64,000 nucleotides of DNA from Microbispora catharanthi (lineage in GTDB: Bacteria; Actinomycetota; Actinomycetes; Streptosporangiales; Streptosporangiaceae), in contig NZ_VDMA02000001.1 in NCBI RefSeq assembly GCF_006334915.2, positions 558,001 through 622,000 of the forward strand. The letters are read 5' to 3'. The notes under the pieces were generated by a model that worked only from the letters and a program-made list of their open reading frames with translations, was not told where the DNA came from and did no database searches. Each line of letters starts with the position of its first letter. The first letter of the stretch is position 1. This document shows, piece after piece, positions 1 through 64,000 of the stretch. The translations under genes and the position numbers were made by a program.

Positions 1-899
1 GCAACGTGGTGATCTGCAACGGCTATGGGCAGGGCATCTCGCTGCTGATCCAGGTGCTCGTCCAGCACGGCGCCAGGCGGATCGCCCTGGAAGACCCGTC
101 GTCCAACGACGATGCCCGAGTCCTGGCCGGCGCCGCCGGTCTGGACGTGGTCGGCATCCCGGTGGGGCCGGACGGCGTTCAGGTCGATGCGCTCCATCGG
201 GCCGACGCCGATGCGGTCGTGCTCACGCCGTCGCACCAGTGGCCCACCGGCGGAGTGCTGTCGGCCGCGGCGCGGGCCGAGGTGATCCGCTGGGCGAGAC
301 GCCGCGGCGCGATCGTGGTCGAGGACGATTACGACGCGGAGTACCGCTACGACCGGTCGCCGGTGGGAGCCATGCAGGGCCTGGCGCCCGATCGTGTCGT
401 CTACTGCGGTACGGCCAGCAAGACGCTCGCGCCGGGGTTGCGGCTCGGCTGGCTGGTAGTGCCTCCCCAGCTGGTCGCTGACGTCGCCGCGGCAAAGGTT
501 CTCGCCGACCGCGGTTCGCCGGTCATTGACCAGTTGACGTTCGCCGACTTCCTCGCACGCGGCGAGTTCGACCGCCACCTGCGCCGGATGCGTCCGCTGT
601 ACCGCCGCCGCCGCGACGCGCTGCTGGGCGCCCTGCGCACCCACCTGCCCGATCTGGAACCGGCCGGAATCGCCGCCGGGCAGCATGTGGTCGCCTGGCT
701 CCCACCCGACCTCGACGAGGCGGCGGTGGTGACGGCCGCCGCCCGGCACGGGCTCGCCATCCACGGCGTCGGCCCATACCGGATCGCCGACACCGGACCG
801 GGTGGCCTCATCTTTGGCTACGCCACTCTCGGAGAGGCCGCCATCACCGAGGGGGTCGCGCTGCTGGCGACGGCCATCCGGGACGTACGGGGACCCTGA
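1..899 (+). CDS. MocR/PdxR-type regulator, aminotransferase-like domain (5' partial)
   Basis: The reading frame is open from the left edge, so the N-terminal part is outside the window. What is visible is a fold-type I PLP aminotransferase domain with the motif VVEDDYDAEYRYD and the Schiff-base lysine in TASKTLAPGLRLGW. That combination is typical of MocR proteins, in which a GntR winged helix is fused to an aminotransferase-like domain that senses PLP or an amine. The predicted GntR DNA-binding domain is not in the window, so a stand-alone class I aminotransferase cannot be excluded. MocR regulators usually control a neighbouring or divergent gene; the only visible neighbour is the convergent flavoprotein. 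Confidence 0.8.
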   Translation, partial: NVVICNGYGQGISLLIQVLVQHGARRIALEDPSSNDDARVLAGAAGLDVVGIPVGPDGVQVDALHRADADAVVLTPSHQWPTGGVLSAAARAEVIRWARRRGAIVVEDDYDAEYRYDRSPVGAMQGLAPDRVVYCGTASKTLAPGLRLGWLVVPPQLVADVAAAKVLADRGSPVIDQLTFADFLARGEFDRHLRRMRPLYRRRRDALLGALRTHLPDLEPAGIAAGQHVVAWLPPDLDEAAVVTAAARHGLAIHGVGPYRIADTGPGGLIFGYATLGEAAITEGVALLATAIRDVRGP

Positions 900-943
900 T
901 CCCGCGCAGGCTCTCCGCCGGCGGCACATCCAGGACATGAGCA

Positions 944-2299
944 TCAGCATGCCGGGCGGATGTTCTGGTTCAGATGGAACACGTTGGCCGGGTCGTACGC
1001 GGTCTTCACCGCGGTCAGCCGGGCCAGCTTCGCGGCCGAATACGCCCGCCGTACGCCGCGCTGCCCATCGGCCAGCTCGTCGGCCGTCAACGAGTTGACG
1101 TACACCCCGCTGGCGTACGGTTCGAGCGACGCACCGGCGGCGCGGGTGGCATTCATCCTGGCGTCGTCCTCGGCCGGGTCGCTCCAGCGAGAGCCGGCAC
1201 CGAACTCGAACATCGTGCCGCGGTGACTGAACGCCGCGTCTGCTTCCGGAACATCGGCGATCGCGCCGCCGTGCGCCTGCAGGCCGACGCTCGGCAGGTC
1301 CAGGCTCGCGCTCAGGTCAGCGCCGCCGCGCAGCAGGAACGCCTCGATCGCCGCGGTGGGAAAGCTCCGCAGGTAGTGCCCCTTGGAATAGCGGCGGGAG
1401 GCGTGACCGCCGGTGGAGTCGTCACGTTGCTGAAGTTCGAGGTACGACGGAGTGGTGACGCGGGAGGCGAGGGGGCGCCCGAGCGCCCGCATCGCGGGGA
1501 GCAGCCGGCGGCCCTCGGCCGGGTCGCCGACCCACACGAACCCCAGCGTGGCGATCGGGCCGTCGGGACTGCCGGCGACACTGGCGGTGAACGTCGCCTG
1601 CCGGGGCGCGACGGCGTTCAAGTCGCGCCAGCCCTCGATGACCGGGACGGCGTCCTCGGCGCGGAAGTCGAACTCGGCGACCAGCGTCCGCGTGCCGATG
1701 CGATGCAACTGGAACTCGAACTCGGTGACGATGCCGAAGTTGCCACCACCGCCGCGCAGGCCCCAGAACAGGTCGGGGTTCTCGTTGCGGCTCGCGGTCA
1801 CCACGTCCCCCTGGGCGGTGACCATCGTGTAGGAGACGACGTTGTCGCAGGCCAGGCCGTGCTGGCGGGCCAGCCAGCCCATGCCGCCGCCGAGCGTGAG
1901 CCCGCCGACGCCGGTGTGCGAGACGTTGCCCGCAGTGGTCGCCAGGCCGTACGCCTGGGACGCCCGGTCTAGCGCGCCGAGCAGCGCTCCTCCCTGCACC
2001 CGAGCCCGGCGACGGGCCGGGTCGATCCGCACGCCCCCCATGAGCGTCAGGTCGATCATGAGACCACCGTCAGGCACGGCGAAGCCGGCGACGTTGTGGC
2101 CGCCGCAGCGCACGCCGATTTCCAGGTCCAGTTCCTGGGCCATCCGCACGGCGGCGACCACGTCGGGGACGCCCGCCGCGCGGACGATCATGCGTGGATG
2201 CCGGTCGACCATGGCATTCCAAACGGTACGGGCGGTGTCGTAGCCGGCGTCGCCAGGCGTGAGGAGCCGGCCGTCGAAGCGGGCCGCTGTCGTTGTCAT
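944..2299 (-). CDS. FAD-binding oxidoreductase, berberine-bridge-enzyme type
   Basis: 451 residues, the usual length for this family. The N-terminal FAD_binding_4 (PCMH) domain carries GVRCGGHNVAGF, where the histidine at about residue 68 is the expected 8-alpha-histidyl FAD attachment site, and LTLGGGMGWLARQHGL. The C-terminus ends with the BBE-domain signature YDPANVFHLNQNI. The second covalent attachment cysteine of bicovalent members is not seen: the corresponding stretch reads NVSHTGVGG, so FAD is probably linked only through histidine. Such enzymes oxidise sugars, alcohols or natural-product intermediates; the substrate here is unknown. The start ATG has only a weak upstream purine stretch. 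It converges on the MocR-type gene. Confidence 0.9.
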   Translation of the reverse strand: MTTTAARFDGRLLTPGDAGYDTARTVWNAMVDRHPRMIVRAAGVPDVVAAVRMAQELDLEIGVRCGGHNVAGFAVPDGGLMIDLTLMGGVRIDPARRRARVQGGALLGALDRASQAYGLATTAGNVSHTGVGGLTLGGGMGWLARQHGLACDNVVSYTMVTAQGDVVTASRNENPDLFWGLRGGGGNFGIVTEFEFQLHRIGTRTLVAEFDFRAEDAVPVIEGWRDLNAVAPRQATFTASVAGSPDGPIATLGFVWVGDPAEGRRLLPAMRALGRPLASRVTTPSYLELQQRDDSTGGHASRRYSKGHYLRSFPTAAIEAFLLRGGADLSASLDLPSVGLQAHGGAIADVPEADAAFSHRGTMFEFGAGSRWSDPAEDDARMNATRAAGASLEPYASGVYVNSLTADELADGQRGVRRAYSAAKLARLTAVKTAYDPANVFHLNQNIRPAC

Positions 2300-2478
2300 G
2301 CCACTCAGCCTGACAGGAATCGGTACACTCGATAAGGTCCGATTCCGTAGGCCAATTCAGGACCAATTCGGAGACCGGCCGAGATCTGCTCATCGAGTTC
2401 GCACTCTGAAGGCGTGCATGTGCACTTCGAAGGCTGCGCCGCGGAGACTTTCGCCGAGCGGGTGCCGGACCTCGCTCC

Positions 2479-2592
2479 ACGGCTCCGGAAAAGGTCGAAG
2501 GGCACGTCGACCGCGTCAAGATGCTCAAGCGGCAGATGTACGGCCGGGCCAACCCTGACCTCCTGCGCAAACGCGTCCTCCTCGCCGGCTGA
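2479..2592 (+). pseudogene. ISL3-family transposase C-terminal scar
   Basis: In frame from about 2479 to a TGA at 2590-2592, the DNA encodes EGHVDRVKMLKRQMYGRAN followed by DLLRKRVLLAG. This is the highly characteristic C-terminal end of ISL3 (IS204/IS1001/IS1165) DDE transposases. Nothing upstream of it in the same frame continues the transposase, so it is a remnant of about 35 codons. It marks the boundary ahead of the secreted glycosidase gene. Confidence 0.75.
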
Positions 2593-2678
2593 GGCGGCTC
2601 ATCGAACGGAATCTGCGCCAGAGCCCGTTTTCGAGCGTCGTTGACAAAACGTGCCCAGTGGCGGCCAGGCCAAGGTGA

Positions 2679-2900
2679 CTAGCGTACGAGCAGGTAAGCG
2701 CCCAGCTCGTTGTCGGCGATCCCATCCCCAGGTTCCCCGGGCCAGGCGTACTCCGCGGTCCGGACGCGAGGTGCTTGCTGAGTGCTGACAAGGCCGAGAT
2801 CTTTATCCAGGTCTCGCGTGGCTTTCATGTGTTCACGCACAAAGTTTGCTTCTATTGAAGCTACCTTTCGCTGGGGCGGGAGGTTAGTGTCTGCATTCAA
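2679..2900 (-). CDS. possible small protein, unknown
   Basis: A 73-codon frame with an ATG at 2900, lying in an otherwise gene-poor gap between 2593 and 3149. The C-terminal half (EYAWPGEPGDGIADNELGAY) has plausible amino-acid composition and GC-rich third positions. The N-terminal half is AT-richer and looks more like promoter DNA for the divergent glycosidase gene. No ribosome-binding site is obvious and I recognise no family. It could be noise or a degenerate tail; the rest of the gap shows nothing I can name. Confidence 0.25.
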   Translation of the reverse strand: MNADTNLPPQRKVASIEANFVREHMKATRDLDKDLGLVSTQQAPRVRTAEYAWPGEPGDGIADNELGAYLLVR

Positions 2901-3149
2901 GACCCGGACACCTGTGACATATAGCCCTACTCCCCCAGTTCACGCCGTCCCCCACATCTCACAGCGAGGTGAACCTTTGTCTGTGCTGCCCTCGTCTCGT
3001 CGGAGCGCGCAACGAGGCCTGATCACGCCGGGCCTCGCCGGCACGCTGGCCACCCTTTCGGGCTTCGTCTCTCCCCCGCGTGCGTTCGGCCCCACCCGGA
3101 ACGGGGCCGTGCCCCACGTGTCCACAGCGACCGGATCAAGGAGGATCAA

Positions 3150-6110
3150 TTGAGAGTGCGACACCCAAGGCCACGTCACAGGCTGAGTCGCACGGGTAGA
3201 GGCGTCGCGGGCCTGGTAATGGGTGCGCTTGTCTCGGTCTCGCTCGCAGCGACGCCCTCGCACGCGGCCGAGGAGAAGCTCAACGAGGGTCTGGTGCACC
3301 ACTTCGCCCTCGACGAGACCAGCGGGACGACGCTGGTCAACTCGGGTAGCGCGGGCTCGGCGGCGAACGCCACGCTCGTGCATCCGGAGAAGGCGACCTT
3401 GACCGGCGATGGAGTCAGGTTCAACCCCGACTCCTACGAGAGCGCCCTCGACGGTGCGTACGTGGCACTGCCGAACAACATCACCGCCGGCATGTCGAAC
3501 CTCACCGTCGACTATGACGTGCGGATCGACCCGGCGAACGTCGGCGAGCACCAGATGTGGAGCTTCGGCGCGAAGTCCGGCTCGTGCGACGCCGACACCG
3601 GCGCCCAGGGCTCCATCTTCGCGTCGAACACCCAGCGATTCCGCGTCGCGGTGGGTTCGGCGAACCTCCAGCAGACCCGGGTCCGCATGCCCGAGGGAGC
3701 GTGGACGCACGTCACCTACACCCAGTCGCTGAACGCGAACGGTACGAGCTGGACCGGCAGGCTTTACCTCGACGGCGTGCTGCACGCGACGTCAACGAAC
3801 CTGACCACGCCGCCGTCGGTGAACGCCGCGGGGACCAACTGCAACTTCCTCGCCCGCTCGCAGACGTCGAGCCACTACTCATTCCGCGGAACGCTCCGGG
3901 ACTTCCGGGTCTACGACCGGGCAGTGACCCTCGACGAGACACTCGCCCTGGCGAAAAGGACCGTCTCCGACGGCGTTCGCGCCGACGCCGACGCCATCGA
4001 CCTCGGCCTGACCAGTGCGATCGTACGCGACATCGTTCTGCCCAAGGTGGGCTCCGTTGCAGGCTCGACCATCACGTGGACGAGTTCGGACCCGTCGGTC
4101 GTCGCGGTCTACACCCCGCCGGCCCTCCCCAGCGCACGCAAGGTCGCGGTGACCGGCAAGATCACCCGACCCGCGCAGGGGCAGCCCGACGCGAAGGCCA
4201 CGCTCACGGCGACCGTCCGCAAGGGCGCCCAAGAGGTCACCACACGGGAGATCCCCGTTGTGGTGAAGGCCGAGTTCGACGACGCGCAGGCGGTCGACCG
4301 TGACACGTTCGACCTGACCCTGCACGCCACCGACCACGTACGCGGAAACATCGACCTCCCTGCCGCCGGCGAGTTCGGATCCACGATCACCTGGAAGTCG
4401 AGCACCGACCTCGTCACCCCGAAGGGTGAGGTGACCCGCCCGGCCTTCGGCCGCGCGGATGTCGACGCCGTCCTGACGGCGACCATCACCAAGGGTTCGG
4501 CCTCGAAGACGAAGTCGTTCCCGGTGACCATCACCGCCCTGCCCCGTTCCGAGGAGTACGAGCGGTACTTCCTGGGGTACTTCAAGGGCGAAGGGATCGC
4601 CGACGGCGAGCAGATCATGTTCGCGACGTCCAACGGAAACACCGCTCTGGACTGGACCGGTCTGACCGGAGGCCGGCCGTCGCTCATCTCCCAGCTGGGC
4701 GACCAGGGCCTTCGTGACCCGCACATCGTCCGCTCACCCGACGGCGACACGTTCTACATGATCGCCACCGACCTGAACTGGTACGACCAGGGCGGATACG
4801 CCATCAACGACACCCAGTACATCGAGGTGTTCGAGTCGCACGACCTCGTGCATTGGACTCCTCAGCGACATGTGAAAGTCGCGCCCGACAACGCGGGCAA
4901 CGCCTTCGCACCCGAGTCGCTGTGGGTCGAGGAGATCGGCGCCTACGCCGTCTTCTGGGCACAGTCGCTGTGGAACGACCCCGTGAACCGCACCGGTCAG
5001 GGGAACGCGCAGATGTGGTACACCACGACGCGCGACTTCCAGACGTTCTCCGGTCCCAAGGTCTGGCAGAACCCGGCCCCTCTGTCGCGGATCGACACGA
5101 CCGCGATCCGGGTCGGTGACTACTACTACCGCGTGACCAAGAACGAGGCCGGCAACCAGGGCTCGGACATCTTCTCGGAGAAGCACACCGACTTCCTGGA
5201 CAGCAACATCAACAACTGGACGTTGGTCGCTCCGGCTCTGGGGCGCACGACGTGGGTCGCCAATCAGGGATACGAGGGGCCGATCATCTTCAAGGCCAAC
5301 CCTGGTGACACCTCCTGCCCCGGCCAGTTCTACCTCTGGGGTGACCGGTACACGAACGGTGGTGGATACCAGGCCGCGTGCCACGACAACATCGAGGCTC
5401 CGACCTGGAACGCCAAGGCGATCACGATGACCAACGCGGGCGTCGCCCGTCCGCGTCACGGCACCGTGATCCCGATCACCCTCCGGGAGTGGAACGACAT
5501 CCGCAGGATCCCGAACAGCGACGTCACGACCACCACGGAGGTGGCTGTCGAGCCGTACGCGAGCGAGGCCCAGACGACCACGGCCACCGCCACAGTCAAG
5601 GCAGCTGACGGGTTCGAGACCGGCGGTCAGGTGCGGTTCAGCATCGGCTCGTGGTCGAAGCTCGCCTACCTGAAGGACGGCGCGGCCACGGTCACGCTGC
5701 CGACGGGTCTGCCTGCGGGTACCCGCACGGTCAAGGCCGAGTACCTCGGCTTCGACTACCTGAAGGCGTCGGAAGGTACGGCGTCGTTCGAGGTGCCCTC
5801 CGGCCCGGACGCCGTCAAGGTCCATGCGAAAACCGCGCCGGCGTCGGTTGTCCGCGGGGACACGTTCAAGCTGAACGTGACTGTTGGGCCAGCGGGCGGG
5901 CAGAAGCAGAGCGCTCCGACCCCGACCGGCGAGGTCACCGTCACCTTCGGCGGCTCCGTGCAGGTCGTGCCACTGGCGGACGGCGAGGCCGTCGTCACAC
6001 TGCAGACTGCCGATCTGCAGCCCGGGGCGTACACGGTCCACGTTGCCTACTCCGGCAACCCGACCTACCAGCCCCACGCCGCCGACTACCAGAAGTTGAC
6101 GGTGCGGTAG
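3150..6110 (+). CDS. secreted LamG / Ig-like / GH43-type glycosidase
   Basis: 986 residues starting at a TTG preceded by AAGGAGG with a 5-nt spacer. A Sec signal peptide (arginine-rich start, hydrophobic core, cleavage near SHA/AEE) precedes a LamG/concanavalin-like carbohydrate-binding domain (about 45-270). Two Ig-like beta domains follow (about 275-370 and 370-460), then a five-bladed beta-propeller of GH43 type (about 465-800) and two C-terminal Ig-like repeats (about 800-986). In the propeller, LRDPHIVRSPDGDTFY supplies the likely catalytic aspartate and NAFAPESLW and NQGYEGPIIFK supply candidate acidic residues. GH43 enzymes cleave arabinose- or xylose-containing plant polysaccharides. 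It is monocistronic, followed by a strong hairpin. Substrate is inferred only from family. Confidence 0.85.
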   Translation: MRVRHPRPRHRLSRTGRGVAGLVMGALVSVSLAATPSHAAEEKLNEGLVHHFALDETSGTTLVNSGSAGSAANATLVHPEKATLTGDGVRFNPDSYESALDGAYVALPNNITAGMSNLTVDYDVRIDPANVGEHQMWSFGAKSGSCDADTGAQGSIFASNTQRFRVAVGSANLQQTRVRMPEGAWTHVTYTQSLNANGTSWTGRLYLDGVLHATSTNLTTPPSVNAAGTNCNFLARSQTSSHYSFRGTLRDFRVYDRAVTLDETLALAKRTVSDGVRADADAIDLGLTSAIVRDIVLPKVGSVAGSTITWTSSDPSVVAVYTPPALPSARKVAVTGKITRPAQGQPDAKATLTATVRKGAQEVTTREIPVVVKAEFDDAQAVDRDTFDLTLHATDHVRGNIDLPAAGEFGSTITWKSSTDLVTPKGEVTRPAFGRADVDAVLTATITKGSASKTKSFPVTITALPRSEEYERYFLGYFKGEGIADGEQIMFATSNGNTALDWTGLTGGRPSLISQLGDQGLRDPHIVRSPDGDTFYMIATDLNWYDQGGYAINDTQYIEVFESHDLVHWTPQRHVKVAPDNAGNAFAPESLWVEEIGAYAVFWAQSLWNDPVNRTGQGNAQMWYTTTRDFQTFSGPKVWQNPAPLSRIDTTAIRVGDYYYRVTKNEAGNQGSDIFSEKHTDFLDSNINNWTLVAPALGRTTWVANQGYEGPIIFKANPGDTSCPGQFYLWGDRYTNGGGYQAACHDNIEAPTWNAKAITMTNAGVARPRHGTVIPITLREWNDIRRIPNSDVTTTTEVAVEPYASEAQTTTATATVKAADGFETGGQVRFSIGSWSKLAYLKDGAATVTLPTGLPAGTRTVKAEYLGFDYLKASEGTASFEVPSGPDAVKVHAKTAPASVVRGDTFKLNVTVGPAGGQKQSAPTPTGEVTVTFGGSVQVVPLADGEAVVTLQTADLQPGAYTVHVAYSGNPTYQPHAADYQKLTVR

Positions 6111-6119
6111 CCGGCAGAT

Positions 6120-6153
6120 GGCGGGCCGGCGAGCTCATCCTCGTCGGCCCGCC
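6120..6153 (+). terminator. terminator-like hairpin after the glycosidase gene
   Basis: Perfect 9-bp inverted repeat GGCGGGCCG/CGGCCCGCC (6120-6128 and 6145-6153) starting 10 bp after the stop codon and followed by a T-rich patch. Confidence 0.65.
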
Positions 6154-6189
6154 CAGTTGTTGTGGGGCAGATCCTGGAGACAAGCTCGT

Positions 6190-6436
6190 GACCGACAGCA
6201 TGAAGTCGACGAAGGCATCGGCCCCGGCTCCGTTGCCGGTGCTGTCGAAGCAACTGCCGTCCGGCGTACTGGTCGGCCAGCGCGAGCAGGCCGACGATCA
6301 TCTGCCCTCGTCGAGCGCGCCTCGGTGAGCAGCGGCCAGGTGAGCCTGCTGTAGAGGGCCTGGATGATGCCCGCCCTGGCGACGTCCGCGGTGACCGTGC
6401 GCGAGCCGGCCTTCCCCGGCGTGATGAAGAAGGCTC
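6190..6436 (-). pseudogene. degenerate TAP-like alpha/beta-hydrolase fragment
   Basis: Read on the minus strand, three frames in succession give GSRTVTADVARAGIIQALYS, then LLALADQYAGRQ, then NGAGADAFVDF. Together these resemble the cap/TAP-C region of secreted actinomycete tripeptidyl-aminopeptidase-like alpha/beta hydrolases. At least two frame changes and no start or catalytic triad are present, so it is a scar. The surrounding 6154-6568 holds nothing else I recognise. Confidence 0.4.
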
Positions 6437-6568
6437 AGTGAGAACGAACTGCCCTCCCGTCTTCACCTGCCCACGTCATCTGTGGCTCGTGCAACTTCCT
6501 CAACCCCGGATACGAGCCCGTCTCGCTCCTGAATCCGCGCGCGGATCTCACCGGGGCGGCCTGATGAC

Positions 6569-7498
6569 TCACCGCCGCGCGGCGCCGTGATCGGCGGGCG
6601 AAGGGAGGCCGACCGCGTCGGAGGCGGCGCTCGCGTACAGGATCTCGCGCATGCCGGGGAGGGCCTCGCGGTCGGCCCTCCACACCAGGCGCAGGCTCAG
6701 GCCGGGGATGTCGAACGCGAGCCGGGCGAGGGCCCCGGCGGCGACCTGATCGGCGACCGCGAACCACGGCAGCAGCGTGATCCCGAGGCCGCGCTCGGCC
6801 CACGCCCGCATGACGGGCACGCCGCCCGCCCGCACCCGCTCCACCCGGTCGCCCAGCAGGCGCTCCCCCGCCAGCCAGAACGAGCAGGCGGGCACGTTGA
6901 CCAGCAGTCGCTGGCCGTACAGGTCCTCCTTGCGCAGCCGGGACGCGGCGGCCAGCGGATGGTCCGGCGCGGCGACAAGCGCGAGCGGCACGGGATCGAG
7001 GTCGAGGAAGGCCAGCGGCGCGGCCGGCGCGCCGAAGCCGAGCCCGCCCAGATCGTTCCCGGTGTCGAGCAGCAGCGCCGCGTCGAGGTCGGCGGCGGCG
7101 ACCGCGTCCAGGAGACGGTCGCGGGCGCCGTCCGACCGCACCTCCACCACGAGGTCGGGACGGCGCTCGGCCAGCCGGGCCAGGACCGCGGGCACGTGCA
7201 CGGCGGCGATCGTCTCCAGGGCGCCGAGCCGCAGCACCGGGCGGGCCTCCGCGACGTCACGCCGGGCCTGGTCGGCCTGGTCCAGCAGACGGCGCGCCCA
7301 GCCGCGTAGGCGCTCGCCCGCCGCGGTCAGGCGCATCCCCCGGGGACCCCGCTCGAACAGGGCGACTCCGAGGTCCCGTTCCAGCGTCCTGATCTGCTCC
7401 GACACCGACGACGGCGCGAGATCCAGGGCGACGGCGGCGTCGGTGACCGTCCGATGTGCCACAACCGCCTCGAAGGTGCGCAACTGCCGCAGTTCCAT
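6569..7498 (-). CDS. LysR-family transcriptional regulator
   Basis: 309 residues from the ATG at 7498. The open frame extends much further upstream, but this ATG begins the canonical LysR N-terminus (MELRQLRTFEAVVAHRTVT, then the winged helix with APSSVSEQIRTLERDLG). An effector-binding domain fills the rest of the normal ~300-residue length. It is divergent from the MFS gene at 7622, with a dyad operator between them, the classical LysR arrangement, so it probably controls that transporter and itself. The inducer is unknown. Confidence 0.92.
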   Translation of the reverse strand: MELRQLRTFEAVVAHRTVTDAAVALDLAPSSVSEQIRTLERDLGVALFERGPRGMRLTAAGERLRGWARRLLDQADQARRDVAEARPVLRLGALETIAAVHVPAVLARLAERRPDLVVEVRSDGARDRLLDAVAAADLDAALLLDTGNDLGGLGFGAPAAPLAFLDLDPVPLALVAAPDHPLAAASRLRKEDLYGQRLLVNVPACSFWLAGERLLGDRVERVRAGGVPVMRAWAERGLGITLLPWFAVADQVAAGALARLAFDIPGLSLRLVWRADREALPGMREILYASAASDAVGLPSPADHGAARR

Positions 7499-7521
7499 GC
7501 CGCACCGAACGGGCCGGGAGC

Positions 7522-7538
7522 GTTCGGTTATTCCGAAC
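7522..7538. promoter_or_regulatory. LysR-type operator candidate
   Basis: GTTCGG-N5-CCGAAC dyad (7522-7527, 7533-7538) in the 123-bp divergent interval. It contains the T-N11-A core (TTCGG-N5-CCGAA) expected for LysR boxes. Confidence 0.5.
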
Positions 7539-7621
7539 GCCGCCTGCGGCTTGGGCGGTGGAGCCCTACGCCGGCCCGACGCCACAGTGACCCCCAGGTT
7601 GTCTACCTCCTGGAGATCCTC

Positions 7622-9004
7622 GTGACGTCGACTGTTTCCGCCGCTCCCCCGGCGGCACCCGCCCGGGCCCGCGCGCTGGCCGGGATCGCGCTCGGTTATT
7701 TCATGGTGCTGCTCGACACCACCGTCCTGTCGGTCGCCGAGCCCGACCTCGCCCGGTCCTTCGGCGGCGCGGGCGTCGCGGGGCTGCAGTGGACCGTGAC
7801 CGGCTACACCCTCGTCTTCGGCGCCGCGCTGCTGACGGCCGGGTCGGTGGCCGACCGGTACGGCGCGCACCGCGTGTTCCGGGTGGCCGTCGCCGCCTTC
7901 GGCCTCGTCAGCCTGCTGAGCGCGTTCGCGCCGTCGCTGTGGGCGCTCGTCGGTCTGCGGGCGCTGCTCGGCTTGGCCGCGGCGGGCTGCGTCCCCGCGT
8001 CGATGGCGATGATCGCCCGGCTGTATCCGGTGCCCGCCGAGCGGGCCAGGGCGGTCGCCGTCTGGGCGGCGACCAGCGGCGCCGCGCTCGTGGCCGGTCC
8101 GGTGGCCGGCGGGGCGCTGACCGACCTGGCGGGCTGGCGGGCGATCTTCCTGATCAACGCCCCGCTCGCCGCCGTCACCCTCGCGCTCACGGCCGGAGCG
8201 GCCGTACGCTGCCCGCGCGGCGACCGGCGTATCGACTGGGCCGCCCAGATCCTGGCCTGCGCGGCGGTGGCGCTGCTGACCGACACGCTGATCGCACTCG
8301 GCGCCCACTCCTTGGTCCACGCCGCCTGGTCGGCGGGCGCCACGGCTGTGGCGGTGTACGCCTTCGCCGTACGCGAGCGGCGGGGCCACGCGCCGGTCCT
8401 GGCGCCCGCCGTGCTGCGGACACCCGGCGTCCCCGGTGCGCTGCTGGCGGGGGCGGCGGTCAACTTCGCGATGAGCGGGGTGCTGTTCGTGCTGCCGCTG
8501 CTCTTCCAGCAGGCGCTGGGCCTGACGCCGGGGCAGATCGGGGCGGCGCTCCTGCCCATGACGCTGCCCTTCGCGGTCAATCCGCTGCTGACCGGCAGGA
8601 TCGTCGCCAGGTCCGGGCCGCGGCCGCCGGTGCTGACGGGGCTTGGCCTGCTCGCGGCCGGCGGCGTCGCGTTCGGCGCGGCCGTCTGGGCGGGCGCCTC
8701 CTACCCGTTCCTGCTGGCCGGGCTGGTGGCCACCGGCTTCGGTGTGTCGTTCGCGCTGCCCGCCCTGGCCACCCTGGTCGTGACCGCGGCTCCCGAAGGC
8801 GCCGCAGGGGTGGCGGGTGGGCTGCTCAACGCGGCCCGGCAGTGCGGCGCCACGATCGGCGTCGCCGTGACGGGCGCGTTCGTGACCGTCGGCGTTCCCG
8901 ATCAGGGATACCGCGGCGCGGCGTACGCGCTGGTCGTGCCGGCCGTGGTCTGCGCCGCGGCGGCCGTCGCCATCGCCCGGCCGACCCGGCGCCCGGCCGG
9001 GTGA
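7622..9004 (+). CDS. MFS drug/metabolite exporter, DHA2-like
   Basis: 460 residues from GTG 7622, which has GGAG about 7 nt upstream; the frame is open further upstream but the membrane protein starts here. The first helix contains GYFMVLLDTTVLSVAEPDL, then LQWTVTGYTLVFGAALL and an ADRYGAHRVF loop (motif A position). The pattern of many hydrophobic segments matches multidrug exporters of the EmrB/QacA group. It is divergent from the LysR gene, which presumably regulates it. Substrate cannot be deduced. Confidence 0.88.
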   Translation: MTSTVSAAPPAAPARARALAGIALGYFMVLLDTTVLSVAEPDLARSFGGAGVAGLQWTVTGYTLVFGAALLTAGSVADRYGAHRVFRVAVAAFGLVSLLSAFAPSLWALVGLRALLGLAAAGCVPASMAMIARLYPVPAERARAVAVWAATSGAALVAGPVAGGALTDLAGWRAIFLINAPLAAVTLALTAGAAVRCPRGDRRIDWAAQILACAAVALLTDTLIALGAHSLVHAAWSAGATAVAVYAFAVRERRGHAPVLAPAVLRTPGVPGALLAGAAVNFAMSGVLFVLPLLFQQALGLTPGQIGAALLPMTLPFAVNPLLTGRIVARSGPRPPVLTGLGLLAAGGVAFGAAVWAGASYPFLLAGLVATGFGVSFALPALATLVVTAAPEGAAGVAGGLLNAARQCGATIGVAVTGAFVTVGVPDQGYRGAAYALVVPAVVCAAAAVAIARPTRRPAG

Positions 9005-9190
9005 GGCGCCGCCGATAGGCGCTCGTGGTGATGGTTTCGGGCGCGTTCATCTCTTTTTCCGTGGCCCGTTCGGGGGCGTACCCCGTTGACCCGCGGCCTC
9101 GCGGGAATGGGAGACAGCACGGCCGAGGGACGGACGGCTGGGAGTCATGCCGACTGCGGGGGCTGAAAGACGGGGTGCGAGAAGGGCACC

Positions 9191-10387
9191 GTGGTCATGA
9201 GGTCAGAGATCGACTATGAGGCGGTGTTCAGGGCCGGCCAGGCCCCGTCCGTGGTGCTGACGCCCGACTTCGTCATAATCGCCGTGAACGACGCCTTTCT
9301 CAAAGTGAGCGGGCACCGCCGGGAGGACCTGCTGGGCCGCAACCTGTTCGATGCCTTCCCGCCCAACCCCGCCGCGCCGGCGGACTCCGAGCAGCAGGGG
9401 GCGCGGATACTGCGGACCTCCCTGGAGCAGGTGGTGACCACCCGCCACCGCGACTTCATGCCCCTGCAGAGGTACGACATCGAGGCACCGGGCCGGCCCG
9501 GGGTGTTCGAAGAACGGTATTGGAGCACGGTCAACACGCCCGTGCCCGGCCCGCACGGCGAGGTCCGATGGATCGTCCTCAGCATCGAGGAGGTCACCGA
9601 CTTCGTCCGCGCGCTGCAGCGCGCCGGCGCGGGCGGCGAGCAGGCCTCCCTGGCCCTGCAATTGCAGACCCTCAACGACCAGCTCCAGCGGGCGCACCGG
9701 GAGCAGCGCGAGACGACCTCCGCCCTGCGCGAGGCCATCGAACGGCAGCGGCGGCTGGTCTACGACGCATCCCACGACCTGCGCAACCCCATCACGGGCC
9801 TGCTCACCGAGCTGGAGGTCGCGCTGTCCGAACCCGGCATCGACCTGCAGCGGATCTTGCGCAAGCTGCTGCGCGACGCCGAACGGCTCAACGACATCGT
9901 GGCCGACCTGCTCGACCTCGCCCGCCTCGACAGCGAGACGCACGAGGGCGAGCACCTGATCGACCTCGCCGAGTTCGTCAGCGAGGAACTGGACCGCCGC
10001 ACCCCGTGCGCCACCGTCCTCACCCGCCTCGACCCGAACGTGCGCGTACGCGCCTCTGCGATCCGCCTGGCCCGCCTGCTGGGCAATCTGCTGACCAACG
10101 CCGAGCGGCACACCCGCACCACGATCGAGGTCGTGGTCGCCGCCGACCCTCCCGACGCCGTCCTCGAGGTCGTCGACGACGGCCCCGGCATCCCACCGGA
10201 GGACCGCGAACGGGTCTTCGAGCGCCGCTACCGCCGGGAGGAGGCCCGCGCACTGGATCCCGGCGGGTCCGGGCTCGGCCTGTCCATCGCCCGGGAGATC
10301 GCCCAGGAGCACGGCGGCCGGCTGTACGCCGCGGAACACCACTGTGGAGCCCGCTTCGTCCTGCGTCTCCCCCTCGCCACCGAGTGA
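9191..10387 (+). CDS. cytoplasmic PAS-domain sensor histidine kinase
   Basis: 398 residues. A PAS domain (about 8-130) is followed by a short coiled coil and a HisKA/HATPase_c core: phospho-acceptor histidine in YDASHDLRNPITGL, N box LGNLLTNAERHT, G1 DDGPGIP and G2 GSGLGLSIA. No transmembrane segment is visible, so it senses an intracellular signal or a PAS ligand. GTG 9191 is favoured because GAAGG lies 5 nt upstream; ATG 9197 is the alternative. No response regulator is adjacent, making it an orphan kinase. Confidence 0.88.
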   Translation: MVMRSEIDYEAVFRAGQAPSVVLTPDFVIIAVNDAFLKVSGHRREDLLGRNLFDAFPPNPAAPADSEQQGARILRTSLEQVVTTRHRDFMPLQRYDIEAPGRPGVFEERYWSTVNTPVPGPHGEVRWIVLSIEEVTDFVRALQRAGAGGEQASLALQLQTLNDQLQRAHREQRETTSALREAIERQRRLVYDASHDLRNPITGLLTELEVALSEPGIDLQRILRKLLRDAERLNDIVADLLDLARLDSETHEGEHLIDLAEFVSEELDRRTPCATVLTRLDPNVRVRASAIRLARLLGNLLTNAERHTRTTIEVVVAADPPDAVLEVVDDGPGIPPEDRERVFERRYRREEARALDPGGSGLGLSIAREIAQEHGGRLYAAEHHCGARFVLRLPLATE

Positions 10388-10399
10388 TGCCCCTGGCCG

Positions 10400-11386
10400 T
10401 CATCCGGCGAGGGCCTCCCGGAGGAACTCGGCGATCTCCGCTCGCGCGGCCCTCGCCTGCGGCACCAGCCTCGGCATGCTGAGGAACGCGTGCGTCGCTC
10501 CGGGATACTCGGTGAACCGCGCGGGTGTCCCCGCCGCTCGTAGTCGTTCGGCGTAACAGCGGCCGTGATCGGCCACCGGGTCGAGGGTCGGCACCACCAC
10601 GAGCGCCGGGGCCAGCCCGCTCAGATCGTCGGCGTACACCGGCGACAGCGCACGAGGATCGGTTCCCGGTGGAACGGCGAGCCGCTGGAACAGCCGAATC
10701 TGCGGCATGCTGAGGGTCGGGCTGTTGGCGTGGCGGCTCATCGAGGCGTGCTCGAACCCCGTCGAGGTCAGGTCGACAGCGGCGTTGACCAGCACCTGCG
10801 CCCGTAGGAGCAGGCCGCAGTCTCTGGCCCGGATCGCGGCCAGGGCGGTGACCATCGCGCCGGTGCTCTCACCGAAGACGGCGGTCCGCGCCGGGTCGAT
10901 CCCCCACTGCGGGGCGTTCTGCACGACGTGCCGGAGCACGTCCCGGGCGTCGTCGACGACCGCCGACAGCGGAGTGTCATGATCGAGGAGGCGGTGCTCG
11001 ACCGAGACGACGACCGCGGGCAGTCGCGCGGCGAGGTGGCTGTTCACCCAGTCGCTCTGCACCGCCGTGCCCACGAATCCGCCTCCGTGCACGTGGAGCA
11101 CGAGCGGCAGGTCGCCGCGTACGCCGGCCCGGCCGGGTGAGGGCCGGTAGACCCGGACCTGGAGCCCGCGGCCGGGCAGCGCCACCTCCTGCCACTGGAT
11201 CGTGGCGTCCCGGTCCGGGAACCCGCTGATCAGCCGTGCCAGAGGGGACGCCCGCTTGCGGTTCACCGCCTCGCGCAAGGCGGCCAGCTCCTCGGCCGTC
11301 ATCGCCGGCCAGTCCGGTTCCTTCTGCAGGGCATGCAGCAGCCGGATGCCCATCGGCGGCCGTTCCGCACCGGTGACCTCGTTCAT
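10400..11386 (-). CDS. alpha/beta hydrolase, hormone-sensitive-lipase type
   Basis: 328 residues with an excellent AGGAGGAG ribosome-binding site before ATG 11386. The oxyanion motif HVHGGGFVG, nucleophile elbow FGESTGAM, acid around LDPVADHG and histidine in PGATHAFL form the HSL-family (HGGG) esterase triad. These are cytosolic esterases of short acyl or xenobiotic esters. It is divergent from the TetR gene and shares with it a 76-bp operator region, so it is the likely target of that repressor. Confidence 0.9.
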   Translation of the reverse strand: MNEVTGAERPPMGIRLLHALQKEPDWPAMTAEELAALREAVNRKRASPLARLISGFPDRDATIQWQEVALPGRGLQVRVYRPSPGRAGVRGDLPLVLHVHGGGFVGTAVQSDWVNSHLAARLPAVVVSVEHRLLDHDTPLSAVVDDARDVLRHVVQNAPQWGIDPARTAVFGESTGAMVTALAAIRARDCGLLLRAQVLVNAAVDLTSTGFEHASMSRHANSPTLSMPQIRLFQRLAVPPGTDPRALSPVYADDLSGLAPALVVVPTLDPVADHGRCYAERLRAAGTPARFTEYPGATHAFLSMPRLVPQARAARAEIAEFLREALAG

Positions 11387-11401
11387 GTCTCCTCCTCAGC
11401 C

Positions 11402-11445
11402 CGATAGTTTCGCTACCGCGAGTATCGATACCTATCGTAGCGAAA
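11402..11445. promoter_or_regulatory. nested inverted repeats between esterase and TetR genes
   Basis: TTTCGCTAC (11408-11416) pairs with GTAGCGAAA (11437-11445); inside the same region CGATAG (11402-11407) pairs with CTATCG (11432-11437) and TATCGATA sits at 11423-11430. This is a good candidate TetR operator overlapping both promoters. Confidence 0.55.
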
Positions 11446-11462
11446 GAGGTTATCGTGTGGTC

Positions 11463-12050
11463 ATGACTCGAGGGACCGCATCAGCCAGACCACCGGGTCG
11501 CCCGCGGTCCGGCGTCAACGCCGTGGTCTACGCCGCGACTCTGAGCACGGTCCACGAGCTCGGCTACGCGCGTGCCACCGTCGACCGCATCGCCGCCAGG
11601 GCCGGCGTCGCGAAGACGACGATCTACCGTCGCTGGCCGTCGAAGGGCGAGCTGATCGTGGACTGCCTGCTTGACGCGCTCGGCCCGGTGCCACTGGAGG
11701 GCACCAGCCAGGCAGAGCTGATGTCCTCGACCATCCGTTGGATCGCGGCGAAGATCGGCGAGCCCGGCATCGGCGACGCGTTCGCCGGCGTGTTCAGCGA
11801 CGCCGTCAGCGATCCGCCCCTGCGCGAGATCTTGTCCGCGCGGTTCCAGGACCCCTACCGGCTCCAGTTGCAGGACGCGCTCGGCGAGCCGGAGACCCGG
11901 GTCCTGTTCTTCATCGACGTCGTCGTCGGAACCCTGCTTCACCGGATGGGCATGACCGGCTCGCCGATGGCCGACGCCGATGTCACCGCACTGGTCGACA
12001 TGGTTCTGCGGCATTTCGCCGACGGCGCCGACAAAGCCGAGACCCGATGA
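11463..12050 (+). CDS. TetR/AcrR-family repressor
   Basis: 195 residues. The N-terminal helix-turn-helix reads TVDRIAARAGVAKTTIYRRW, followed by a variable ligand-binding domain of usual length. ATG 11463 is given; an in-frame GTG at 11457 has AGAGG at a better distance (7 nt) and may be the true start. Divergent from the esterase gene, with inverted repeats in between, so it probably represses the esterase and itself. Confidence 0.88.
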   Translation: MTRGTASARPPGRPRSGVNAVVYAATLSTVHELGYARATVDRIAARAGVAKTTIYRRWPSKGELIVDCLLDALGPVPLEGTSQAELMSSTIRWIAAKIGEPGIGDAFAGVFSDAVSDPPLREILSARFQDPYRLQLQDALGEPETRVLFFIDVVVGTLLHRMGMTGSPMADADVTALVDMVLRHFADGADKAETR

Positions 12051-12137
12051 CCGGCCCGCTCACGACGCGTACGGTGAACAACTGCGGGACGCGGATGCGA
12101 CGGCGGCGGTGCATGCCGCCCGATCTAGGATCGGGTC

Positions 12138-13082
12138 ATGCCCTTGACCGTGAACGACGTCGACCGGTTCGAGGCATCCCGGCCGCGCCTGGAGGCCATC
12201 GCCTACCGCCTCCTCGGCTCCGCCGGTGAGGCCGAGGACGCCGTGCAGGAGACGTTCCTGCGCTGGCAGGCCGTCGATGTCGGCCGTATCGAGGTCCCCG
12301 AGGCCTGGCTGACGAAGGTCCTCACCAACCTGTGCCTCAACCAGCTCACCTCCGCGCGGGCGCGCCGCGAGACCTATGTGGGCCAGTGGCTTCCCGAGCC
12401 GCTGCTCGCCGGGGACCCGATGCTCGGCCCGGCCGACACCGCCGAGCAGCGCGAATCGGTCTCGTACGCGGTCCTCGCCCTCATGGAGCGACTGTCCCCC
12501 AACGAGCGGGCGGTGTACGTGCTGCGGGAGGCCTTCGACTACCCGCACCGGGAGATCGCCGAGATCCTCGACATCACCGAGGCCGCCAGCCAGCAGATCT
12601 TCCACCGCGCCAAGAAGCACGTCGCGGACGGCAAGGCCCGCACCGAGATCGACGAGGCCGTCACCCGGCGCATCGTCGAGGAGTTCCTGGCGGCCGCCAC
12701 CAGCGGCCGGATCGAGCCGCTCGTGCGCCTGCTCACCGAAGACGCCATCGCGATAGGCGACGGCGGCGGGAAGGTCCCGGCCCGCGCCAAGGCGTTCGAG
12801 GGCGCCGTCGCGGTCGCGAAGTTCCTGCGGGGCCTGTTCAAACCGGCCGAGGTCAAGCGCGCCATGGTCGGCGGCACGCCCGAGGTCTACATCTGGACCG
12901 CCAACGGCGACCCCGCTGTCGTGGCCGTCGTGGACGGCCGGGTCGTCGGTGTCATGTGCCTGGAGGTCACCGCCGGGGGCATCGCCGCGTTCCGCAACCA
13001 GGTCAACCCCGACAAGCTCGAACGCGCGACCGAGCAGTGGGCGGTCACCGACCACGGGGAGCCCCTGTTCACGGCTTTCTGA
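12138..13082 (+). CDS. ECF41-type RNA polymerase sigma factor (SigJ-like)
   Basis: 314 residues: sigma-70 region 2 (EAIAYRLLGSAGEAEDAVQE), region 4 (LSPNERAVYVLREAFDYPHR) and a C-terminal SnoaL/NTF2-like domain from about residue 190. That fused domain is the hallmark of ECF41 sigma factors, in which it modulates activity instead of a separate anti-sigma factor. ECF41 genes characteristically neighbour an oxidoreductase, epimerase or carboxymuconolactone decarboxylase, and here a flavoprotein follows 92 bp downstream. A second sigma/flavoprotein pair of the same kind lies at 34-36 kb. Confidence 0.92.
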   Translation: MPLTVNDVDRFEASRPRLEAIAYRLLGSAGEAEDAVQETFLRWQAVDVGRIEVPEAWLTKVLTNLCLNQLTSARARRETYVGQWLPEPLLAGDPMLGPADTAEQRESVSYAVLALMERLSPNERAVYVLREAFDYPHREIAEILDITEAASQQIFHRAKKHVADGKARTEIDEAVTRRIVEEFLAAATSGRIEPLVRLLTEDAIAIGDGGGKVPARAKAFEGAVAVAKFLRGLFKPAEVKRAMVGGTPEVYIWTANGDPAVVAVVDGRVVGVMCLEVTAGGIAAFRNQVNPDKLERATEQWAVTDHGEPLFTAF

Positions 13083-13087
13083 TCGCT

Positions 13088-13105
13088 GTGTGAGGTGCTT
13101 CACAC
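13088..13105. promoter_or_regulatory. GTGTGA-N6-TCACAC dyad between sigma and flavoprotein genes
   Basis: Perfect 6-bp arms (13088-13093, 13100-13105) 5 bp after the sigma stop codon. It is not followed by a T tract, so an operator is as likely as a weak terminator. Confidence 0.4.
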
Positions 13106-13174
13106 CGCATTCCTGTCAGGAAACGGCACGCCGCCCGGTTCAGGTGGCAAATCGCGCAAGACAGGAGCAAGGGA

Positions 13175-14395
13175 ATGCAGCACCGCATCATCGTCCTCGG
13201 AGGCGGATACACCGGAGCGATCGCCGCCGGGCGCCTGGCCAAGCGGCTCCGCCGCGATGACGTCGCCATCACCCTCGTCAACGCCGAGCCCGACTTCGTC
13301 GAACGCGTCCGCATGCACCAGCTGGCGACCGGCCAGGACCTCAAGCCCCGGCCGTTCAGCGAGATGTTCGCGGGCACCGGCGTCGAGCTGAGGCTCGCGA
13401 AGGTCACCGGCGTCGACGTCGACCGCAAGACCGTCACCATCACCGACGCGAACGGCGCCGGCGTGACCGCACCCGGGTCCGCCGAAGAAATCGCCTATGA
13501 CACGCTCGTCTACGCCCTCGGCAGCGGCTGGAACGCCCAGGACGTCCCCGGGGCAGCCGAGCACGCCTACGAGATCGCCGGCCGGCCTGGAGCGCTGCGG
13601 CTGCGCGAGCGCCTGGCCCGCCTCGACGCCGGGCAGACCGTGGTCGTCGTCGGCGGCGGCCTCACCGGCGTGGAGGCCGCCGCCGAGATCGCCGAGGCCC
13701 GCCCGGACCTCGATGTCGCACTCGCCGCCGGCGGCGACCTCGGCGACTGGCTGTCGCCCAAGGGCCGTGAGCACCTGCGAAAGGTCTTCGGCAGGCTGGG
13801 GATCACCGTGCACGAGCACGCCACCGTCACCGGTGTCGAAGCCGACCGCGTGCTCACCGCCGACGGCACGGCCATTCCCGCCGCGGTCACAGTGTGGACC
13901 ACCGGCTTCGCGGTCCACCCGATCGCCAAGGCGACCGCCATGGAGGTCACCGGCACCGGCCAGATCGTGGTCGACGGGACCATGCGCTCGGTCTCCCACC
14001 CGGACGTGTACGCCATCGGTGACGCGGCCATGGCGATGGGCCCAGGGAACAAGCCGCTGCGCATGTCGTGCGCCTCGGGAACTCCGGCTGCCTGGCAGGC
14101 AGCCGACGCGATCGCCGCGCGCCTGACCGGCGGGAAGCTCCCCAACGCGCCGATCCGCTACTTCAACCAGTGCATCTCGCTGGGCCGCAAGGAGGGCTTG
14201 ATCCAGTACGTCACCGCCGACGACCGCGCCGTTCGGGCGGTCCTGACCGGACGGCTGGCCGCCGTCTACAAGGAGCTGGTCTGCAAGAGCGCCGCCTGGG
14301 GCGTCGCCAACCCGACGCTCGGGCTGCCGACCCGGCGCCGCCGCGTCACGCGGAAGCCGGCCGCGGCGGGCTCGGCCGTCAAGGCGCCGGCGTAG
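13175..14395 (+). CDS. FAD/NAD(P)-dependent oxidoreductase (NDH-2-like)
   Basis: 406 residues with an AGGAG ribosome-binding site. FAD-binding motif IIVLGGGYTGAIAAGRLAK at the N-terminus, NAD(P)-binding motif VVVVGGGLTGVEAAAEIAE in the middle and the second FAD motif DVYAIGDAAMA near residue 290 define a two-Rossmann pyridine-nucleotide oxidoreductase. No CxxxxC redox disulfide is seen, so it resembles type II NADH dehydrogenase or AIF-like enzymes rather than disulfide reductases. It is the probable target of the upstream ECF41 sigma factor. Clearly related to the flavoprotein at 34056. Confidence 0.88.
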   Translation: MQHRIIVLGGGYTGAIAAGRLAKRLRRDDVAITLVNAEPDFVERVRMHQLATGQDLKPRPFSEMFAGTGVELRLAKVTGVDVDRKTVTITDANGAGVTAPGSAEEIAYDTLVYALGSGWNAQDVPGAAEHAYEIAGRPGALRLRERLARLDAGQTVVVVGGGLTGVEAAAEIAEARPDLDVALAAGGDLGDWLSPKGREHLRKVFGRLGITVHEHATVTGVEADRVLTADGTAIPAAVTVWTTGFAVHPIAKATAMEVTGTGQIVVDGTMRSVSHPDVYAIGDAAMAMGPGNKPLRMSCASGTPAAWQAADAIAARLTGGKLPNAPIRYFNQCISLGRKEGLIQYVTADDRAVRAVLTGRLAAVYKELVCKSAAWGVANPTLGLPTRRRRVTRKPAAAGSAVKAPA

Positions 14396-14873
14396 AACGA
14401 AGCAGGCGGCCGGAGAAGACGACGGAGCGTCGAGGTCTCTGGCCCGTGGACGGAAGGCGAGCCGGCCCAGCTCGGACCCACGGGGTATCGGCCGTTACGC
14501 GTGCGCGACATCCTGTTTTGACGCGCAGGGGCCCATCCGGGCAGACGGGCGACGAGGCCCGAAGCGCCGGCCACCTGTTGGGCGGGTAGTGAAATGATCT
14601 TGGGGTGGTGGCCGGCCTGGTCGGGGCCGGGAGCAGATGCGATCACGATTCGGTTGTTCACTCGCGTTGATCTGTCCGCAGCGAAATGATTACGTCATGT
14701 CACCGCGTGAAGCGAGGTGGGCCGGTGGGGGTTGCGGCTGTTGTGGCCGTGGCCGGCCTGGTGGGCGTGCAGCCGTGCGCCAGGCCTGGGAATGGGCGGC
14801 TCCCATCAAGGCGTAGCCGACAATTCCGATACCCAGGGTGGGGCAGGGAACTCGTCGTCGTGTGAAAGGCCCG
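14396..14873. other. gap without recognisable gene
   Basis: 478 bp between the flavoprotein and the alcohol dehydrogenase gene. Codon-position bias is lost here and no frame resembles a family I know. The motif GAAATGAT occurs twice (about 14591 and 14681). I see nothing else supportable. Confidence 0.5.
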
Positions 14874-16112
14874 TCACCATCTCTGCTCCGTAGTCAGGAC
14901 GTGTCGGGTCCGGTCCCCGATCCAGGCCGCTTCGAGGATCGCGGTCAGGCTGGCGGTGTCGCTCGGGCCTGGATGGTTCTGGATCAAGCGGGTGACGCCA
15001 CTGGCCATCTCCGCGAAGCGCGGGAGGTCGGCGCGTGCCACGCCGATGTCCGCCAAGGTGGCAGGGATACCGATGTCGGCAAGGAGCCCGTCGAGCCAGG
15101 TGAGGAACGCATCTGCGGCCTCGGCATCCGAGGCGTCGGTCACGTCGAGCCCGCACACCCGGGCGAGGGTGGCCAACCGGTCGCCGATGGCATCCTTGGC
15201 CGCGTCCAGCGCGTAGGGCAGCAGCAGCCCGACGCCCAGGCCGTGCGGCGTGTGGGTGGCTGCGCCGATGGGGTACTGGAGGGCGTGCGGAGCCGCGGTG
15301 CCTGCGTGGGAAAATGCAAGCCCGGCCAGCATGGACCCATAGGACATGTCCGCGCGCGCGTCCTTGTCGCCTCCGTCCCTGACGGCACGGGGCAAGCTGC
15401 GGGCGATCCGCTCCGCGGCCAGGAGCGCGTAGTGATCGGTGATCGAGTTGCGGCCGAGGAAGACCTGCTCCACCGGGTCGCTCGGTCCGTGGGCCCGGGG
15501 TCGCGCGGTGTAGCTCTCCACCGCGTGACAGAACGCGTCGATGCCGGAGTGGGCGGTGACGGTCGCAGGGCAGGAGTAGGTGAGCTCGGGGTCGACGATG
15601 GCGAAGTCGGGCACGATGTGGACGCTGGAGACCCCCACCTTCAACTCGCGGTCCGGGTCGGTCAACACCGAGACGGGCGTGAGCTCGGAGCCGGTGCCTG
15701 ACGTCGTCGGGACCGCGACGAGAGGAATCGTCGGCCCCGGCACCTTCGACTCGCCGTAGTAGTCGCGCGGCGTCCCACCGTGGCGCCGGATGACGCCGAC
15801 GATTTTGGCGAGGTCGATCACCGTGCCACCCCCGATGGCGAGGATCACGTCGGCGTCCACCTCCGCGGCGACCGAGACGGCCAGGGCGACATCGGCGAGT
15901 GGCACGTCCGGAGTCGCGTCGGCGAACACCCCGACGACCGCGACCTTCTCCCGCACGCCGGCCACGATCTCGGCCACGCCCGGCTGCCCCAGAAGAACCC
16001 GGTCGGTCACGATGAGGACTCGCGAGCCACACTCGGCCACCACTCGTGGGATGTTCTGCGCGACCCCTTCGCCCACTATCAGCTGGCGTGGTCCGCGGAC
16101 GGTCTCAAGCAT
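14874..16112 (-). CDS. iron-type (group III) alcohol dehydrogenase
   Basis: 412 residues, normal for Fe-ADH/maleylacetate reductase proteins. The nucleotide-binding GGGTVIDLAK, the PTTSGTGSE loop and the metal-ligand region SGIDAFCHAVE plus THTPHGLGVG are all present. Within the family it looks closest to ADHFE1/4-hydroxybutyrate-dehydrogenase-like members. The gene is 255 bp downstream of a succinate-semialdehyde-dehydrogenase-like gene on the same strand, and a sugar-type ABC importer lies further upstream. An alcohol to aldehyde to acid route (for example 4-hydroxybutyrate to succinate) is a reasonable inference, not shown. The interval 16113-16367 contains a short stretch (LHPWGG...MVGTNP) vaguely like malate/lactate dehydrogenases, too weak to call. 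Confidence 0.9.
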   Translation of the reverse strand: MLETVRGPRQLIVGEGVAQNIPRVVAECGSRVLIVTDRVLLGQPGVAEIVAGVREKVAVVGVFADATPDVPLADVALAVSVAAEVDADVILAIGGGTVIDLAKIVGVIRRHGGTPRDYYGESKVPGPTIPLVAVPTTSGTGSELTPVSVLTDPDRELKVGVSSVHIVPDFAIVDPELTYSCPATVTAHSGIDAFCHAVESYTARPRAHGPSDPVEQVFLGRNSITDHYALLAAERIARSLPRAVRDGGDKDARADMSYGSMLAGLAFSHAGTAAPHALQYPIGAATHTPHGLGVGLLLPYALDAAKDAIGDRLATLARVCGLDVTDASDAEAADAFLTWLDGLLADIGIPATLADIGVARADLPRFAEMASGVTRLIQNHPGPSDTASLTAILEAAWIGDRTRHVLTTEQRW

Positions 16113-16367
16113 GTCAGTGCCTCTCTGGAACGTCGGCGGTGATGTGCTGGGCGGACGTCCAGGTCACCTGCGAGACCGGGACGGCGTCGGCAAGGTCGGC
16201 TGCCGGGTGGCGCAGGCGCGCGCCGGGCTCCCCGACTCGGTCGTGCCCGGGCGCCCTCGGGTTCGTGCCGACCATGGCCCGGGTCCCGCCCCACGGGTGG
16301 AGGCCGGTCAGGTCATGTGTGCACAGGGCGCGGTGATCCTCGGCGGGCACCCGGAGCAGCAGGCCGG

Positions 16368-17828
16368 TCACGGCAGGTCGATCGCCGCGTAGGTGACGTC
16401 GAGGTACTCGAGAATGCCCTCGTGCGACCCCTCCTTGCCGATCCCGGACTGCTTCACGCCCCCGAACGGAGCTGACGGGTCCGAGATCAGACCACGGTTG
16501 ATGCCGATCATCCCCGTCTCCAGCCTTTCGGCGAACCGGAGCGCACGCTGGAGGTCACGGGTGAAGACGTATCCGGCCAGGCCGTGCTCGGTGTCGTTGG
16601 CCTTCGCGATCACCTCGTCGTCGGACGTGAACGAGATGATCGGCGCCACCGGGCCGAAGATTTCCTCCTGCAGGATCTGCGCGTCTTCGGGCACGTCGAC
16701 GAGGACCGTGGGCGGGTAGAAGTGGCCCGGCCCATCCGGCCGCTCGCCGCCCACCAAGGCACGGGCACCGCGATCGACCGCGTCGGTGACGAGCTCGTCG
16801 ATCTTGGCGACCGAGGGCTCGTCGATCAACGCCCCGACGTTGACGCCGTCGTCGAGACCATGGCCCACCGAGAGCGCGCCCATCCGCTCGACGAAGCGCG
16901 CCGTGAACTCCTCGCGCACCGGCTCCTCGACGTAGATCCGGTTGGCCGCGATGCAGGACTCCCCGATGTTGCGCATCTTGGCCACCATGGCGCCGTCGAG
17001 CGCGACGTCCAGGTCCGCGTCGGCACACACGATCAGAGCCGCGTTGCCGCCCAGTTCCATCGAGGTGCGCAGCACGTTGTCCGCCGCCTGCCGTAGCAGC
17101 ACGCGCCCGACCTCGGTCGACCCGGTGAACGAAAGCTTGCGGGTCCGACGGTCGGCCAGCAGTGCTGAGACCACCTCGCCGGAACGCTTGGTCGTCACGA
17201 CGTTGACGACGCCCGGGGGTACGCCGACCTCCTCCATGATGCGAGCCAGGAACAGCATGGTGAGTGGCGTCTGGGCGGCCGGCTTGGTGATCGTCGTGCA
17301 GCCCGCCGCCAGCGCAGGCGCGATCTTGCGGGCGCCCATGGCCAACGGGAAGTTCCAGGGCGTCACGAAGACGCACGGGCCGACCGGCTTCGGCACGGTG
17401 AGGACGCGATATCCACCAGCGGGAGCGGTGTTGTAGCGCCCCTCGACGCGCACCGCCTCCTCGGCGAACCAACGGAAGAACTCGGCGCCGTAGGCCACCT
17501 CTCCCCGAGCCTCGGCGAGCGGCTTGCCCATCTCGAGCGTTATCAGCCGGGCGACCTCCTCGGATCGCTCGGTCAGTGCCCGGTACGTCGCAAGCAACAA
17601 CTCTGACCGTTTTCGCGGCGGGGTCGCCGCCCACTCCGCCATCGCCTTGCTCGCCGCGTCCAGAGCGGCGAGCCCGTCAACGACGCCGGCGTCCGCCACC
17701 TCGGCGATGGTCTTGCCGGTCGCCGGGTCCTCGACGGCAAAGGTGGCTCCGCTGGCGGCGTCGCGCCAGGCGTCGCCGATCCGGAGCCGCCGGTGCTCGG
17801 GGGCCAGGACGTTCATCGGGTCACTCAT
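16368..17828 (-). CDS. gabD: NAD(P)-dependent aldehyde dehydrogenase, succinate-semialdehyde type
   Basis: 486 residues. The open frame extends upstream, but ATG 17828 is preceded by GGAGG and starts a normal N-terminus. TPWNFPLAMGARKIAPALAA contains the catalytic-site asparagine, MELGGNAALIVCADADLD the general base glutamate, and GESCIAANRIYVEE the catalytic cysteine in the context typical of GabD. GabD oxidises succinic semialdehyde to succinate, feeding the TCA cycle. Together with the downstream iron-type alcohol dehydrogenase it could convert a hydroxy acid or diol imported by the neighbouring ABC system. The exact aldehyde is inferred from family only. Confidence 0.88.
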   Translation of the reverse strand: MSDPMNVLAPEHRRLRIGDAWRDAASGATFAVEDPATGKTIAEVADAGVVDGLAALDAASKAMAEWAATPPRKRSELLLATYRALTERSEEVARLITLEMGKPLAEARGEVAYGAEFFRWFAEEAVRVEGRYNTAPAGGYRVLTVPKPVGPCVFVTPWNFPLAMGARKIAPALAAGCTTITKPAAQTPLTMLFLARIMEEVGVPPGVVNVVTTKRSGEVVSALLADRRTRKLSFTGSTEVGRVLLRQAADNVLRTSMELGGNAALIVCADADLDVALDGAMVAKMRNIGESCIAANRIYVEEPVREEFTARFVERMGALSVGHGLDDGVNVGALIDEPSVAKIDELVTDAVDRGARALVGGERPDGPGHFYPPTVLVDVPEDAQILQEEIFGPVAPIISFTSDDEVIAKANDTEHGLAGYVFTRDLQRALRFAERLETGMIGINRGLISDPSAPFGGVKQSGIGKEGSHEGILEYLDVTYAAIDLP

Positions 17829-17904
17829 TGCGTCGCCTCCTGTGATGTTCCTGGTGATGTGCAGCGTGACCTCAGCGATCGCGCCACGCGCGTTGACGAA
17901 CGGG

Positions 17905-18087
17905 TCACACGACCTCGTCGGGGTCGAGGTTGCCGAGCGGGTCGAACGTGGCCTTGGCCCTGGCTGCAGGGCGACGCCCCGCGCCACCGATCGCCTTCTC
18001 GGGCCGTGGCTGCTTCGGCGTCGTCAGGCCGTGCTCACCGGTGACGGTCCGCCGAGGCTCGATTGCCACGTGCGGGCGCATGGTGAC
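17905..18087 (-). pseudogene. C-terminal scar of an FAD-linked oxidase (GlcD/D-2-hydroxyacid dehydrogenase type)
   Basis: The minus-strand frame ending at the TGA at 17905 reads TVTGEHGLTTPKQP and then KATFDPLGNLDPDEVV. These are the conserved FAD-oxidase C-terminal motifs (GEHG and FDPLGxLNPGKxx). The rest of the ~450-residue protein is gone. It sits between the aldehyde dehydrogenase and the ABC ATPase genes, in the same orientation, so the operon once encoded a flavin hydroxyacid dehydrogenase. Confidence 0.6.
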
Positions 18088-18118
18088 GTCGCCGCCCTGT
18101 GCGGTTACCTCCGGGCGG

Positions 18119-19195
18119 TTACCTCCCGGCCTCGGACAGCGCCAGCCCGGTGCCCGCATCGAACAGGTGCGCACGGTCCAGGTCGACCGTCACATGCAGC
18201 CGCTCGCCCGGCGTACCGGTGAAGGTGGGTCGTGCCTTGACCTTGAGGATCTCCGTCCCCACTTGGACGTCGACCACCGTCCGGTCACCGAGCGGCTCAA
18301 GGCCGTAGAGCTCACCCGGCAACGACGCGTCCCCACGCTGCTCGACGGACAGGTCCTCCGCGCGCAGGCCCAGCACCAGCGGACGACCGTCCTCAGCCGT
18401 GCTCCAGCGGGGCCGCGGCAGCGTCCAGCCTTCCGCCCCGACCAGACGATCTCCCTCGGCGTGGCAGGGGAGCAGGCTGATCTGCGGGCTCCCGACGAAT
18501 CCCGCGACCCACTGGTTGGCCGGACGCTCGTACACCTCGGCCGGCGTTCCGACCTGTTGCACCTTCCCGTCCTTGAGGACCGCGACCCGGTCGGCCATGG
18601 ACAGGGCCTCGACCTGGTCGTTGGTCACGTAGATGAAGGTCGCTCCGAGGCTCCGGTGGATGCGGGTGAGCTCGGTGCGCATCTCGACGCGGAGCTTGAG
18701 GTCGAGGTTCGTCAGCGGCTCGTCCATGAGAAACGCGCGCGGGCGACGGACCAGCGCCCGGGCCAGGGCGACACGCTGCATCTCACCGCCCGACATCTGC
18801 GCCGGACGACGCTGCAGCAGACGTTCGATGTGCAGCAGGCTCGACATCCGTTCGACGGCAGCGGCGATCTCGCTCGAAGAACAGCGGCGTGCCCGCAGCG
18901 GCGAAGCGATGTTCTCGTACGCCGTGAGTCGCGGGTAGAGGGCGTAGCTCTGGAAGACCATGGCCAGGTCGCGTTCGGCCGGGGCGTCACCGGTCGCGTC
19001 CCTCCCGTCCAGATGCACCGACCCGGCGTCAAGCTTCTCAAGGCCGGCGATCGCTCGCAGGGTCGTCGTCTTGCCTGCCCCGGAGGGTCCGAGCACGACG
19101 AAGAACGAGCCGTCCGGCACGTCCAGCGTCACCCCGTCCAGGGCCTGGACCTTACCGAAGGACTTGCGCAGCCCCTGCACTGCCACGGTTCCCAT
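18119..19195 (-). CDS. sugar-type ABC importer ATPase 1 (variant H-loop)
   Basis: 358 residues of the MalK/UgpC class: Walker A GPSGAGKTT, signature MSGGEMQRVALARAL, Walker B AFLMDEPLTNLD, and a C-terminal OB-type regulatory region (about 235-358). The switch histidine after the D-loop is replaced: the sequence reads IYVTNDQVEALS where the partner ATPase has YVTHDQVEAMS. Its start overlaps the stop of the next ATPase gene by one base (TGATG). A degenerate catalytic site in one of two paired ATPases suggests an asymmetric heterodimer. Confidence 0.9.
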   Translation of the reverse strand: MGTVAVQGLRKSFGKVQALDGVTLDVPDGSFFVVLGPSGAGKTTTLRAIAGLEKLDAGSVHLDGRDATGDAPAERDLAMVFQSYALYPRLTAYENIASPLRARRCSSSEIAAAVERMSSLLHIERLLQRRPAQMSGGEMQRVALARALVRRPRAFLMDEPLTNLDLKLRVEMRTELTRIHRSLGATFIYVTNDQVEALSMADRVAVLKDGKVQQVGTPAEVYERPANQWVAGFVGSPQISLLPCHAEGDRLVGAEGWTLPRPRWSTAEDGRPLVLGLRAEDLSVEQRGDASLPGELYGLEPLGDRTVVDVQVGTEILKVKARPTFTGTPGERLHVTVDLDRAHLFDAGTGLALSEAGR

Positions 19196-20262
19196 CAGGC
19201 CACCAGCTCTTCCGTGCTCACGTCGTAGACCGGCGGGGGCCCGCCGGTGTGCCGCAGCCCGACCGGTGCGTCAGCGGCGAAACGGACAGTCGGTGGCATC
19301 CGAACCCGTACGTCGCGCTGGCCGCCGTGGTCAACCACGTAGATGATCTCGTCGCCCAGCCACTCCGCCGAGACCACGCGGGCCGGGACCGAATGTTCCG
19401 CCCCTGGTTCTGTGACTTCCAGCGCCTCCGGCCGGACGCCTGCGACCAGGCGACGGTCGCGCGGCAGGCCTGGCGGTGGCGTGAGGACCAGTCCGCCCTG
19501 ACCGCGCAGCTTCCCGTCGGCCACCTCCACCTCGATCAGGTTCATCGGCGGTGAGCCGATGAACGCGGCGCAGAAAAGACTCGCCGGGCGGTCGTAGACT
19601 TCCAGCGGCGTGCCGATCTGCTCGACGCGGCCCTTGTTGAGGATCGCGATTCTGTGACCGAGCGACATCGCCTCGACTTGGTCGTGGGTGACGTAGACCA
19701 TCGTCGCCCCCAGCTCCCCCTGCAGGTGCTTGATCTCCGTGCGCATGTCCTCCCTCAGCTCCGCGTCCAGATTGGTAAGCGGTTCGTCCATGAGGAATGC
19801 GCGCGGTCGTCGCACCAGGGCGCGGGCAAGCGCGACGCGCTGCTGCTCCCCGCCGGACAGCCGGTGCGGTCGCCGGTCCAGGAGCGGGGTGAGCCGCATC
19901 AGCCGGGCGGCCTCGTCGACCCGCTCGCGCACCTCCGCCTTGGGCAGTCCCTCGGCCCGCAGTGGGAACGCCAGGTTGTCGCGGGTTCTCAGATGCGGGT
20001 AGAGAGCGTAGAACTGGAACACCATGGCGATGTCGCGCTCGGCGGGCGGCAGGTCGTTGACCAGCGTGTCGCCGATGCGGATGTCGCCCGTCGTCTGCCT
20101 CTCCAGGCCGGCTATGGCCCGCAGCGTGGTCGTCTTGCCGCAACCCGAAGGGCCGAGCATCACGAACAGCTCGCCGTCGCCGATGGACAGGTCCACGTGT
20201 TCGACTGCGACCGTCCCGTCCGGGTAGCGCTTGTGCAGGGCGGTCACCTCGATGCCCGCCAT
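19195..20262 (-). CDS. sugar-type ABC importer ATPase 2
   Basis: 355 residues from ATG 20262, which overlaps the stop codon of the permease gene by one base. Walker A GPSGCGKTTTLR, signature LSGGEQQRVALARAL, Walker B MDEPLTNLD and an intact H-loop YVTHDQVEAMS are all canonical. The C-terminal TOBE-like domain is of normal length. It belongs to the MalK/UgpC class that energises CUT1 carbohydrate importers. Having two distinct ATPases in one operon recalls the glycerol importer GlpSTPQV of rhizobia. Confidence 0.92.
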   Translation of the reverse strand: MAGIEVTALHKRYPDGTVAVEHVDLSIGDGELFVMLGPSGCGKTTTLRAIAGLERQTTGDIRIGDTLVNDLPPAERDIAMVFQFYALYPHLRTRDNLAFPLRAEGLPKAEVRERVDEAARLMRLTPLLDRRPHRLSGGEQQRVALARALVRRPRAFLMDEPLTNLDAELREDMRTEIKHLQGELGATMVYVTHDQVEAMSLGHRIAILNKGRVEQIGTPLEVYDRPASLFCAAFIGSPPMNLIEVEVADGKLRGQGGLVLTPPPGLPRDRRLVAGVRPEALEVTEPGAEHSVPARVVSAEWLGDEIIYVVDHGGQRDVRVRMPPTVRFAADAPVGLRHTGGPPPVYDVSTEELVA

Positions 20263-21170
20263 CAGCGTCGCACCGCCCCGAGCGTCACACCGGCGACGAG
20301 GTGCTTGCGCACCAGGTAGGCGAAGACGAGCACCGGTAGGGCGAACACTACGGAGGCGGCGGCCACGAGACCCCAGTCCACAGTGGTTCCACCGATGAGG
20401 CCGGCGATGGCGGGCGGGGCCGTCCGCACGGTGTCGCTGGAGGTAAGGAAGATGGCGAACACGAACTCGTTCCACGAGAAGATGAGTGCGAAGACCGCGG
20501 TCGCGGCGATGCCGGGCAGGAGCAGGGGAAGGGTGTATCGCCAGAACGCCTGCAAGCGGGTGTAGCCGTCGAGCATGGCGGCATCCTCGTATTCTGCGGG
20601 CACCTCGTCGACGAACCCCTTCATCATCCAGATCGTGAACGGGACATTGAACGCGGCGTAGATGAGGATCAGGCCGAGCTTGCTGTCGATGAGTCCGACC
20701 TGGCGGTACATGAGGAAGATCGGGATCACGACCACCACGGGCGGCATGAAGCGGGTGGACAGGATGAAGAACAGTTGGTCCTTCTTGGCCTTCACGGAGA
20801 AGCGCGAGTAGGCCCAGGCCGCCGGGACCCCCAGCACGGTGGCCAGCGCCGTGGAGACCCCGGCGACCACGACGGAGTTGAGGAACGAGACGGACAAGGC
20901 CGAGCGGCCGCCGGAGGCGACGAACACGTCCTTGAAATGCTCCAAAGTGACCGTGAAGTCGAAGAACTTGGCCGGGATGGCGTAGACGTCCCGGTTCTCC
21001 TTGATGGACGTCTCGATCATCCACAGCGCCGGAAAGAGCATCACGACGGCCAGCACGGCCAGCAGCGCGACCTCCAGCACGGAGCGGCCCCGGCCGCCGG
21101 AGCGACGCGCGGGGGGCGTGTGATCCCGGCCAGGACCTGTGGACACGGCCTCGTCGACGGAGACGGCCAT
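20262..21170 (-). CDS. ABC importer permease 2 (MalG/UgpE-like)
   Basis: 302 residues from ATG 21170; the frame is open upstream but this start overlaps the stop of permease 1 by one base, fitting the rest of the operon. About six transmembrane helices; the cytoplasmic EAA loop reads EYEDAAMLDGYTRLQAFWRY and would contact the ATPases. Inner-membrane half of the translocation pore. Confidence 0.92.
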   Translation of the reverse strand: MAVSVDEAVSTGPGRDHTPPARRSGGRGRSVLEVALLAVLAVVMLFPALWMIETSIKENRDVYAIPAKFFDFTVTLEHFKDVFVASGGRSALSVSFLNSVVVAGVSTALATVLGVPAAWAYSRFSVKAKKDQLFFILSTRFMPPVVVVIPIFLMYRQVGLIDSKLGLILIYAAFNVPFTIWMMKGFVDEVPAEYEDAAMLDGYTRLQAFWRYTLPLLLPGIAATAVFALIFSWNEFVFAIFLTSSDTVRTAPPAIAGLIGGTTVDWGLVAAASVVFALPVLVFAYLVRKHLVAGVTLGAVRR

Positions 21171-22120
21171 CAGTCCTCCTTGAGCTTGTTCAAGTAGCGC
21201 AGGTAGAGCTGCGTCAGGACGATGACGACGAGGACCATGAGGATCCCGTACGCCGAGGCGGTACCAGTGTTGAAGCCCAGGAACCCGACCTTGTAGACGT
21301 GGAACGACAACGTCTCGGTGGAGACCCCCGGACCTCCGTTGGTGAGGATGTAGACGAGGTCGAACAGCCGGAAGGCCTCGATGGCCCTGAACAACACGGC
21401 GATGAGGAGCAGCGGCCACACCAGCGGAAGAGTGATGGTGCGGAACTTGAACCACTCGGACGCCCGATCGATCGAGGCGGCCTCGTACAAGTACTTGGGA
21501 ACCGCGGTAAGGCCCGCGAGGGCGATGAGCATGATGAACGGCGTCCATTGCCAGGTGTCGACCACGATCAGGGAAATCAGGGCCGTTCGCTGCCGGGTGA
21601 GCCACTCCACCTGCCCCAGGCCGAGCGAGCCGAGCATGCTGTTGATCACGCCGAACTGCGCGTCGAGCATGAATCGCCAGAACAGCCCGACCACGACCGG
21701 CGACAGCATCATCGGAACCAGGAACAGAGTGGTCAGCACTCCTCGCCCGCGCGTGCGCCGTGAGATCAGGTAGGCGATGGCGAAACCGAGCACGGTCTGC
21801 AGGACGACCGCGCCGACCACGTAGATCAACGTCGTCAAGGCCCTCAGGTGGACCTGCGCCGAAGCCAGGATGGCGGTGTAGTTCTCAAACCAGACGAAGT
21901 GGGCCGGCCCCCCGCGGGTGGCCGAGTAGTCGGTGAAAGACAGGTACAACGCCCACAGCAACGGGAAAACCGACATTGCGAGCAACAGCAGCAGCGCCGG
22001 GGAGATGAAGGCCACGGCGAGCGTGCGGTCGCTCAAGCGGCGGGACCGACCCGGTGCAGGCGGCGTCGCGGACGCCACCTGCCCGGGGTGGTCGGTCGTC
22101 AGAGGGACGGGGTCACTCAC
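21170..22120 (-). CDS. ABC importer permease 1 (MalF/UgpA-like)
   Basis: 316 residues from GTG 22120, which overlaps the binding-protein stop (GTGA). Six membrane segments are visible, for example LAVAFISPALLLLLAMSVF near the N-terminus, and the EAA-loop equivalent YLYEAASIDRASEWFKFRTI. It pairs with permease 2. The substrate class (polyol, sugar or other small hydroxylated compound) is inferred from the CUT1-type organisation. Confidence 0.92.
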   Translation of the reverse strand: MSDPVPLTTDHPGQVASATPPAPGRSRRLSDRTLAVAFISPALLLLLAMSVFPLLWALYLSFTDYSATRGGPAHFVWFENYTAILASAQVHLRALTTLIYVVGAVVLQTVLGFAIAYLISRRTRGRGVLTTLFLVPMMLSPVVVGLFWRFMLDAQFGVINSMLGSLGLGQVEWLTRQRTALISLIVVDTWQWTPFIMLIALAGLTAVPKYLYEAASIDRASEWFKFRTITLPLVWPLLLIAVLFRAIEAFRLFDLVYILTNGGPGVSTETLSFHVYKVGFLGFNTGTASAYGILMVLVVIVLTQLYLRYLNKLKED

Positions 22121-23541
22121 AGTCCGCCGCCGCCCTTGCGGTTGCCGGAGTCGAGCACGCCCTGCTGCTGCTTGGCGATGTCGTCGAGCGCGTCCTTCGG
22201 CTTCTTCGCGCCGTTGAGAGCCGCGTTCACGTTGGTGTTCTCGATGTCGACGAGGCGCGCGTACTCGGGCACGTTCCACATGTCCCGCATCCGCGGAACC
22301 GAGTCGGCGTACACCTTGTTGAACGGCCCGGCATTGAGGAACTCGGGCGATGCCAGGGCGTCCGTACGCGATGGCACGCCACCAGCCGCGGCCCACTTCT
22401 TCTGGATGTCAGCCTGCTCGAACCACTTCATGAAGTTCAGGGCCTCCGCCTGGTTCGCCTGGGGCGAGTAGGCCGACACGTGCATCCCCATGCCGCCGAG
22501 AGGCACCAGGTTCGTCTTCTGGCTCGGCAGGGGGGCAAAACCGAGCTTGTCGAGAATCTGCTCCCGGGTGGTGCCGAGCGTCGACTGCTTCGGGTCGAGC
22601 AGGCCGCCGCTCGCGGCGATCCAGTTGAACGCGATGCATGCCTTGCCCTGGGCGACCGCCGCGTTCACCTCGTCGATGAACCAGTTGCCGGAGCCCTTGG
22701 CGGTCAGCGGCTTCATCTTGTTGACCAGGACGTCCATCGCCTCCTGGCCCGCAGCGTCGTTGAGGACGCCGTCGATCTTGCGCGTCTTGGCGTCCCAGAG
22801 GTTGCCGCCGTAGACGCCGTTGACCGTGTTGTAGGTCACGGCCGCGGCGTCGGAGCCGTTGGCCTGGTGGAAAGCCAGCCCGCTGACGCCAGGGTGGTCC
22901 GCCTGGCACTTCTCGGCGACTGAGATCATCTCGTCCCACGTCTGCGGTGGCTTGTCGCCGATAAGATCCTTGCGGTAGATCATCGTCCAGGTGTCGCCGA
23001 GCAGCGGCAGGCCGTACATGCTGGCGTTTTCGTCGCGCTTGCCGGTCTCCGCCTGGGGGTACTGGCCGTAGGCCGCCAGGAGGTACGGGTTGTAGGCATT
23101 GACATCGATGTTCTTCTTGACGAAGTCGGTGATGTCGAGGATGTTGCCGTTCGTCACGGCCTCGCCGATGTGCTGCGAGTCCAGGATCGGGATGTCGAAG
23201 TCGGTCTTGTGCGCTGCGAACTGGGTGAACATCGCGTCGTGCCAGTTCGCGTTCGGCACGGTGTTGACCTTGACGGTCACGTTCGGCCGCTCCTTGGCGT
23301 ACTCCGCGTTCGCGAAGGCTTCCAGCGCGTGGGCGGGGGGCCAGTCGAACCAGATGAACTTGAGGGTCAGCGGGTCCTTGGTGAGCTCCGGGATGGTCGC
23401 CGGCGCCTTGGGGGCGCTCTCCTGCGTGCCGCCGCCGCTGCCGCCGCAAGCCGCCACGGTCGCGGCCACCAAAATGGCCGCCGCCAGCCGCCCCTTTCGA
23501 CCGGAAACCGACAGTCGTCCTATTCGCTGTGGATACCGCAT
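22117..23541 (-). CDS. ABC importer solute-binding lipoprotein
   Basis: 474 residues, family 1 extracellular solute-binding protein. The N-terminus has a positively charged start, hydrophobic segment and a lipobox ending VAATVAAC-GG, so it is a lipid-anchored receptor on the outer face of the membrane. It is first in a five-gene operon (binding protein, two permeases, two ATPases) with overlapping start and stop codons throughout. ATG 23541 was chosen because it begins a proper signal sequence; the longer open frame does not. Ligand unknown; the downstream alcohol and aldehyde dehydrogenases suggest a hydroxylated small molecule. Confidence 0.92.
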   Translation of the reverse strand: MRYPQRIGRLSVSGRKGRLAAAILVAATVAACGGSGGGTQESAPKAPATIPELTKDPLTLKFIWFDWPPAHALEAFANAEYAKERPNVTVKVNTVPNANWHDAMFTQFAAHKTDFDIPILDSQHIGEAVTNGNILDITDFVKKNIDVNAYNPYLLAAYGQYPQAETGKRDENASMYGLPLLGDTWTMIYRKDLIGDKPPQTWDEMISVAEKCQADHPGVSGLAFHQANGSDAAAVTYNTVNGVYGGNLWDAKTRKIDGVLNDAAGQEAMDVLVNKMKPLTAKGSGNWFIDEVNAAVAQGKACIAFNWIAASGGLLDPKQSTLGTTREQILDKLGFAPLPSQKTNLVPLGGMGMHVSAYSPQANQAEALNFMKWFEQADIQKKWAAAGGVPSRTDALASPEFLNAGPFNKVYADSVPRMRDMWNVPEYARLVDIENTNVNAALNGAKKPKDALDDIAKQQQGVLDSGNRKGGGGL

Positions 23542-23936
23542 CCTCTTGCCTGCTTTCTGGGTGGGGACCTCTGGAGCCCTGCTGCGTGCTTCGCCGAGCA
23601 GTTGCTGGGGGGGTTGTTCAGGCGTGTTGCCGGCTGTCGCAGGGGCTGACCCGCAGACCGGCGTCACGAGTACGCCGCGACGTGATGGGGCTTCAAACAG
23701 TCGAGAAGTCCTTCGGTCCTTATCGGCCTGGTGGCGAATTGAGTAGGACGTCGAGCAAGCTCATAGGAGCTCCAACTGATCGAAGCGGAGCGATGGCGGG
23801 TGATTCCGCGTTGGGTGAAGGATGGCTGGCATCCGCCACCTTTCCTATACGATCCGAGTGGGGGCGTCAATATCCCGCAGCGTTGCGACCGATGGCAACA
23901 GGCTCCCGAAAACGTAAGAAAGGACCTCACGTCAAG
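23542..23936. promoter_or_regulatory. divergent promoter region, importer operon versus GntR gene
   Basis: 395 bp without a gene. It contains the dyad AGCTC-ATAG-GAGCT (23758-23762, 23767-23771), a possible GntR operator; no experimental or family-specific match is claimed. Confidence 0.35.
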
Positions 23937-24680
23937 ATGGACGACGAAGCGATGAGCGCGCGGCGCCGTGGGGCGATGACGGGCGGAACGCCGCCGCGAA
24001 GATCTCGCGGCCGGCTTGCCGACGAGGTGTACGACACGCTGCTCGGACAGCTGATGTCGCTACGGATCGAGCCTGGCTCCCGCGTCACGATCGACGTCCT
24101 GGCGCGAGAGCTGGGGGTCTCGCAGACGCCCATCCGAGACGCTCTCAACCGCATGGAGGCCGAGGGCCTGGTCGTGCGTGTGCCCCATGCCGGCTATCGC
24201 ATTCCCCCTCAGATCACCCGTCACCGATTCGAGGACATGCTTGAGCTCCGCCTGCTCCTCGAGCCGGCAGCGGCGCGCAGATCCGCCGAACGCGCATCCT
24301 CGAAGCAGGTGGCCGGTCTGCGACGAATGCTGGAGGAGATGGCGGAGCTGGAGGGGGGCAACGGGCTCATGGCCTATGGCGCCTTCGGGCTACGCGACGC
24401 CGCTTTTCACGATCTCGTCGCCCTGAGCGCGGAGAACCAGGTCATCCGCGAAGCGCTCGCTCGCCTGCACACGCACGTGCACCTGTTCCGGCTTCTCCAC
24501 GACACCCAGGTCACTCACCTGGCCATGGCCGAGCACGAAGAAGTCGTGGCCGCGATCGCCGCGCGTGACCCCGACGCCGCCGCTTACGCCATGCGCCGGC
24601 ACATCCTGCTGTCCGGCGAGCGGTTCCGCCGATTGTTCGACGATGTCAAGGAAGCGGACGGAATGGCGGTAAAGGCTTGA
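23937..24680 (+). CDS. GntR/FadR-type regulator with FCD domain
   Basis: 247 residues. The winged helix contains LARELGVSQTPIRDALNRME, followed by an all-helical FCD ligand-binding domain (about 95-230) with metal-ligand histidines expected in such proteins. ATG 23937 is the likely start; ATG 23952 is an alternative and the long upstream open frame is not coding-like. It is divergent from the ABC importer operon and precedes a DJ-1 protein and a hydrolase, so it is the best candidate regulator for the whole catabolic island, probably responding to an organic acid. Confidence 0.88.
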   Translation: MDDEAMSARRRGAMTGGTPPRRSRGRLADEVYDTLLGQLMSLRIEPGSRVTIDVLARELGVSQTPIRDALNRMEAEGLVVRVPHAGYRIPPQITRHRFEDMLELRLLLEPAAARRSAERASSKQVAGLRRMLEEMAELEGGNGLMAYGAFGLRDAAFHDLVALSAENQVIREALARLHTHVHLFRLLHDTQVTHLAMAEHEEVVAAIAARDPDAAAYAMRRHILLSGERFRRLFDDVKEADGMAVKA

Positions 24681-24767
24681 CGGGCGGGCCGGGCCGAGGA
24701 ATGCTGACGCAATCGGATCGGATTGGATCGGATCCACCTCACCCGCCCCAGATGCGAGGAGAAGCAG

Positions 24768-25337
24768 GTGCCTAGAGCACTGCTCCTTACCGGCGATGCC
24801 GCCGAGGAGCTCGACACCATGTATCCCTACTATCGCGTGCAGGAGGGCGGCTGGGACGTCGACGTCTCGTCACGGACGATGCGTGACGTTCAGCTGGTCA
24901 TCCACGAATTCGACCCCAACTCCGACGCCTACGTGGAGAAGAACGGCCGAAAGCTGCCGGTCGACGTGCCCTGGGCCGAGGTCGACGTCGAGCGCTATGA
25001 CGCCCTCATCATCCCTGGGGGACGTGCCCCCGAGTGGATCCGGGTCGACGCCGACGTCAGGCGCATCACCGAGCACTTCTTCGCGCGCAACCTCCCGATC
25101 GCGCTGGTGTGCCACGGCGCGCAGGTGCCGGCGGTCTACGGGCTGCTGAAGGGCCGGAAGACGGCGTGCTTCCCCCCCATCACCGGTGACATGGAGAACG
25201 CGGGCGCGACGGTCATCGACGCTCCCGACGTCGTGGACGGAAACCTCGTCTCCTGCCGCGGCTGGCCCGACATGCCGCAGTTCGGCCGGGTGATGATGGA
25301 GGTCTTCTCGAAGTCCGTCAACTCCGCATCGGCATGA
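24768..25337 (+). CDS. DJ-1/PfpI-family protein
   Basis: 189 residues from GTG 24768 with GAGGAG upstream. The core has LIIPGGRAPEWIRVDADVRR with the conserved glutamate-bearing region and the nucleophile elbow IALVCHGAQVPAVYG with the reactive cysteine. Family members act as proteases, glyoxalases/deglycases or amide hydrolases. Located between the GntR regulator and an alpha/beta hydrolase; an aldehyde- or glyoxal-detoxifying role alongside the dehydrogenases is possible but unproven. Confidence 0.85.
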   Translation: MPRALLLTGDAAEELDTMYPYYRVQEGGWDVDVSSRTMRDVQLVIHEFDPNSDAYVEKNGRKLPVDVPWAEVDVERYDALIIPGGRAPEWIRVDADVRRITEHFFARNLPIALVCHGAQVPAVYGLLKGRKTACFPPITGDMENAGATVIDAPDVVDGNLVSCRGWPDMPQFGRVMMEVFSKSVNSASA

Positions 25338-25356
25338 GCACACCTGGCCTGTCCCG

Positions 25357-26178
25357 GTGACGGCACTTCGGACCGTCACAGTCGACGGCTCTCCCGTCCA
25401 TGTCATGGAGAGCGGCACGGGGCCCGCGGTGCTGATGCTGCACGGCTCCGGACCCGGTACGACCGGATCCGGAGCCTGGGCGACGACCGCACAGGCGCTG
25501 GGCACGTCCTGGCACCTGGTCGCTCCTGACCAGGCGGGGTTCGGCCGTACGCCGATCCCGGCGGGCTCCAGAGGTGGGCTCCGGCTGTGGACGGAGCAGG
25601 CCGCGGGCCTGATGGATGCTCTCGGTGTCGAGCACTACGCCGTGGTGGGCCACTCCATGGGCGGTGCCGTGGCGCTGGCGTTGGCGGCCGCGCGTCCCCA
25701 GCAGGTCACCCGTGTCGTGGCGGTCTCGACGATGGGCGCCCCCGGGGCGCCGCTGTCCGCCGAGCTCGACGCGGTCTGGGCCGCCCCCGCCGGCCCGGTC
25801 GGGGCACGAGACATGTTGAGTCGCCTCGTCCTCGACCAAGCGCTCGTGACCGAGTCGGCCGTCGCCGCCCGTGCAGCCGCGATGGAAGCGGGGGCGGCCG
25901 CGTACGCGTCGTTGTTCCCTCCACCTAGGGCACGTTGGGCCGACGATCTCACCCTCTCGGCGCAAACGCTGGCAGGGATCCGCGCGCCCGTGCTGCTCGT
26001 CCACGGCGCCGAGGACCGAGTCACCCCGCTCGGGACGGCAGCCCTGCCCCTGCTCGAACACCTGGCCGATGTCCGTCTGCACGTGCTCGGCCGATGCGGG
26101 CACGTGCCGGCGCTCGAGCACCCGCACGACTTCAGGCGACTCCTGTCGTGCTTCCTCGGCCGGGAACGCGGTCAGTAA
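25357..26178 (+). CDS. alpha/beta hydrolase, meta-cleavage-product-hydrolase-like
   Basis: 273 residues from GTG 25357. The oxyanion motif LMLHGSGPGTTGSGAW is the one typical of C-C bond hydrolases of aromatic meta-cleavage pathways. The nucleophile is in VVGHSMGGAVAL, the acid in HGAEDRVTP and the histidine in GRCGHVPALEHP. It lies 19 bp after the DJ-1 gene, so it is probably co-transcribed. Actual substrate unknown; many HGSGPG proteins are ordinary esterases. Confidence 0.85.
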   Translation: MTALRTVTVDGSPVHVMESGTGPAVLMLHGSGPGTTGSGAWATTAQALGTSWHLVAPDQAGFGRTPIPAGSRGGLRLWTEQAAGLMDALGVEHYAVVGHSMGGAVALALAAARPQQVTRVVAVSTMGAPGAPLSAELDAVWAAPAGPVGARDMLSRLVLDQALVTESAVAARAAAMEAGAAAYASLFPPPRARWADDLTLSAQTLAGIRAPVLLVHGAEDRVTPLGTAALPLLEHLADVRLHVLGRCGHVPALEHPHDFRRLLSCFLGRERGQ

Positions 26179-26268
26179 TTGCCGCGACAGGTCCGCAGCC
26201 CGTGCTGAAGCAGGTCAGCACGAAGCAGGCGTGATCCGCGCAGAAGCCGGCGCCCTCCTCGAGACCCG

Positions 26269-26370
26269 AGCCATGACGAGGCAGTGGCCGAGGTCATCGC
26301 TCGACATGGTCGCATCGACATCCTCGTGCCGCACCGGACCGCTCGCCGCGTCCGGCGAGAGATCGAATGA
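26269..26370 (+). pseudogene. short-chain dehydrogenase scar
   Basis: The frame reads DEAVAEVIARHGRIDILVP and then a non-homologous tail to TGA 26368. AEVIARHGRIDILV is the typical SDR segment just before NNAG. Only about 20 codons match. The rest of 26179-26462 shows nothing. Confidence 0.4.
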
Positions 26371-26462
26371 GACCGAGGGTCGCGCGCGGCGCCGGCGGGC
26401 AGCTCGCTGTCCTTGAACTGGGCCACGCCCGGCCTGGCTGTTCCTGGGTTCCTCGACCCCGG

Positions 26463-27659
26463 TCACGGCCCGGGCGGGGGCTCGGGACCCTCCTGGCGCA
26501 GCCGCAGCTCGGCGGCGACCGCGCGTTCGCGCAGCTGGGCCGCCTCGGCCCGGGCCACGTCGAGCTGCGCGCGCAGGTCGGCCAGCCGGGCTCGTTCCAA
26601 CGACAGCTCCGCCTGGATCCGCTCCCGCTCCGCCGTGGCGGCCCGGGCGTCCTGCTCCGCCCTGGCGGCCTCCGCGTCAGCCGCGCCGGCGCGGGCCTCG
26701 GCCTGCGCCGCCTCCGCGCGCAGCCGGGCGGCCTCCGCGACGGCCCGCTCGCGGGCCGCCTCCGCCGCCTCGGCCCTGGCCAGCACCCGGTCACGCTCGT
26801 CATGGGCCTGCGCCACGGCCCGGTCGCGTTCGGCCTCCGCCCGCGCGACCGCGCGGTCGCGTTCGGCCTCGGCCGCCTGGGCGCGGGCCAGCGCGGCGGC
26901 GCTGGACTGCTCGGCCTCGCGATGCGCGCGGCGGGCCAGCTCCGCCTCCGCCCGCGCCGCCCGGGCGTCGGCCCGCGCCTCGTCGCGTTCCTGAACGGCC
27001 TGCTCCGCCTGCTCCCGGGTGAGGCGGACCTCGGCCGCGGCCTGGTCCACCCGGTCGGCCAGTTCGCGTACGGCCTGCTCGCGGGCGGCCTCGGCGATCT
27101 CGGCCCGGCGGGCGGCCTGGTCGGCCTCCTGCCTGGCCCGGCGTTCCGTGCTCGCCGCCTCCCGCAGCGCGGCCAGGGCCTGCTCGCGGGCGGTTTCCGC
27201 GTCGGCGAAGGCGGTGTCCCGCTCGGTGTAGGCCTCCTCCATCCGGCGACGGGCCTCCTCCGCCTCGCGCCGGGCCTCCTCGGCGGCCTCGCGGGCCAGC
27301 CGCACCTGCTCCAGCGCCTGCTCGCGCTCGGCGCGGGCGATGGCGACGCTCGTGTGCGCCTCGGCCTGGATCGCGCTCAGCTTCGCCTCGACTCCCGCCG
27401 GGCTCAGCTCCTGGGCGAGCACCTGCGCCAGCGGCTCGATCGCCGCCGCCAGGCCTTTCTCCATGCGCTCGTACAGGTCTTCCACGCGCGCCAGCGCGCC
27501 CTCCAGGCCCGGTGTGGCGCGGCGGAGCTCCCGCTCCCTCTTGGCCGCCGCCTGGCAGTCGCCGTCCGGGCAGTACTCCCGCGGCCTGCCCCGCCGCACC
27601 GGCTGCTCGATGGGCGCGCCGCAGTGCTTGCACGCGGTGATGGTCACGGAGGTCGTCAC
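26463..27659 (-). CDS. zinc-ribbon plus long alanine-rich coiled-coil protein
   Basis: 398 residues from GTG 27659 (an ATG at 27716 is in frame but lies in AT-rich promoter-like DNA). Residues about 7-50 contain CKHCGAP and REYCPDGDC, a four-cysteine putative zinc-binding module next to an RGRPRE basic patch. From about residue 55 to the end it is an almost uninterrupted, highly charged Ala/Glu/Arg heptad coiled coil with repeated AERDRAVARAE-like units. It resembles KfrA-like or cytoskeletal coiled-coil proteins, with no catalytic domain. I infer a structural or nucleoid-associated role only. Confidence 0.75.
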   Translation of the reverse strand: MTTSVTITACKHCGAPIEQPVRRGRPREYCPDGDCQAAAKRERELRRATPGLEGALARVEDLYERMEKGLAAAIEPLAQVLAQELSPAGVEAKLSAIQAEAHTSVAIARAEREQALEQVRLAREAAEEARREAEEARRRMEEAYTERDTAFADAETAREQALAALREAASTERRARQEADQAARRAEIAEAAREQAVRELADRVDQAAAEVRLTREQAEQAVQERDEARADARAARAEAELARRAHREAEQSSAAALARAQAAEAERDRAVARAEAERDRAVAQAHDERDRVLARAEAAEAARERAVAEAARLRAEAAQAEARAGAADAEAARAEQDARAATAERERIQAELSLERARLADLRAQLDVARAEAAQLRERAVAAELRLRQEGPEPPPGP

Positions 27660-27908
27660 GGCGGCCCAGCGTAGCGAATTTCTGAATTTCTGGAAATAGA
27701 AAACAGAAAAGGACATCTGTTGCGCGCCGACATCGCTCGGATCACTTGGGAGATGGGTAATTCTCGCAAGTTATCGAACGGACGGGTCTCCCCCGTCTCC
27801 GGCCGGTTCCCTGATGCGAATTGCCACCACGTTGTCCTGGGCTTTCGCCATGAGGGCGTCGGCCCGGCGCCGTGTGGTTCGCGCTTCCCGATCGCGAACG
27901 CGGAGGTC
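27660..27908. promoter_or_regulatory. AT-rich gap upstream of the coiled-coil gene
   Basis: 249 bp, locally much AT-richer than the neighbourhood. It contains a direct repeat AATTTCTG (27678-27693) and an ATTTC...GAAAT inverted repeat, probably the promoter/operator of the coiled-coil gene. Confidence 0.35.
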
Positions 27909-28499
27909 CTACCCGATGACGGCCCGGAGGCCAGGGGTGACGAGGGCGCGGAAGATCTGGTCGATCTGCTCGGGCGTGTGGTGAGTCTTCTCGTCGTTGA
28001 GCCACCACGTGAGGAGCGCCAGAAAGGTTCCGGCCACGTAGTGCAGGACGGCCTCGACGGGGACGGGCCCGGCCGTTCCGGAGGGAAGCTCGGCGCGGAT
28101 GGCCTCGACGAGAACCCGTTCGACGTGGCCCAGCAGCGGCGTCGCCTTGGCCCGGTCGGTCATGGCGCGCGCCAGAGGCCGCTGCTCCCCCGCGTGGCGC
28201 AGGAACGGCAGACTGAATCCAAGCAGCCGGTCGGGCACGCCGCGCCCCGCGTCGGGCGCCGGACCGGGCCCGATCATGGCGCGCAGGCCGTCCAGACAGT
28301 CGTCGAGCAGATCGGCCTTGTCCGCGTAGTGGTTGTAGAACGTGGAGCGGCCGACGTCAGCGCGCTCGATGAGATCGGCCACCGTGACCGCGTCGTAACC
28401 CTTCTCCGCCATGAGGGCGAGCAGCGCCTCCTGCAGCGCCCGCCGGGTCCTGCGCACCCGCCGATCTGTCGCCGATTCCGGTGATGTGACCACCGTCAC
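27909..28499 (-). CDS. TetR-family repressor of the adjacent ABC exporter
   Basis: 196 residues from GTG 28499; a second in-frame GTG at 28493 has better spacing to GGAG. The HTH reads TVADLIERADVGRSTFYNHY, and the C-terminal domain resembles TetR_C proteins of exporter clusters. It is divergent from the ABC/FtsX operon with a 147-bp interval containing three TGGACAG repeats, so it very likely represses that operon. Confidence 0.9.
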   Translation of the reverse strand: MTVVTSPESATDRRVRRTRRALQEALLALMAEKGYDAVTVADLIERADVGRSTFYNHYADKADLLDDCLDGLRAMIGPGPAPDAGRGVPDRLLGFSLPFLRHAGEQRPLARAMTDRAKATPLLGHVERVLVEAIRAELPSGTAGPVPVEAVLHYVAGTFLALLTWWLNDEKTHHTPEQIDQIFRALVTPGLRAVIG

Positions 28500-28505
28500 G
28501 CTCCG

Positions 28506-28625
28506 TTTCTGGACAGCCGGGTCGCCGGGCGTCCGGTAGCGGATGTTCGCGGGCGAACTGATTCTTGCCCCGGCTCACTCGTGAACTGTAGCTCTCTTTC
28601 TGGACAGATATCCATCAATGGACAG
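28506..28625. promoter_or_regulatory. three TGGACAG operator-like repeats
   Basis: TTTCTGGACAG occurs identically at 28506-28516 and 28597-28607, and TGGACAG again at 28619-28625, where it forms a TCCAT-CA-ATGGA dyad (28611-28622). The copies flank both divergent promoters. Confidence 0.5.
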
Positions 28626-28646
28626 CGAGTTCAGCAAGGAGAGGCC

Positions 28647-29414
28647 GTGATCTCAATACGTGGGGTGGTCAAGAGTTACCCCTTGCCGTCGGGGCGGTGC
28701 ACCGCGGTGGCCGGAATCGACCTGGACATCGGCACAGGAGAGTTCGTCACCGTGGTCGGCCGTTCAGGCAGCGGCAAGACGACCCTGCTGAACCTGCTGG
28801 CCGGTATCGACACCCTCAGCGCCGGTGAGATCACCGTGGCCGGGACGCCCGTGCACGGGCTGGGCGGATCGGCGCTCGCGAGCTGGCGCGGGCGGACGAT
28901 CGGGCTGGTCTTCCAGTTCTTCCAGCTGCTGCCGACGCTGACGGTGGCGGAGAACGTGATGCTGCCGATGGACCTGTGCGGCACCCGCCCGTCCCGAGGC
29001 CGCCGGACCCGGGCGCTGGAACTCCTGGATCGCATGGGCATCGCGGACCAGGGCGGCAAACTGCCGTCCGCGCTGTCCGGTGGGCAGCAGCAGCGGGCCG
29101 CGATCGCGCGTGCACTGGCCAACGAGCCGCCCGTGGTGCTCGCGGACGAGCCCACGGGGAATCTGGACTCGGCCACCGGCGACGCCGTGCTGGAGCTGTT
29201 CCGAGGCCTGACCCGGGACGGCACGACGGTGGTCATGGTGACACACGAACGGGACGTGTCCCGGTTCGCCACCCGGCAGGTCACGCTCGCCGACGGCCGT
29301 ATCGTCGACGACCGGCCGACATGCGCGCCCGCCGCATCCGGCATCTCCAGCGGGGTCACGGTGTTCGGCGGGACCACCGCGCCCGAGCCGGCCGAGCAGG
29401 GCCGGGTCTCATGA
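28647..29414 (+). CDS. ABC exporter ATPase, LolD/MacB class
   Basis: 255 residues from GTG 28647 with AAGGAGAGG upstream. Walker A GRSGSGKTTLLN, signature LSGGQQQRAAIARAL, Walker [18 protein letters not shown] and H-loop MVTHERD are canonical for LolD/MacB/FtsE-type ATPases, which power mechanotransmission or lipid/peptide export rather than import. The stop overlaps the permease start (ATGA). Confidence 0.92.
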   Translation: MISIRGVVKSYPLPSGRCTAVAGIDLDIGTGEFVTVVGRSGSGKTTLLNLLAGIDTLSAGEITVAGTPVHGLGGSALASWRGRTIGLVFQFFQLLPTLTVAENVMLPMDLCGTRPSRGRRTRALELLDRMGIADQGGKLPSALSGGQQQRAAIARALANEPPVVLADEPTGNLDSATGDAVLELFRGLTRDGTTVVMVTHERDVSRFATRQVTLADGRIVDDRPTCAPAASGISSGVTVFGGTTAPEPAEQGRVS

Positions 29415-31846
29415 GGTGGCCGCTGAGCCGTCTGCTGCTACGCAAGATCCTCCGGGACATGTGGCTGGCGAGAACCCGGATGGTCATGATGACCCTGGCG
29501 ATCGCGCTGAGCGTCACCGCCGTGGGGGCCTTCTTGTCCGCCCGGGCGATTCTCGGACGGGAGATCTCGCGCAACTACCTTGAGACCCGCCCCGCCTCGG
29601 CGACCGTGCGGGTGCCCGGCGGAGTCGACGCGGCCACGCTGGCGGCGGTGAAAGCCCAGCCCGGCGTGCTGGACGCCACGACACGCGCCTCCTTCCCGGC
29701 CCGGCTGAAGATCGGGAACGGCCCCTGGCGGATGTCGCTGCTGTTCGTCAGCCACGCCGCCGATCCGCAGCGGATCAGCCGCGTGACGATGCAGCGGGGC
29801 GCCTGGCCTCCACCACCAGGCGGCCTGGTGCTGGAGCGGACCGCGCTGGCGTTCCTGGACGCCGAGGTGGGTCAGGCGATAACCGTCCAGGTGCCCGGCA
29901 CCGTCCCGGCGTCCGTCACGGTGACCGGCAGCGCCCACGACGGCGGGGTGGCCCCGGCCGATCAGGAGCAGACCGCGTACGCCTACACGACCGACGCCAC
30001 GCTGGCCCGGCTCGGCGTCCGCTCCGCCCCCGACGAGCTGAAGGTCGTCATCGGCGACCGGACAGGGCCCAGCGGGAGCAGGGACGTCATCGAGACGGAC
30101 GTCCAGCGCGTCGCCGCGCTCCTGCGGGCCCGGGGCTTCCCGGTGAGCCGCATCGAGGTCCCCCGCCCCCTGGAGCACCCGCACCAGGGTCAGATGGAGA
30201 TGGTCGGCTTCACGCTGCTCGCCTTCGGCGCGGCGGCCCTGCTCTTGAGTTCGGTTCTGGTCGCGGCGCTGCTCGGCGGCCTGGTGACCGGCCAGATCCG
30301 CCAGATCGGTGCCATGAAGGCGGTCGGCGCCCGGACCGGGCAGATCCTCGCTCTGTACCTGACGCTCACCGCGATACTGTCCGTCCTCGCGACCGCGCTC
30401 GCCCTTCCCACCGGCGCCGCGCTGGGGCGGGCGCTCGCGGCACAGGGCGCGCGGCTGCTGAACCTGGATCTGTTCTCGCTCGCCATCCCGCCCTGGGCGT
30501 ACGCGCTACAGATCACCGCGGGGATCTTCGTGCCCGTGCTGGTCGCGCTCATGCCGCTGGTCCGCGGGAGCCGGATCACCGTACGGGCGGCGATAGACGA
30601 TCATGGACTCGACGCCGATGCCCCGGCACGCTCCTGGAACGGCCGTTTGACGACACGACTGGGCGGCCCGAGCCGGCTGCACACCCTGGCCACGCGCAAC
30701 GTGCTGCGCCGCCGGGGGCGCCTGGTGCTCAACGTCGGTCTGCTGGCCGTGGCCGGTGCGATGTTCCTCACCGGCCTCAACACGGCGACGGGCTGGAACG
30801 CGCTGGTCCAGGAGGGGACGGCCCACCGCGCGGACGACCTGGAGATCCGGCTCGCCCGGCCGGCCCCCGCCGCCAGGCTCGTCGAGCTCGCCCGCGGCGT
30901 CCCCGGGGTCGTCGCCGCCGAGGCGTGGGCCCGGGCCGGCACCACCGTTCACGTACCGGGGCGGGTCGACGTCGCCCGTGTCTACCCCGACGACGCCCAC
31001 GGCAGCTTCACGATGCTCGCGCCGCCGGCCGCCACACCGCTGCTGCGTCTGCCCGTGGAGCAGGGCCGCTGGCTCCGCCCCGCCGATGTCGGCACGGTGG
31101 TCTTGAACAATCTCGCCTCCGCGCAACTCCCCGGGATCCGGATCGGCGACCGCGTGTCCCTCACCGTCGACGGGCGCCCCACCACCTGGCGGGTCGCCGG
31201 GATCGTCTCCGACTTCGGCTCCCAGGCCACGGCGTACACCACCGACCGCCAGTACGCGTCCGTCACGGGCGAGACCGGCCAGGCCGGCCTGCTCCGAGTC
31301 GTCACCGCACGTCACGACACCGGTGCCCGGCAGGCCGTGCTCGACCGGATCGAAGCCGCGCTGGAGGGTGACGGCGTCGCCGTCGAGCGGTCCTTCCGGG
31401 CCGACGAACTGCGTGCGGCCCTGGACGGGCACGTCCTGGTCCTCGCCGACGCCCTGATCGGCCTGGGCGTCGTCATGGGCCTGGTCGGCTTGCTGGGCCT
31501 GGCCGCCGGCCTGGTCACGGCGGTCACCGAACGCACCCGCGAATTCGGCGTGCTGCACGCAATCGGCGCAACCTCGACGGTGGTCCGCGGCATCGTCGTC
31601 GCCGAAGGCGGTTTCACCGCCGCCATCAGCCTCCCCGTGGCGGCCCTCGCGGCGCTGCCGCTGACCCGCCTGCTCGGCGACTTCGTCGGCGCCAACGCGT
31701 TCCGGCAGCCTCTGCCGTTCCGGTTCAACGCCCCCGCCCTGCTTGTGTGGAGCCTGCTCGCGCTCGCCGGGGCCGCCCTGGCGGCGACCGCCGCGGCCCG
31801 CCGCGCCTCACGTCTCACCGTCCGAAACGCCCTCGTCACCCTTTGA
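29411..31846 (+). CDS. FtsX/MacB-type ABC permease (two FtsX domains)
   Basis: 811 residues. An N-terminal membrane helix (MMTLAIALSVTAVGAFLSAR), a MacB-like extracellular domain, a three-helix FtsX domain (about 260-380), a second extracellular domain and a second FtsX domain (about 670-811). This is the usual ten-helix duplicated layout of actinomycete FtsX-like permeases. Partner of the upstream ATPase; likely exports an antimicrobial, lipid or peptide, or confers resistance to one. TetR control is inferred from the divergent regulator. Confidence 0.92.
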   Translation: MRWPLSRLLLRKILRDMWLARTRMVMMTLAIALSVTAVGAFLSARAILGREISRNYLETRPASATVRVPGGVDAATLAAVKAQPGVLDATTRASFPARLKIGNGPWRMSLLFVSHAADPQRISRVTMQRGAWPPPPGGLVLERTALAFLDAEVGQAITVQVPGTVPASVTVTGSAHDGGVAPADQEQTAYAYTTDATLARLGVRSAPDELKVVIGDRTGPSGSRDVIETDVQRVAALLRARGFPVSRIEVPRPLEHPHQGQMEMVGFTLLAFGAAALLLSSVLVAALLGGLVTGQIRQIGAMKAVGARTGQILALYLTLTAILSVLATALALPTGAALGRALAAQGARLLNLDLFSLAIPPWAYALQITAGIFVPVLVALMPLVRGSRITVRAAIDDHGLDADAPARSWNGRLTTRLGGPSRLHTLATRNVLRRRGRLVLNVGLLAVAGAMFLTGLNTATGWNALVQEGTAHRADDLEIRLARPAPAARLVELARGVPGVVAAEAWARAGTTVHVPGRVDVARVYPDDAHGSFTMLAPPAATPLLRLPVEQGRWLRPADVGTVVLNNLASAQLPGIRIGDRVSLTVDGRPTTWRVAGIVSDFGSQATAYTTDRQYASVTGETGQAGLLRVVTARHDTGARQAVLDRIEAALEGDGVAVERSFRADELRAALDGHVLVLADALIGLGVVMGLVGLLGLAAGLVTAVTERTREFGVLHAIGATSTVVRGIVVAEGGFTAAISLPVAALAALPLTRLLGDFVGANAFRQPLPFRFNAPALLVWSLLALAGAALAATAAARRASRLTVRNALVTL

Positions 31847-31860
31847 GAGAAGAGAGAGAA

Positions 31861-31977
31861 GTGAAACTGCGTACGAAAATCATCCTGATTGTGATCGGCG
31901 TGGCCGTGCTCATGGCGGCGATCCACTTCACTGTCAACGGCATCGGCTCGTTGCGGTCGCTCAACCCGCACGGCTGA
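31861..31977 (+). CDS. 38-residue single-helix membrane peptide
   Basis: A GTG at 31861 sits 14 bp after the permease stop, behind an AGAGAGAAG purine tract. The product begins KLRTKIILIVIGVAVLMAA, a positively charged start and one clear transmembrane helix, and ends in NPHG. It is in the same operon as an ABC ATPase and an FtsX-type permease. A small helix like this could be a regulatory subunit of the exporter, a signal peptide-like factor, or its cargo. Family not recognised. Confidence 0.55.
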   Translation: MKLRTKIILIVIGVAVLMAAIHFTVNGIGSLRSLNPHG

Positions 31978-32034
31978 CGCCCCCTTGGAGCGCTCCCGCT
32001 TCGATGAAGGCGATCCACGCAGGCCAGGGCACTC

Positions 32035-32263
32035 TTATCGCCGGTGGCGACGGGAGTGGTACTTGGTCCTGCTGGAGCCGGCCAGCGGCGAGCGCTCCAG
32101 CGCGGCGGCATACCGGTCGAGGATCGCCGCGTCGTACGAGGAAGGGCGTGCCGAAGGCGACGAGGTCCGCGCCGACGGTGCGCACCGCATCCTGGGAACC
32201 GGCGTGTACATCGCCGACAACGGCTACGACCTCGCGCGCGAAGCCCGGCGGAAACCATGTGAT
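32035..32263 (-). pseudogene. frameshifted C-terminal scar of an old-yellow-enzyme-type flavin oxidoreductase
   Basis: On the minus strand one frame reads VRTVGADLVAFGTPFL and the adjacent frame continues DRYAAALERSPLAG, matching the (R)ADLVAFGxPFLANPDL-(P)ERYxxGAPLN order of OYE/alkene reductases. A frame change and an altered middle separate them. It ends just left of the IS701-type terminal repeat. Confidence 0.5.
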
Positions 32264-32300
32264 CCCATTCCGCACCCGCCTGACCGCGGTAGATGCGGAC

Positions 32301-32329
32301 CTAGTACTCCAGCCATAGATCGTGATCTT
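32301..32329 (+). repeat. left IS701-type terminal inverted repeat, CTAG target at its outer edge
   Basis: The 29 bases here are the reverse complement of 38965-38993 with a single mismatch. Both outer edges are CTAG, matching the YTAR-type target duplication of IS701-family elements. Confidence 0.75.
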
Positions 32330-32402
32330 GTTGCTGGAGTGCGGTGGAGAGGGGGCAGCGGTCAGTCGTCGACGAGATCGAGCTGGGCAGCACAGGCGTC
32401 CG

Positions 32403-32807
32403 CTACTCGAGTCCTTCGAGACGGCGGGCATCTTTGATCTCGCTGATCCTGGCAGCCGTCATCGGGGTCCACTCCCTCCTCTCTCCAGCGGCACGGAGGG
32501 CTTCTCCAACCTCGCTGAGCTTCACGGAGGACAACACGCCCGCCCGCTCGATCAGGTCGTCCCGGGCCACCGTGGTCAGCCATGTGCACGGAGTAAAGCC
32601 TGGACGCGGGAACGCGAACCGCAGCACGCCTTCGAAGGGCAGTCCTTCCGGGGCTCCTACGGCCACTTCAACGCCCAGGCCGCTGATGTCGACGCCCGCT
32701 GGCGCGACGACCTGCATCGCCTGAAACCCGGATGGCTCCTCGTCCGAGAGCAGCACGACCGGGCGTCGCTCATCGAAGTCGACCCACCAGACTTCACCGC
32801 GTTGCAT
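32403..32807 (-). CDS. PemK/MazF-like toxin carried inside the IS701-type element
   Basis: 134 residues with AGGAGG just upstream of ATG 32807. The N-terminus MQRGEVWWVDFDERRPVVLL is the MazF/PemK signature (RGxIWWVDF...RPVVV). The C-terminal part FTPCTWLTTVARDDL with the following VKLSE region fits the fold. MazF proteins are sequence-specific mRNA endoribonucleases, normally inhibited by a small antitoxin encoded upstream. No antitoxin frame is visible; upstream lies an 11-bp tandem repeat and then the transposase gene. It may be an orphan toxin serving element maintenance, or a non-toxic relative. Confidence 0.7.
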   Translation of the reverse strand: MQRGEVWWVDFDERRPVVLLSDEEPSGFQAMQVVAPAGVDISGLGVEVAVGAPEGLPFEGVLRFAFPRPGFTPCTWLTTVARDDLIERAGVLSSVKLSEVGEALRAAGERREWTPMTAARISEIKDARRLEGLE

Positions 32808-32840
32808 GTGTCCTCCTGGCACGAGACGGCGGGCGAACGC

Positions 32841-32884
32841 TGCGTGCCCCGTGCGTGCCCCGTGCGTGCCCCGTGCGTGCCCCG
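32841..32884. repeat. four perfect 11-bp tandem repeats
   Basis: TGCGTGCCCCG is repeated four times without change, between the MazF-like start codon and the divergent transposase gene. Iteron-like operator or a slippage-prone tract. Confidence 0.8.
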
Positions 32885-32974
32885 TGCGGGACACGGAAGG
32901 GATGCGGCCCCGTCTTCGCACGTCGTGACCGAGGGGCGGTGAAGACGGGCGCGGCCACCGTTGATCATCGGTGT

Positions 32975-33762
32975 GTGAAGACTGAAGATCATGCGGTGGT
33001 CGCGAGTCACAGCGTAGACCCTGCCCGCTGGCAGGAGGCGTTCGAGGTCCTGATGTCCCGGATAGCGGGCCGGTTCGCGCGGGTTGAGGCTGCTGTCGGA
33101 CCTGCCGCGCAAGAACTGCTGGAGCCTCGCCGAGTGGGCCGGGCAGGCCGGTCCACATGGAATGCAGCACCTGCTCGGCCGGGCTAAGTGGGATGCCGAC
33201 ACCGTGCGCGATGACGTGCGCGAGTACGTGCTGGAACATCTGCACGACGACGATGCGGTGCTGGTCGTCGATGAGACCGGGGACGTGAAGAAGGGCACGC
33301 ACACCGTGGGTGTCCAGCGCCAGTAGACCGGCACGGCCGGGAGGATCGAAAACGCTCAGGTCGCTGTCTACCTCGTCTGTGCAGGCCGCCGCGGACACGC
33401 GGCGATTGACCGCGAGCTGTACGTCCCGCGCTCGTGGACGTGCGACCCGGACCGCTGCCGGGCGGCGGGACTGGGCGAGGACACCGTCTTCGCGACCGAG
33501 CCGGAGCTGGCCGCCCGCATGATCGGCCGGTTCCTTGACGCCGGGCACCGTGTGGGCTGGGTCGCGGGCGATGAGGTCTACGGCGGCAACCCCAAGCTGC
33601 GGGCCGCGCTGGAAGAGCGCCAGGTCGGCTACGTGCTCGCCGTTGCTTGCTCGGCCGAAGTCACCACGGGCGCGGGGAAGTTCCGCGCGGATGCCCTGGC
33701 CGTGAAGGTGCCGAAGTCGGCCTGGCTGAAGCTGTCGGCAGGGGCCGGCGGCAAGGGGCACG
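32975..33762 (+). pseudogene. IS701-family transposase, N-terminal part, broken
   Basis: Starts near GTG 32975 (SHSVDPARWQEAFEVLMSRI), shifts frame around 33085-33110, continues with LPRKNCWSLAEWAGQAGPHG and the DDE region VLVVDETGDVKKG. It then meets a TAG at 33324-33326 where a tyrosine codon (TAC) is expected before TGTAGRIENAQVAVYL. After the stop it runs on through DRELYVPRSW and WVAGDEVYGGNP to GAGGKGHE, where homology ends abruptly at the junction with a resolvase fragment. At least one frameshift and one nonsense mutation, so inactive. Confidence 0.85.
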
Positions 33763-33763
33763 A

Positions 33764-33979
33764 ATGATCGTCCAAGGCACCAATGAAGGCCTCGCCGCCG
33801 CACGCGCCCGAGGCCGCACCGGCGGCCGCCCCCGTGCTCTCAACGACGAGCAACTCGACGACGCCCGCATCCTCCTGGCCGCCGGCAAGACCCAGACATC
33901 TGTTGCCAAAGGCCTCGGCGTGTCCCGCTGGACCCTCCGCCGCGCCTTTGAGAGCGGTTCAGACCCCGAAAACGTCTGA
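33764..33979 (+). pseudogene. C-terminal DNA-binding part of a serine resolvase/invertase
   Basis: 71 codons reading NEGLAAARARGRTGGRPRAL then a helix-turn-helix (TSVAKGLGVSRWTLRRAF). This is the hinge plus C-terminal HTH of Tn3-family resolvases/DNA invertases. The catalytic N-terminal domain is absent, replaced directly by IS701 transposase sequence, so this is a recombination junction. Confidence 0.75.
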
Positions 33980-34020
33980 CGCCACTCCGCCCTCAGAGTG
34001 AGGCACGTCACGTCGCGTCC

Positions 34021-34047
34021 TGTCACGTCACTGCGGTCCGCGGTGTC
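34021..34047 (+). promoter_or_regulatory. possible ECF41-type promoter
   Basis: TGTCACG (34021-34027), 16 nt, then TGTC (34044-34047), close to the TGTCACA-N14-16-CGTC consensus known for ECF41 sigma factors and 8 nt before the flavoprotein ATG. Inference from consensus only; the leader would be very short. Confidence 0.35.
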
Positions 34048-34055
34048 TTGAGGGC

Positions 34056-35225
34056 ATGACTGAACACAATGCATTCCACAAGGTCGTGGTCATCGGTGGC
34101 GGTTACGCGGGCACGGTCGCGGCCAACCACCTGCGTATGCGCGACGACATCGATATCACCCTGGTCAATTCCCGCCCGACGTTCGTGGAGCGGATCCGGC
34201 TGCACCAGTTCGTGGCAGGCAATTACGACGCTTCGGTCGACTACGGCACGCTGCTCGGTGACGGCATCGAGTTGGTGGTCGACAACGCCACTCGCATCGA
34301 CACCGCTTCCCGGACGGTGAAGCTGGCGTCGGGCCGCGCACTGGATTACGACTACGTCATCTACGCGGTCGGCAGCACCGGCGCGGTCCCCTCCTCCGTG
34401 CCGGGCGCGGCCGAATTCGCCTACTCCATCGCCGAGTTCGAGGTCGCCCAGCGGCTGCGCGACAGGCTGGCGGAGCTGCCGGCCAATGCCGTGGTCACCG
34501 TGGTCGGCGGCGGGCTGACCGGTATCGAGACCGCCGCGGAACTGGCCGAGCAAGGGCGCAAGGTCACTCTGGTCGCCGGGAGAACCCTGGCACCCACCCT
34601 CAGCGCTCCTGGCCGCCGATCCGTCGCGACGTGGCTGTCGGAGAACGATGTCACTGTGCTGGAGGGGACCGCGGTGGCTGAGGTCCGTCAGAACGCGGTC
34701 GTCCTCACCGATGGAGCGGTACGGCAGAGCGCGCTCACCATCTGGACGGCCGGTTTCGGCGTGCCGGGTCTGGCGGCGGCCAGCGGGTTGCCCGTGGACG
34801 AGCTGGGTCGGCTGCTCACCGACGAAACGCTCGCCAGCGTCGATGACGACCGCATCGTCGCCGCGGGTGACGCCGGTTCACCGTCGGGCCGGCCGCTGCG
34901 GATGAGCTGCCAGGCCGCGATACCGCTTGGCGTGCAGGCCGCCGACACTGTGCTGAGCCGCATTGCGGGAACCGCCCCGGCGGTGCTCGACCAGGGCTTC
35001 AAGGGGGTGCTCATCAGCCTGGGCCGGCATGCCGGGATAAAGCAGCTCGTCAGCGCGGATGACACTCCCTTGGACACCTACTTCGACGGGCAGGAGGGCG
35101 CGCAGATGAAGGAGGAGCAGTGCCGTAAGACGGTGATGGGCATCGGCATGGAGGCACGCAACCCGGGCACCGTCGTGTGGTACAAGCCGGGACCGCGGCT
35201 CGAGCAGATGGCGGCGGCCCGATGA
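34056..35225 (+). CDS. FAD/NAD(P)-dependent oxidoreductase (NDH-2-like), second copy
   Basis: 389 residues: FAD motif KVVVIGGGYAGTVAANHL, NAD(P) motif VVTVVGGGLTGIETAAELAE, second FAD motif RIVAAGDAGSPSG and conserved MSCQAAIPLGVQAADT. Related over the full length to the protein at 13175, including the FVERIRLHQ segment. Its TGA overlaps the start codon of the following ECF41 sigma gene (ATGA), so the two are translationally coupled. It is the first cargo gene inside the mobile island. Confidence 0.88.
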   Translation: MTEHNAFHKVVVIGGGYAGTVAANHLRMRDDIDITLVNSRPTFVERIRLHQFVAGNYDASVDYGTLLGDGIELVVDNATRIDTASRTVKLASGRALDYDYVIYAVGSTGAVPSSVPGAAEFAYSIAEFEVAQRLRDRLAELPANAVVTVVGGGLTGIETAAELAEQGRKVTLVAGRTLAPTLSAPGRRSVATWLSENDVTVLEGTAVAEVRQNAVVLTDGAVRQSALTIWTAGFGVPGLAAASGLPVDELGRLLTDETLASVDDDRIVAAGDAGSPSGRPLRMSCQAAIPLGVQAADTVLSRIAGTAPAVLDQGFKGVLISLGRHAGIKQLVSADDTPLDTYFDGQEGAQMKEEQCRKTVMGIGMEARNPGTVVWYKPGPRLEQMAAAR

Positions 35226-36115
35226 CCACCGACGAGCATGCCGAGCGGTTCACCGTACTGCGGCCACTGCTGTTCACGATCGTCTACGAGATCCTCGGCT
35301 CGGCAACCGAATCCGACGACGTCCTGCAGGACAGCTATCTGCGGTGGGCCCAGGTGGATCTCGCGACGGTGCGGGACACCAAGTCGTACCTGGCGCGGCT
35401 GGTGACCCGCCAGGCGCTCAACGCCCTGCGGGCCAGCACGCGCCGCCGCGAGGAGTACATCGGCTCCTGGCTGCCCGAGCCGCTGCTGCTCAGCGAGGAC
35501 GACGCGTCCGCCGATGTGGTGCTCGCCGAGTCGGTGTCGATGGCGATGCTGGTGCTGCTCGAAACGCTCACCCCCGATGAGCGTGCGGTGTTCGTGCTGC
35601 GCGAGGTGTTCGGGTTCGACTACGACGAAATCGCCGCAGCGGTGGGAAAGTCCGCGGTGACGGTGCGCCAGATGGCGCACCGCGCCCGCGGGCACGTCCA
35701 GGCGCGGCGTAAGCGATTCGACCCCGTCGACGCCGGGACGACCACGCGGATCACCGAGCAGTTCATGTCCGCGGCGACCACCGGCGACATGCAGGGGCTG
35801 CTCTCGCTGCTCGCGCCGGACGCCACCTGGACCGCCGACGGCGGCGGCAAGGTCACCGCGGTACGCCAGCCGGTGGTCGGCGCGCAGAAGGTGGCCGCGC
35901 TGGCCATGGAACTGTTCCGGGTGGGACGGGTGCCGGGCTTGCGGATCGAGATGGTCAACTGCAACAACGCGCCCGCGCTGGCCGCCTACGACGGCGATCA
36001 GCTGATGGCCGTCTGCCTGTTCGAGATCGACGATGAGAAGATCACCAACTTCTACGTCGTCCGCAACCCGGACAAACTCCTCGCCCTGACGACACCGCGT
36101 CAGATCGGCCGGTAG
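35222..36115 (+). CDS. ECF41-type sigma factor (SigJ-like), second copy
   Basis: 297 residues. Region 2 (TIVYEILGSATESDDVLQDS), region 4 (LTPDERAVFVLREVFGFDYD) and a C-terminal SnoaL-like domain (TWTADGGGKVTAVRQPVVG onwards) define ECF41. Order here is flavoprotein then sigma with a 4-bp overlap, the reverse of the 12-14 kb pair. A FAD monooxygenase follows after 6 bp, so the three genes form one operon. Confidence 0.92.
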   Translation: MTTDEHAERFTVLRPLLFTIVYEILGSATESDDVLQDSYLRWAQVDLATVRDTKSYLARLVTRQALNALRASTRRREEYIGSWLPEPLLLSEDDASADVVLAESVSMAMLVLLETLTPDERAVFVLREVFGFDYDEIAAAVGKSAVTVRQMAHRARGHVQARRKRFDPVDAGTTTRITEQFMSAATTGDMQGLLSLLAPDATWTADGGGKVTAVRQPVVGAQKVAALAMELFRVGRVPGLRIEMVNCNNAPALAAYDGDQLMAVCLFEIDDEKITNFYVVRNPDKLLALTTPRQIGR

Positions 36116-36121
36116 AGAAGG

Positions 36122-37708
36122 ATGATCGTGATCAATTCACAGGTAGTGATCGCTGGGGCGGGGCCGACCGGACTGATGCTCGCGTGCGAGCTGAGACTCG
36201 CCGGGATCGATGTGCTCGTGCTCGAGCGGCTCCCGGAGCCTCGAACGGTGGAATCGCGGGCCGGAGCCCTGCACATCCGCACGATGGAGACGCTCGACCA
36301 GCGGGGTCTGCTCGACGGGTTCCTCGAGCGCGGACAGCCGCGGCAGCACGTGCACTTCTCCGGACTCAGTCTCGACCTGTCCGATATGGCGACGCGATAT
36401 CCGTACGCCCTGTTCATCTTGCAGGCCGAGGTGCAACGGCAACTGGAGCAGCGCGCGGCGCAGCTGGGGGTACGGCTGCGCCGTGGCGCCGAGGTGACGG
36501 GGTTCACCCAGGACGAAACGGGTGTCACGGTGGAGTTCGCGGACGGGTCGCGCGTCCGGGCGGACTACCTCGTCGGCTGCGACGGGGGCCGCAGCACCGT
36601 GCGCGGGTTGGCCGGGATCGCCTTCCCCGGCACCCCGGCCACGATGACCGCGATGCTCGGCGACGTCGAGCTCGCCGAGCCGCCCGCGGCCGACATCTTC
36701 CAGGAGCGGCGCGAGCACGGCAGATTCTCGGTGCTGTCGTACGGTCCGGGCTGGTACCGGGTGCTGACCAACGAGTTCGATCACGTTGCCGGCCGGGACG
36801 AACCGGTGACCCTGGAGACACTGCGCAAGGCGATGCTCAAGATCGCCGGGACGGACTTCGGTATGCACTCACCGCGCTGGCTGTCCCGGCACGGCGACGC
36901 GGCACGCCAGGCCGACCGTTACCGCGTGGGCCGGGTTCTTCTGGCCGGTGACGCCGCGCACATCCACTTCCCGGCGGGCGGTCAGGGCCTGAACACCGGC
37001 GTGCAGGACGCGGTCAACCTCGGCTGGAAGCTCGCCGCCGTCGTCCGCGGCCAGGCCCCGGACCGGCTGCTCGACACCTACCACGCCGAACGCCACCCGG
37101 TCGCCGCCCGCGTCCTGCACAACACTCGCGCCCAGACCGCCCTTTGGCGGGTGGACGAGCACACCTCCGCGCTGCGCGAGGTGCTGGACGATCTCATCGG
37201 CATCGACGAGGTACGGTCGCGCCTGGCCGGCATGATCACGGCAACCGACCTCCAGTACCCGATGGAGGGGACCGACGACCTGCTCGGCCGCCGGATCCCG
37301 GATCTCGACCTCGACCGCGGCCGCGTCTACGAGCTCCTGCACCACGCCCATGCGGTTCTGCTGGATCTTGGCGGTCTGCCATCGCTCGACAGCGTCGTGA
37401 CCGGGTGGGCGGACCGAGTCGATCTCGTCCGCGCCCGCTCCATCGAGGGCTCCGACCTGGGCGCCGTTCTCATCCGCCCCGATGGACACGTCGCCTGGAT
37501 CACCCGCGCCGGCGAGCGGCCGGACTACGACGCTCTCCAGGCTGCCCTCACCACGTGGCTCGGCCCGCCGGCGTTCGCCGGGGTGCCTTCTGCCATGGTC
37601 GAGCGCGGCGGCGATGCGCGCCTCGGCGAGGGAGGAAGGATCGACAGAAGGATGGCATGTCTCCAAGGGCATCCCCAAGCTCAGCACATGCGCCTTTCGA
37701 GTGATTAG
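36122..37708 (+). CDS. FAD-dependent aromatic-type monooxygenase
   Basis: 528 residues. FAD motif VIAGAGPTGLMLACEL, the DG motif [14 protein letters not shown] and the GD motif [19 protein letters not shown] place it with class A flavoprotein hydroxylases (MhpA/RdmE-like), which hydroxylate aromatic or polyketide substrates with NAD(P)H and oxygen. The last ~30 residues (GRIDRRMACLQGHPQ...) do not look like the family, suggesting the original C-terminus was replaced at a recombination junction. It shares a long central stretch with the monooxygenase at 61641. Confidence 0.88.
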   Translation: MIVINSQVVIAGAGPTGLMLACELRLAGIDVLVLERLPEPRTVESRAGALHIRTMETLDQRGLLDGFLERGQPRQHVHFSGLSLDLSDMATRYPYALFILQAEVQRQLEQRAAQLGVRLRRGAEVTGFTQDETGVTVEFADGSRVRADYLVGCDGGRSTVRGLAGIAFPGTPATMTAMLGDVELAEPPAADIFQERREHGRFSVLSYGPGWYRVLTNEFDHVAGRDEPVTLETLRKAMLKIAGTDFGMHSPRWLSRHGDAARQADRYRVGRVLLAGDAAHIHFPAGGQGLNTGVQDAVNLGWKLAAVVRGQAPDRLLDTYHAERHPVAARVLHNTRAQTALWRVDEHTSALREVLDDLIGIDEVRSRLAGMITATDLQYPMEGTDDLLGRRIPDLDLDRGRVYELLHHAHAVLLDLGGLPSLDSVVTGWADRVDLVRARSIEGSDLGAVLIRPDGHVAWITRAGERPDYDALQAALTTWLGPPAFAGVPSAMVERGGDARLGEGGRIDRRMACLQGHPQAQHMRLSSD

Positions 37709-37857
37709 CGCCAGTAATGGCGTGGTGCTTGACCTGGCGTTGTCCCGACGGTGATCACGCAGCACGCCTAGAGAGCGATAGAAGAGAGAGGTCCTTGTGA
37801 TCACCACAATGAACGGAATTCGTCGGGCCGCACGGACCCGACCTGTTGACGTGCATC

Positions 37858-38455
37858 GAAGGAGGCACTCGACCAGCGTGTCAGTGATCTCGCGTTCCCG
37901 CTCGTGGATGAGCGCGGCCAGCAGCAGAACCGTGAGTTCACGCGGGTGCGTGCGCATGTGCGAGGGCGCCTCCACTGCGGCGCGAGTCCTCCAGGCCGCC
38001 AACACCTTGGGCGGCACGTCGGCGAACAATCCAAGGGAGAGCTCGATCGAGCGGACCGCGGTGAGCTCGCGAATCTCGGTCATCATCGACTCCAGGCTCA
38101 CGTTGCCCGGCGCCGACTTGATGAAGGCCAGCAAGGCGAAGTCGTCGTCATCGTCGGCCGACGACTGGTCGTCGTCACCCGACTCCTCCCTCACAGCGTT
38201 GCGCTCCTTGTCAAAGTCGACCAGGCCGCAGATGCGTTGAGTGGTTTCGCCGTTCAACCGGGAGGAGATCCGCAGGGACCATGTGACTTCCGCGTTGTGC
38301 AGCGCCGAGGCGACGATCCGGGAGGTCCGCCCGGCCGTGGGCGGCTCGATCCTCTCCTCCCGTAGATGCTTCAGTAGCTCTTCCCGCACCCGCTCGGGAC
38401 GTCGCTCGGCGTGCGCGACGTTCTCGGCCAGCCACCCCGTCTCGTCGATGTGCAT
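37858..38455 (-). pseudogene. tnpA: Tn3-family transposase fragment (DUF4158 region)
   Basis: Minus-strand frame with TGWLAENVAHAERRPERVRE, then ERIEPPTAGRTSRIVASALH, SAPGNVSLESMMTEI and GLFADVPPKVLAAW, all diagnostic of the N-terminal region of actinobacterial Tn3-type TnpA. The first ~120 residues and everything after EITDTLVECLL are missing. Homology stops at the monooxygenase side on the left and at the IS701 fragment on the right. About 200 of roughly 1000 residues remain. Confidence 0.8.
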
Positions 38456-38504
38456 GGGGGGTGCGTATGCCCGCCCAGCATCGGCCAGGCAAGTCACGAC
38501 AAGA

Positions 38505-38965
38505 TCAACGCCGTTTGGGGCTCATGACACGGTTCTTACCGGCACCCCTACTACCGTTGCTGGTCGCCGGCTGCGGTGCCTTTGGCCACGCTGGTGCGGG
38601 TCGCCGGGTCGCCGGGTCGCCGGGTCGAGATGGCGGGTGGAGGAGACCTTCCAGTCCGGAAAGGCCTGGCCGGACTGGACGAGCACCAGGTCCGCCGTTT
38701 CACCTCGTGGTCTCGCTGGGTCACCCTGATCATGCTCGCCCACGCCTTTCTCGCCGTCGTCCCCGCTGACGAACACGCCCGCCATTCCGCCCCGGACGGG
38801 CTGATCCCGCTCACCTGCAACGAGATCCAGCGACTATTCACCACGCTCGTCGTTCGGCCCGTGCACGGTGCAGCCCACCGGCTCGGCTGGTCCGACTGGC
38901 GACGCCGCCATCAGGCCCGAGCCCAGGCCAGCCATTACCGCCGACAAGCCGCGAATCAGACCTGA
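38505..38965 (+). pseudogene. IS701-family transposase, C-terminal part, broken
   Basis: Frames in succession give YYRCWSPAAVPLATLVRVAG, RRVAGSRWRVEETFQSGK, and GLAGLDEHQVRRFTSWSRW through to HQARAQASHYRRQAANQT and a stop beside the right terminal repeat. The octamer TCGCCGGG is repeated three times in tandem near 38606-38629, and the two extra units shift the frame. A further one-base loss follows at the GKG position. With the left part at 32975 it makes up most of one IS701 transposase. Confidence 0.8.
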
Positions 38966-38993
38966 AGATCACGATCTACGGCTGGAGTACTAG
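38965..38993 (-). repeat. right IS701-type terminal inverted repeat
   Basis: Inverted copy (28 of 29 identical) of 32301-32329; the outer four bases are again CTAG. Confidence 0.75.
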
Positions 38994-39021
38994 GCACTGG
39001 TATCGCTGAGGTAGAGCTCTG

Positions 39022-40248
39022 TCACATCAGTAGGCGTGGGCCGGCGAGAGTGTCCGGCGGCAGGACGACTCCGGTCGGCAGCGTGACGGTGACGGTCAAT
39101 CCGCCCTCGGCGTTCGGAGCCGCCGTGACCGCGCCGTCATGCGCGCGCACGATGGAACGGACGATGGCGAGGCCCAGACCCGTCGATCTGGAGCCCGCGG
39201 CGCGGCCGGACGACAGCCGTTGGAACGGCTCGAACAACCGGTCCACTTCCGTCGGGGGGATCGCCTCACCGCTGTTGCGGACGCTGACGCGGGCGTAGCC
39301 GTCGCCGCCGCCGGTCGTCACGTCGACCCAGCCGCCCTGGCGATTGTGCCGGATCGCATTGTCCACCAGGTTGCGTACCAGGCGATCGAGCAGGACCGGG
39401 TCGCCGACGACCGGGGCGGAGCGAAGGTCGGTGGTCATCGACAGGCCGCCGGTCGTGGCTTCTTCGTCCGCCTCGCTCAGCGCACGGGCTGTTGCGACGG
39501 CCAGATCGTGCGCCTCGTGCGCGATGACGCCGCTGTCACTGCGGGCCAGTGCCAGCAGGCCGTCCACCAGGCGTTCTGCGCGGCCGGTCGCGGTGAGCAC
39601 GCGCCGGCCCATGGCCTCCCACTGGGCGATGTCGCTCTCCCGCTTGGCCAGCAGCACCTCGGCGCCGGTACGGACGATCGCGAGGGGCGTACGCAGCTCG
39701 TGCGAGGCGTCGGCGACGAACCTTCGCTGGCTGTTGAAGGAGGTCTCCAGCCGGGCCACCATCTCGTCGAAGGTGTCGGCCAGCTCCTTGAGCTCGTCCC
39801 GTGGCCGGGTGAGCGCGACACGCTCGTGCAGCCGGTCCTGGGAGATCCGCCGGGCGGCGGCGGTGAGTGTTCGCAGCGGCCGCAGCATGCGGCCTGCGAC
39901 GACCCAGCAGATACCGAGTCCGAGCATGCCGGTGATCGCCAGCCCGATCGCCGAGGTTCTGGCGGTGCTCAGCAGCGTGTTGGCGCGCAACTGGGGGATC
40001 ACGGCCTGCTCCATCCGGATGTACTGCTGCTTCTGTATGTCCGGCGACAACGGCGGCTCTCGTCTCGGCTCAGCGCCGGCAGCCGCTTCCATCTTGGCCC
40101 GGATCTGGCCGCTCATGTCGGTGTAGAGGCTCTGGTACAGCAGCGCGTAGTTGAGTGCGAGGAGCGCCGCGCAGGTGGTCACGAGCACGACCGTGTACAC
40201 AAGGGTCAGCCGCAGCCGGATGGACGGGTGCTTCCCACGTGGCCTCAC
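39022..40248 (-). CDS. membrane sensor histidine kinase
   Basis: 408 residues from GTG 40248, which overlaps the response-regulator stop (GTGA). Two membrane helices (about residues 13-36 and 128-150) flank an extracytoplasmic sensor loop. A HAMP domain, HisKA with ADASHELRTPLAIVRT, N box LVRNLVDNAIRHNRQG and G2 STGLGLAIVRSI follow. OmpR-partner type kinase. The pair is divergent from a lipoprotein/adaptor/ABC/FtsX operon, suggesting it senses the exported compound or envelope stress and controls that operon. Confidence 0.92.
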   Translation of the reverse strand: MRPRGKHPSIRLRLTLVYTVVLVTTCAALLALNYALLYQSLYTDMSGQIRAKMEAAAGAEPRREPPLSPDIQKQQYIRMEQAVIPQLRANTLLSTARTSAIGLAITGMLGLGICWVVAGRMLRPLRTLTAAARRISQDRLHERVALTRPRDELKELADTFDEMVARLETSFNSQRRFVADASHELRTPLAIVRTGAEVLLAKRESDIAQWEAMGRRVLTATGRAERLVDGLLALARSDSGVIAHEAHDLAVATARALSEADEEATTGGLSMTTDLRSAPVVGDPVLLDRLVRNLVDNAIRHNRQGGWVDVTTGGGDGYARVSVRNSGEAIPPTEVDRLFEPFQRLSSGRAAGSRSTGLGLAIVRSIVRAHDGAVTAAPNAEGGLTVTVTLPTGVVLPPDTLAGPRLLM

Positions 40249-40895
40249 AGCCGGTACCCCGCGCCGACGACGGTCTCGATCAGCGGCGGGTCGCCCAGCT
40301 TGCGGCGCATTCTGGCGATGGTGACCCGGACGGTGGCGGTGAACGGGTCCGCGTGCTCGTCCCATGCCCGTTCCAGCAGGTCCTCGGCGCTGACGACGGC
40401 GCCGTCGGCGCCCATCAGGATCTCCAGCACGGCCATTTCCTTCGTGGTCAGCGGGATGACGCGGCCGTCGCGGGTGACGACCCGCCGCGCGGTGTCGAAC
40501 GTCAGCCCGGCGCGCCGCAGAACGCGAGGGGCGTTGTTGGCCCGCCGGGCCAGCGCGCGGATCCGCAACACCAGCTCGTCGAAGACGAATGGCTTGGGCA
40601 GGTAGTCGTCGGCGCCGAGGGTCAGGCCGGCGACCCGGTCCGCCGCCTCACCCGCCGCGGTGAGCATGAGAATCCGGGCATCGCCGCCGCCCGCGGCCAG
40701 CGCGGTGCACACCTGGTCGCCATGGACGAGCGGCAGGTCGCGGTCGAGCACGACCACGTCGTAGCGGTTCGCCCCGGCCTTGTGCAGGCCGTCGAGCCCG
40801 TCGGCCGCGAGGTCCACCGCCATGCCCTGGTCCCGTAGCCCGTCGGCGACCTGTTCGGCGAGCAGCACCTCGTCCTCGATGAGCAGCACCCGCAC
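40245..40895 (-). CDS. OmpR/PhoB-family response regulator
   Basis: 216 residues from GTG 40895, preceded by AAGGAGG. Receiver domain with acidic pocket (LLIEDE), phospho-acceptor in VVVLDRDLPLVHGDQV and the conserved lysine in LPKPF; C-terminal winged helix ending VRVTIARMRRKLGDPPLIET. First gene of the two-component operon. Confidence 0.93.
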   Translation of the reverse strand: MRVLLIEDEVLLAEQVADGLRDQGMAVDLAADGLDGLHKAGANRYDVVVLDRDLPLVHGDQVCTALAAGGGDARILMLTAAGEAADRVAGLTLGADDYLPKPFVFDELVLRIRALARRANNAPRVLRRAGLTFDTARRVVTRDGRVIPLTTKEMAVLEILMGADGAVVSAEDLLERAWDEHADPFTATVRVTIARMRRKLGDPPLIETVVGAGYRL

Positions 40896-41016
40896 CGCGA
40901 ACCTCCTTAGCCGGCAGTCTCGGTGATCGGGCATTACACCGGTGTTACACGGACGGTAACAGTGCCGATGCGGGCGTCCTGCTCCACTGGGCTGACCGAA
41001 CCAGAGGAGATCGCCG

Positions 41017-41547
41017 ATGAGAACCGGATTCCTGGTCGTCTGCCTGCCACCGCTCTTGCTGGTCACGGCGGCCGCCTGCACCAATGCGGCCGACGGCAAG
41101 GGCGTGGCCTCGGTGGACGGCTCCACCAGGCCGAGCGCTTCGCAGAGCCTCAGCCGGATGGACCAGTTCCTCAGGTACTCGCAGTGCATGCGGAAAGAAG
41201 GCGTGCCGATGACCGACCCGGAGGTCGAAGGAGACAACGTCAGAGCAGGAACGTACGACAAGGATTCCGTCGACATGCGCAAAGTGGCCGCGGCGGAAGA
41301 GGCGTGCAAGCAGTACCGCCCACCCAGGGAGACCGGCCCCGGGATGGCGCTGAAGGACGAGTTGGCGCGCCGGTTCGCGCGGTGTATGCGGGAGCAGGGA
41401 GTGGAGAAGTTCCCCGACCCGAACCCGGATGGCCCTACCCAGACCGGCCCGGAGGTCGGGCAGGACCCGCAGTACCGCGAGGCGAGGAAGACCTGCGACG
41501 CGCAGATCGATGCGGCGTCGGCGTCGTTGCGGCCGAGCCCGTCGTGA
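41017..41547 (+). CDS. small secreted lipoprotein of an efflux operon
   Basis: 176 residues with AGAGGAGA upstream. The signal sequence ends in a lipobox (LLVTAAAC), giving a lipid-anchored exported protein. Two similar segments, [13 protein letters not shown] and [19 protein letters not shown], form an internal repeat with paired cysteines. Proteins of this type recur in actinomycete operons with an RND-like adaptor, MacB-type ATPase and FtsX permease, as here; the stop overlaps the adaptor start (GTGA). Function unknown, probably periplasmic sensing or binding. Confidence 0.8.
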
Positions 41548-42652
41548 GCGCTCCCTTGGCCGACAGGGTGGCGGAGGACCGGCCCCCCGTTCGCCGGCGG
41601 CGGCGCGGGCGGGCCGTCGCGGCAGCCGGTGCGGTCGTGCTCGCGGCGGGAACGGCGGCCGCGGCCGCGATCGGGTTCGGCGGGGGCGGCACGGATACGC
41701 CTGCCGTGTCGAACCTGCCGCCGGCCACCGCTCAAGTGACCCGGCAGACGATGCTGGACACGGAAGAGGTGTCCGGCGATCTGGGCTACGGCGCCACGAC
41801 CACGCTGGCCGGCCGGATCCAGGGTGTCATCACCAAGGTGCCGCTGCCCGGCGCCGTCGTCCGCCGGGGCCGAACGATCTACCGGGTGGACGACAAGCCA
41901 GTCGTGCTGATGTACGGCACCGTCGCCGCGTATCGGACGCTCGGCCCAGGCGACAAGGGCGCGGACGTACGGCAGCTCGAACGCAACCTGAAGGCGCTCG
42001 GCTACGCCGGGTTCCCGGTGGACGACACGTACACGTGGCTCACCGCTACCGCGGTGAGGCAGTGGCAGCGGCACATGGGCCTGCCGCAGACCGGCCAGGT
42101 CGAGCAGGGACGGGTGGTTTTCGCTCCGGGGAGGATCCGGATCGACACGGTCACGGCCGGGGCGAACCGGTCCACCGGCGGCGGGCAGGAGGTGCTGCGA
42201 TACACCGGGACCAGCCGTCAGGTGACCGCCAGGCTCGAGGTATCCAGGCAACGGCTGGCCCGGAAGGGGGTCAAGGTGCAGGTCCGGATGCCCAACGGGA
42301 AGAAGGTCACCGGTCGGGTGGCAGGGATCCATACGGTGGTCGAGCAGCCGGCCGACCCGGGCGGCCAGGCGGAGACCCTGATCGAGGCCGTCATCCCGCT
42401 GGGCGGCTCCAGGGCGGCCGCGGGGATCGAGGCCGCCGTGGTCACCGTGATCTTCCGCGCGGCCGAGCGCAAGGACGTGCTCACCGTGCCCGTCGCGGCG
42501 CTGGTGGCGCTGGCCGAGGGCGGGTACGGCGTCGAGGTCGTCGAGGGATCCACCACCCGCTACGTCAGGGTGACGACAGGCCTGTTCGCGAACGGCCGGG
42601 TCGAGATCACCGGCGACGGGCTGAAGGAGGGTACGACTGTGGGGATGCCGCG

Positions 42653-42656
<4 letters not shown>
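41544..42656 (+). CDS. membrane-fusion/adaptor protein with peptidoglycan-binding domain
   Basis: 370 residues from GTG 41544. One N-terminal membrane helix after a basic stretch, then a beta-barrel/lipoyl-like region, with an inserted PG_binding_1 domain ([18 protein letters not shown]...[14 protein letters not shown], about residues 140-185), then HlyD-like C-terminal domains. Adaptors of this sort link an ABC permease to the cell wall in Gram-positive MacB-like systems. GTGA overlaps at both ends show translational coupling. Confidence 0.88.
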
Positions 42657-43344
<688 letters not shown>

Positions 43345-43348
<4 letters not shown>

Positions 43349-44562
43349 CCGCGCAGGAGACCCGGCGCCGGCTCACGCCCGCCCGGATGGCTCCGCGTGA
43401 CGTGGCCCGGGTGGGGGCGGCCGGGCTGCGCACCCGGCCCGCTCGGGCGCTGCTGTCCGCGCTGGGCGTCGCGATCGGCATCGCCGCGATGGTGGCGGTG
43501 GTGGGCATCTCGTCCTCCTCCCGCGAACAACTCGACCGTCAGCTCGCCGCGCTCGGCACGAACCTGCTCACGGTCTCCCCCGGGCAGACCGTGGAAGGCG
43601 GGGACGCGAAGCTGCCCGCCGAGGCCGAGGCGATGATCTCGCGAATCGGCCCCGTCACCGCCGTCTCGGCGACCGGGGCGATCCGCAACGCCAGGGTGTA
43701 TCGCTCGGACAGGATCCCCAAGGTGGAGACCAACGGGCTGGCCGTGATGGCCGCCCGGACGAGCCTTCCGCGGACCGTCGGCGCGGCCCTGCGCGCGGGC
43801 GCCTGGCTGAACGGCGCCACCGGCCGGTATCCGGCCGCGGTGCTCGGCGTGTCGGCGGCGGAGCGGCTCGGCATCGGCCGGCCCAGCCCTGATGTGACGA
43901 TCCTGGTCGGCGGCGAACGGTTCACCGTGATCGGCGTGCTCGACGAGGTCGCGCTCGCGCCCGAGCTCGACACGGCCGTCCTGATCGGCTGGAACGTCGC
44001 GGCGGACCTGTTCCGCTTCGACGGGCGTGCGACGACCGTCTACACCAGATCGCGGGACAGCCAGGTCGAGGCGGTTCACGCCGTGCTCGCCGCCACCGCC
44101 GACCCGGAGTCACCGGGTGACGTCGCGGTGTCCCGTCCCTCGGACGCGCTGGCCGCGCGGCAGGCGGCCGACACCGCCCTGAAAGGGCTGTTGCTGGGCC
44201 TGGGCGCGGTGGCGCTGCTGGTGGGCGGTATCGGGGTGGCCAACACGATGGTGATCTCGGTGCTGGAGCGCCGGGCCGAGATCGGTCTGCGCCGCTCGCT
44301 CGGCGCGACCCGGGGGCAGATCCGGGTGCAGTTCCTGGCTGAGTCGCTGCTGCTGTCGGTGCTCGGCGGAGTCGGCGGGGTGCTGCTGGGCATCACGGTC
44401 ACCGCGGCGTACACCGCCCACCAGAGCTGGCCGACAGTCGTGCCGGTCTGGGCGACAGCGGGGGCGCTCGCCGCCACCACGCTCATCGGCGGCGTCGCCG
44501 GGCTGTACCCCGCGATCCGCGCGGCCCGGCTGTCCCCGACCGAAGCACTGGCCACCCCCTGA
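43345..44562 (+). CDS. MacB-like FtsX permease
   Basis: 405 residues. N-terminal helix ([20 protein letters not shown]), a MacB periplasmic-core domain, and three C-terminal helices with the FtsX signature [20 protein letters not shown] and [21 protein letters not shown] 43345 overlaps the ATPase stop; GTG 43342 is one codon earlier. Completes a four-gene export system next to a divergent two-component system. Confidence 0.93.
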
Positions 44563-44648
44563 CCGGGGAATTCGACGATCTCTCTGGCGCACGCACAGGT
44601 GGCTCCCCGCCGATGAGGCGACGGCCCCGTCCGGTGAGACATGTCGGC

Positions 44649-47339
44649 TCAGGCGGGATCGCTCAGGTCGAGGGCGGCGAGCTCGGCGCGGGAGGCGACA
44701 CCGAGCTTGGGGTAGGCCTTGTACAGGTGGTAGCCGACGGTGCGTGGGCTGAGGATCAGCTGGGCGGCGATGTCCTTGTTCGACAGGCCTTGGGCCGCCA
44801 GGCGTACGATCTGCAGTTCCTGCGGCGTGAGGTCGGCCAGGATCCCCCTGGCGCGGAGCTTCGGGGCCCTCGTGCCGGTCGCCTCCAGCTCCGCCGTGGC
44901 ACGGTCGGCCCAGGGGCGCGCGCCCAGCCTCTCGAACGTCTCCAGCGCCTCACGCAGGTGGCCGCCCGCCGCCGCCTTCCGACGGGACCGGCGCAGCCAC
45001 TCGCCGTACAGCAAAGACGTGCGGGCGTGCTCGAACGGCTGGCCGCGGTGGCTCAGCGCGGCCAGGTAACGGTCCTCGACCTCGTCCTCCGCGCCCAGGA
45101 GTGCGCGGCACCGGTCCGCCAGCGCCTGGGGCAGGGGCTGCTCGGAGAGCAGCGCCCAGCGCTCGTAGCGGGCGAAGGCGGGCCGGGCGCGCGCGGGCTT
45201 GCCGTGACGCACGGCGGCCTCGACCAGGTCGGGCACGCAACGCATGGCGGAGATGTGGTACCAGCCCGGTCCCTGGGCGAGGGCCTCCAGCCGGGTCAGG
45301 GCGGCCTCGACCCGCCCGCACCCGAGGTCGAGCACGCCACGCGCCCAGTCGACCCACAGCGCCCCCTGCATCGGGACGACCGCTCCGCCTACCGCCTCGT
45401 CGCAGAGCCGGCGGCACCCCTCCTCGTCACCGGCGAGGGCGGCCAGATAGGCCAGGACACTCTTCAGCTGGATGACCCACTGGTGCTGGCCGGTGTCCTC
45501 GGCGATGCGCAGCGCCGAGGACACCGTGGTCAGCGCGTCGTGGTGGCGCCCCTCGTGGAAGAGCTCCGCCTCCGCCAGGAAGAACAGCACCGTCGGCAGG
45601 ATGCCGATGCGTCCCCGCGCCCGGCACTCCTCCGCCAGGCGCGTGGTGATCTCCAGGGTGTGGACGTCCGCCCCGATGACAAGCGGGGCCCCCGCCAGCA
45701 GCACCTGCTCGCGAGGATGATTGCTCGTCAGCAGGGCCCGCGCGTCGGCGACGGCATCGCCGAGCGGGGGCAGGCCCGCGGCGGTCCCGTCGACCAGCCG
45801 GGCGAACGCCCCGGCCTGCACCCGGGCGACGGCGCCCATCGGATCACCGGTCGGGATCGGGATGCGGCTCAGCCGCGCCACGTCCTTGAGTTCGGGTTCG
45901 CCGACGTACCACCCGGTGTGGAATGCCTGCGTCAGCATGCGCACGGCCTGAGCCGGGGCGATCTCGCGGACGAGGTCGGCGGCCGACAGCACCAGCCGGT
46001 GGGCCTCGCCGTACCGCCCGCGCCAGAAGTCGGCGGTGGACCGGACGTGGAGGAGCCTCGCCTTCAGCAGCGGGTCGGTGAGGTGCTCGGCCGCCTCCCC
46101 GGCCAGCGCCCCCGCCCGGTCGAGCTCGCCGGCCTCGGTGGCGGCCTCGGCGGCCAAGGCGAGCCGTCTTCCCCGGGCGCCGGCGTCGTCGGTGAGCGCC
46201 GCGGCGCGTTCGTACGCGGCCGCCGCGGCCGCGTAGCCGCGGCGGTCGGCGGCACGCAGAGCGGTGCGCTCCAGCTCCGCCGCGGTCTCCTCATCCGGCC
46301 CGACGGCCGCCGCAGCCCGGTGCCATGCCCGGCGGTCGGCGTTGTGGTCACCGGACAGGACGTCGGCGAGCGCGGCGTGGACGGCGAGGCGGAGGCCCAC
46401 CGGCGCGCGCTGGTAGACCGCCTCCCGGATCAGCGGATGGCGGAAGGTGACCGCCCGCTCGTCGACCGCCACGAGCCCGGCCTTCTCGGCCGGCAGCAGG
46501 GCGTCGGCGCCGAAGCCGAACCGCTCTCCCGCCGCCAGCACCTCGCCGAGCCGGTCGGTCATGGCCGCGACCAGCAGCAGGGTCTGGGTCGCCTCGGGCA
46601 GGTGGTCGACCTGTCCGGCGAACGCCGCCCGCAGCCTGCTGGTCAGTGGAAGGCCGCCGGGCCGCGACGGCGAGGCGTCGCCGCTCAGCGCGGCGGGCAG
46701 CTCGATCAGCGCCAGCGGGTTGCCCTGCGCCTCGGCGAGCACGCGGTAACGCAGGGCCGGGGTCAGCACCGCGTCCTCCAGTACGGCCGCCGCGGCGGCC
46801 GCGCTCAGCCCCCGCAACCTGATCTCCGGCAGGCCGGGCATGTGGTCGCCGCGGGTGGCCATGATCAGCGCGACGCTCTCGGCGCCGAGCCGCCGCGCGG
46901 CGAAGGTCAGCGCGTCCAGCGAGGAGCGGTCCAGCCAGTGCGCGTCGTCCACCAGGCAGAGGACCGGCCCGTCCTCGGCGGCCTCGGCCAGGAGGGAGAG
47001 CACGCCGAGGCCGACGAGCAGGCGGTCGGCGCCCCGCGCGTCGGCCAGGCCGAAGGCTCCCTCGAGGGCCTGCCGCTGCGGTTCGGGCAGCGCCGCGATC
47101 CGGTCGAGGACGGGACGGATCAGCAGGTGGAGCCCGGCGAACGCCAGATCGCTCTCGGACCGCACGCCGACGCTCCGCATGATCTGGAGGTCGCCGCCGT
47201 GCGCCGCCGCGTACTCCAGCAGCGCCGTCTTGCCGATGCCCGGTTCACCGCGCACGACCAGTGCGCCGCTGCTTCCCGCGCGAACCTCGGCGAGAAGCCG
47301 ATCGATGGCCGATATCTCCGGTTCCCGTCCGTGCAGCAT
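44649..47339 (-). CDS. LuxR-family ATP-binding regulator (LAL type)
   Basis: 896 residues. Starts MLHGREPEISAIDRLL with Walker A VVRGEPGIGKTALLEY at about residue 32 and Walker B LCLVDDAHWLDRSSLDAL; a long TPR-like helical middle; C-terminal LuxR HTH with LTPQELQIVRLAAQGLSNKD and SPRTVGYHLYKAYPKLGV. ATG 47339 is preferred because homology starts here, though the frame is open upstream to 47459. LALs are pathway activators of secondary metabolism or sugar use. It diverges from a SnoaL-like gene and MFS exporter, its likely targets. Confidence 0.92.
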   Translation of the reverse strand: MLHGREPEISAIDRLLAEVRAGSSGALVVRGEPGIGKTALLEYAAAHGGDLQIMRSVGVRSESDLAFAGLHLLIRPVLDRIAALPEPQRQALEGAFGLADARGADRLLVGLGVLSLLAEAAEDGPVLCLVDDAHWLDRSSLDALTFAARRLGAESVALIMATRGDHMPGLPEIRLRGLSAAAAAAVLEDAVLTPALRYRVLAEAQGNPLALIELPAALSGDASPSRPGGLPLTSRLRAAFAGQVDHLPEATQTLLLVAAMTDRLGEVLAAGERFGFGADALLPAEKAGLVAVDERAVTFRHPLIREAVYQRAPVGLRLAVHAALADVLSGDHNADRRAWHRAAAAVGPDEETAAELERTALRAADRRGYAAAAAAYERAAALTDDAGARGRRLALAAEAATEAGELDRAGALAGEAAEHLTDPLLKARLLHVRSTADFWRGRYGEAHRLVLSAADLVREIAPAQAVRMLTQAFHTGWYVGEPELKDVARLSRIPIPTGDPMGAVARVQAGAFARLVDGTAAGLPPLGDAVADARALLTSNHPREQVLLAGAPLVIGADVHTLEITTRLAEECRARGRIGILPTVLFFLAEAELFHEGRHHDALTTVSSALRIAEDTGQHQWVIQLKSVLAYLAALAGDEEGCRRLCDEAVGGAVVPMQGALWVDWARGVLDLGCGRVEAALTRLEALAQGPGWYHISAMRCVPDLVEAAVRHGKPARARPAFARYERWALLSEQPLPQALADRCRALLGAEDEVEDRYLAALSHRGQPFEHARTSLLYGEWLRRSRRKAAAGGHLREALETFERLGARPWADRATAELEATGTRAPKLRARGILADLTPQELQIVRLAAQGLSNKDIAAQLILSPRTVGYHLYKAYPKLGVASRAELAALDLSDPA

Positions 47340-47470
47340 GGAGGACAAGTTACCTATACGAATCCGGTCACAGCGATCACGGTTGCCTAAGCACGACGGA
47401 TTCCTCGTCCGGTGATTCTCCGTACCTTCGTGACCTGCATCGACACGAAGCACGAACAACGGAGGAACTC

Positions 47471-47839
47471 ATGTCCGACGTCAACGACCTCGTCGCCCGC
47501 TACATCGCCACATGGAACGAGACCGACCCGGCCGCCCGCCGCGCGGCGATCGACGAGATCTGGGCCGAAGACGGCGCCTACACCGACCCGATCGCGGTCG
47601 CCGAGGGCCGCGCGGAGATCGACGCCACCATCGCCGCCGTGCAGGGCCAGTTCCCGGGCCTCACCTTCACCCTGGTCGGCCCGGTGGACGCCCACCACGA
47701 CATCGCCCGCTTCGGGTGGGAACTCGGGCCGGCCGGCCACGAGGCCCTCGTCGTGGGCTTCGACGTCGCGGTCCTCACCGCCGACGGACGCATCGGAAAG
47801 GTGTACGGGTTCCTCGACAAGGTGCCGGCCGGGATCTGA
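47471..47839 (+). CDS. SnoaL/NTF2-like small protein
   Basis: 122 residues with ACGGAGG upstream. The sequence (LVARYIATWNETDPAARRAA, WAEDGAYTDPI) is the NTF2-like cone fold of nuclear-transport-factor-2/SnoaL proteins, which act as cyclases, hydrolases or ligand-binding proteins. It is divergent from the LAL regulator with a 131-bp interval and followed by a perfect hairpin. Confidence 0.85.
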   Translation: MSDVNDLVARYIATWNETDPAARRAAIDEIWAEDGAYTDPIAVAEGRAEIDATIAAVQGQFPGLTFTLVGPVDAHHDIARFGWELGPAGHEALVVGFDVAVLTADGRIGKVYGFLDKVPAGI

Positions 47840-47848
47840 CCCCGGAGC

Positions 47849-47875
47849 GCGGCCCGCGCCACCCGCGCGGGCCGC
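47849..47875 (+). terminator. terminator-like hairpin after the SnoaL-like gene
   Basis: Perfect 11-bp stem (47849-47859 with 47865-47875) and 5-nt loop, 9 bp after the stop codon; no T run. Confidence 0.6.
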
Positions 47876-47992
47876 ACGCCTCGGGCAGTCCCCGCCTGCA
47901 TCCGCACGGGCTTCATGACCTCAGGCGTAATCGCCGTGATGCCGTACCCACCGCGAAGCTGAGCGTGGAACGGCGCGAGCAGGAGGAGAACA

Positions 47993-49414
47993 TTGACGAC
48001 CATCACGTCACCGCGGTCCACGCGGGTTGCGGCGACCGGCGGCAGCGCCGGGTGGGGAAGCCTGCTGGTGCTCCTCACCGGTGTCTTCATCACCACCCTC
48101 GACTTCTTCATCGTCAACGTCGCGATCCCCGCGACACAGCGCGAGCTGAACGCCGGCCCGTCGGCGATCCAGTTCATCGTCGCCGGATTCGGCGTCGCCC
48201 TGGCCTCCGGGCTCGTCCTCGGCGGACGGTTGGGTGACCTGTACGGGCGCCGGCGGCTCTTCTCGATCGGCCTGGCCGTCTTCACCCTGGCCTCGGCGGC
48301 CTGCGGCGAGGCCCCGACCGCCGGGTTCCTCATCGGCGCCCGGATCGCCCAGGGCGCCGGGGCGGCTCTGCTGATGCCGCAGGTCCTCGCCCTCATCAAC
48401 ACCCTCTACACCGGAGAGCACCGCACCAAGGCGTTCAACGCCTACGGCATGGCCCTCGGCTTCGGCGGCGTGTTCGGGCAGCTCATCGGCGGCGCGCTCA
48501 TCAGGGCCGACATCGCCGGCCTCGGCTGGCGCACTATCTTCCTGATCAACGTCCCGGTGGGCGCGGTCACACTGCTGCTGACCCGGCGGCTGATCCCCGA
48601 ATCACGGGCCACCGGGGCCCGTCTGGACCTGACCGGGGCCGCGCTGGTCTGCCTGGGCCTGGTGGCCATCGTGTACCCGCTCGTCCAGGGCCAGCAGCAG
48701 GGCTGGCCGGCCTGGACGTGGCTCTGCCTGGCCGCCGCCGTCGCCCTCCTGGCCGCCTTCGCCCTGCACCAGCGCAGGACGGCCGCGCCCCTGATCGACC
48801 CGGCGTTGTTCCGGCACCGCTCGTTCTCCGCGGGCGTGGTCGTCAGCCTGATCTATTCGATGACGACGGGCTCGTTCTTCCTGGTCCTGGCGCTCTACCT
48901 CCAGGAAGGTCGCGGCCTTGACGCTCTCGGCTCCGGCCTGATCTTCCTTCCTCTGGGCCTCGGCTACTTCGTCTCCTCGGCCATGTCCGGCCGGGTCGCG
49001 GCCCGGCTCGGCCGCCAGGTCGTCACCCTGGGAGCCCTGGTCGTCGCCCTCGGGTACGCGGCCCTGGCCGAGACGGCCTCGGCCCTGGGCACCGGGCGTC
49101 CCGTCGCGTGGATCATCCCGGGCCTGCTCGTCGCCGGTGCGGGAATGGGCTTGATCATGGCCCCGCTGCCCGCGATCGTCCTGGCGGGAACCGATCCCCG
49201 GCACGCCGCCGCGGCCTCGGGCGTCCTGAGCACGGCCCAGCAGGCGGGCGGCGCGATCGGGGTGGCGCTGGTCGGGATTGTCTTCTACGGCGCCCTTGGC
49301 GCTCCCGCCCCCGCCCACTACCCGCACGCCTTCGCTCTCGGCCTGGCGCTCCTGGTCGGTCTGGCCGCCGCCGTCGCCGCGCTGGTCCAGGCGCTGCCCC
49401 GCCCCGCCCGCTGA
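47993..49414 (+). CDS. MFS exporter, DHA2 (14-helix) type
   Basis: 473 residues starting at TTG 47993 with AGGAGG 6 nt upstream. ITTLDFFIVNVAIPATQREL in helix 1, GGRLGDLYGRRRLF (motif A) and GARIAQGAGAALLMPQVLAL (motif C region) are typical of EmrB/QacA-type proton-driven multidrug exporters. It is separated from the SnoaL-like gene by a hairpin but may still be under the LAL regulator. Confidence 0.9.
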   Translation: MTTITSPRSTRVAATGGSAGWGSLLVLLTGVFITTLDFFIVNVAIPATQRELNAGPSAIQFIVAGFGVALASGLVLGGRLGDLYGRRRLFSIGLAVFTLASAACGEAPTAGFLIGARIAQGAGAALLMPQVLALINTLYTGEHRTKAFNAYGMALGFGGVFGQLIGGALIRADIAGLGWRTIFLINVPVGAVTLLLTRRLIPESRATGARLDLTGAALVCLGLVAIVYPLVQGQQQGWPAWTWLCLAAAVALLAAFALHQRRTAAPLIDPALFRHRSFSAGVVVSLIYSMTTGSFFLVLALYLQEGRGLDALGSGLIFLPLGLGYFVSSAMSGRVAARLGRQVVTLGALVVALGYAALAETASALGTGRPVAWIIPGLLVAGAGMGLIMAPLPAIVLAGTDPRHAAAASGVLSTAQQAGGAIGVALVGIVFYGALGAPAPAHYPHAFALGLALLVGLAAAVAALVQALPRPAR

Positions 49415-49452
49415 CCCGGGGCCGAGCCCGCGAAGTCCGAGAAGGTCGACGA

Positions 49453-49487
49453 GCCGTGATCCGCCCAGGGAAGGGGCGGATCACGGC
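49453..49487. terminator. long perfect hairpin after the MFS gene
   Basis: 14-bp perfect inverted repeat (49453-49466, 49474-49487) with a 7-nt loop, 38 bp beyond the stop codon; probably a factor-assisted or bidirectional terminator. Confidence 0.6.
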
Positions 49488-49514
49488 ATGCAGGTAGACG
49501 ACGCCGCGTCGCCG

Positions 49515-49772
49515 TTATTCCTCGACCTTGGCGAAGGAGCCCGAGTAGTCGTAGCGGGCCGGGCACACCGACTTGCCGAGGCACGCCTCGTCGGCCCCGA
49601 TGCCGGGGGTTCCACGACACGCGGGTCTACCGCGTCCTGTTCGCGGGCGAACCCCGCCTCGCCCGCCTTTCAGCTGCCAGTCGATGGCCCGATACAGCTT
49701 GCCGCACATGCTGTCGATGCCCTGCTTGATGCTGCGCTCCAGTTCGTCGAGTTCACCAAGGCATTCGCGCAA
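49515..49772 (-). CDS. possible small protein, unknown
   Basis: 85-codon frame with an ATG at 49772. The start (MRECLGELDELERSIKQGID) and end (CPARYDYSGSFAKVEE) look protein-like while the middle is low-complexity, as if frameshifted. No good ribosome-binding site; family not recognised. Apart from the hairpin, the rest of 49415-49938 shows nothing else. Confidence 0.25.
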   Translation of the reverse strand: MRECLGELDELERSIKQGIDSMCGKLYRAIDWQLKGGRGGVRPRTGRGRPACRGTPGIGADEACLGKSVCPARYDYSGSFAKVEE

Positions 49773-49938
49773 GTGGTGGAGCCTTTCAGGAGAATTCCCG
49801 CGAATAGCTAAATATCGTCACATATGCCACTCCATCATCCGGCCCTCATCAGAGCGAAAGTGGTCTGGTAGGCGGGGACCATCGCGGAGCGGTCACGACG
49901 TACCCCCGGCCCCGCCTCTGCGGCTTATGGGACTCGGC

Positions 49939-50325
49939 TCACCATTCCCGGCCGGCGATCAACTCCTCCGCGTCCGCCTCCGCGAACCCGTATGCCGACG
50001 CCACGAACCAGAAGTCTTCGGCGATCGCCTCTCGTGCGAAAGTCTCGATCTCACTGCCGGCCGCCTCGAACTCCGCCTCCAGCGCGTTGAACTCCTCCGT
50101 CGCGGCCTCCGTGAGCACGTACAGCGCCGCCAGGTGCGGCGGCCGCTCGGCCTCGATCCGCTCGCAGAGCCGCAACAGGATGGCTTTCCCTTTGTCGACG
50201 ACGTGATCGGGAAAGTACTCGTCCTCGTACATGCCCTTGAGAAAGGCATGCTCGGCCACCTGCCGGTTCGTCGGCGCCACCGCGATCTCCCATTCCGTGG
50301 ACAGCTCGGTGATCCGATGCTGCAC
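49939..50325 (-). CDS. DUF5713-family protein
   Basis: 128 residues. MYEDEYFPDHVVDKGKAILL, GSEIETFAREAIAEDFW and the C-terminal AYGFAEADAEELIAGREW match the short DUF5713 family, which has no established function. Acidic and mostly helical; cytoplasmic. It is divergent from the S37-type peptidase gene. Confidence 0.75.
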   Translation of the reverse strand: MQHRITELSTEWEIAVAPTNRQVAEHAFLKGMYEDEYFPDHVVDKGKAILLRLCERIEAERPPHLAALYVLTEAATEEFNALEAEFEAAGSEIETFAREAIAEDFWFVASAYGFAEADAEELIAGREW

Positions 50326-50470
50326 TACGCCACCGACAACCTCTGCCCGGTCTGGGGCGACACGGGCGGCCGTGAGCCGGATCCCTTTTGCGGTTGTGTC
50401 GACATATACCGATACGACAGAGTCTTTCCGATCACTGTTGTGGATCTACGTCGACATGGGAGGAAACGGC

Positions 50471-51880
50471 ATGGCGGGTCGCCGGTACGCGCGGCTGAAG
50501 AGTCCGGTCCGGCGGACGCGGGGGCCCCTGGCGTTGTTCTCGGCGGCGCTGACGTCGTCCCTCCTGGTCGCGGTCCCCGCGGCGGCCGCCCCGGCGACCG
50601 GCGCCGGGACGGTCCTGGCGAAATCCGCGGCCTCCACGGCCGGGATCGCGAAGGACGACCTCCTGGCGCGGCTCAGGGCCGTCCCCGGTCTCCGGGTGGT
50701 GTCGGTGAAGAAGGGGCGGGCGAAGGGCTACAAGGACTACACCCTCACCTTCACCCAGCCAGTGGACCACCGGAACCCGCGCGGCGGCACGTTCCAGCAG
50801 CGGCTCACTCTCTCGCACCGGTCGGTGGACCGGCCCGTGGTCCTCTACACCAGCGGATACTTGATGCCGGAGAAGGTGTGGCTCCAGGAGCCCACCTATG
50901 TGCTCGACGCCAACCAGCTCTCCGTCGAGCACCGTTTCTTCGGCACCTCGCTTCCTAAGCGGAAGGATTGGGCGAAGCTCGACATCTGGCAGGAGGCGAG
51001 CGACGAGCACGCGATCGTCGAGGCGCTCAAGCAGGTCTATGGCGGCGCCTGGATCGGCACCGGAGCCAGCAAGGGCGGCATGACCGCCGTCTACCACCAC
51101 CGGTTCTATCCGGGCGACCTCGACGGGGTCGTGGCCTATGTCGCGCCCAACGACGCGGTCCACGCCGACGACCGCGTCTACGAGCGGTTCTTCACGACCG
51201 TGGGCACGCCCTCGTGCCGGGCCGCCCTGCGTACGGTGCAGCGGGAGGCGCTCAAGCGCCGCAAGAGCCTGGTGCCCCGGCTTACGGCCATGGCCAGGCG
51301 CGAGGGCCTCACCTTCCGCCGCACCATCGGCACGGCCGACCGCTCCTTCGAGATGAGCGTGCTCGACTCCGCCTGGACGTTCTGGCAGTACTTCCGGCAG
51401 CAGGACTGCAAGGGCATCCCCGGTGAGAAGGCTTCCGACGCCGCCATCTTCCGATGGGTGGACAAGATCCAGACCTGGAAGCAGTACACCGATCAGGGCA
51501 TCGAGCCGTACCTGCCCTACTACTACCAGGCGGCCACCCAGCTCGGCTGGGCGTCCCTGAGCTTCGCCCACCTCAAGGGCCTGACCCGGTATCCGGGGCT
51601 CTACCAGCCGAACTCGGTGCTGCCCGCGTCCCTCCGCTCCCGCTTCGACGGCAGGGCCATGCGGGACGTGGACGCGTGGGTGACCCGGCAGGCGAGCCGG
51701 ATGATGTTCGTCTACGGCGGGCGGGATCCCTGGAGTGCCGAGCGGTTCACGCCGAAGGGGACGGACTGCCATGTGTTCGTCGCCCCGCGCGCCAACCACG
51801 GCGCGAGCATCAGTCACCTGTCCTCTCGCGACTTCGCCGAGGCCACGGACACCCTCAGGGGGTGGGCCCGGCTCACCTGA
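50471..51880 (+). CDS. secreted PS-10/S37-type serine tripeptidyl peptidase
   Basis: 469 residues from ATG 50471 (GGGAGGA 6 nt upstream; an in-frame ATG at 50456 lacks this). Signal peptide with a basic start and AAAAPA cleavage region. The catalytic elbow GTGASKGGMTAVYHHRFYP gives the serine, VYGGRDPW the acid, and APRANHGASIS the histidine. The order and the early segment YTLTFTQPVDHRNP match the Streptomyces PS-10 peptidase S37 family of extracellular tripeptidyl aminopeptidases. Monocistronic. Confidence 0.88.
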   Translation: MAGRRYARLKSPVRRTRGPLALFSAALTSSLLVAVPAAAAPATGAGTVLAKSAASTAGIAKDDLLARLRAVPGLRVVSVKKGRAKGYKDYTLTFTQPVDHRNPRGGTFQQRLTLSHRSVDRPVVLYTSGYLMPEKVWLQEPTYVLDANQLSVEHRFFGTSLPKRKDWAKLDIWQEASDEHAIVEALKQVYGGAWIGTGASKGGMTAVYHHRFYPGDLDGVVAYVAPNDAVHADDRVYERFFTTVGTPSCRAALRTVQREALKRRKSLVPRLTAMARREGLTFRRTIGTADRSFEMSVLDSAWTFWQYFRQQDCKGIPGEKASDAAIFRWVDKIQTWKQYTDQGIEPYLPYYYQAATQLGWASLSFAHLKGLTRYPGLYQPNSVLPASLRSRFDGRAMRDVDAWVTRQASRMMFVYGGRDPWSAERFTPKGTDCHVFVAPRANHGASISHLSSRDFAEATDTLRGWARLT

Positions 51881-51984
51881 GCGCCTCCGGGCACGGATGG
51901 ATCAGGGGCCTGGCCCGCTTCCATCTGCTGCCATCGCTTGCCGGCGCTTCTCGGAGCCATGTGCCCCCAATGTGCCCCGACCTG

Positions 51985-52788
51985 CTACGCGTAGTCGGCG
52001 GGGGGCTGAACAATGCCCACCCCACCAGTATGCGGCGTTGGCACATAGCCCTCTGAAGGAGTAGGAAGCGCGTCGATGCAGTCCAGCGAACAGGCGTTGA
52101 CCAAGAGAGGAAGAGTGTCGGTGCCGACCCGCAGAGAGATCCATACTTGGTAGAGGCCGGCGTCGGCGATCGACCGGTCGCAGACACTGCATGCCTGAAT
52201 CACGTCGGTCCCCCACACCGCGGGGTCGAGGCCCATGAGATCGAGATCCCGGGTTGATGCTCTGCCCGGCTGCAGCGAAGGAAACGGCGGTCGAATCTTG
52301 GCGTTACCGTACAGCGAACGAGTGCTGACCGTGCTGGCCTTCAGCTGTCGGCACCGGGCTAGCTCGTAGGGGAACCAGTGCAGGCGATGCGACGTGTAGG
52401 GGGTGAACTCCTGCACGTTGGTCATCGCGCCGATCTCCGGCGGGATCCGCAGCAGGTTGCTGCCATAGAGGACCAGATGCTTAACCTCAACGAGCTTGGC
52501 AATGGTCGGTGGCAGTGTGATGATCTGACGCCGTTCGGCCGGGCTGAGCTCAAGCAGGGGTCGGAATACCTCTCGGCCGTCAGCCGCCGCTTCTTCCACG
52601 AGCTCAAGCAGGTGTTGCCACCCAGAAGATGCAGTGTCCTGACGCTGTCCGTGGAAGCGCACCTCGTGCGGTGGACGTACCTCGTACTGATCGAAACACC
52701 GGCAGATCTCCCTGTCGGCCAAGTGCCCACCTTCGCCGACGGCGTCAGCCCATCGGTTCGCTAGAGGCGGGGCGGCGTCGTCCTCCAT
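51985..52788 (-). CDS. leucine-rich-repeat protein with C-terminal cysteine pairs
   Basis: 267 residues from ATG 52788. A degenerate LRR segment (ITLPPTIAKLVEVKHLVLYG, LLRIPPEIGAMTNVQEF) occupies about residues 90-145. The C-terminus has CSVCDRS and CSLDC, a possible zinc site. Bacterial LRR proteins usually mediate protein-protein contacts. It lies downstream of the TROVE gene and a small coiled-coil gene on the same strand, so it may belong to the same operon; no function is known. Confidence 0.6.
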   Translation of the reverse strand: MEDDAAPPLANRWADAVGEGGHLADREICRCFDQYEVRPPHEVRFHGQRQDTASSGWQHLLELVEEAAADGREVFRPLLELSPAERRQIITLPPTIAKLVEVKHLVLYGSNLLRIPPEIGAMTNVQEFTPYTSHRLHWFPYELARCRQLKASTVSTRSLYGNAKIRPPFPSLQPGRASTRDLDLMGLDPAVWGTDVIQACSVCDRSIADAGLYQVWISLRVGTDTLPLLVNACSLDCIDALPTPSEGYVPTPHTGGVGIVQPPADYA

Positions 52789-53140
52789 ACGCGCACGGTA
52801 GCGCGATCCGGCATCGGCGGCAGGCGTTCGAAGTGGGCCCGCGCCCTCTGCATGCGGTAACCACCCACCGTCGTCCACCAGTGTCCAAGGCCGTTCGTCG
52901 GCCTTGTCACGCAGTTCGTCGCTTTCGTCTCCAGGGCATCGACGCGCTCGCGGAGGCGCTGGTTCTCGCGCCGGAGCTCGCCGAGCACGCGCTCGGCGCG
53001 GATGGCGACGTCGGCCAGGGCCACGCGGTCCATGCGGACGACGCTGCCGTTCGGGCGGAGGACCTCGACGGCGTCGGCGAGGAACCGTACAGGCTCGCCG
53101 CGCTCGGCTGCGACGGGTTGCCGTAGATCGGGTTCGTCAT
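52761..53140 (-). pseudogene. small coiled-coil protein gene with apparent one-base frameshift
   Basis: ATG 53140 follows GGGGAGG and opens MTNPIYGNPSQPSAASLYG in one frame. The coding-like frame then continues in another frame as FLADAVEVLRP...RMDRVALADVAIRAERV and LGELRRENQRLRERVDALE, a short coiled coil. Codon third positions are GC-rich in the first frame before about 53080 and in the second after it, so a one-base indel (real or a sequencing error) is likely. It lies 56 bp after the TROVE stop, on the same strand. The 3' end is uncertain. Confidence 0.45.
52887..52905. terminator. AAGGCCG hairpin between coiled-coil and LRR genes
   Basis: Perfect 7-bp stem (52887-52893, 52899-52905) with a 5-nt loop; no T run. 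May end or attenuate the TROVE-side transcript. Confidence 0.35.
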
Positions 53141-53196
53141 GTCCTCCCCTCACGGCCGCCTCGCCTGACCGCATGGCAGGCGAGGCGGCCTCATTG

Positions 53197-54780
53197 TCAG
53201 AACGGCCAGCCAGCGTGACGGCCCGCCTCCAGCAGCGGGATCAGCCGGAAGCACGCGTCGGAGAACCCGCCGAACTCATGGCGGTTGCCCGAGCCGGTCG
53301 GCATCGCCGCCGCCTTGTATCCGACGAGGTTGAACCCGTACAGCGGCACATGCGCCGGGACCGCGGTCGTGACCCCGCTCGCGTAGTAGCCCGTCATGGT
53401 CTGCATGTCTGAGAGGATCACCGCCCGGTCGTGCCCCTTCCAGGACCTGCACAGCGCGTCGGCGACTTGCGTGCCGTGGCCGACCTCGCCGATCCGTCCG
53501 CAGAAGCGCTCGACCTCGCGCAGCACCGACGCTCCCGGCCGGATCTCGTGCCGGAACGTGCCGTCTGCGAAGCCCACGAGGTCCACCTGGTCGCCGCGCG
53601 CCGCCAAGGTGACGCCGAACAGCGCAGCGGCCTGGACCGGCGTGACCGTCGACCGCGCGGAGACCGCGCCGGACGACATCGACGCCGACGTGTCGACGAG
53701 CACGAGCGTCCGCCCCGGGAATGAGGGCACGTTCCGGGTGGCCAGGGTCAGCGCCGTGTCCAGCGCGTGGCCCCACCGCAGCGACGGCGCCGTCCGGTAC
53801 GCCGAGTAGAAGCGGAACGGCAGCTGCCGCGACCGCGCGACCTCCTCCGGGTTGGTCAGCTTGTCGATGATCTGACCCGCGAGCTCGTCAGTGATGCCGG
53901 CCTCATCGAAGTTGCGCAGGTTCCGAAGCAGCGCCATGTACCCCATGGAGGGAATGACCGCCGCCCAGGCCTGGGCGTCCATCGGGCTCTGCAGCCAGCC
54001 GGCGAGCGCCTCCCAGGTGATGCCCGCGGCAGCCAGGCGGCGCGGGTCGGCCAGCACGGAGCGTCGCTCCCCAACCGGGATAGAGAGCAGCTCGGCCCGG
54101 TCGCGCAGCATGCGCAGCGACTGCGGGACCGGCTTGTCCCGGCCGTGACGCCGGTCGAGCGCGTGAGCGAACAGGTCGCCCTGCCACAGCCGCTTGTCGC
54201 CGGCCGGGGCGGGGTGGACGAGATCGATGACGTCGCCGAAGCGGAAGCCGCGGGCGTCGCTGTCGTACTTCGCCAGGGACCGCTCCGTGTAGAGCCGCTG
54301 AACGGCGTCGGCGATGCCGCGCTTCACCGGCTTCGGGACGGCCCGGCCATACCGCGACGTCCAGTACGCAAGTGCCTCCCCCGGCTCGTCGGCACGCTGC
54401 AGCACGGAGGCGACCAGCTCGCGGTTGCCGCCCTGCAGTCCAGCCGCCAGGCGGGCCCGTACGGCCTCCAATGCGGCCACGACCGGCGCGGACCGCATGT
54501 TCGCCTCGCCGCGCAGCCAGGGCAGGAACCGGGCCATCCAGTCCCCGTCCTCGACGGCCACCTGGTGGACGAGGGCGCGGAAGCGCCCGTCGCGATCGCC
54601 GGCCTTCTCATAGAAGGTGTCCTCGCCCACCATGTTCGAGACGGCGAGGAGGAACAGCTCGGACTTGGCGTCGCGGATGTAGCCGGGCGCGCCCTCGTGC
54701 GTGCGGCCGGTCGGCTTCGCCTCGGTGGTGACCGGGCTGTCGGTCGCGGCCTGGGTCGTGCCACGGTTGAACTTGGACAT
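53197..54780 (-). CDS. rsr: TROVE-domain protein, Ro60/Rsr orthologue
   Basis: 527 residues from ATG 54780. The N-terminal TROVE domain (about 25-345, HEAT-like ring; GYIRDAKSELFLLAVSNMV, then WMARFLPWLRGEANMRSAPV) is followed by a von Willebrand A domain (about 355-527) with the MIDAS motif LVLVDTSASMSS and GHGTQVADAL. Ro60 proteins bind misfolded RNAs in their ring and Y RNAs on the outer surface; bacterial Rsr works with exoribonucleases in RNA quality control and stress survival. The gene is directly preceded by four Y-RNA-like units on the same strand, which strongly supports the assignment. The likely ribosome-binding site GAAGGGG lies in the 3' arm of a hairpin. Confidence 0.93.
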   Translation of the reverse strand: MSKFNRGTTQAATDSPVTTEAKPTGRTHEGAPGYIRDAKSELFLLAVSNMVGEDTFYEKAGDRDGRFRALVHQVAVEDGDWMARFLPWLRGEANMRSAPVVAALEAVRARLAAGLQGGNRELVASVLQRADEPGEALAYWTSRYGRAVPKPVKRGIADAVQRLYTERSLAKYDSDARGFRFGDVIDLVHPAPAGDKRLWQGDLFAHALDRRHGRDKPVPQSLRMLRDRAELLSIPVGERRSVLADPRRLAAAGITWEALAGWLQSPMDAQAWAAVIPSMGYMALLRNLRNFDEAGITDELAGQIIDKLTNPEEVARSRQLPFRFYSAYRTAPSLRWGHALDTALTLATRNVPSFPGRTLVLVDTSASMSSGAVSARSTVTPVQAAALFGVTLAARGDQVDLVGFADGTFRHEIRPGASVLREVERFCGRIGEVGHGTQVADALCRSWKGHDRAVILSDMQTMTGYYASGVTTAVPAHVPLYGFNLVGYKAAAMPTGSGNRHEFGGFSDACFRLIPLLEAGRHAGWPF

Positions 54781-54785
54781 GAAAA

Positions 54786-54814
54786 CGGGCCCCTTCCGCG
54801 ATGGGAGGAGCCCG
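54786..54814 (-). terminator. terminator/attenuator hairpin overlapping the TROVE ribosome-binding site
   Basis: On the minus strand, CGGGCTCCTCCC (54814-54803) pairs with GGAAGGGGCCCG (54797-54786) around loop ATCGC and is followed directly by TTTTC and then the TROVE ATG at 54780. The 3' arm contains the GAAGGGG ribosome-binding site, so folding would both end the upstream RNA and hide the start site. Confidence 0.6.
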
Positions 54815-54826
54815 CGTCCAGAGACC

Positions 54827-54953
54827 GTGCCCGAGATCAAGTCGGTGAAGCCACGTGGTGCTCTGCCAACTGAGCTACGGAGACCGAAGCCCCCGACTGG
54901 ACTCGAACCAGTGACAACCCCATTAACAGTGGAAGTAGGCCTCGCCTGCGCAC
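54827..54953 (-). ncRNA. yrlA: Y-RNA-like unit D with tRNA mimic (YrlA-like)
   Basis: Read on the minus strand: GTGC (54953-54950) pairs with GCAC (54830-54827). Inner stem GGCGAGGCC (54946-54938) pairs with GGCTTCACC (54852-54844) with one A/C mismatch; then CTACTTC. The enclosed mimic is a T-arm ACTGG/CCAGT with loop TTCGAGT (54912-54896). A 7-bp acceptor stem (54895-54889 with 54884-54878) closed by a TTCG tetraloop follows, then a canonical D-arm TAGCTCAGTTGGCAGAGCA (54877-54859). TTGATCTCGG (54840-54831) ends the unit. The order T-arm, acceptor, D-arm is a circularly permuted tRNA, as in known bacterial Y RNAs. Confidence 0.85.
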
Positions 54954-54971
54954 CGAGCACGCTCTGAAGTT

Positions 54972-55078
54972 GTGTTCCCCCCGAGATCAAGGTGACTGCG
55001 GCTTGCCCGCCAATCGGGCGACAGCCCCAGACGGGGGCTGAAAGGAATCGAACCTCGAAGTAACCGCTGTCGGCGCAC
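54972..55078 (-). ncRNA. yrlA: Y-RNA-like unit C with tRNA mimic
   Basis: Inner stem GAC-A-GCGG (55071-55064) pairs with CCGC-A-GTC (55001-54994) with an A/A mismatch; GGTTACTTC follows the 5' strand. T-arm GAGG/CCTT with loop TTCGATT (55056-55042), perfect 7-bp acceptor stem CAGCCCC/GGGGCTG closed by CGTCT (55040-55022), D-arm GCCCG/CGGGC enclosing ATTGG (55019-55005). TTGATCTCGG at 54990-54981. The outer GTGC closes less well here (GAACAC on the 3' side). Confidence 0.8.
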
Positions 55079-55098
55079 CGGGAGGTGCATATGAAGTT

Positions 55099-55231
55099 GT
55101 GCCCCCCGAGATCAAATTCGGCGACGGGGTACGTAAGCGTCTTAGGCCACTAGACGACGCCGAACGAGTCGGCGGCGGGATTCGAACCCGCGTTGCTCCT
55201 TTGGAAGAGGAAGTAGCCGTTGCCTTCGCAC
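55099..55231 (-). ncRNA. yrlA: Y-RNA-like unit B with tRNA mimic
   Basis: Outer GTGC (55231-55228) pairs with GCAC (55102-55099). Inner stem GGC-A-ACGG (55224-55217) pairs with CCGT-C-GCC (55127-55120), again with a mismatch after three pairs; then CTACTTCC. T-arm GCGGG/CCCGC with loop TTCGAAT (55191-55175), acceptor CGCCGA/TCGGCG closed by CTCGT (55174-55158), D-arm CGTC/GACG with loop TAGTGGCCTAA (55156-55138). TTGATCTCGG at 55115-55106. A hairpin GCACC-TCCC-GGTGC joins this unit to each neighbour. Confidence 0.85.
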
Positions 55232-55378
55232 CGGGAGGTGCATATCAAGTTGTGCGCTCCAGAGGTCGGGGACGGCGACCGGCGTAGTTTCACCCAAAGA
55301 AGTAGCCGGAGCCTTCGCACCTGGAACACCAGGAAGCCTAGCCATCTCCTGCGCCTCGCCGCTTCCCATTTTTGCCAT
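55142..55378 (-). CDS. possible short leader ORF overlapping Y-RNA units A and B
   Basis: ATG 55378 has CGGAG 5-6 nt upstream and opens MAKMGSGEAQEMARLPGVPG for 78 codons, running through unit A and into unit B. The latter half is translated structural RNA and is unlikely to be selected as protein. It could be a translated leader whose ribosomes affect folding or processing of the array, or chance. Confidence 0.25.
   Translation of the reverse strand: MAKMGSGEAQEMARLPGVPGAKAPATSLGETTPVAVPDLWSAQLDMHLPVRRQRLLPLPKEQRGFESRRRLVRRRLVA
55252..55320 (-). ncRNA. minimal Y-RNA-like unit A, no tRNA mimic
   Basis: Its first 23 bases match unit B at 21 positions (GTGCGAAGGC-NN-CGGCTACTTC). GTGC (55320-55317) pairs with GCAC (55255-55252), and GGC-T-CCGG (55313-55306) pairs with CCGG-TC-GCC (55282-55274), preserving the asymmetric mismatch. 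Only a ~23-nt loop is enclosed, so the T-arm/acceptor/D-arm module is absent. It is the promoter-proximal unit and is preceded by a CTGG-TGTT-CCAG hairpin (55321-55332). Confidence 0.65.
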
Positions 55379-55785
55379 GCGAACTCCGTGCACCCGGGAA
55401 GCATTGTCCGGATTTGTATCGCACAGGATGGGAGCCAGCCGGACATGCAGGAACGCTGAGAAACCGGCCATATGAGCGACGCGTCATCAATCCAACGCCC
55501 CCAGCAACAGGAGTCACGCAGGTGGAACTCAGGTCGAATCGGTCCGGTCCCGTCCGTGTCGGCGCCAGTAGGGGCGACCAGCGCTGGTGGCGGGCGCAGT
55601 TCGATGAGTTGATGCAGTTGGTGGCGGGCCGGTTCGCCCGGGCGGCGATGTCTCGGCGCGGCTGGGCCAGTGCGGTCGTGATGGCCGCTGCCCCGACCGC
55701 CGTCCTCGTACAGCGCGATGTGCGCGGCGGCTGCGTGAAGAGGCCCGCGGACATCGCCGATCCGGGCCTCTTCGGGTCTGGCAGG
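55333..55785. promoter_or_regulatory. upstream region of the Y-RNA/TROVE transcript
   Basis: Between unit A and the unknown gene ending at 55786 no convincing gene is seen. The promoter for the leftward Y-RNA/TROVE transcript should lie here (about 55380-55480); I cannot identify convincing -35/-10 boxes. Confidence 0.35.
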
Positions 55786-56124
55786 TCACCGCCCGGGTGT
55801 TTCAGACATCTCAGAGAGGAGCCGACGGATCTTTCGGACGAGTCGGAGGCTGTTCACCGCAGTCTCCCACCCGAGGCCACCCGGGGTGATCTCGAGCTCG
55901 ACCCGCCCTGCGCGGTGGGCGATGGTGACGTGGGCGCAGAACAGCCTATTGGAACCCCGGCCCACCAGAACCGTGTCGGCTGTGGCGGGTCGTGGCTTGG
56001 CCAGCGGCTTGCGGCTTGTGCGCAGGCCCGGGAGTACGTTGTATCCCGGGCCCAGACGAGAGCGCAGGAGGTCGGCGAGCTCCTGTCCAGTGAGATCGGA
56101 TCGGTTGACGGTGAGGGTGGACAT
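55786..56124 (-). CDS. small protein, unknown, TetR-linked
   Basis: 112 residues from ATG 56124 with GGAG 7 nt upstream. Starts MSTLTVNRSDLTGQELADLL, contains TADTVLVGRGSNRLFCAHVT and a basic C-terminal helix. No membrane segment or known motif. It is divergent from a TetR gene with a perfect operator-like dyad between, so it is probably regulated by it. Function not recognised. Confidence 0.6.
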   Translation of the reverse strand: MSTLTVNRSDLTGQELADLLRSRLGPGYNVLPGLRTSRKPLAKPRPATADTVLVGRGSNRLFCAHVTIAHRAGRVELEITPGGLGWETAVNSLRLVRKIRRLLSEMSETPGR

Positions 56125-56161
56125 GGCAGGTCTCCGTTCGTGACCAGGACGCAGCATTAAG

Positions 56162-56199
56162 TGATACAAGAATGTATCAACTGAGACGGAGATGTATCA
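56162..56199. promoter_or_regulatory. TetR operator candidate TGATACA-N4-TGTATCA
   Basis: Perfect 7-bp arms (56162-56168, 56173-56179) plus a further half-site TGTATCA at 56193-56199 overlapping the TetR start, in the interval between the divergent genes. Confidence 0.65.
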
Positions 56200-56818
56200 A
56201 TTGAAGATGGCGGGGCAGTTCGACGAACCGTCCTCCGAGTTGCGGGTCGATGCCCGGCGCAACCAGAAGCGGATCCTGCTGGCCGCAGCCCGTCTGCTGG
56301 CCGACGACCCGGCGGCGAGCATCCAGCGCATCGCGGACGAGGCGCAACTCGCCCGGCCGACGGTCTATCGCCGCTATCCGACTCGGGAGGCGCTGATCGA
56401 TGCGATCGCTCAGGAGGCGATCGGCGAGTTCGCCACGGCGCTGGATGAGGCGGGTGCGGCCGGCGAAGACACGGCGTCGACCCTCGGCCGTCTCATCCGC
56501 GCGCTGGCGCGGATCGGTGCGGATTACCCGACCGTGCTGCAGAGCGCGCATGCCCACGACACCGCTTCCCTGGTCGACCGCGTCGACGAGTTGATCGCCC
56601 GCGGCCAGGCGCAGGGCGTGATACGCGCCGACGTCACGTCAGACGTCCTGCGTCACGCGTTGTTCGGAGCGCTTTCCGCAAGCCTGCGCCTCGCCCGCGA
56701 CCCGTCTGCGAGAGGCTTGACAGCTGACGAGATAGGCGCGCAGGTTGCTGCCATCATCGTCGACGGTCTGCGATCCAAACCGGCCCAGACGGCTAAGCCC
56801 GATACCTACGAACCATGA
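56192..56818 (+). CDS. TetR-family repressor
   Basis: 208 residues from ATG 56192; since GGAG directly abuts this ATG, TTG 56201 or ATG 56207 may be the true start. HTH reads IQRIADEAQLARPTVYRRYP. Autoregulation is likely because an operator half-site overlaps the start codon. Divergent target is the 112-residue unknown protein. Confidence 0.88.
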   Translation: MYQLKMAGQFDEPSSELRVDARRNQKRILLAAARLLADDPAASIQRIADEAQLARPTVYRRYPTREALIDAIAQEAIGEFATALDEAGAAGEDTASTLGRLIRALARIGADYPTVLQSAHAHDTASLVDRVDELIARGQAQGVIRADVTSDVLRHALFGALSASLRLARDPSARGLTADEIGAQVAAIIVDGLRSKPAQTAKPDTYEP

Positions 56819-57315
56819 CAAGGGTGCGACTCTCTTCGGCGGGTGCAGCTGTTTCGCAGGGACTGGGGTGATCACGTGGTGAGGGTGTACGCGTCCTGGT
56901 GCCGGGATCTCCTGCACCTCCACTACTCACTCACGCCCGAAGCAGGCTGAGTCTTTGTTGCGACCGTCCGTGCATGCCACCAGTGGCCCGCGAACGGGGG
57001 GATCGACGTCGACATCGTTCGGATGAGCCCGGCGGGGCTTTCCGCTCGCCGAGGAGGCCAGCCGCAGCCGGCTGCGAAGGGCCGGGCAGCGGCACGCCGC
57101 CCGAGCTGACGCGGCGCCTGCAGAGCCAGAACTGTGACGGTCTGCAGCGTGCCTCCCATCGGCCTGGCGGTGTTCGACCGGTCGGCTCTGCCCGCCGAGG
57201 CCATTGGCCGCTGCTGGTCGCAGGGCCGCTTGCTGGCGTGGCCGGCAGATGTTCCGTAAGGGGACCGCCTTACAGAACATCACCGGGCCTCCCGTGCGAG
57301 ATGCGTCCGTGGGCG
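56819..57315. other. gap without gene, contains a strong dyad
   Basis: About 500 bp with no recognisable protein; codon bias is absent. The only clear structure is the inverted repeat at 57248-57281, listed separately. Probably the remains of a deleted gene and its promoter. Confidence 0.45.
57248..57281. promoter_or_regulatory. 34-bp dyad (two 14-base arms, one mismatch), orphan operator candidate
   Basis: GATGTTC-C-GTAAGG (57248-57261) pairs with CCTTAC-A-GAACATC (57268-57281) around GGACCG. It resembles TetR-type operators of exporter promoters, but no start codon with a gene follows on either side within 100 bp except the convergent 3' end of the sigma gene. Confidence 0.5.
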
Positions 57316-58557
57316 CTACCGCAGTTGGTCGCGGCGGCGGGTCAGGTAGGCGGTCTCGGCGGTGTTGCCTGCCAGGTCGATGGCCCGGTCGTAGGCCGCG
57401 CGCGACTGCCGGCTGTGGCCCAGCCGGCGCAGCAGGTCGGCGCGGGTGGCGTGGTAGGCGTGATAGCCGGCCAACTTGTGCTCAAGACGGTCGAGGGCCG
57501 CCAGTGCCACCTCCGGCCCGTCGAGCTCGGCGACCGCGATGGCCCGGTTGAGGGCGATGATCGGCGAGGAGTCGAGGCGGACGAGCTGGTCGTAGAGGGC
57601 GAGGACCTGCGACCAGTCGGTGTCGCGCATGTCGCGGGCGGAGGTGTGCACCGCGTTGATCGCCGCGAGGATCTGGTAGCGACCCGGAGCCACCCCGGCA
57701 GCGGCAGCGGCCAGGCGCTCGCGCACCAGCCGATGACCCTCGGCGATCAGTTCCATGTCCCAGGCGCCGCGGTCCTGCTCCGCTAGGGGGACCAGTTCGC
57801 CGCTGGCCGAGACCCGGGCGGGGCGGCGGGCCTCGATGAGCAGCATCAGCGCCAGCAGGCCGGCGACCTCACCGTCGTCCGGCAGGAGGGCACGGATCAG
57901 GCGGGTGAGCCGGATCGCCTCGATGGTCAGCTCGTGTCGTACGGGATCGGTGTCGGGGCCGCTGGCCAGGTAGCCCTCGTTGAAGACGAGGAACAGGACG
58001 GCCAGGACGCCGGCGATACGAGCCGGCAGATCGTCGGCGGACGGCATCCGATAGGGGATGCGAGCCGCTTTGATCTTTGCCTTCGCGCGGGTGATGCGCT
58101 GCCCCATGGCGCTCTCGGCCACCAGGAAGGCGCGGGCGATCTCGGGCATGGTCAGGCCGGCGACCATACGCAGCGTCAATGCCACGCGCGCTTCCATCGC
58201 CAGCGCCGGGTGACAGCAGGTGAAGATCAGCCGGAGCCGGTCGTCGTCGATGGCGCCGAGAGGCTCGGGCGGGATGTTGTCGTGCAGCATCTGAGCCTCC
58301 TTGTGCTTGTCGTCGCGTTTGTTCTCGCGCCGGATCCGGTCGATGGCTTTGCGGTTCGCGGTGGTGGTCAGCCAGGCGCCCGGGTTGGGGGGTACGCCGT
58401 CGGCCCGCCACCGCTCGACGGCGGTTGCGAACGCCTCGGCCGCCGCCTCCTCGGCGATGTCGAGGTCACCGAAGCGCCTGGTCAGGGAGGCGACCACCCG
58501 TGCCCACTCCTCATGGTGAGCCTGGGTGATCGCCTCACGGACGTCGATCCTGTTCAC
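57316..58557 (-). CDS. ECF42-type RNA polymerase sigma factor
   Basis: 413 residues. Region 2 (FGDLDIAEEAAAEAFATAVE), region 4 (RMVAGLTMPEIARAFLVAES) and a long C-terminal TPR-like extension (about 185-413; LIRALLPDDGEVAGLLALML, ALNRAIAVAEL). This architecture defines ECF42, whose C-terminal extension is needed for activity and which is encoded next to DGPF/YCII proteins. The start overlaps the stop of the upstream DGPF gene (ATGA). No anti-sigma gene is present, as usual for the group. Confidence 0.92.
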   Translation of the reverse strand: MNRIDVREAITQAHHEEWARVVASLTRRFGDLDIAEEAAAEAFATAVERWRADGVPPNPGAWLTTTANRKAIDRIRRENKRDDKHKEAQMLHDNIPPEPLGAIDDDRLRLIFTCCHPALAMEARVALTLRMVAGLTMPEIARAFLVAESAMGQRITRAKAKIKAARIPYRMPSADDLPARIAGVLAVLFLVFNEGYLASGPDTDPVRHELTIEAIRLTRLIRALLPDDGEVAGLLALMLLIEARRPARVSASGELVPLAEQDRGAWDMELIAEGHRLVRERLAAAAAGVAPGRYQILAAINAVHTSARDMRDTDWSQVLALYDQLVRLDSSPIIALNRAIAVAELDGPEVALAALDRLEHKLAGYHAYHATRADLLRRLGHSRQSRAAYDRAIDLAGNTAETAYLTRRRDQLR

Positions 58558-58877
58558 AGGAACGGCCGCACCTCGACTTTCCGATTGCAGGCCTTCGACC
58601 CCTCGGCTGCCAGCTTGAGCGCCACGTCGAGGTCGGCTGCCTCGATGATCCAGAAGCCGGCGAGGTACTCCTTCGACTCCAGGAAGGGCCCGTCGGCGAA
58701 CATCGCCTCCCCACCCCGGTTGTCGATGACGGTGGCCGTGTCGGGCGAGGCGAGGCCGCCGGCGAAAACCCAGTGGCCCTCGGCCTGGAGCCGATCGTTG
58801 AACACGTCGATCGCAGCATCCTCGTCCGGGGTGGCGAGGCCGGCCTGATCGTGGATCACGGAAACCAGGTACTGCAT
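58554..58877 (-). CDS. YCII/DGPF-domain protein, ECF42 partner
   Basis: 107 residues. MQYLVSVIHDQAGLATPDED, GGLASPDTATVIDNRG, the signature MFADGPFLESKEYLAGFW and VEVRPFL are diagnostic of YCII-related DGPF proteins, the standard neighbours and targets of ECF42 sigma factors. Exact biochemistry unknown. Coupled by ATGA overlap to the sigma gene. Confidence 0.9.
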   Translation of the reverse strand: MQYLVSVIHDQAGLATPDEDAAIDVFNDRLQAEGHWVFAGGLASPDTATVIDNRGGEAMFADGPFLESKEYLAGFWIIEAADLDVALKLAAEGSKACNRKVEVRPFL

Positions 58878-58897
58878 CTGGAGATCCTCTCCTGTGG

Positions 58898-58907
58898 TGT
58901 CAAGACA
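58898..58907. promoter_or_regulatory. TGTC-AA-GACA dyad upstream of the DGPF/ECF42 operon
   Basis: Located 20 bp upstream of the DGPF start codon. TGTC resembles the -35 core of ECF42 promoters, but spacing to the start would be short. Confidence 0.3.
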
Positions 58908-58931
58908 GCGTGGTTCGGCGGTTCGGGCACT

Positions 58932-59552
58932 TCAAGCTGTTGCATACTGCGGGCGCCCGGCCGGCCGGTAGACCTGGATCGTCACGCCCTTCGAGTCGAC
59001 GCGCGACTCGACCAGGTCGAGCGCGAGATCCGGGCCGGTTTCCGGGAACAGTCTCGCGCCCTGGCCGAGGATCACCGGGATCACGATCAGAGTCATCTCG
59101 TCGACCAGACCGTTCTCCAGCAGCCACCGGGTCAGGGTGCCACTGCCGTGCACCTGCAGCTCACCGCCCGGCTTGGCCTTCAGGTCCGCGACGGCGGTCA
59201 CAAGGTCGTCGGACAGGACGGTGGTGCCCGACCACGCCGGATCGGCGAGTGTGCTCGATGCCACGTACTTGGGCCGTGTGTTCAACGCTCGCGCGACAGG
59301 CTCCCAGCCCGGGACATCCTGGACCGTCCAGGACCCCCACGAGCCGGCGAACAGCTCGTAGGTCCGCCGGCCGAGCAGGAACGCGTCGGCGCGCTGGTAG
59401 GTCTGGTTGATGAACGCGTGCGTCTCGTTGTCGCCCTTGCCCAGAGCCCATCCGCCGCGCTCGAATCCGTTCCTGCGGTCCTCATCCGACGCGCCGCCGT
59501 TTCCCTGCATCACTCCATCGATGGTGACCTGAGTCATGGTCGTCAGCTTCAT
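58932..59552 (-). CDS. RibD C-terminal/dihydrofolate-reductase-like protein
   Basis: 206 residues from ATG 59552; the longer open frame is not coding-like. LTTMTQVTIDGVMQGNGG, LLGRRTYELFAGSWG, ELQVHGSGTLTRWLLENGLV and the C-terminal LIVIPVILGQGARLF match the DHFR/RibD-C fold common in actinomycetes, probably an NADPH-dependent reductase of unknown substrate. Same strand as, and 54 bp upstream of, the ECF42/DGPF operon; such reductases often belong to ECF42 regulons. Confidence 0.85.
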   Translation of the reverse strand: MKLTTMTQVTIDGVMQGNGGASDEDRRNGFERGGWALGKGDNETHAFINQTYQRADAFLLGRRTYELFAGSWGSWTVQDVPGWEPVARALNTRPKYVASSTLADPAWSGTTVLSDDLVTAVADLKAKPGGELQVHGSGTLTRWLLENGLVDEMTLIVIPVILGQGARLFPETGPDLALDLVESRVDSKGVTIQVYRPAGRPQYATA

Positions 59553-59644
59553 GATCGCGGTTCCTCTGCCGTGGCGCCGCCCCCTTGCGGGCGGTCTCAC
59601 CCCTGCTACGAACACCACCGCCCCGATCCGACACCGCCTCCCGA

Positions 59645-59800
59645 GACTTCTTTGAAAAACTTTCCGGGACGCCGCCCGACGGCAGCGAGCTACCCGAACC
59701 GCGGACCCGCTCGACGTCCCCGGCCTCGGTCGCGCTGTCAAAGGATCTGCGCAAGCGGGGCTGGAAGTTCGTCGGCCCGAGGCTCACCCCGCCCGCGTAG
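59645..59800 (+). pseudogene. C-terminal scar of DNA-3-methyladenine glycosylase I
   Basis: The frame reads SPASVALSKDLRKRGWKFVG followed by P and a short unrelated tail. The match to the Tag motif (ESxALSKDLKKRGWKFVGPTT) is precise, but the rest of the enzyme, including its zinc ligands, is missing. Confidence 0.6.
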
Positions 59801-60359
59801 CGTTCGTCTCCCGCTTCCACTCCTGGCCGGCCCAGGCCGGATCCAGCGGCGTGCAGGCGATGTGGTTGGTGTAGTTCGACAGCGTCTTCATCCCCACTCC
59901 GAGCACGATGTCCAGCACCTGGCGACGGGTGTGCCCGGCGGCCAGGAACGCCTCGATCTCGGCCTCGTCCACCCAGCCGCGCTGCACCACCATCGCACGG
60001 GTCAGGCGGCGCACCGCCTCCAGCGCCTCGTCGGCAAGCGGCCGGCCCGCACGCAGGGCCTCGACCACCTCGGCCGGCACCCGGGCGCGCAGCGCCAGGG
60101 TGGAGTGCGCGGCCACGCAGTATTCACAGCCGTTGGCCACGCTGGCCGTGATCAGCACCACCTGCTTGGCCGCCGCCGGCAGCGACGACTTGCCGAACTG
60201 CTCGGCCAGCGCGTTGTAACCGGCCAGCAGCTCCGGCGACTCGGCCATCACCCCGTTCAGCGTGGTCACGAACCCCATCCGCTTCTTGGCCGCCTCCAGC
60301 ATCGGCCGGGCCCCCTCGGGCGCGTCGCTCTCGTCGTAGGTGCGGAAACCGCTCATCAT
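59784..60359 (-). CDS. carboxymuconolactone-decarboxylase/AhpD-like protein
   Basis: 191 residues. The redox motif ANGCEYCVAAHSTLALRA (CxxC-x3-H) and the preceding KQVVLITASVANG identify an AhpD-like alkylhydroperoxidase core; the family handles peroxides or decarboxylates lactones. The ATG overlaps the TetR stop (ATGA), so it is translated with its regulator. The whole family is a typical ECF41/ECF42 neighbour, here close to an ECF42 system. Confidence 0.9.
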   Translation of the reverse strand: MMSGFRTYDESDAPEGARPMLEAAKKRMGFVTTLNGVMAESPELLAGYNALAEQFGKSSLPAAAKQVVLITASVANGCEYCVAAHSTLALRARVPAEVVEALRAGRPLADEALEAVRRLTRAMVVQRGWVDEAEIEAFLAAGHTRRQVLDIVLGVGMKTLSNYTNHIACTPLDPAWAGQEWKRETNATRAG

Positions 60360-60955
60360 CTCTCCCCGGTAGTGGCAAAACCATCAAGAACGGCGCGCAC
60401 GCCCGCCAGCAGGACGCCCGCCTCGGCACCGGCCCGCGAGCGCAGGTTGACCGCATAGGCCTGCAGGGTCAGCGCTTCGGCTGCTGCCCCCACATCCAGA
60501 CCGGCCCGGAGCTGGCCCTTCGTACGCGCGGCCTCCAGCGCGGCGCGCATCGCGGCCCGCAGCGCATCGTGGTGGCGCTCCAGAACCTCCCGGATCTCCG
60601 ACAGGCCACCGTTCGCCGTGGCGTGGGTGTTGGTGACCAGGCAGCCCCAGCGAGCGTGCACGCCCGAACATCGGGCCGCCACCAGCCGCTCGAAGAACGC
60701 GGCGATGGCCGGCAGGCCGCGACCGTCGGCGGCCAAAGCCTCGAACACCGGCCGCGACTGCCGCTCCAGGTAGCGGCCCAGCGCGGCGGCCTGCAGTTGC
60801 GCCTTGCCGCCGAAGGTCGCATACAGGCTGGAGCGGCTTAGCCCCGTCGCCGCGACGACGTCGGCGATGCCGGTGACCTCGGCCCCGCGCTGCCAGAACA
60901 GGGCCACCACCTGATCCAACGTCACCTCGGGATCGAAGTGCTTGACGTCGGGCAT
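60356..60955 (-). CDS. TetR-family repressor (AcrR type) of the AhpD-like gene
   Basis: 199 residues from ATG 60955 with AGGAGG 7 nt upstream. HTH TGIADVVAATGLSRSSLYAT, then a TetR_C-type domain with GCLVTNTHAT. A perfect operator-like dyad lies 12 bp upstream. It begins an operon with the AhpD-like gene and is probably autoregulated. Confidence 0.92.
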   Translation of the reverse strand: MPDVKHFDPEVTLDQVVALFWQRGAEVTGIADVVAATGLSRSSLYATFGGKAQLQAAALGRYLERQSRPVFEALAADGRGLPAIAAFFERLVAARCSGVHARWGCLVTNTHATANGGLSEIREVLERHHDALRAAMRAALEAARTKGQLRAGLDVGAAAEALTLQAYAVNLRSRAGAEAGVLLAGVRAVLDGFATTGER

Positions 60956-60966
60956 CTCGCCACCTC

Positions 60967-60994
60967 CTATCTTGGAACGACTATTCCAAGATAG
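60967..60994. promoter_or_regulatory. perfect 11-bp-arm TetR operator
   Basis: CTATCTTGGAA (60967-60977), CGACTA, TTCCAAGATAG (60984-60994), immediately upstream of the TetR ribosome-binding site. Confidence 0.75.
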
Positions 60995-61531
60995 GGACGG
61001 TGACACTCCAGCACAACCTCACGCAGGATCTTTCAGACATCGACGGGCCCGCGCCGCCGGCACCACCGCGCTGCGCGGGGGTCGGCACCACTCGCCGGCC
61101 GGCGGCCTCGGGTTCCGGGCGGCGGCGCAACTCGACGAAGCAGCGGGTGCCTCGTGCCGCCGCGATGGCGGTCCGCGCCTCGTTGACCACCTTTCTCGCC
61201 CGTTGCCGGCCCCTCGACGGCTCCCCCGCCATCTCGGCACAGCGCAAGGCCCGCCGCGAATACGAGACCTGCGTCAACGCTCTCGGGGCTGAAGGGCCGT
61301 CAGGACCGCAGCATCGAACGTTACGCAGAGCTACACGCCAGATCCGGTCCGCCTCGGGGCAGCCAGGATCAGGCCGTCGACTGTGACCAGCCGGGCCGCT
61401 ACGCCTGATTCGCCCTGCAACCGCACGGGCCCGTTTGGAGTCGTGATCAGGGGCGGGAAAAGGAGTGGGCGGGATCGCATCGGGCTGGTAGCTTGCGGTT
61501 GACCGTGACACCGCCCGAGGAGGTGAGCCCC
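60995..61531. other. gap without recognisable gene
   Basis: About 540 bp. Frames on both strands are open but none resembles a family with confidence; a minus-strand stretch near 61330-61450 (TPNGPVRLQGESG) is vaguely like the tail of SigJ-type SnoaL domains but too short to call. Confidence 0.4.
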
Positions 61532-63182
<1,651 letters not shown>

Positions 63183-63201
63183 TTTCGGTCTGGTTTGACA
63201 A

Positions 63202-63265
63202 ACGGGCACGGTTTTCCAAGATCGAAAGCGTCGGCCTGGACCGACCATCGGAAAGCCGTGCCCGT
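63202..63265. repeat. 16-bp inverted repeat pair
   Basis: ACGGGCACGG-TTTTCC (63202-63217) and its inverted copy GGAAAG-CCGTGCCCGT (63250-63265), 15 of 16 identical, 32 bp apart, overlapping the start of the transposase-like fragment. Confidence 0.55.
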
Positions 63266-63371
63266 GTCGCCGTCTTCCCCGATCGATGTCGCCTCCGGCG
63301 AGTTGTCCGAGTCCGTCGCCGATGATGAGATCGCCGCGCCTCGACGCCCCGAGCGGCTGTCGTCCTACTGA
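63258..63371 (+). pseudogene. possible N-terminal scar of an ISAs1-type transposase
   Basis: GTG 63258 opens VSPSSPIDVASGELSESVAD and stops after 37 codons. The start resembles the N-terminus of actinomycete ISAs1-family transposases; nothing downstream continues it. Confidence 0.35.
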
Positions 63372-64000
63372 CGGCTTGGGAGCATCGCGAGCGCCTGCGA
63401 CCGCTGGGCGACCAAATCGGCATAGGTGCCGTCGCGCTCGGCCCACCGGTGCATCAGCACGCCCTCAACGAGGATCTCGTGCGGAGTGGGGTTGGTCTGG
63501 AGCAGGTCCATCACCTCGGTGGCGAACTCGGCCAGGTCGAGCGCGCGGGGGTTGCGCTGGGCCTGCTCCGGCGTGGTGGCGACAGCCGGGGGGACGAGTT
63601 CGGACACCTCGACGCCTGTGCCGTCCAGTTGCGCGCGCAACGCCTCGGAGTAGGCGTGCACGCCGGCCTTCGAGGCTGCGTAGGTCGGCATGACCGGGAA
63701 CGGCAGGAACCCGATACCCGAGGTGACCGTGATGATGCTTCCGGCGCCGCGCCCGACCAGGTGCGGGGTGAACGCGTCGATGACGCGGATGGTGCCAAGG
63801 AGGTTGGTGTCGATCATTCGCTGTGCGGCACCGAAGTGCGCGGGATCGCGCAGGTCCTCAGGGATCCCGATCCCGGACATCGTCACGATCGTGTCGAGGC
63901 CCGGGTGGCTGCGGAGGATCGCGTCGCGGGCACGGTCGACGCTGTCCTGGTCGGTCACGTCGATGGGAACGGTGTCGAGTCCCTCAGCTGCGAGTTGGCC
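63365..64000 (-). CDS. short-chain dehydrogenase/reductase (5' end beyond window)
   Basis: The minus-strand frame is open to the right edge (LAAEGLDTVPIDVTDQDSVD), so the N-terminal cofactor motif is outside. Visible are the NNAG-equivalent IVTMSGIG, the catalytic serine region IITVTSGIGF and the YAASKAGVHAYSEAL motif with the catalytic Tyr and Lys. Classical SDR, NAD(P)-dependent oxidoreductase; substrate unknown. Convergent with the monooxygenase gene. Confidence 0.9.
   Translation of the reverse strand, partial: GQLAAEGLDTVPIDVTDQDSVDRARDAILRSHPGLDTIVTMSGIGIPEDLRDPAHFGAAQRMIDTNLLGTIRVIDAFTPHLVGRGAGSIITVTSGIGFLPFPVMPTYAASKAGVHAYSEALRAQLDGTGVEVSELVPPAVATTPEQAQRNPRALDLAEFATEVMDLLQTNPTPHEILVEGVLMHRWAERDGTYADLVAQRSQALAMLPSRQ

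Follow-up and report, generated by a model that had tools for sequence, protein, structure and literature searches.

Anticodon arms on permuted tRNA mimics in bacterial Y RNA arrays beside a TROVE/Rsr gene of Microbispora catharanthi and in related loci

We found that two of the four Y RNA-like units encoded ahead of a TROVE/Rsr (Ro60-family) gene in Microbispora catharanthi carry a full anticodon arm on a circularly permuted tRNA mimic, and that arms of this kind, with a conserved framework and varying anticodons, recur in relatives and at viral loci. The anticodon arm on bacterial Y RNAs appears to be the new part. Multi-unit arrays, which the initial annotation of this DNA had presented as unusual, are ordinary among relatives, and the circular permutation of the Y RNA tRNA module has been published (in the accessible portion of PMC11472068). 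We propose that such Y RNAs, bound by Rsr, may act as decoys or bait for proteins recognizing anticodon arms, a reading to which we assign a probability of roughly 40%.

The window, that is, the whole stretch of 64,000 nucleotides analyzed here, corresponds to positions 558001-622000 of its contig in a genome of 9.25 Mb. The product of the TROVE gene (Table 1) matched Pfam TROVE (PF05731) with 54.8 bits (cut-off 23), with a best stretch of just 61 residues, and VWA_2 with 26.2 bits, slightly under the cut-off of 27, so that it shows the TROVE plus VWA-like domain composition of a Ro60/Rsr protein; NCBIfam RNA-bind_Rsr gave 24.6 bits, far under its cut-off of 900. By sequence, the closest solved structures were 9l5y and 9kop, both deposited as "TROVE domain-containing protein" (E = 1.2e-26), and the PDB Rsr structure 2nvo was matched at E = 4.5e-5, in agreement with the earlier placement of the array ahead of a TROVE/Ro60 gene. 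The best named relatives of the gene were in Microbispora rosea and M. hainanensis (92-93% protein identity), and a third Microbispora had 82%. At the M. hainanensis locus, the TROVE gene is immediately preceded by what appears by eye to be the tail of a group II intron maturase ORF (L033 1398-1998), and no Y RNA unit was found in the 2 kb available there.

The array is located upstream of the TROVE gene and co-directional with it, 42 nt separating the R1 match (see below) of unit D from the gene start; the units are thus encoded beside a Rsr/Ro60 gene, as in the YrlA class. A scan of nine proteins beside the array, two of these entries being the TROVE protein itself, recognized neither an rtcB nor a known nuclease gene; three RtcB-like loci were located on other contigs of the genome. 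A search of 54700-55700 for sigma-70-type promoters gave no match, which is a weak guide for an actinomycete. An ECF-type sigma factor gene (TIGR02937, 44.7 bits; 57316-58557, minus strand) lies upstream of the array, beyond a TetR-family gene.

On the minus strand, units A, B, C, and D follow one another consecutively from 55331 to 54823, and all four units described in the initial annotation were located (Table 1). Every unit starts with an outer stem that includes GGTGCG, and has an inner Y stem. The conserved strands of the Y stem are GGUGCG...ACUUC and, in B, C, and D, UUGAUCUCGG; the 3' end of these three units is TTGATCTCGG. As read on the sequence, the outer stems of A, of B and C, and of D keep their pairing with different letters. 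The Y stems of all four units would be expected, by homology, to bind Rsr. The linkers between the units (window 54960-55250) have CACAACTT(C/G)A... in common, where the leader might be processed, and similar linkers occur in relatives.

Table 1. Features of the array and of the neighboring TROVE gene, in window coordinates
Feature	Coordinates	Strand	Basis
TROVE/Rsr (Ro60-family) protein, 527 aa, TROVE + VWA-like	53197..54780	-	Pfam, PDB matches
Y RNA unit A, short, without T, acceptor, and D arms	55252..55331	-	R1 34.1 bits across whole model; GGTGCG...ACTTC
Unit A anticodon-like hairpin UUC-UUUGGGU-GAA, 3 bp	55289..55301	-	Loop equals reference-set tRNA-Pro(UGG) loop
Y RNA unit B, complete permuted tRNA mimic	55098..55242	-	R1 123.1 bits (in training set); Rfam YrlA 25.0 bits, below gathering score
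Unit B anticodon arm UUCCU-CUUCCAA-AGGAG; Gly anticodon UCC, 55203-55205	55196..55212	-	Folds, pairing control
Unit B T-arm	55175..55191	-	Sequence reading, 31-unit alignment
Unit B acceptor stem, closed by CUCGU loop	55158..55174	-	Sequence reading, fold
Unit B D-arm; by eye, one base off own-genome tRNA-Glu(CUC) D-arm	55139..55155	-	
Y RNA unit C, permuted mimic lacking the anticodon arm	54973..55089	-	R1 58.4 bits; covariation with 13 relatives
Unit C T-arm	55041..55057	-	
Unit C acceptor stem, short closing loop	55022..55040	-	Covariation
Unit C D-arm	55005..55019	-	
Y RNA unit D, complete permuted tRNA mimic	54823..54964	-	R1 130.5 bits (in training set); Rfam YrlA 36.6 bits (E 2.8e-6), below gathering score
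Unit D anticodon arm UUCCA-CUGUUAA-UGGGG; Asn anticodon GUU, 54925-54927	54918..54934	-	ARAGORN, pairing control
Unit D T-arm	54896..54912	-	
Unit D acceptor stem, closed by UUCG loop	54878..54895	-	
Unit D D-arm	54860..54875	-	

The anatomy of the arrays with anticodon arms is well supported by sequence comparison. The initial annotation had described a T-arm, a looped acceptor stem, and a D-arm enclosed in B, C, and D; these are seen in the sequence and supported by covariation, and the module is absent in unit A. As a full description, the three arms suffice for unit C, which consists of the D/T/acceptor module only, and fall short for B and D, whose anticodon arm was missed. This arm has 5 bp and a 7-nt loop and is placed between the Y stem and the T-arm. 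The parts of B and D follow in the order anticodon arm, variable loop (4 nt in B, 5 nt in D), T-arm, acceptor 3' strand, short loop, acceptor 5' strand, bases 8-9, and D-arm. Because the anticodon arm and a variable loop of normal length are also present, B and D amount to complete four-arm class I tRNAs, opened between positions 26 and 27 and rejoined via the acceptor, with no CCA. Unit B combines a nearly tRNA-Glu-like D-arm with a Gly(UCC) loop, so that body and anticodon are decoupled.

Minimum-energy folds of unit B contained 4/5 pairs of the arm in one case and 5/5 in another, and those of unit D alone did not form it. Folding energy by itself gave no structure signal (z-scores A -0.68, B -1.41, C -0.39, D -0.79), and single-unit minimum-free-energy folding was uninformative as a structure test. 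ARAGORN called part of unit D tRNA-Asn(GTT), at 54888-54960; a genuine tRNA-Asn was ruled out there, since the anticodon and T-arm belong to unit D and the 5' end falls inside the Y stem. It also called several units of relatives tRNAs with the same anticodon as we read, namely Lys(ttt) at L034, Pro(cgg) at L036, Asp(gtc) at L110, Ser(gct) at L114, and Arg(gcg) at L137. A T-box-like reading was ruled out because there is no CCA end.

To examine the arm across relatives, we aligned 31 units, 29 from 25 named loci together with B and D of the window, on one structure of 36 pairs. In this alignment, 95.1% of cells pair, compared with 80.3 ± 0.7% after shuffling (none of 500 as high) and 38-52% with partners slid, and two-sided changes occur in 23 of the 36 pairs. 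The long stem formed by the 5' and 3' ends in the YrlA class is likewise present, with 100% of outer-stem and 89.9% of inner-stem cells paired. For the unit C type, 8 of 29 predicted pairs showed two-sided changes among 14 sequences (C and 13 relatives). The compensatory divergence in the stems that the initial annotation had read within the array is thus borne out by the comparison with relatives that it had suggested. Of the two inner pairs of the arm, one was CG in 15 units, GC in 12, and AU in 1, and the other was AU in 21, UA in 6, and CG in 1, with three unpaired at each position. The outer arm pairs are less informative because UUC belongs to the conserved ACUUC, which is kept also in arm-less units. 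In some aligned units, the start of the arm is shifted one base later.

A covariance model, R1, was built from the 31-unit alignment, so that its scores for B and D are by construction, whereas those for A and C are independent. Rfam YrlA (RF02553), which had been proposed earlier for a search of the minus strand, did match D and B, with both scores under the gathering score of 69 bits (Table 1), and gave no match above gathering in 7 related loci; the Rfam model appears to miss this actinobacterial branch. The R1 search gave 148 matches up to E 1 in 44 named loci plus the window and 99 matches up to E 0.01 in 52 regions fetched after a class-wide search. We typed 163 matches and parsed 157, of which 76 had an arm under a rule based on pairing and spacing only; one doubtful case (L129) was dropped, leaving 75. 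By eye, the remaining 81 parsed matches were a mixture of the unit C type, further mimics without the arm, mimics of class II (Leu-like, having a long variable arm), and tandem tRNA genes. Four regions from other members of the class (L119, L123, L131, and L141) had long variable arms and no anticodon arm, and held either permuted mimics of class II (Leu-like) or junctions of tandem tRNA genes.

An arm of at least 4/5 pairs was present in 75 of the 80 parsed units with fitting ACTTC-to-T-arm spacing, compared with 15.5 ± 3.6 (maximum 28) when the interval after ACTTC was shuffled 500 times, and all 5 pairs were present in 60 of the 80, compared with 2.1 ± 1.4. Acceptance of the 75 required 4 pairs and did not require variety of pair types: pair 30-40 was CG in 49, GC in 21, UA in 4, and AU in 1, and pair 31-39 was AU in 49, UA in 15, CG in 5, GC in 5, and unpaired in one.

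The loops of these 75 arms followed tRNA-like rules, with U33 in 71, a purine at 37 in 71, A38 in 73, A34 in 3, and no stop anticodon. The rule "G37 after G36, else A37" held in 66 of the 75, compared with 43.8 ± 3.2 when loop columns were shuffled; it also held in 29 of 37 distinct loops (17.1 ± 2.6 shuffled) and in 39 of the 44 outside the R1 training set (25.1 ± 2.5). Since the shuffling keeps column composition, this signal is not an effect of the model. The loop was identical to a tRNA loop of the same genome in 45 of 82 units, compared with 19.0 ± 3.0, and C37 occurred in 4 of the 82. The further claim that the anticodons match real tRNAs beyond base composition was weak (76/82, P = 0.045; 38/42 distinct loops, P = 0.07) and was set aside. 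At the level of sequence, these results show the anticodon arm to be a scaffold under constraint, with a covarying stem, U33, A38, and a purine at 37 that fits base 36, in which positions 34-36 vary between species.

Short units of the unit A type displayed a smaller version of this element. The loop in unit A is UUUGGGU, compared with UUUGGGA in the tRNA-Pro(UGG) of its own genome. Of 54 short units, 37 had a hairpin in which 3-5 pairs close a loop of 7 bases, and 17 had no fitting hairpin; by eye, two of these 17 (L045 and L049) could show UCA, a stop anticodon. Among the 37 loops, U33 was present in 35 and A34 in none, and A38, near constant in the long units, in only 17. The 36-37 rule held in 29 of the 37 (20.6 ± 2.3 shuffled). 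Against a reference of 79 tRNA loops, drawn from the own genome as well as from two tRNA arrays, 16 of the 37 (9 distinct) were exact real tRNA anticodon loops, compared with 4.3 ± 1.7 with columns shuffled and 0.5 with letters shuffled.

We further compared like units in seven groups (Planotetraspora first, Planotetraspora last, Lentzea, Saccharothrix, g66, which is probably Streptomyces, a Microbispora pair, and a set sharing the body of unit B). Of the comparisons, 33-72% showed a difference in the anticodon, compared with 7-17% for the remainder of the unit and 0-10% for the anticodon stem. In four Planotetraspora species, for example, the first unit had GCA, UUC, GCA, and CUC, and the last had UUU, GGG, CGG, and GGG, both GGG loops with A33. 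The acceptor closing loop differed in 22-64% in the six groups of four or more, and at 0/5 sites in the Microbispora pair. Because it changes about as fast as the anticodon, relaxed constraint can explain the variation, and diversifying selection is unsupported. We also considered whether an array avoids repeating an anticodon: in 31 arrays with at least two loops, 0 of 41 pairs shared one, which was not significant (1.2 expected, P = 0.28).

The initial annotation had regarded an array with three different mimics as unusual. The mimics do differ, but arrays as such are common, as at least 40 of 45 loci had two or more units upstream (four in 9, three in 13, two in 18, one in 3, and none in 2, all lower bounds). 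A full-length R1 match at E ≤ 1e-9 was found in 48 of 394 genomes of the class (rows counted by hand), and in 7 of 296 genomes of a phylum-wide draw, all from the same class. The larger count of 191 of the 394 genomes with any R1 match was rejected as a prevalence because many of these matches, over model positions 31-106, are tandem tRNA genes. A TROVE match was present in 39 of the 52 fetched regions, including a weak one at L151. Among those with no TROVE match, L144 has an ORF that by eye resembles a divergent TROVE gene, L134 and L119 are possibly tandem tRNA genes, and L124 holds a strong unit (4064-4206, minus strand, 107.1 bits, loop CUGCAAA) within the 7.2 kb fetched.

Similar units were also associated with phages. 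R1 matches lay upstream of the Ro genes of VanLee (104.4 bits), a Rhodococcus plasmid (86.7), Quantum (66.9), and BRock (61.2), and 11 of 13 viral-contig loci with a TROVE gene, two of them near-identical, had an R1 match of at least 88 bits. Five viral loci (L233, L237, L238, L242, and L244) showed an arm of at least 4 pairs with a CUGUUAA or UUUGGGA loop. Many tRNA genes flank the Ro gene on both sides in four of eight phage records (GiJojo, Atuin, BRock, and pSt2308), and among 11 loci examined, two from Micromonosporaceae have tRNA gene arrays just upstream of the Y RNAs and TROVE gene (L043 734-3509, 30 genes; L062 223-3541, 29 genes), which resembles the layout in the phages. Three deposited phage tRNA features just upstream of Ro genes, tRNA-Arg(cct) at L162 3769-3843, tRNA-Arg(tct) at L166 3704-3775, and tRNA-Pro(tgg) at L168 3745-3835, overlap Y RNA matches of 52.1, 104.4, and 34.7 bits, respectively, and are probably misannotated Y RNAs. 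This suggests that some phage or bacterial "tRNA" genes deposited beside Ro genes are Y RNAs.

R1 matches true tandem tRNA genes over the junction, from the anticodon arm to the acceptor 3' strand of one gene and from the acceptor 5' strand to the D-arm of the next. Capture of a tandem tRNA junction would yield the permutation in one step. A tandem-repeat origin has been proposed for permuted tRNA genes of algae (in the available text of PMC3978253).

The function that we favor for these arms is that of a decoy. Rsr would hold a small set of Y RNAs with different anticodon loops on bodies unfit for charging or translation. The targets would most likely be ribonucleases that act on anticodon loops and belong to toxin-antitoxin or phage-conflict systems, and either the captured protein or the cleaved RNA would be delivered to the Rsr ring and its nuclease partner. 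As three units of the window appear to display different anticodon loops, the cell may hold decoy anticodons on Ro60. In favor of this reading, we count the pairing of the arm, the loop rules, the identity with own tRNA loops, the anticodon variation, the actinophage Ro genes and tRNA arrays, and the presence of RtcB in the genome; against it, we count arm-less unit C and many other such units, the fold of D without the arm, the hairpin of only 3 pairs in unit A, and a rate of anticodon change that fits relaxed constraint. The anticodon loops of phage tRNAs are predicted to allow escape from anticodon nucleases (in the accessible part of PMC10264068), and in Salmonella, competitive inhibition of an anticodon nuclease by YrlA has been raised as a possibility (in the available sections of PMC7790460). 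As no YrlA fragments appeared there when tRNAs were cut, the arm-less YrlA of Salmonella is not a substrate of that nuclease.

A broader version of this proposal, which we offer only tentatively, is that actinobacteria and their phages keep a small, fast-changing panel of anticodon loops on Ro60, carried either by permuted tRNAs that are not charged or by Y stems alone. The panel would serve as decoys or sensors for enzymes that attack particular tRNAs and, if real, would add a ribonucleoprotein component to the arms race over tRNA cleavage. A Y RNA with a defined, species-specific anticodon makes its role testable via a three-base swap.

One possible, if doubtful, alternative is ordinary YrlA function, in which the tRNA-like module serves to link Rsr with PNPase or to gate the ring. 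The arm would then be left over from the tRNA gene that became the module, through capture of a junction between tandem tRNA genes, and its anticodon would drift neutrally. The R1 matches to tandem tRNA junctions would provide a natural source of the permutation, the anticodon changes at a rate like that of the acceptor loop, and unit C manages without the arm. However, drift predicts neither the 36-37 rule nor the kept U33 and A38, and it leaves unexplained why anticodon-like hairpins occur in units without any other tRNA arm.

Another possibility, which we consider unlikely, is that the arms are substrates or sponges for anticodon-loop tRNA-modification enzymes (TrmD at G36G37; t6A and i6A enzymes at A37), with Y RNA stability or activity reporting the modification state. 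The 36-37 rule is a requirement of TrmD and of the t6A and i6A enzymes, to which the loops conform, and all loops of nine like units of the g66 group have U36 and A37. YrlA is, moreover, modified by DusA and TruB (in the part of PMC8394870 available). This explanation is opposed by the existence of the C37 units, and the wide variation of the anticodon is left unexplained by it.

It is less likely still that the array is a cis-acting leader controlling the Rsr gene, for example by being cut at an anticodon loop. The position directly upstream in the same direction and the recurrence of TROVE matches in the fetched regions would fit such a leader. Against it, no terminator-like site was found on the minus strand within 54700-55700, a unit of phage Atuin (L163 6048-6196, 63.6 bits) is located downstream of the Ro gene, and Y RNAs elsewhere act in trans. 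Finally, although all four arms are present in permuted order, a role as precursor of a functional tRNA, like that of the permuted tRNA genes of algae, is hardly credible because loops of 4-5 nt join the acceptor strands of B and D with no room for a CCA-ended acceptor, and tRNA genes of the own genome already cover both anticodons (UCC and GUU).

Among known systems, the closest is the YrlA-type Y RNA (RF02553; Salmonella YrlA, PDB 6CU1), which shares the Y stem and the permuted module of T-arm, closed acceptor, and D-arm beside rsr. Units B and D differ from YrlA as described in adding a full anticodon arm and a variable loop, whereas unit C, without the arm, conforms to it; the Rfam YrlA structure line likewise has no anticodon hairpin. 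Y RNAs without a tRNA module we take to be the YrlB type. Unit A resembles them in having a Y stem only, and differs in that, like many of its relatives, it shows a small hairpin similar to an anticodon arm. In YrlA, the basal stem tethers Rsr and the module resembles the D, T, and acceptor arms (according to the accessible part of PMC8394870). Among the matches listed in a full-text literature search, whose coverage left out the primary Y RNA papers and whose texts were partly available, no anticodon arm in a bacterial Y RNA was described.

Circularly permuted tRNA genes of algae and archaea share the order in which the 3' half of the tRNA precedes the 5' half. The algal permuted tRNAs mature via a circular intermediate (in the available text of PMC3978253), whereas the acceptor loop of the present units leaves them without a CCA end. 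Actinophage tRNA arrays show a similar variation of the anticodon loop (in the accessible part of PMC10264068), and some phage Ro genes and Y RNAs are located in or beside such arrays. The arrays consist of true tRNAs, whereas the units of the window are Y RNAs without a chargeable CCA end.
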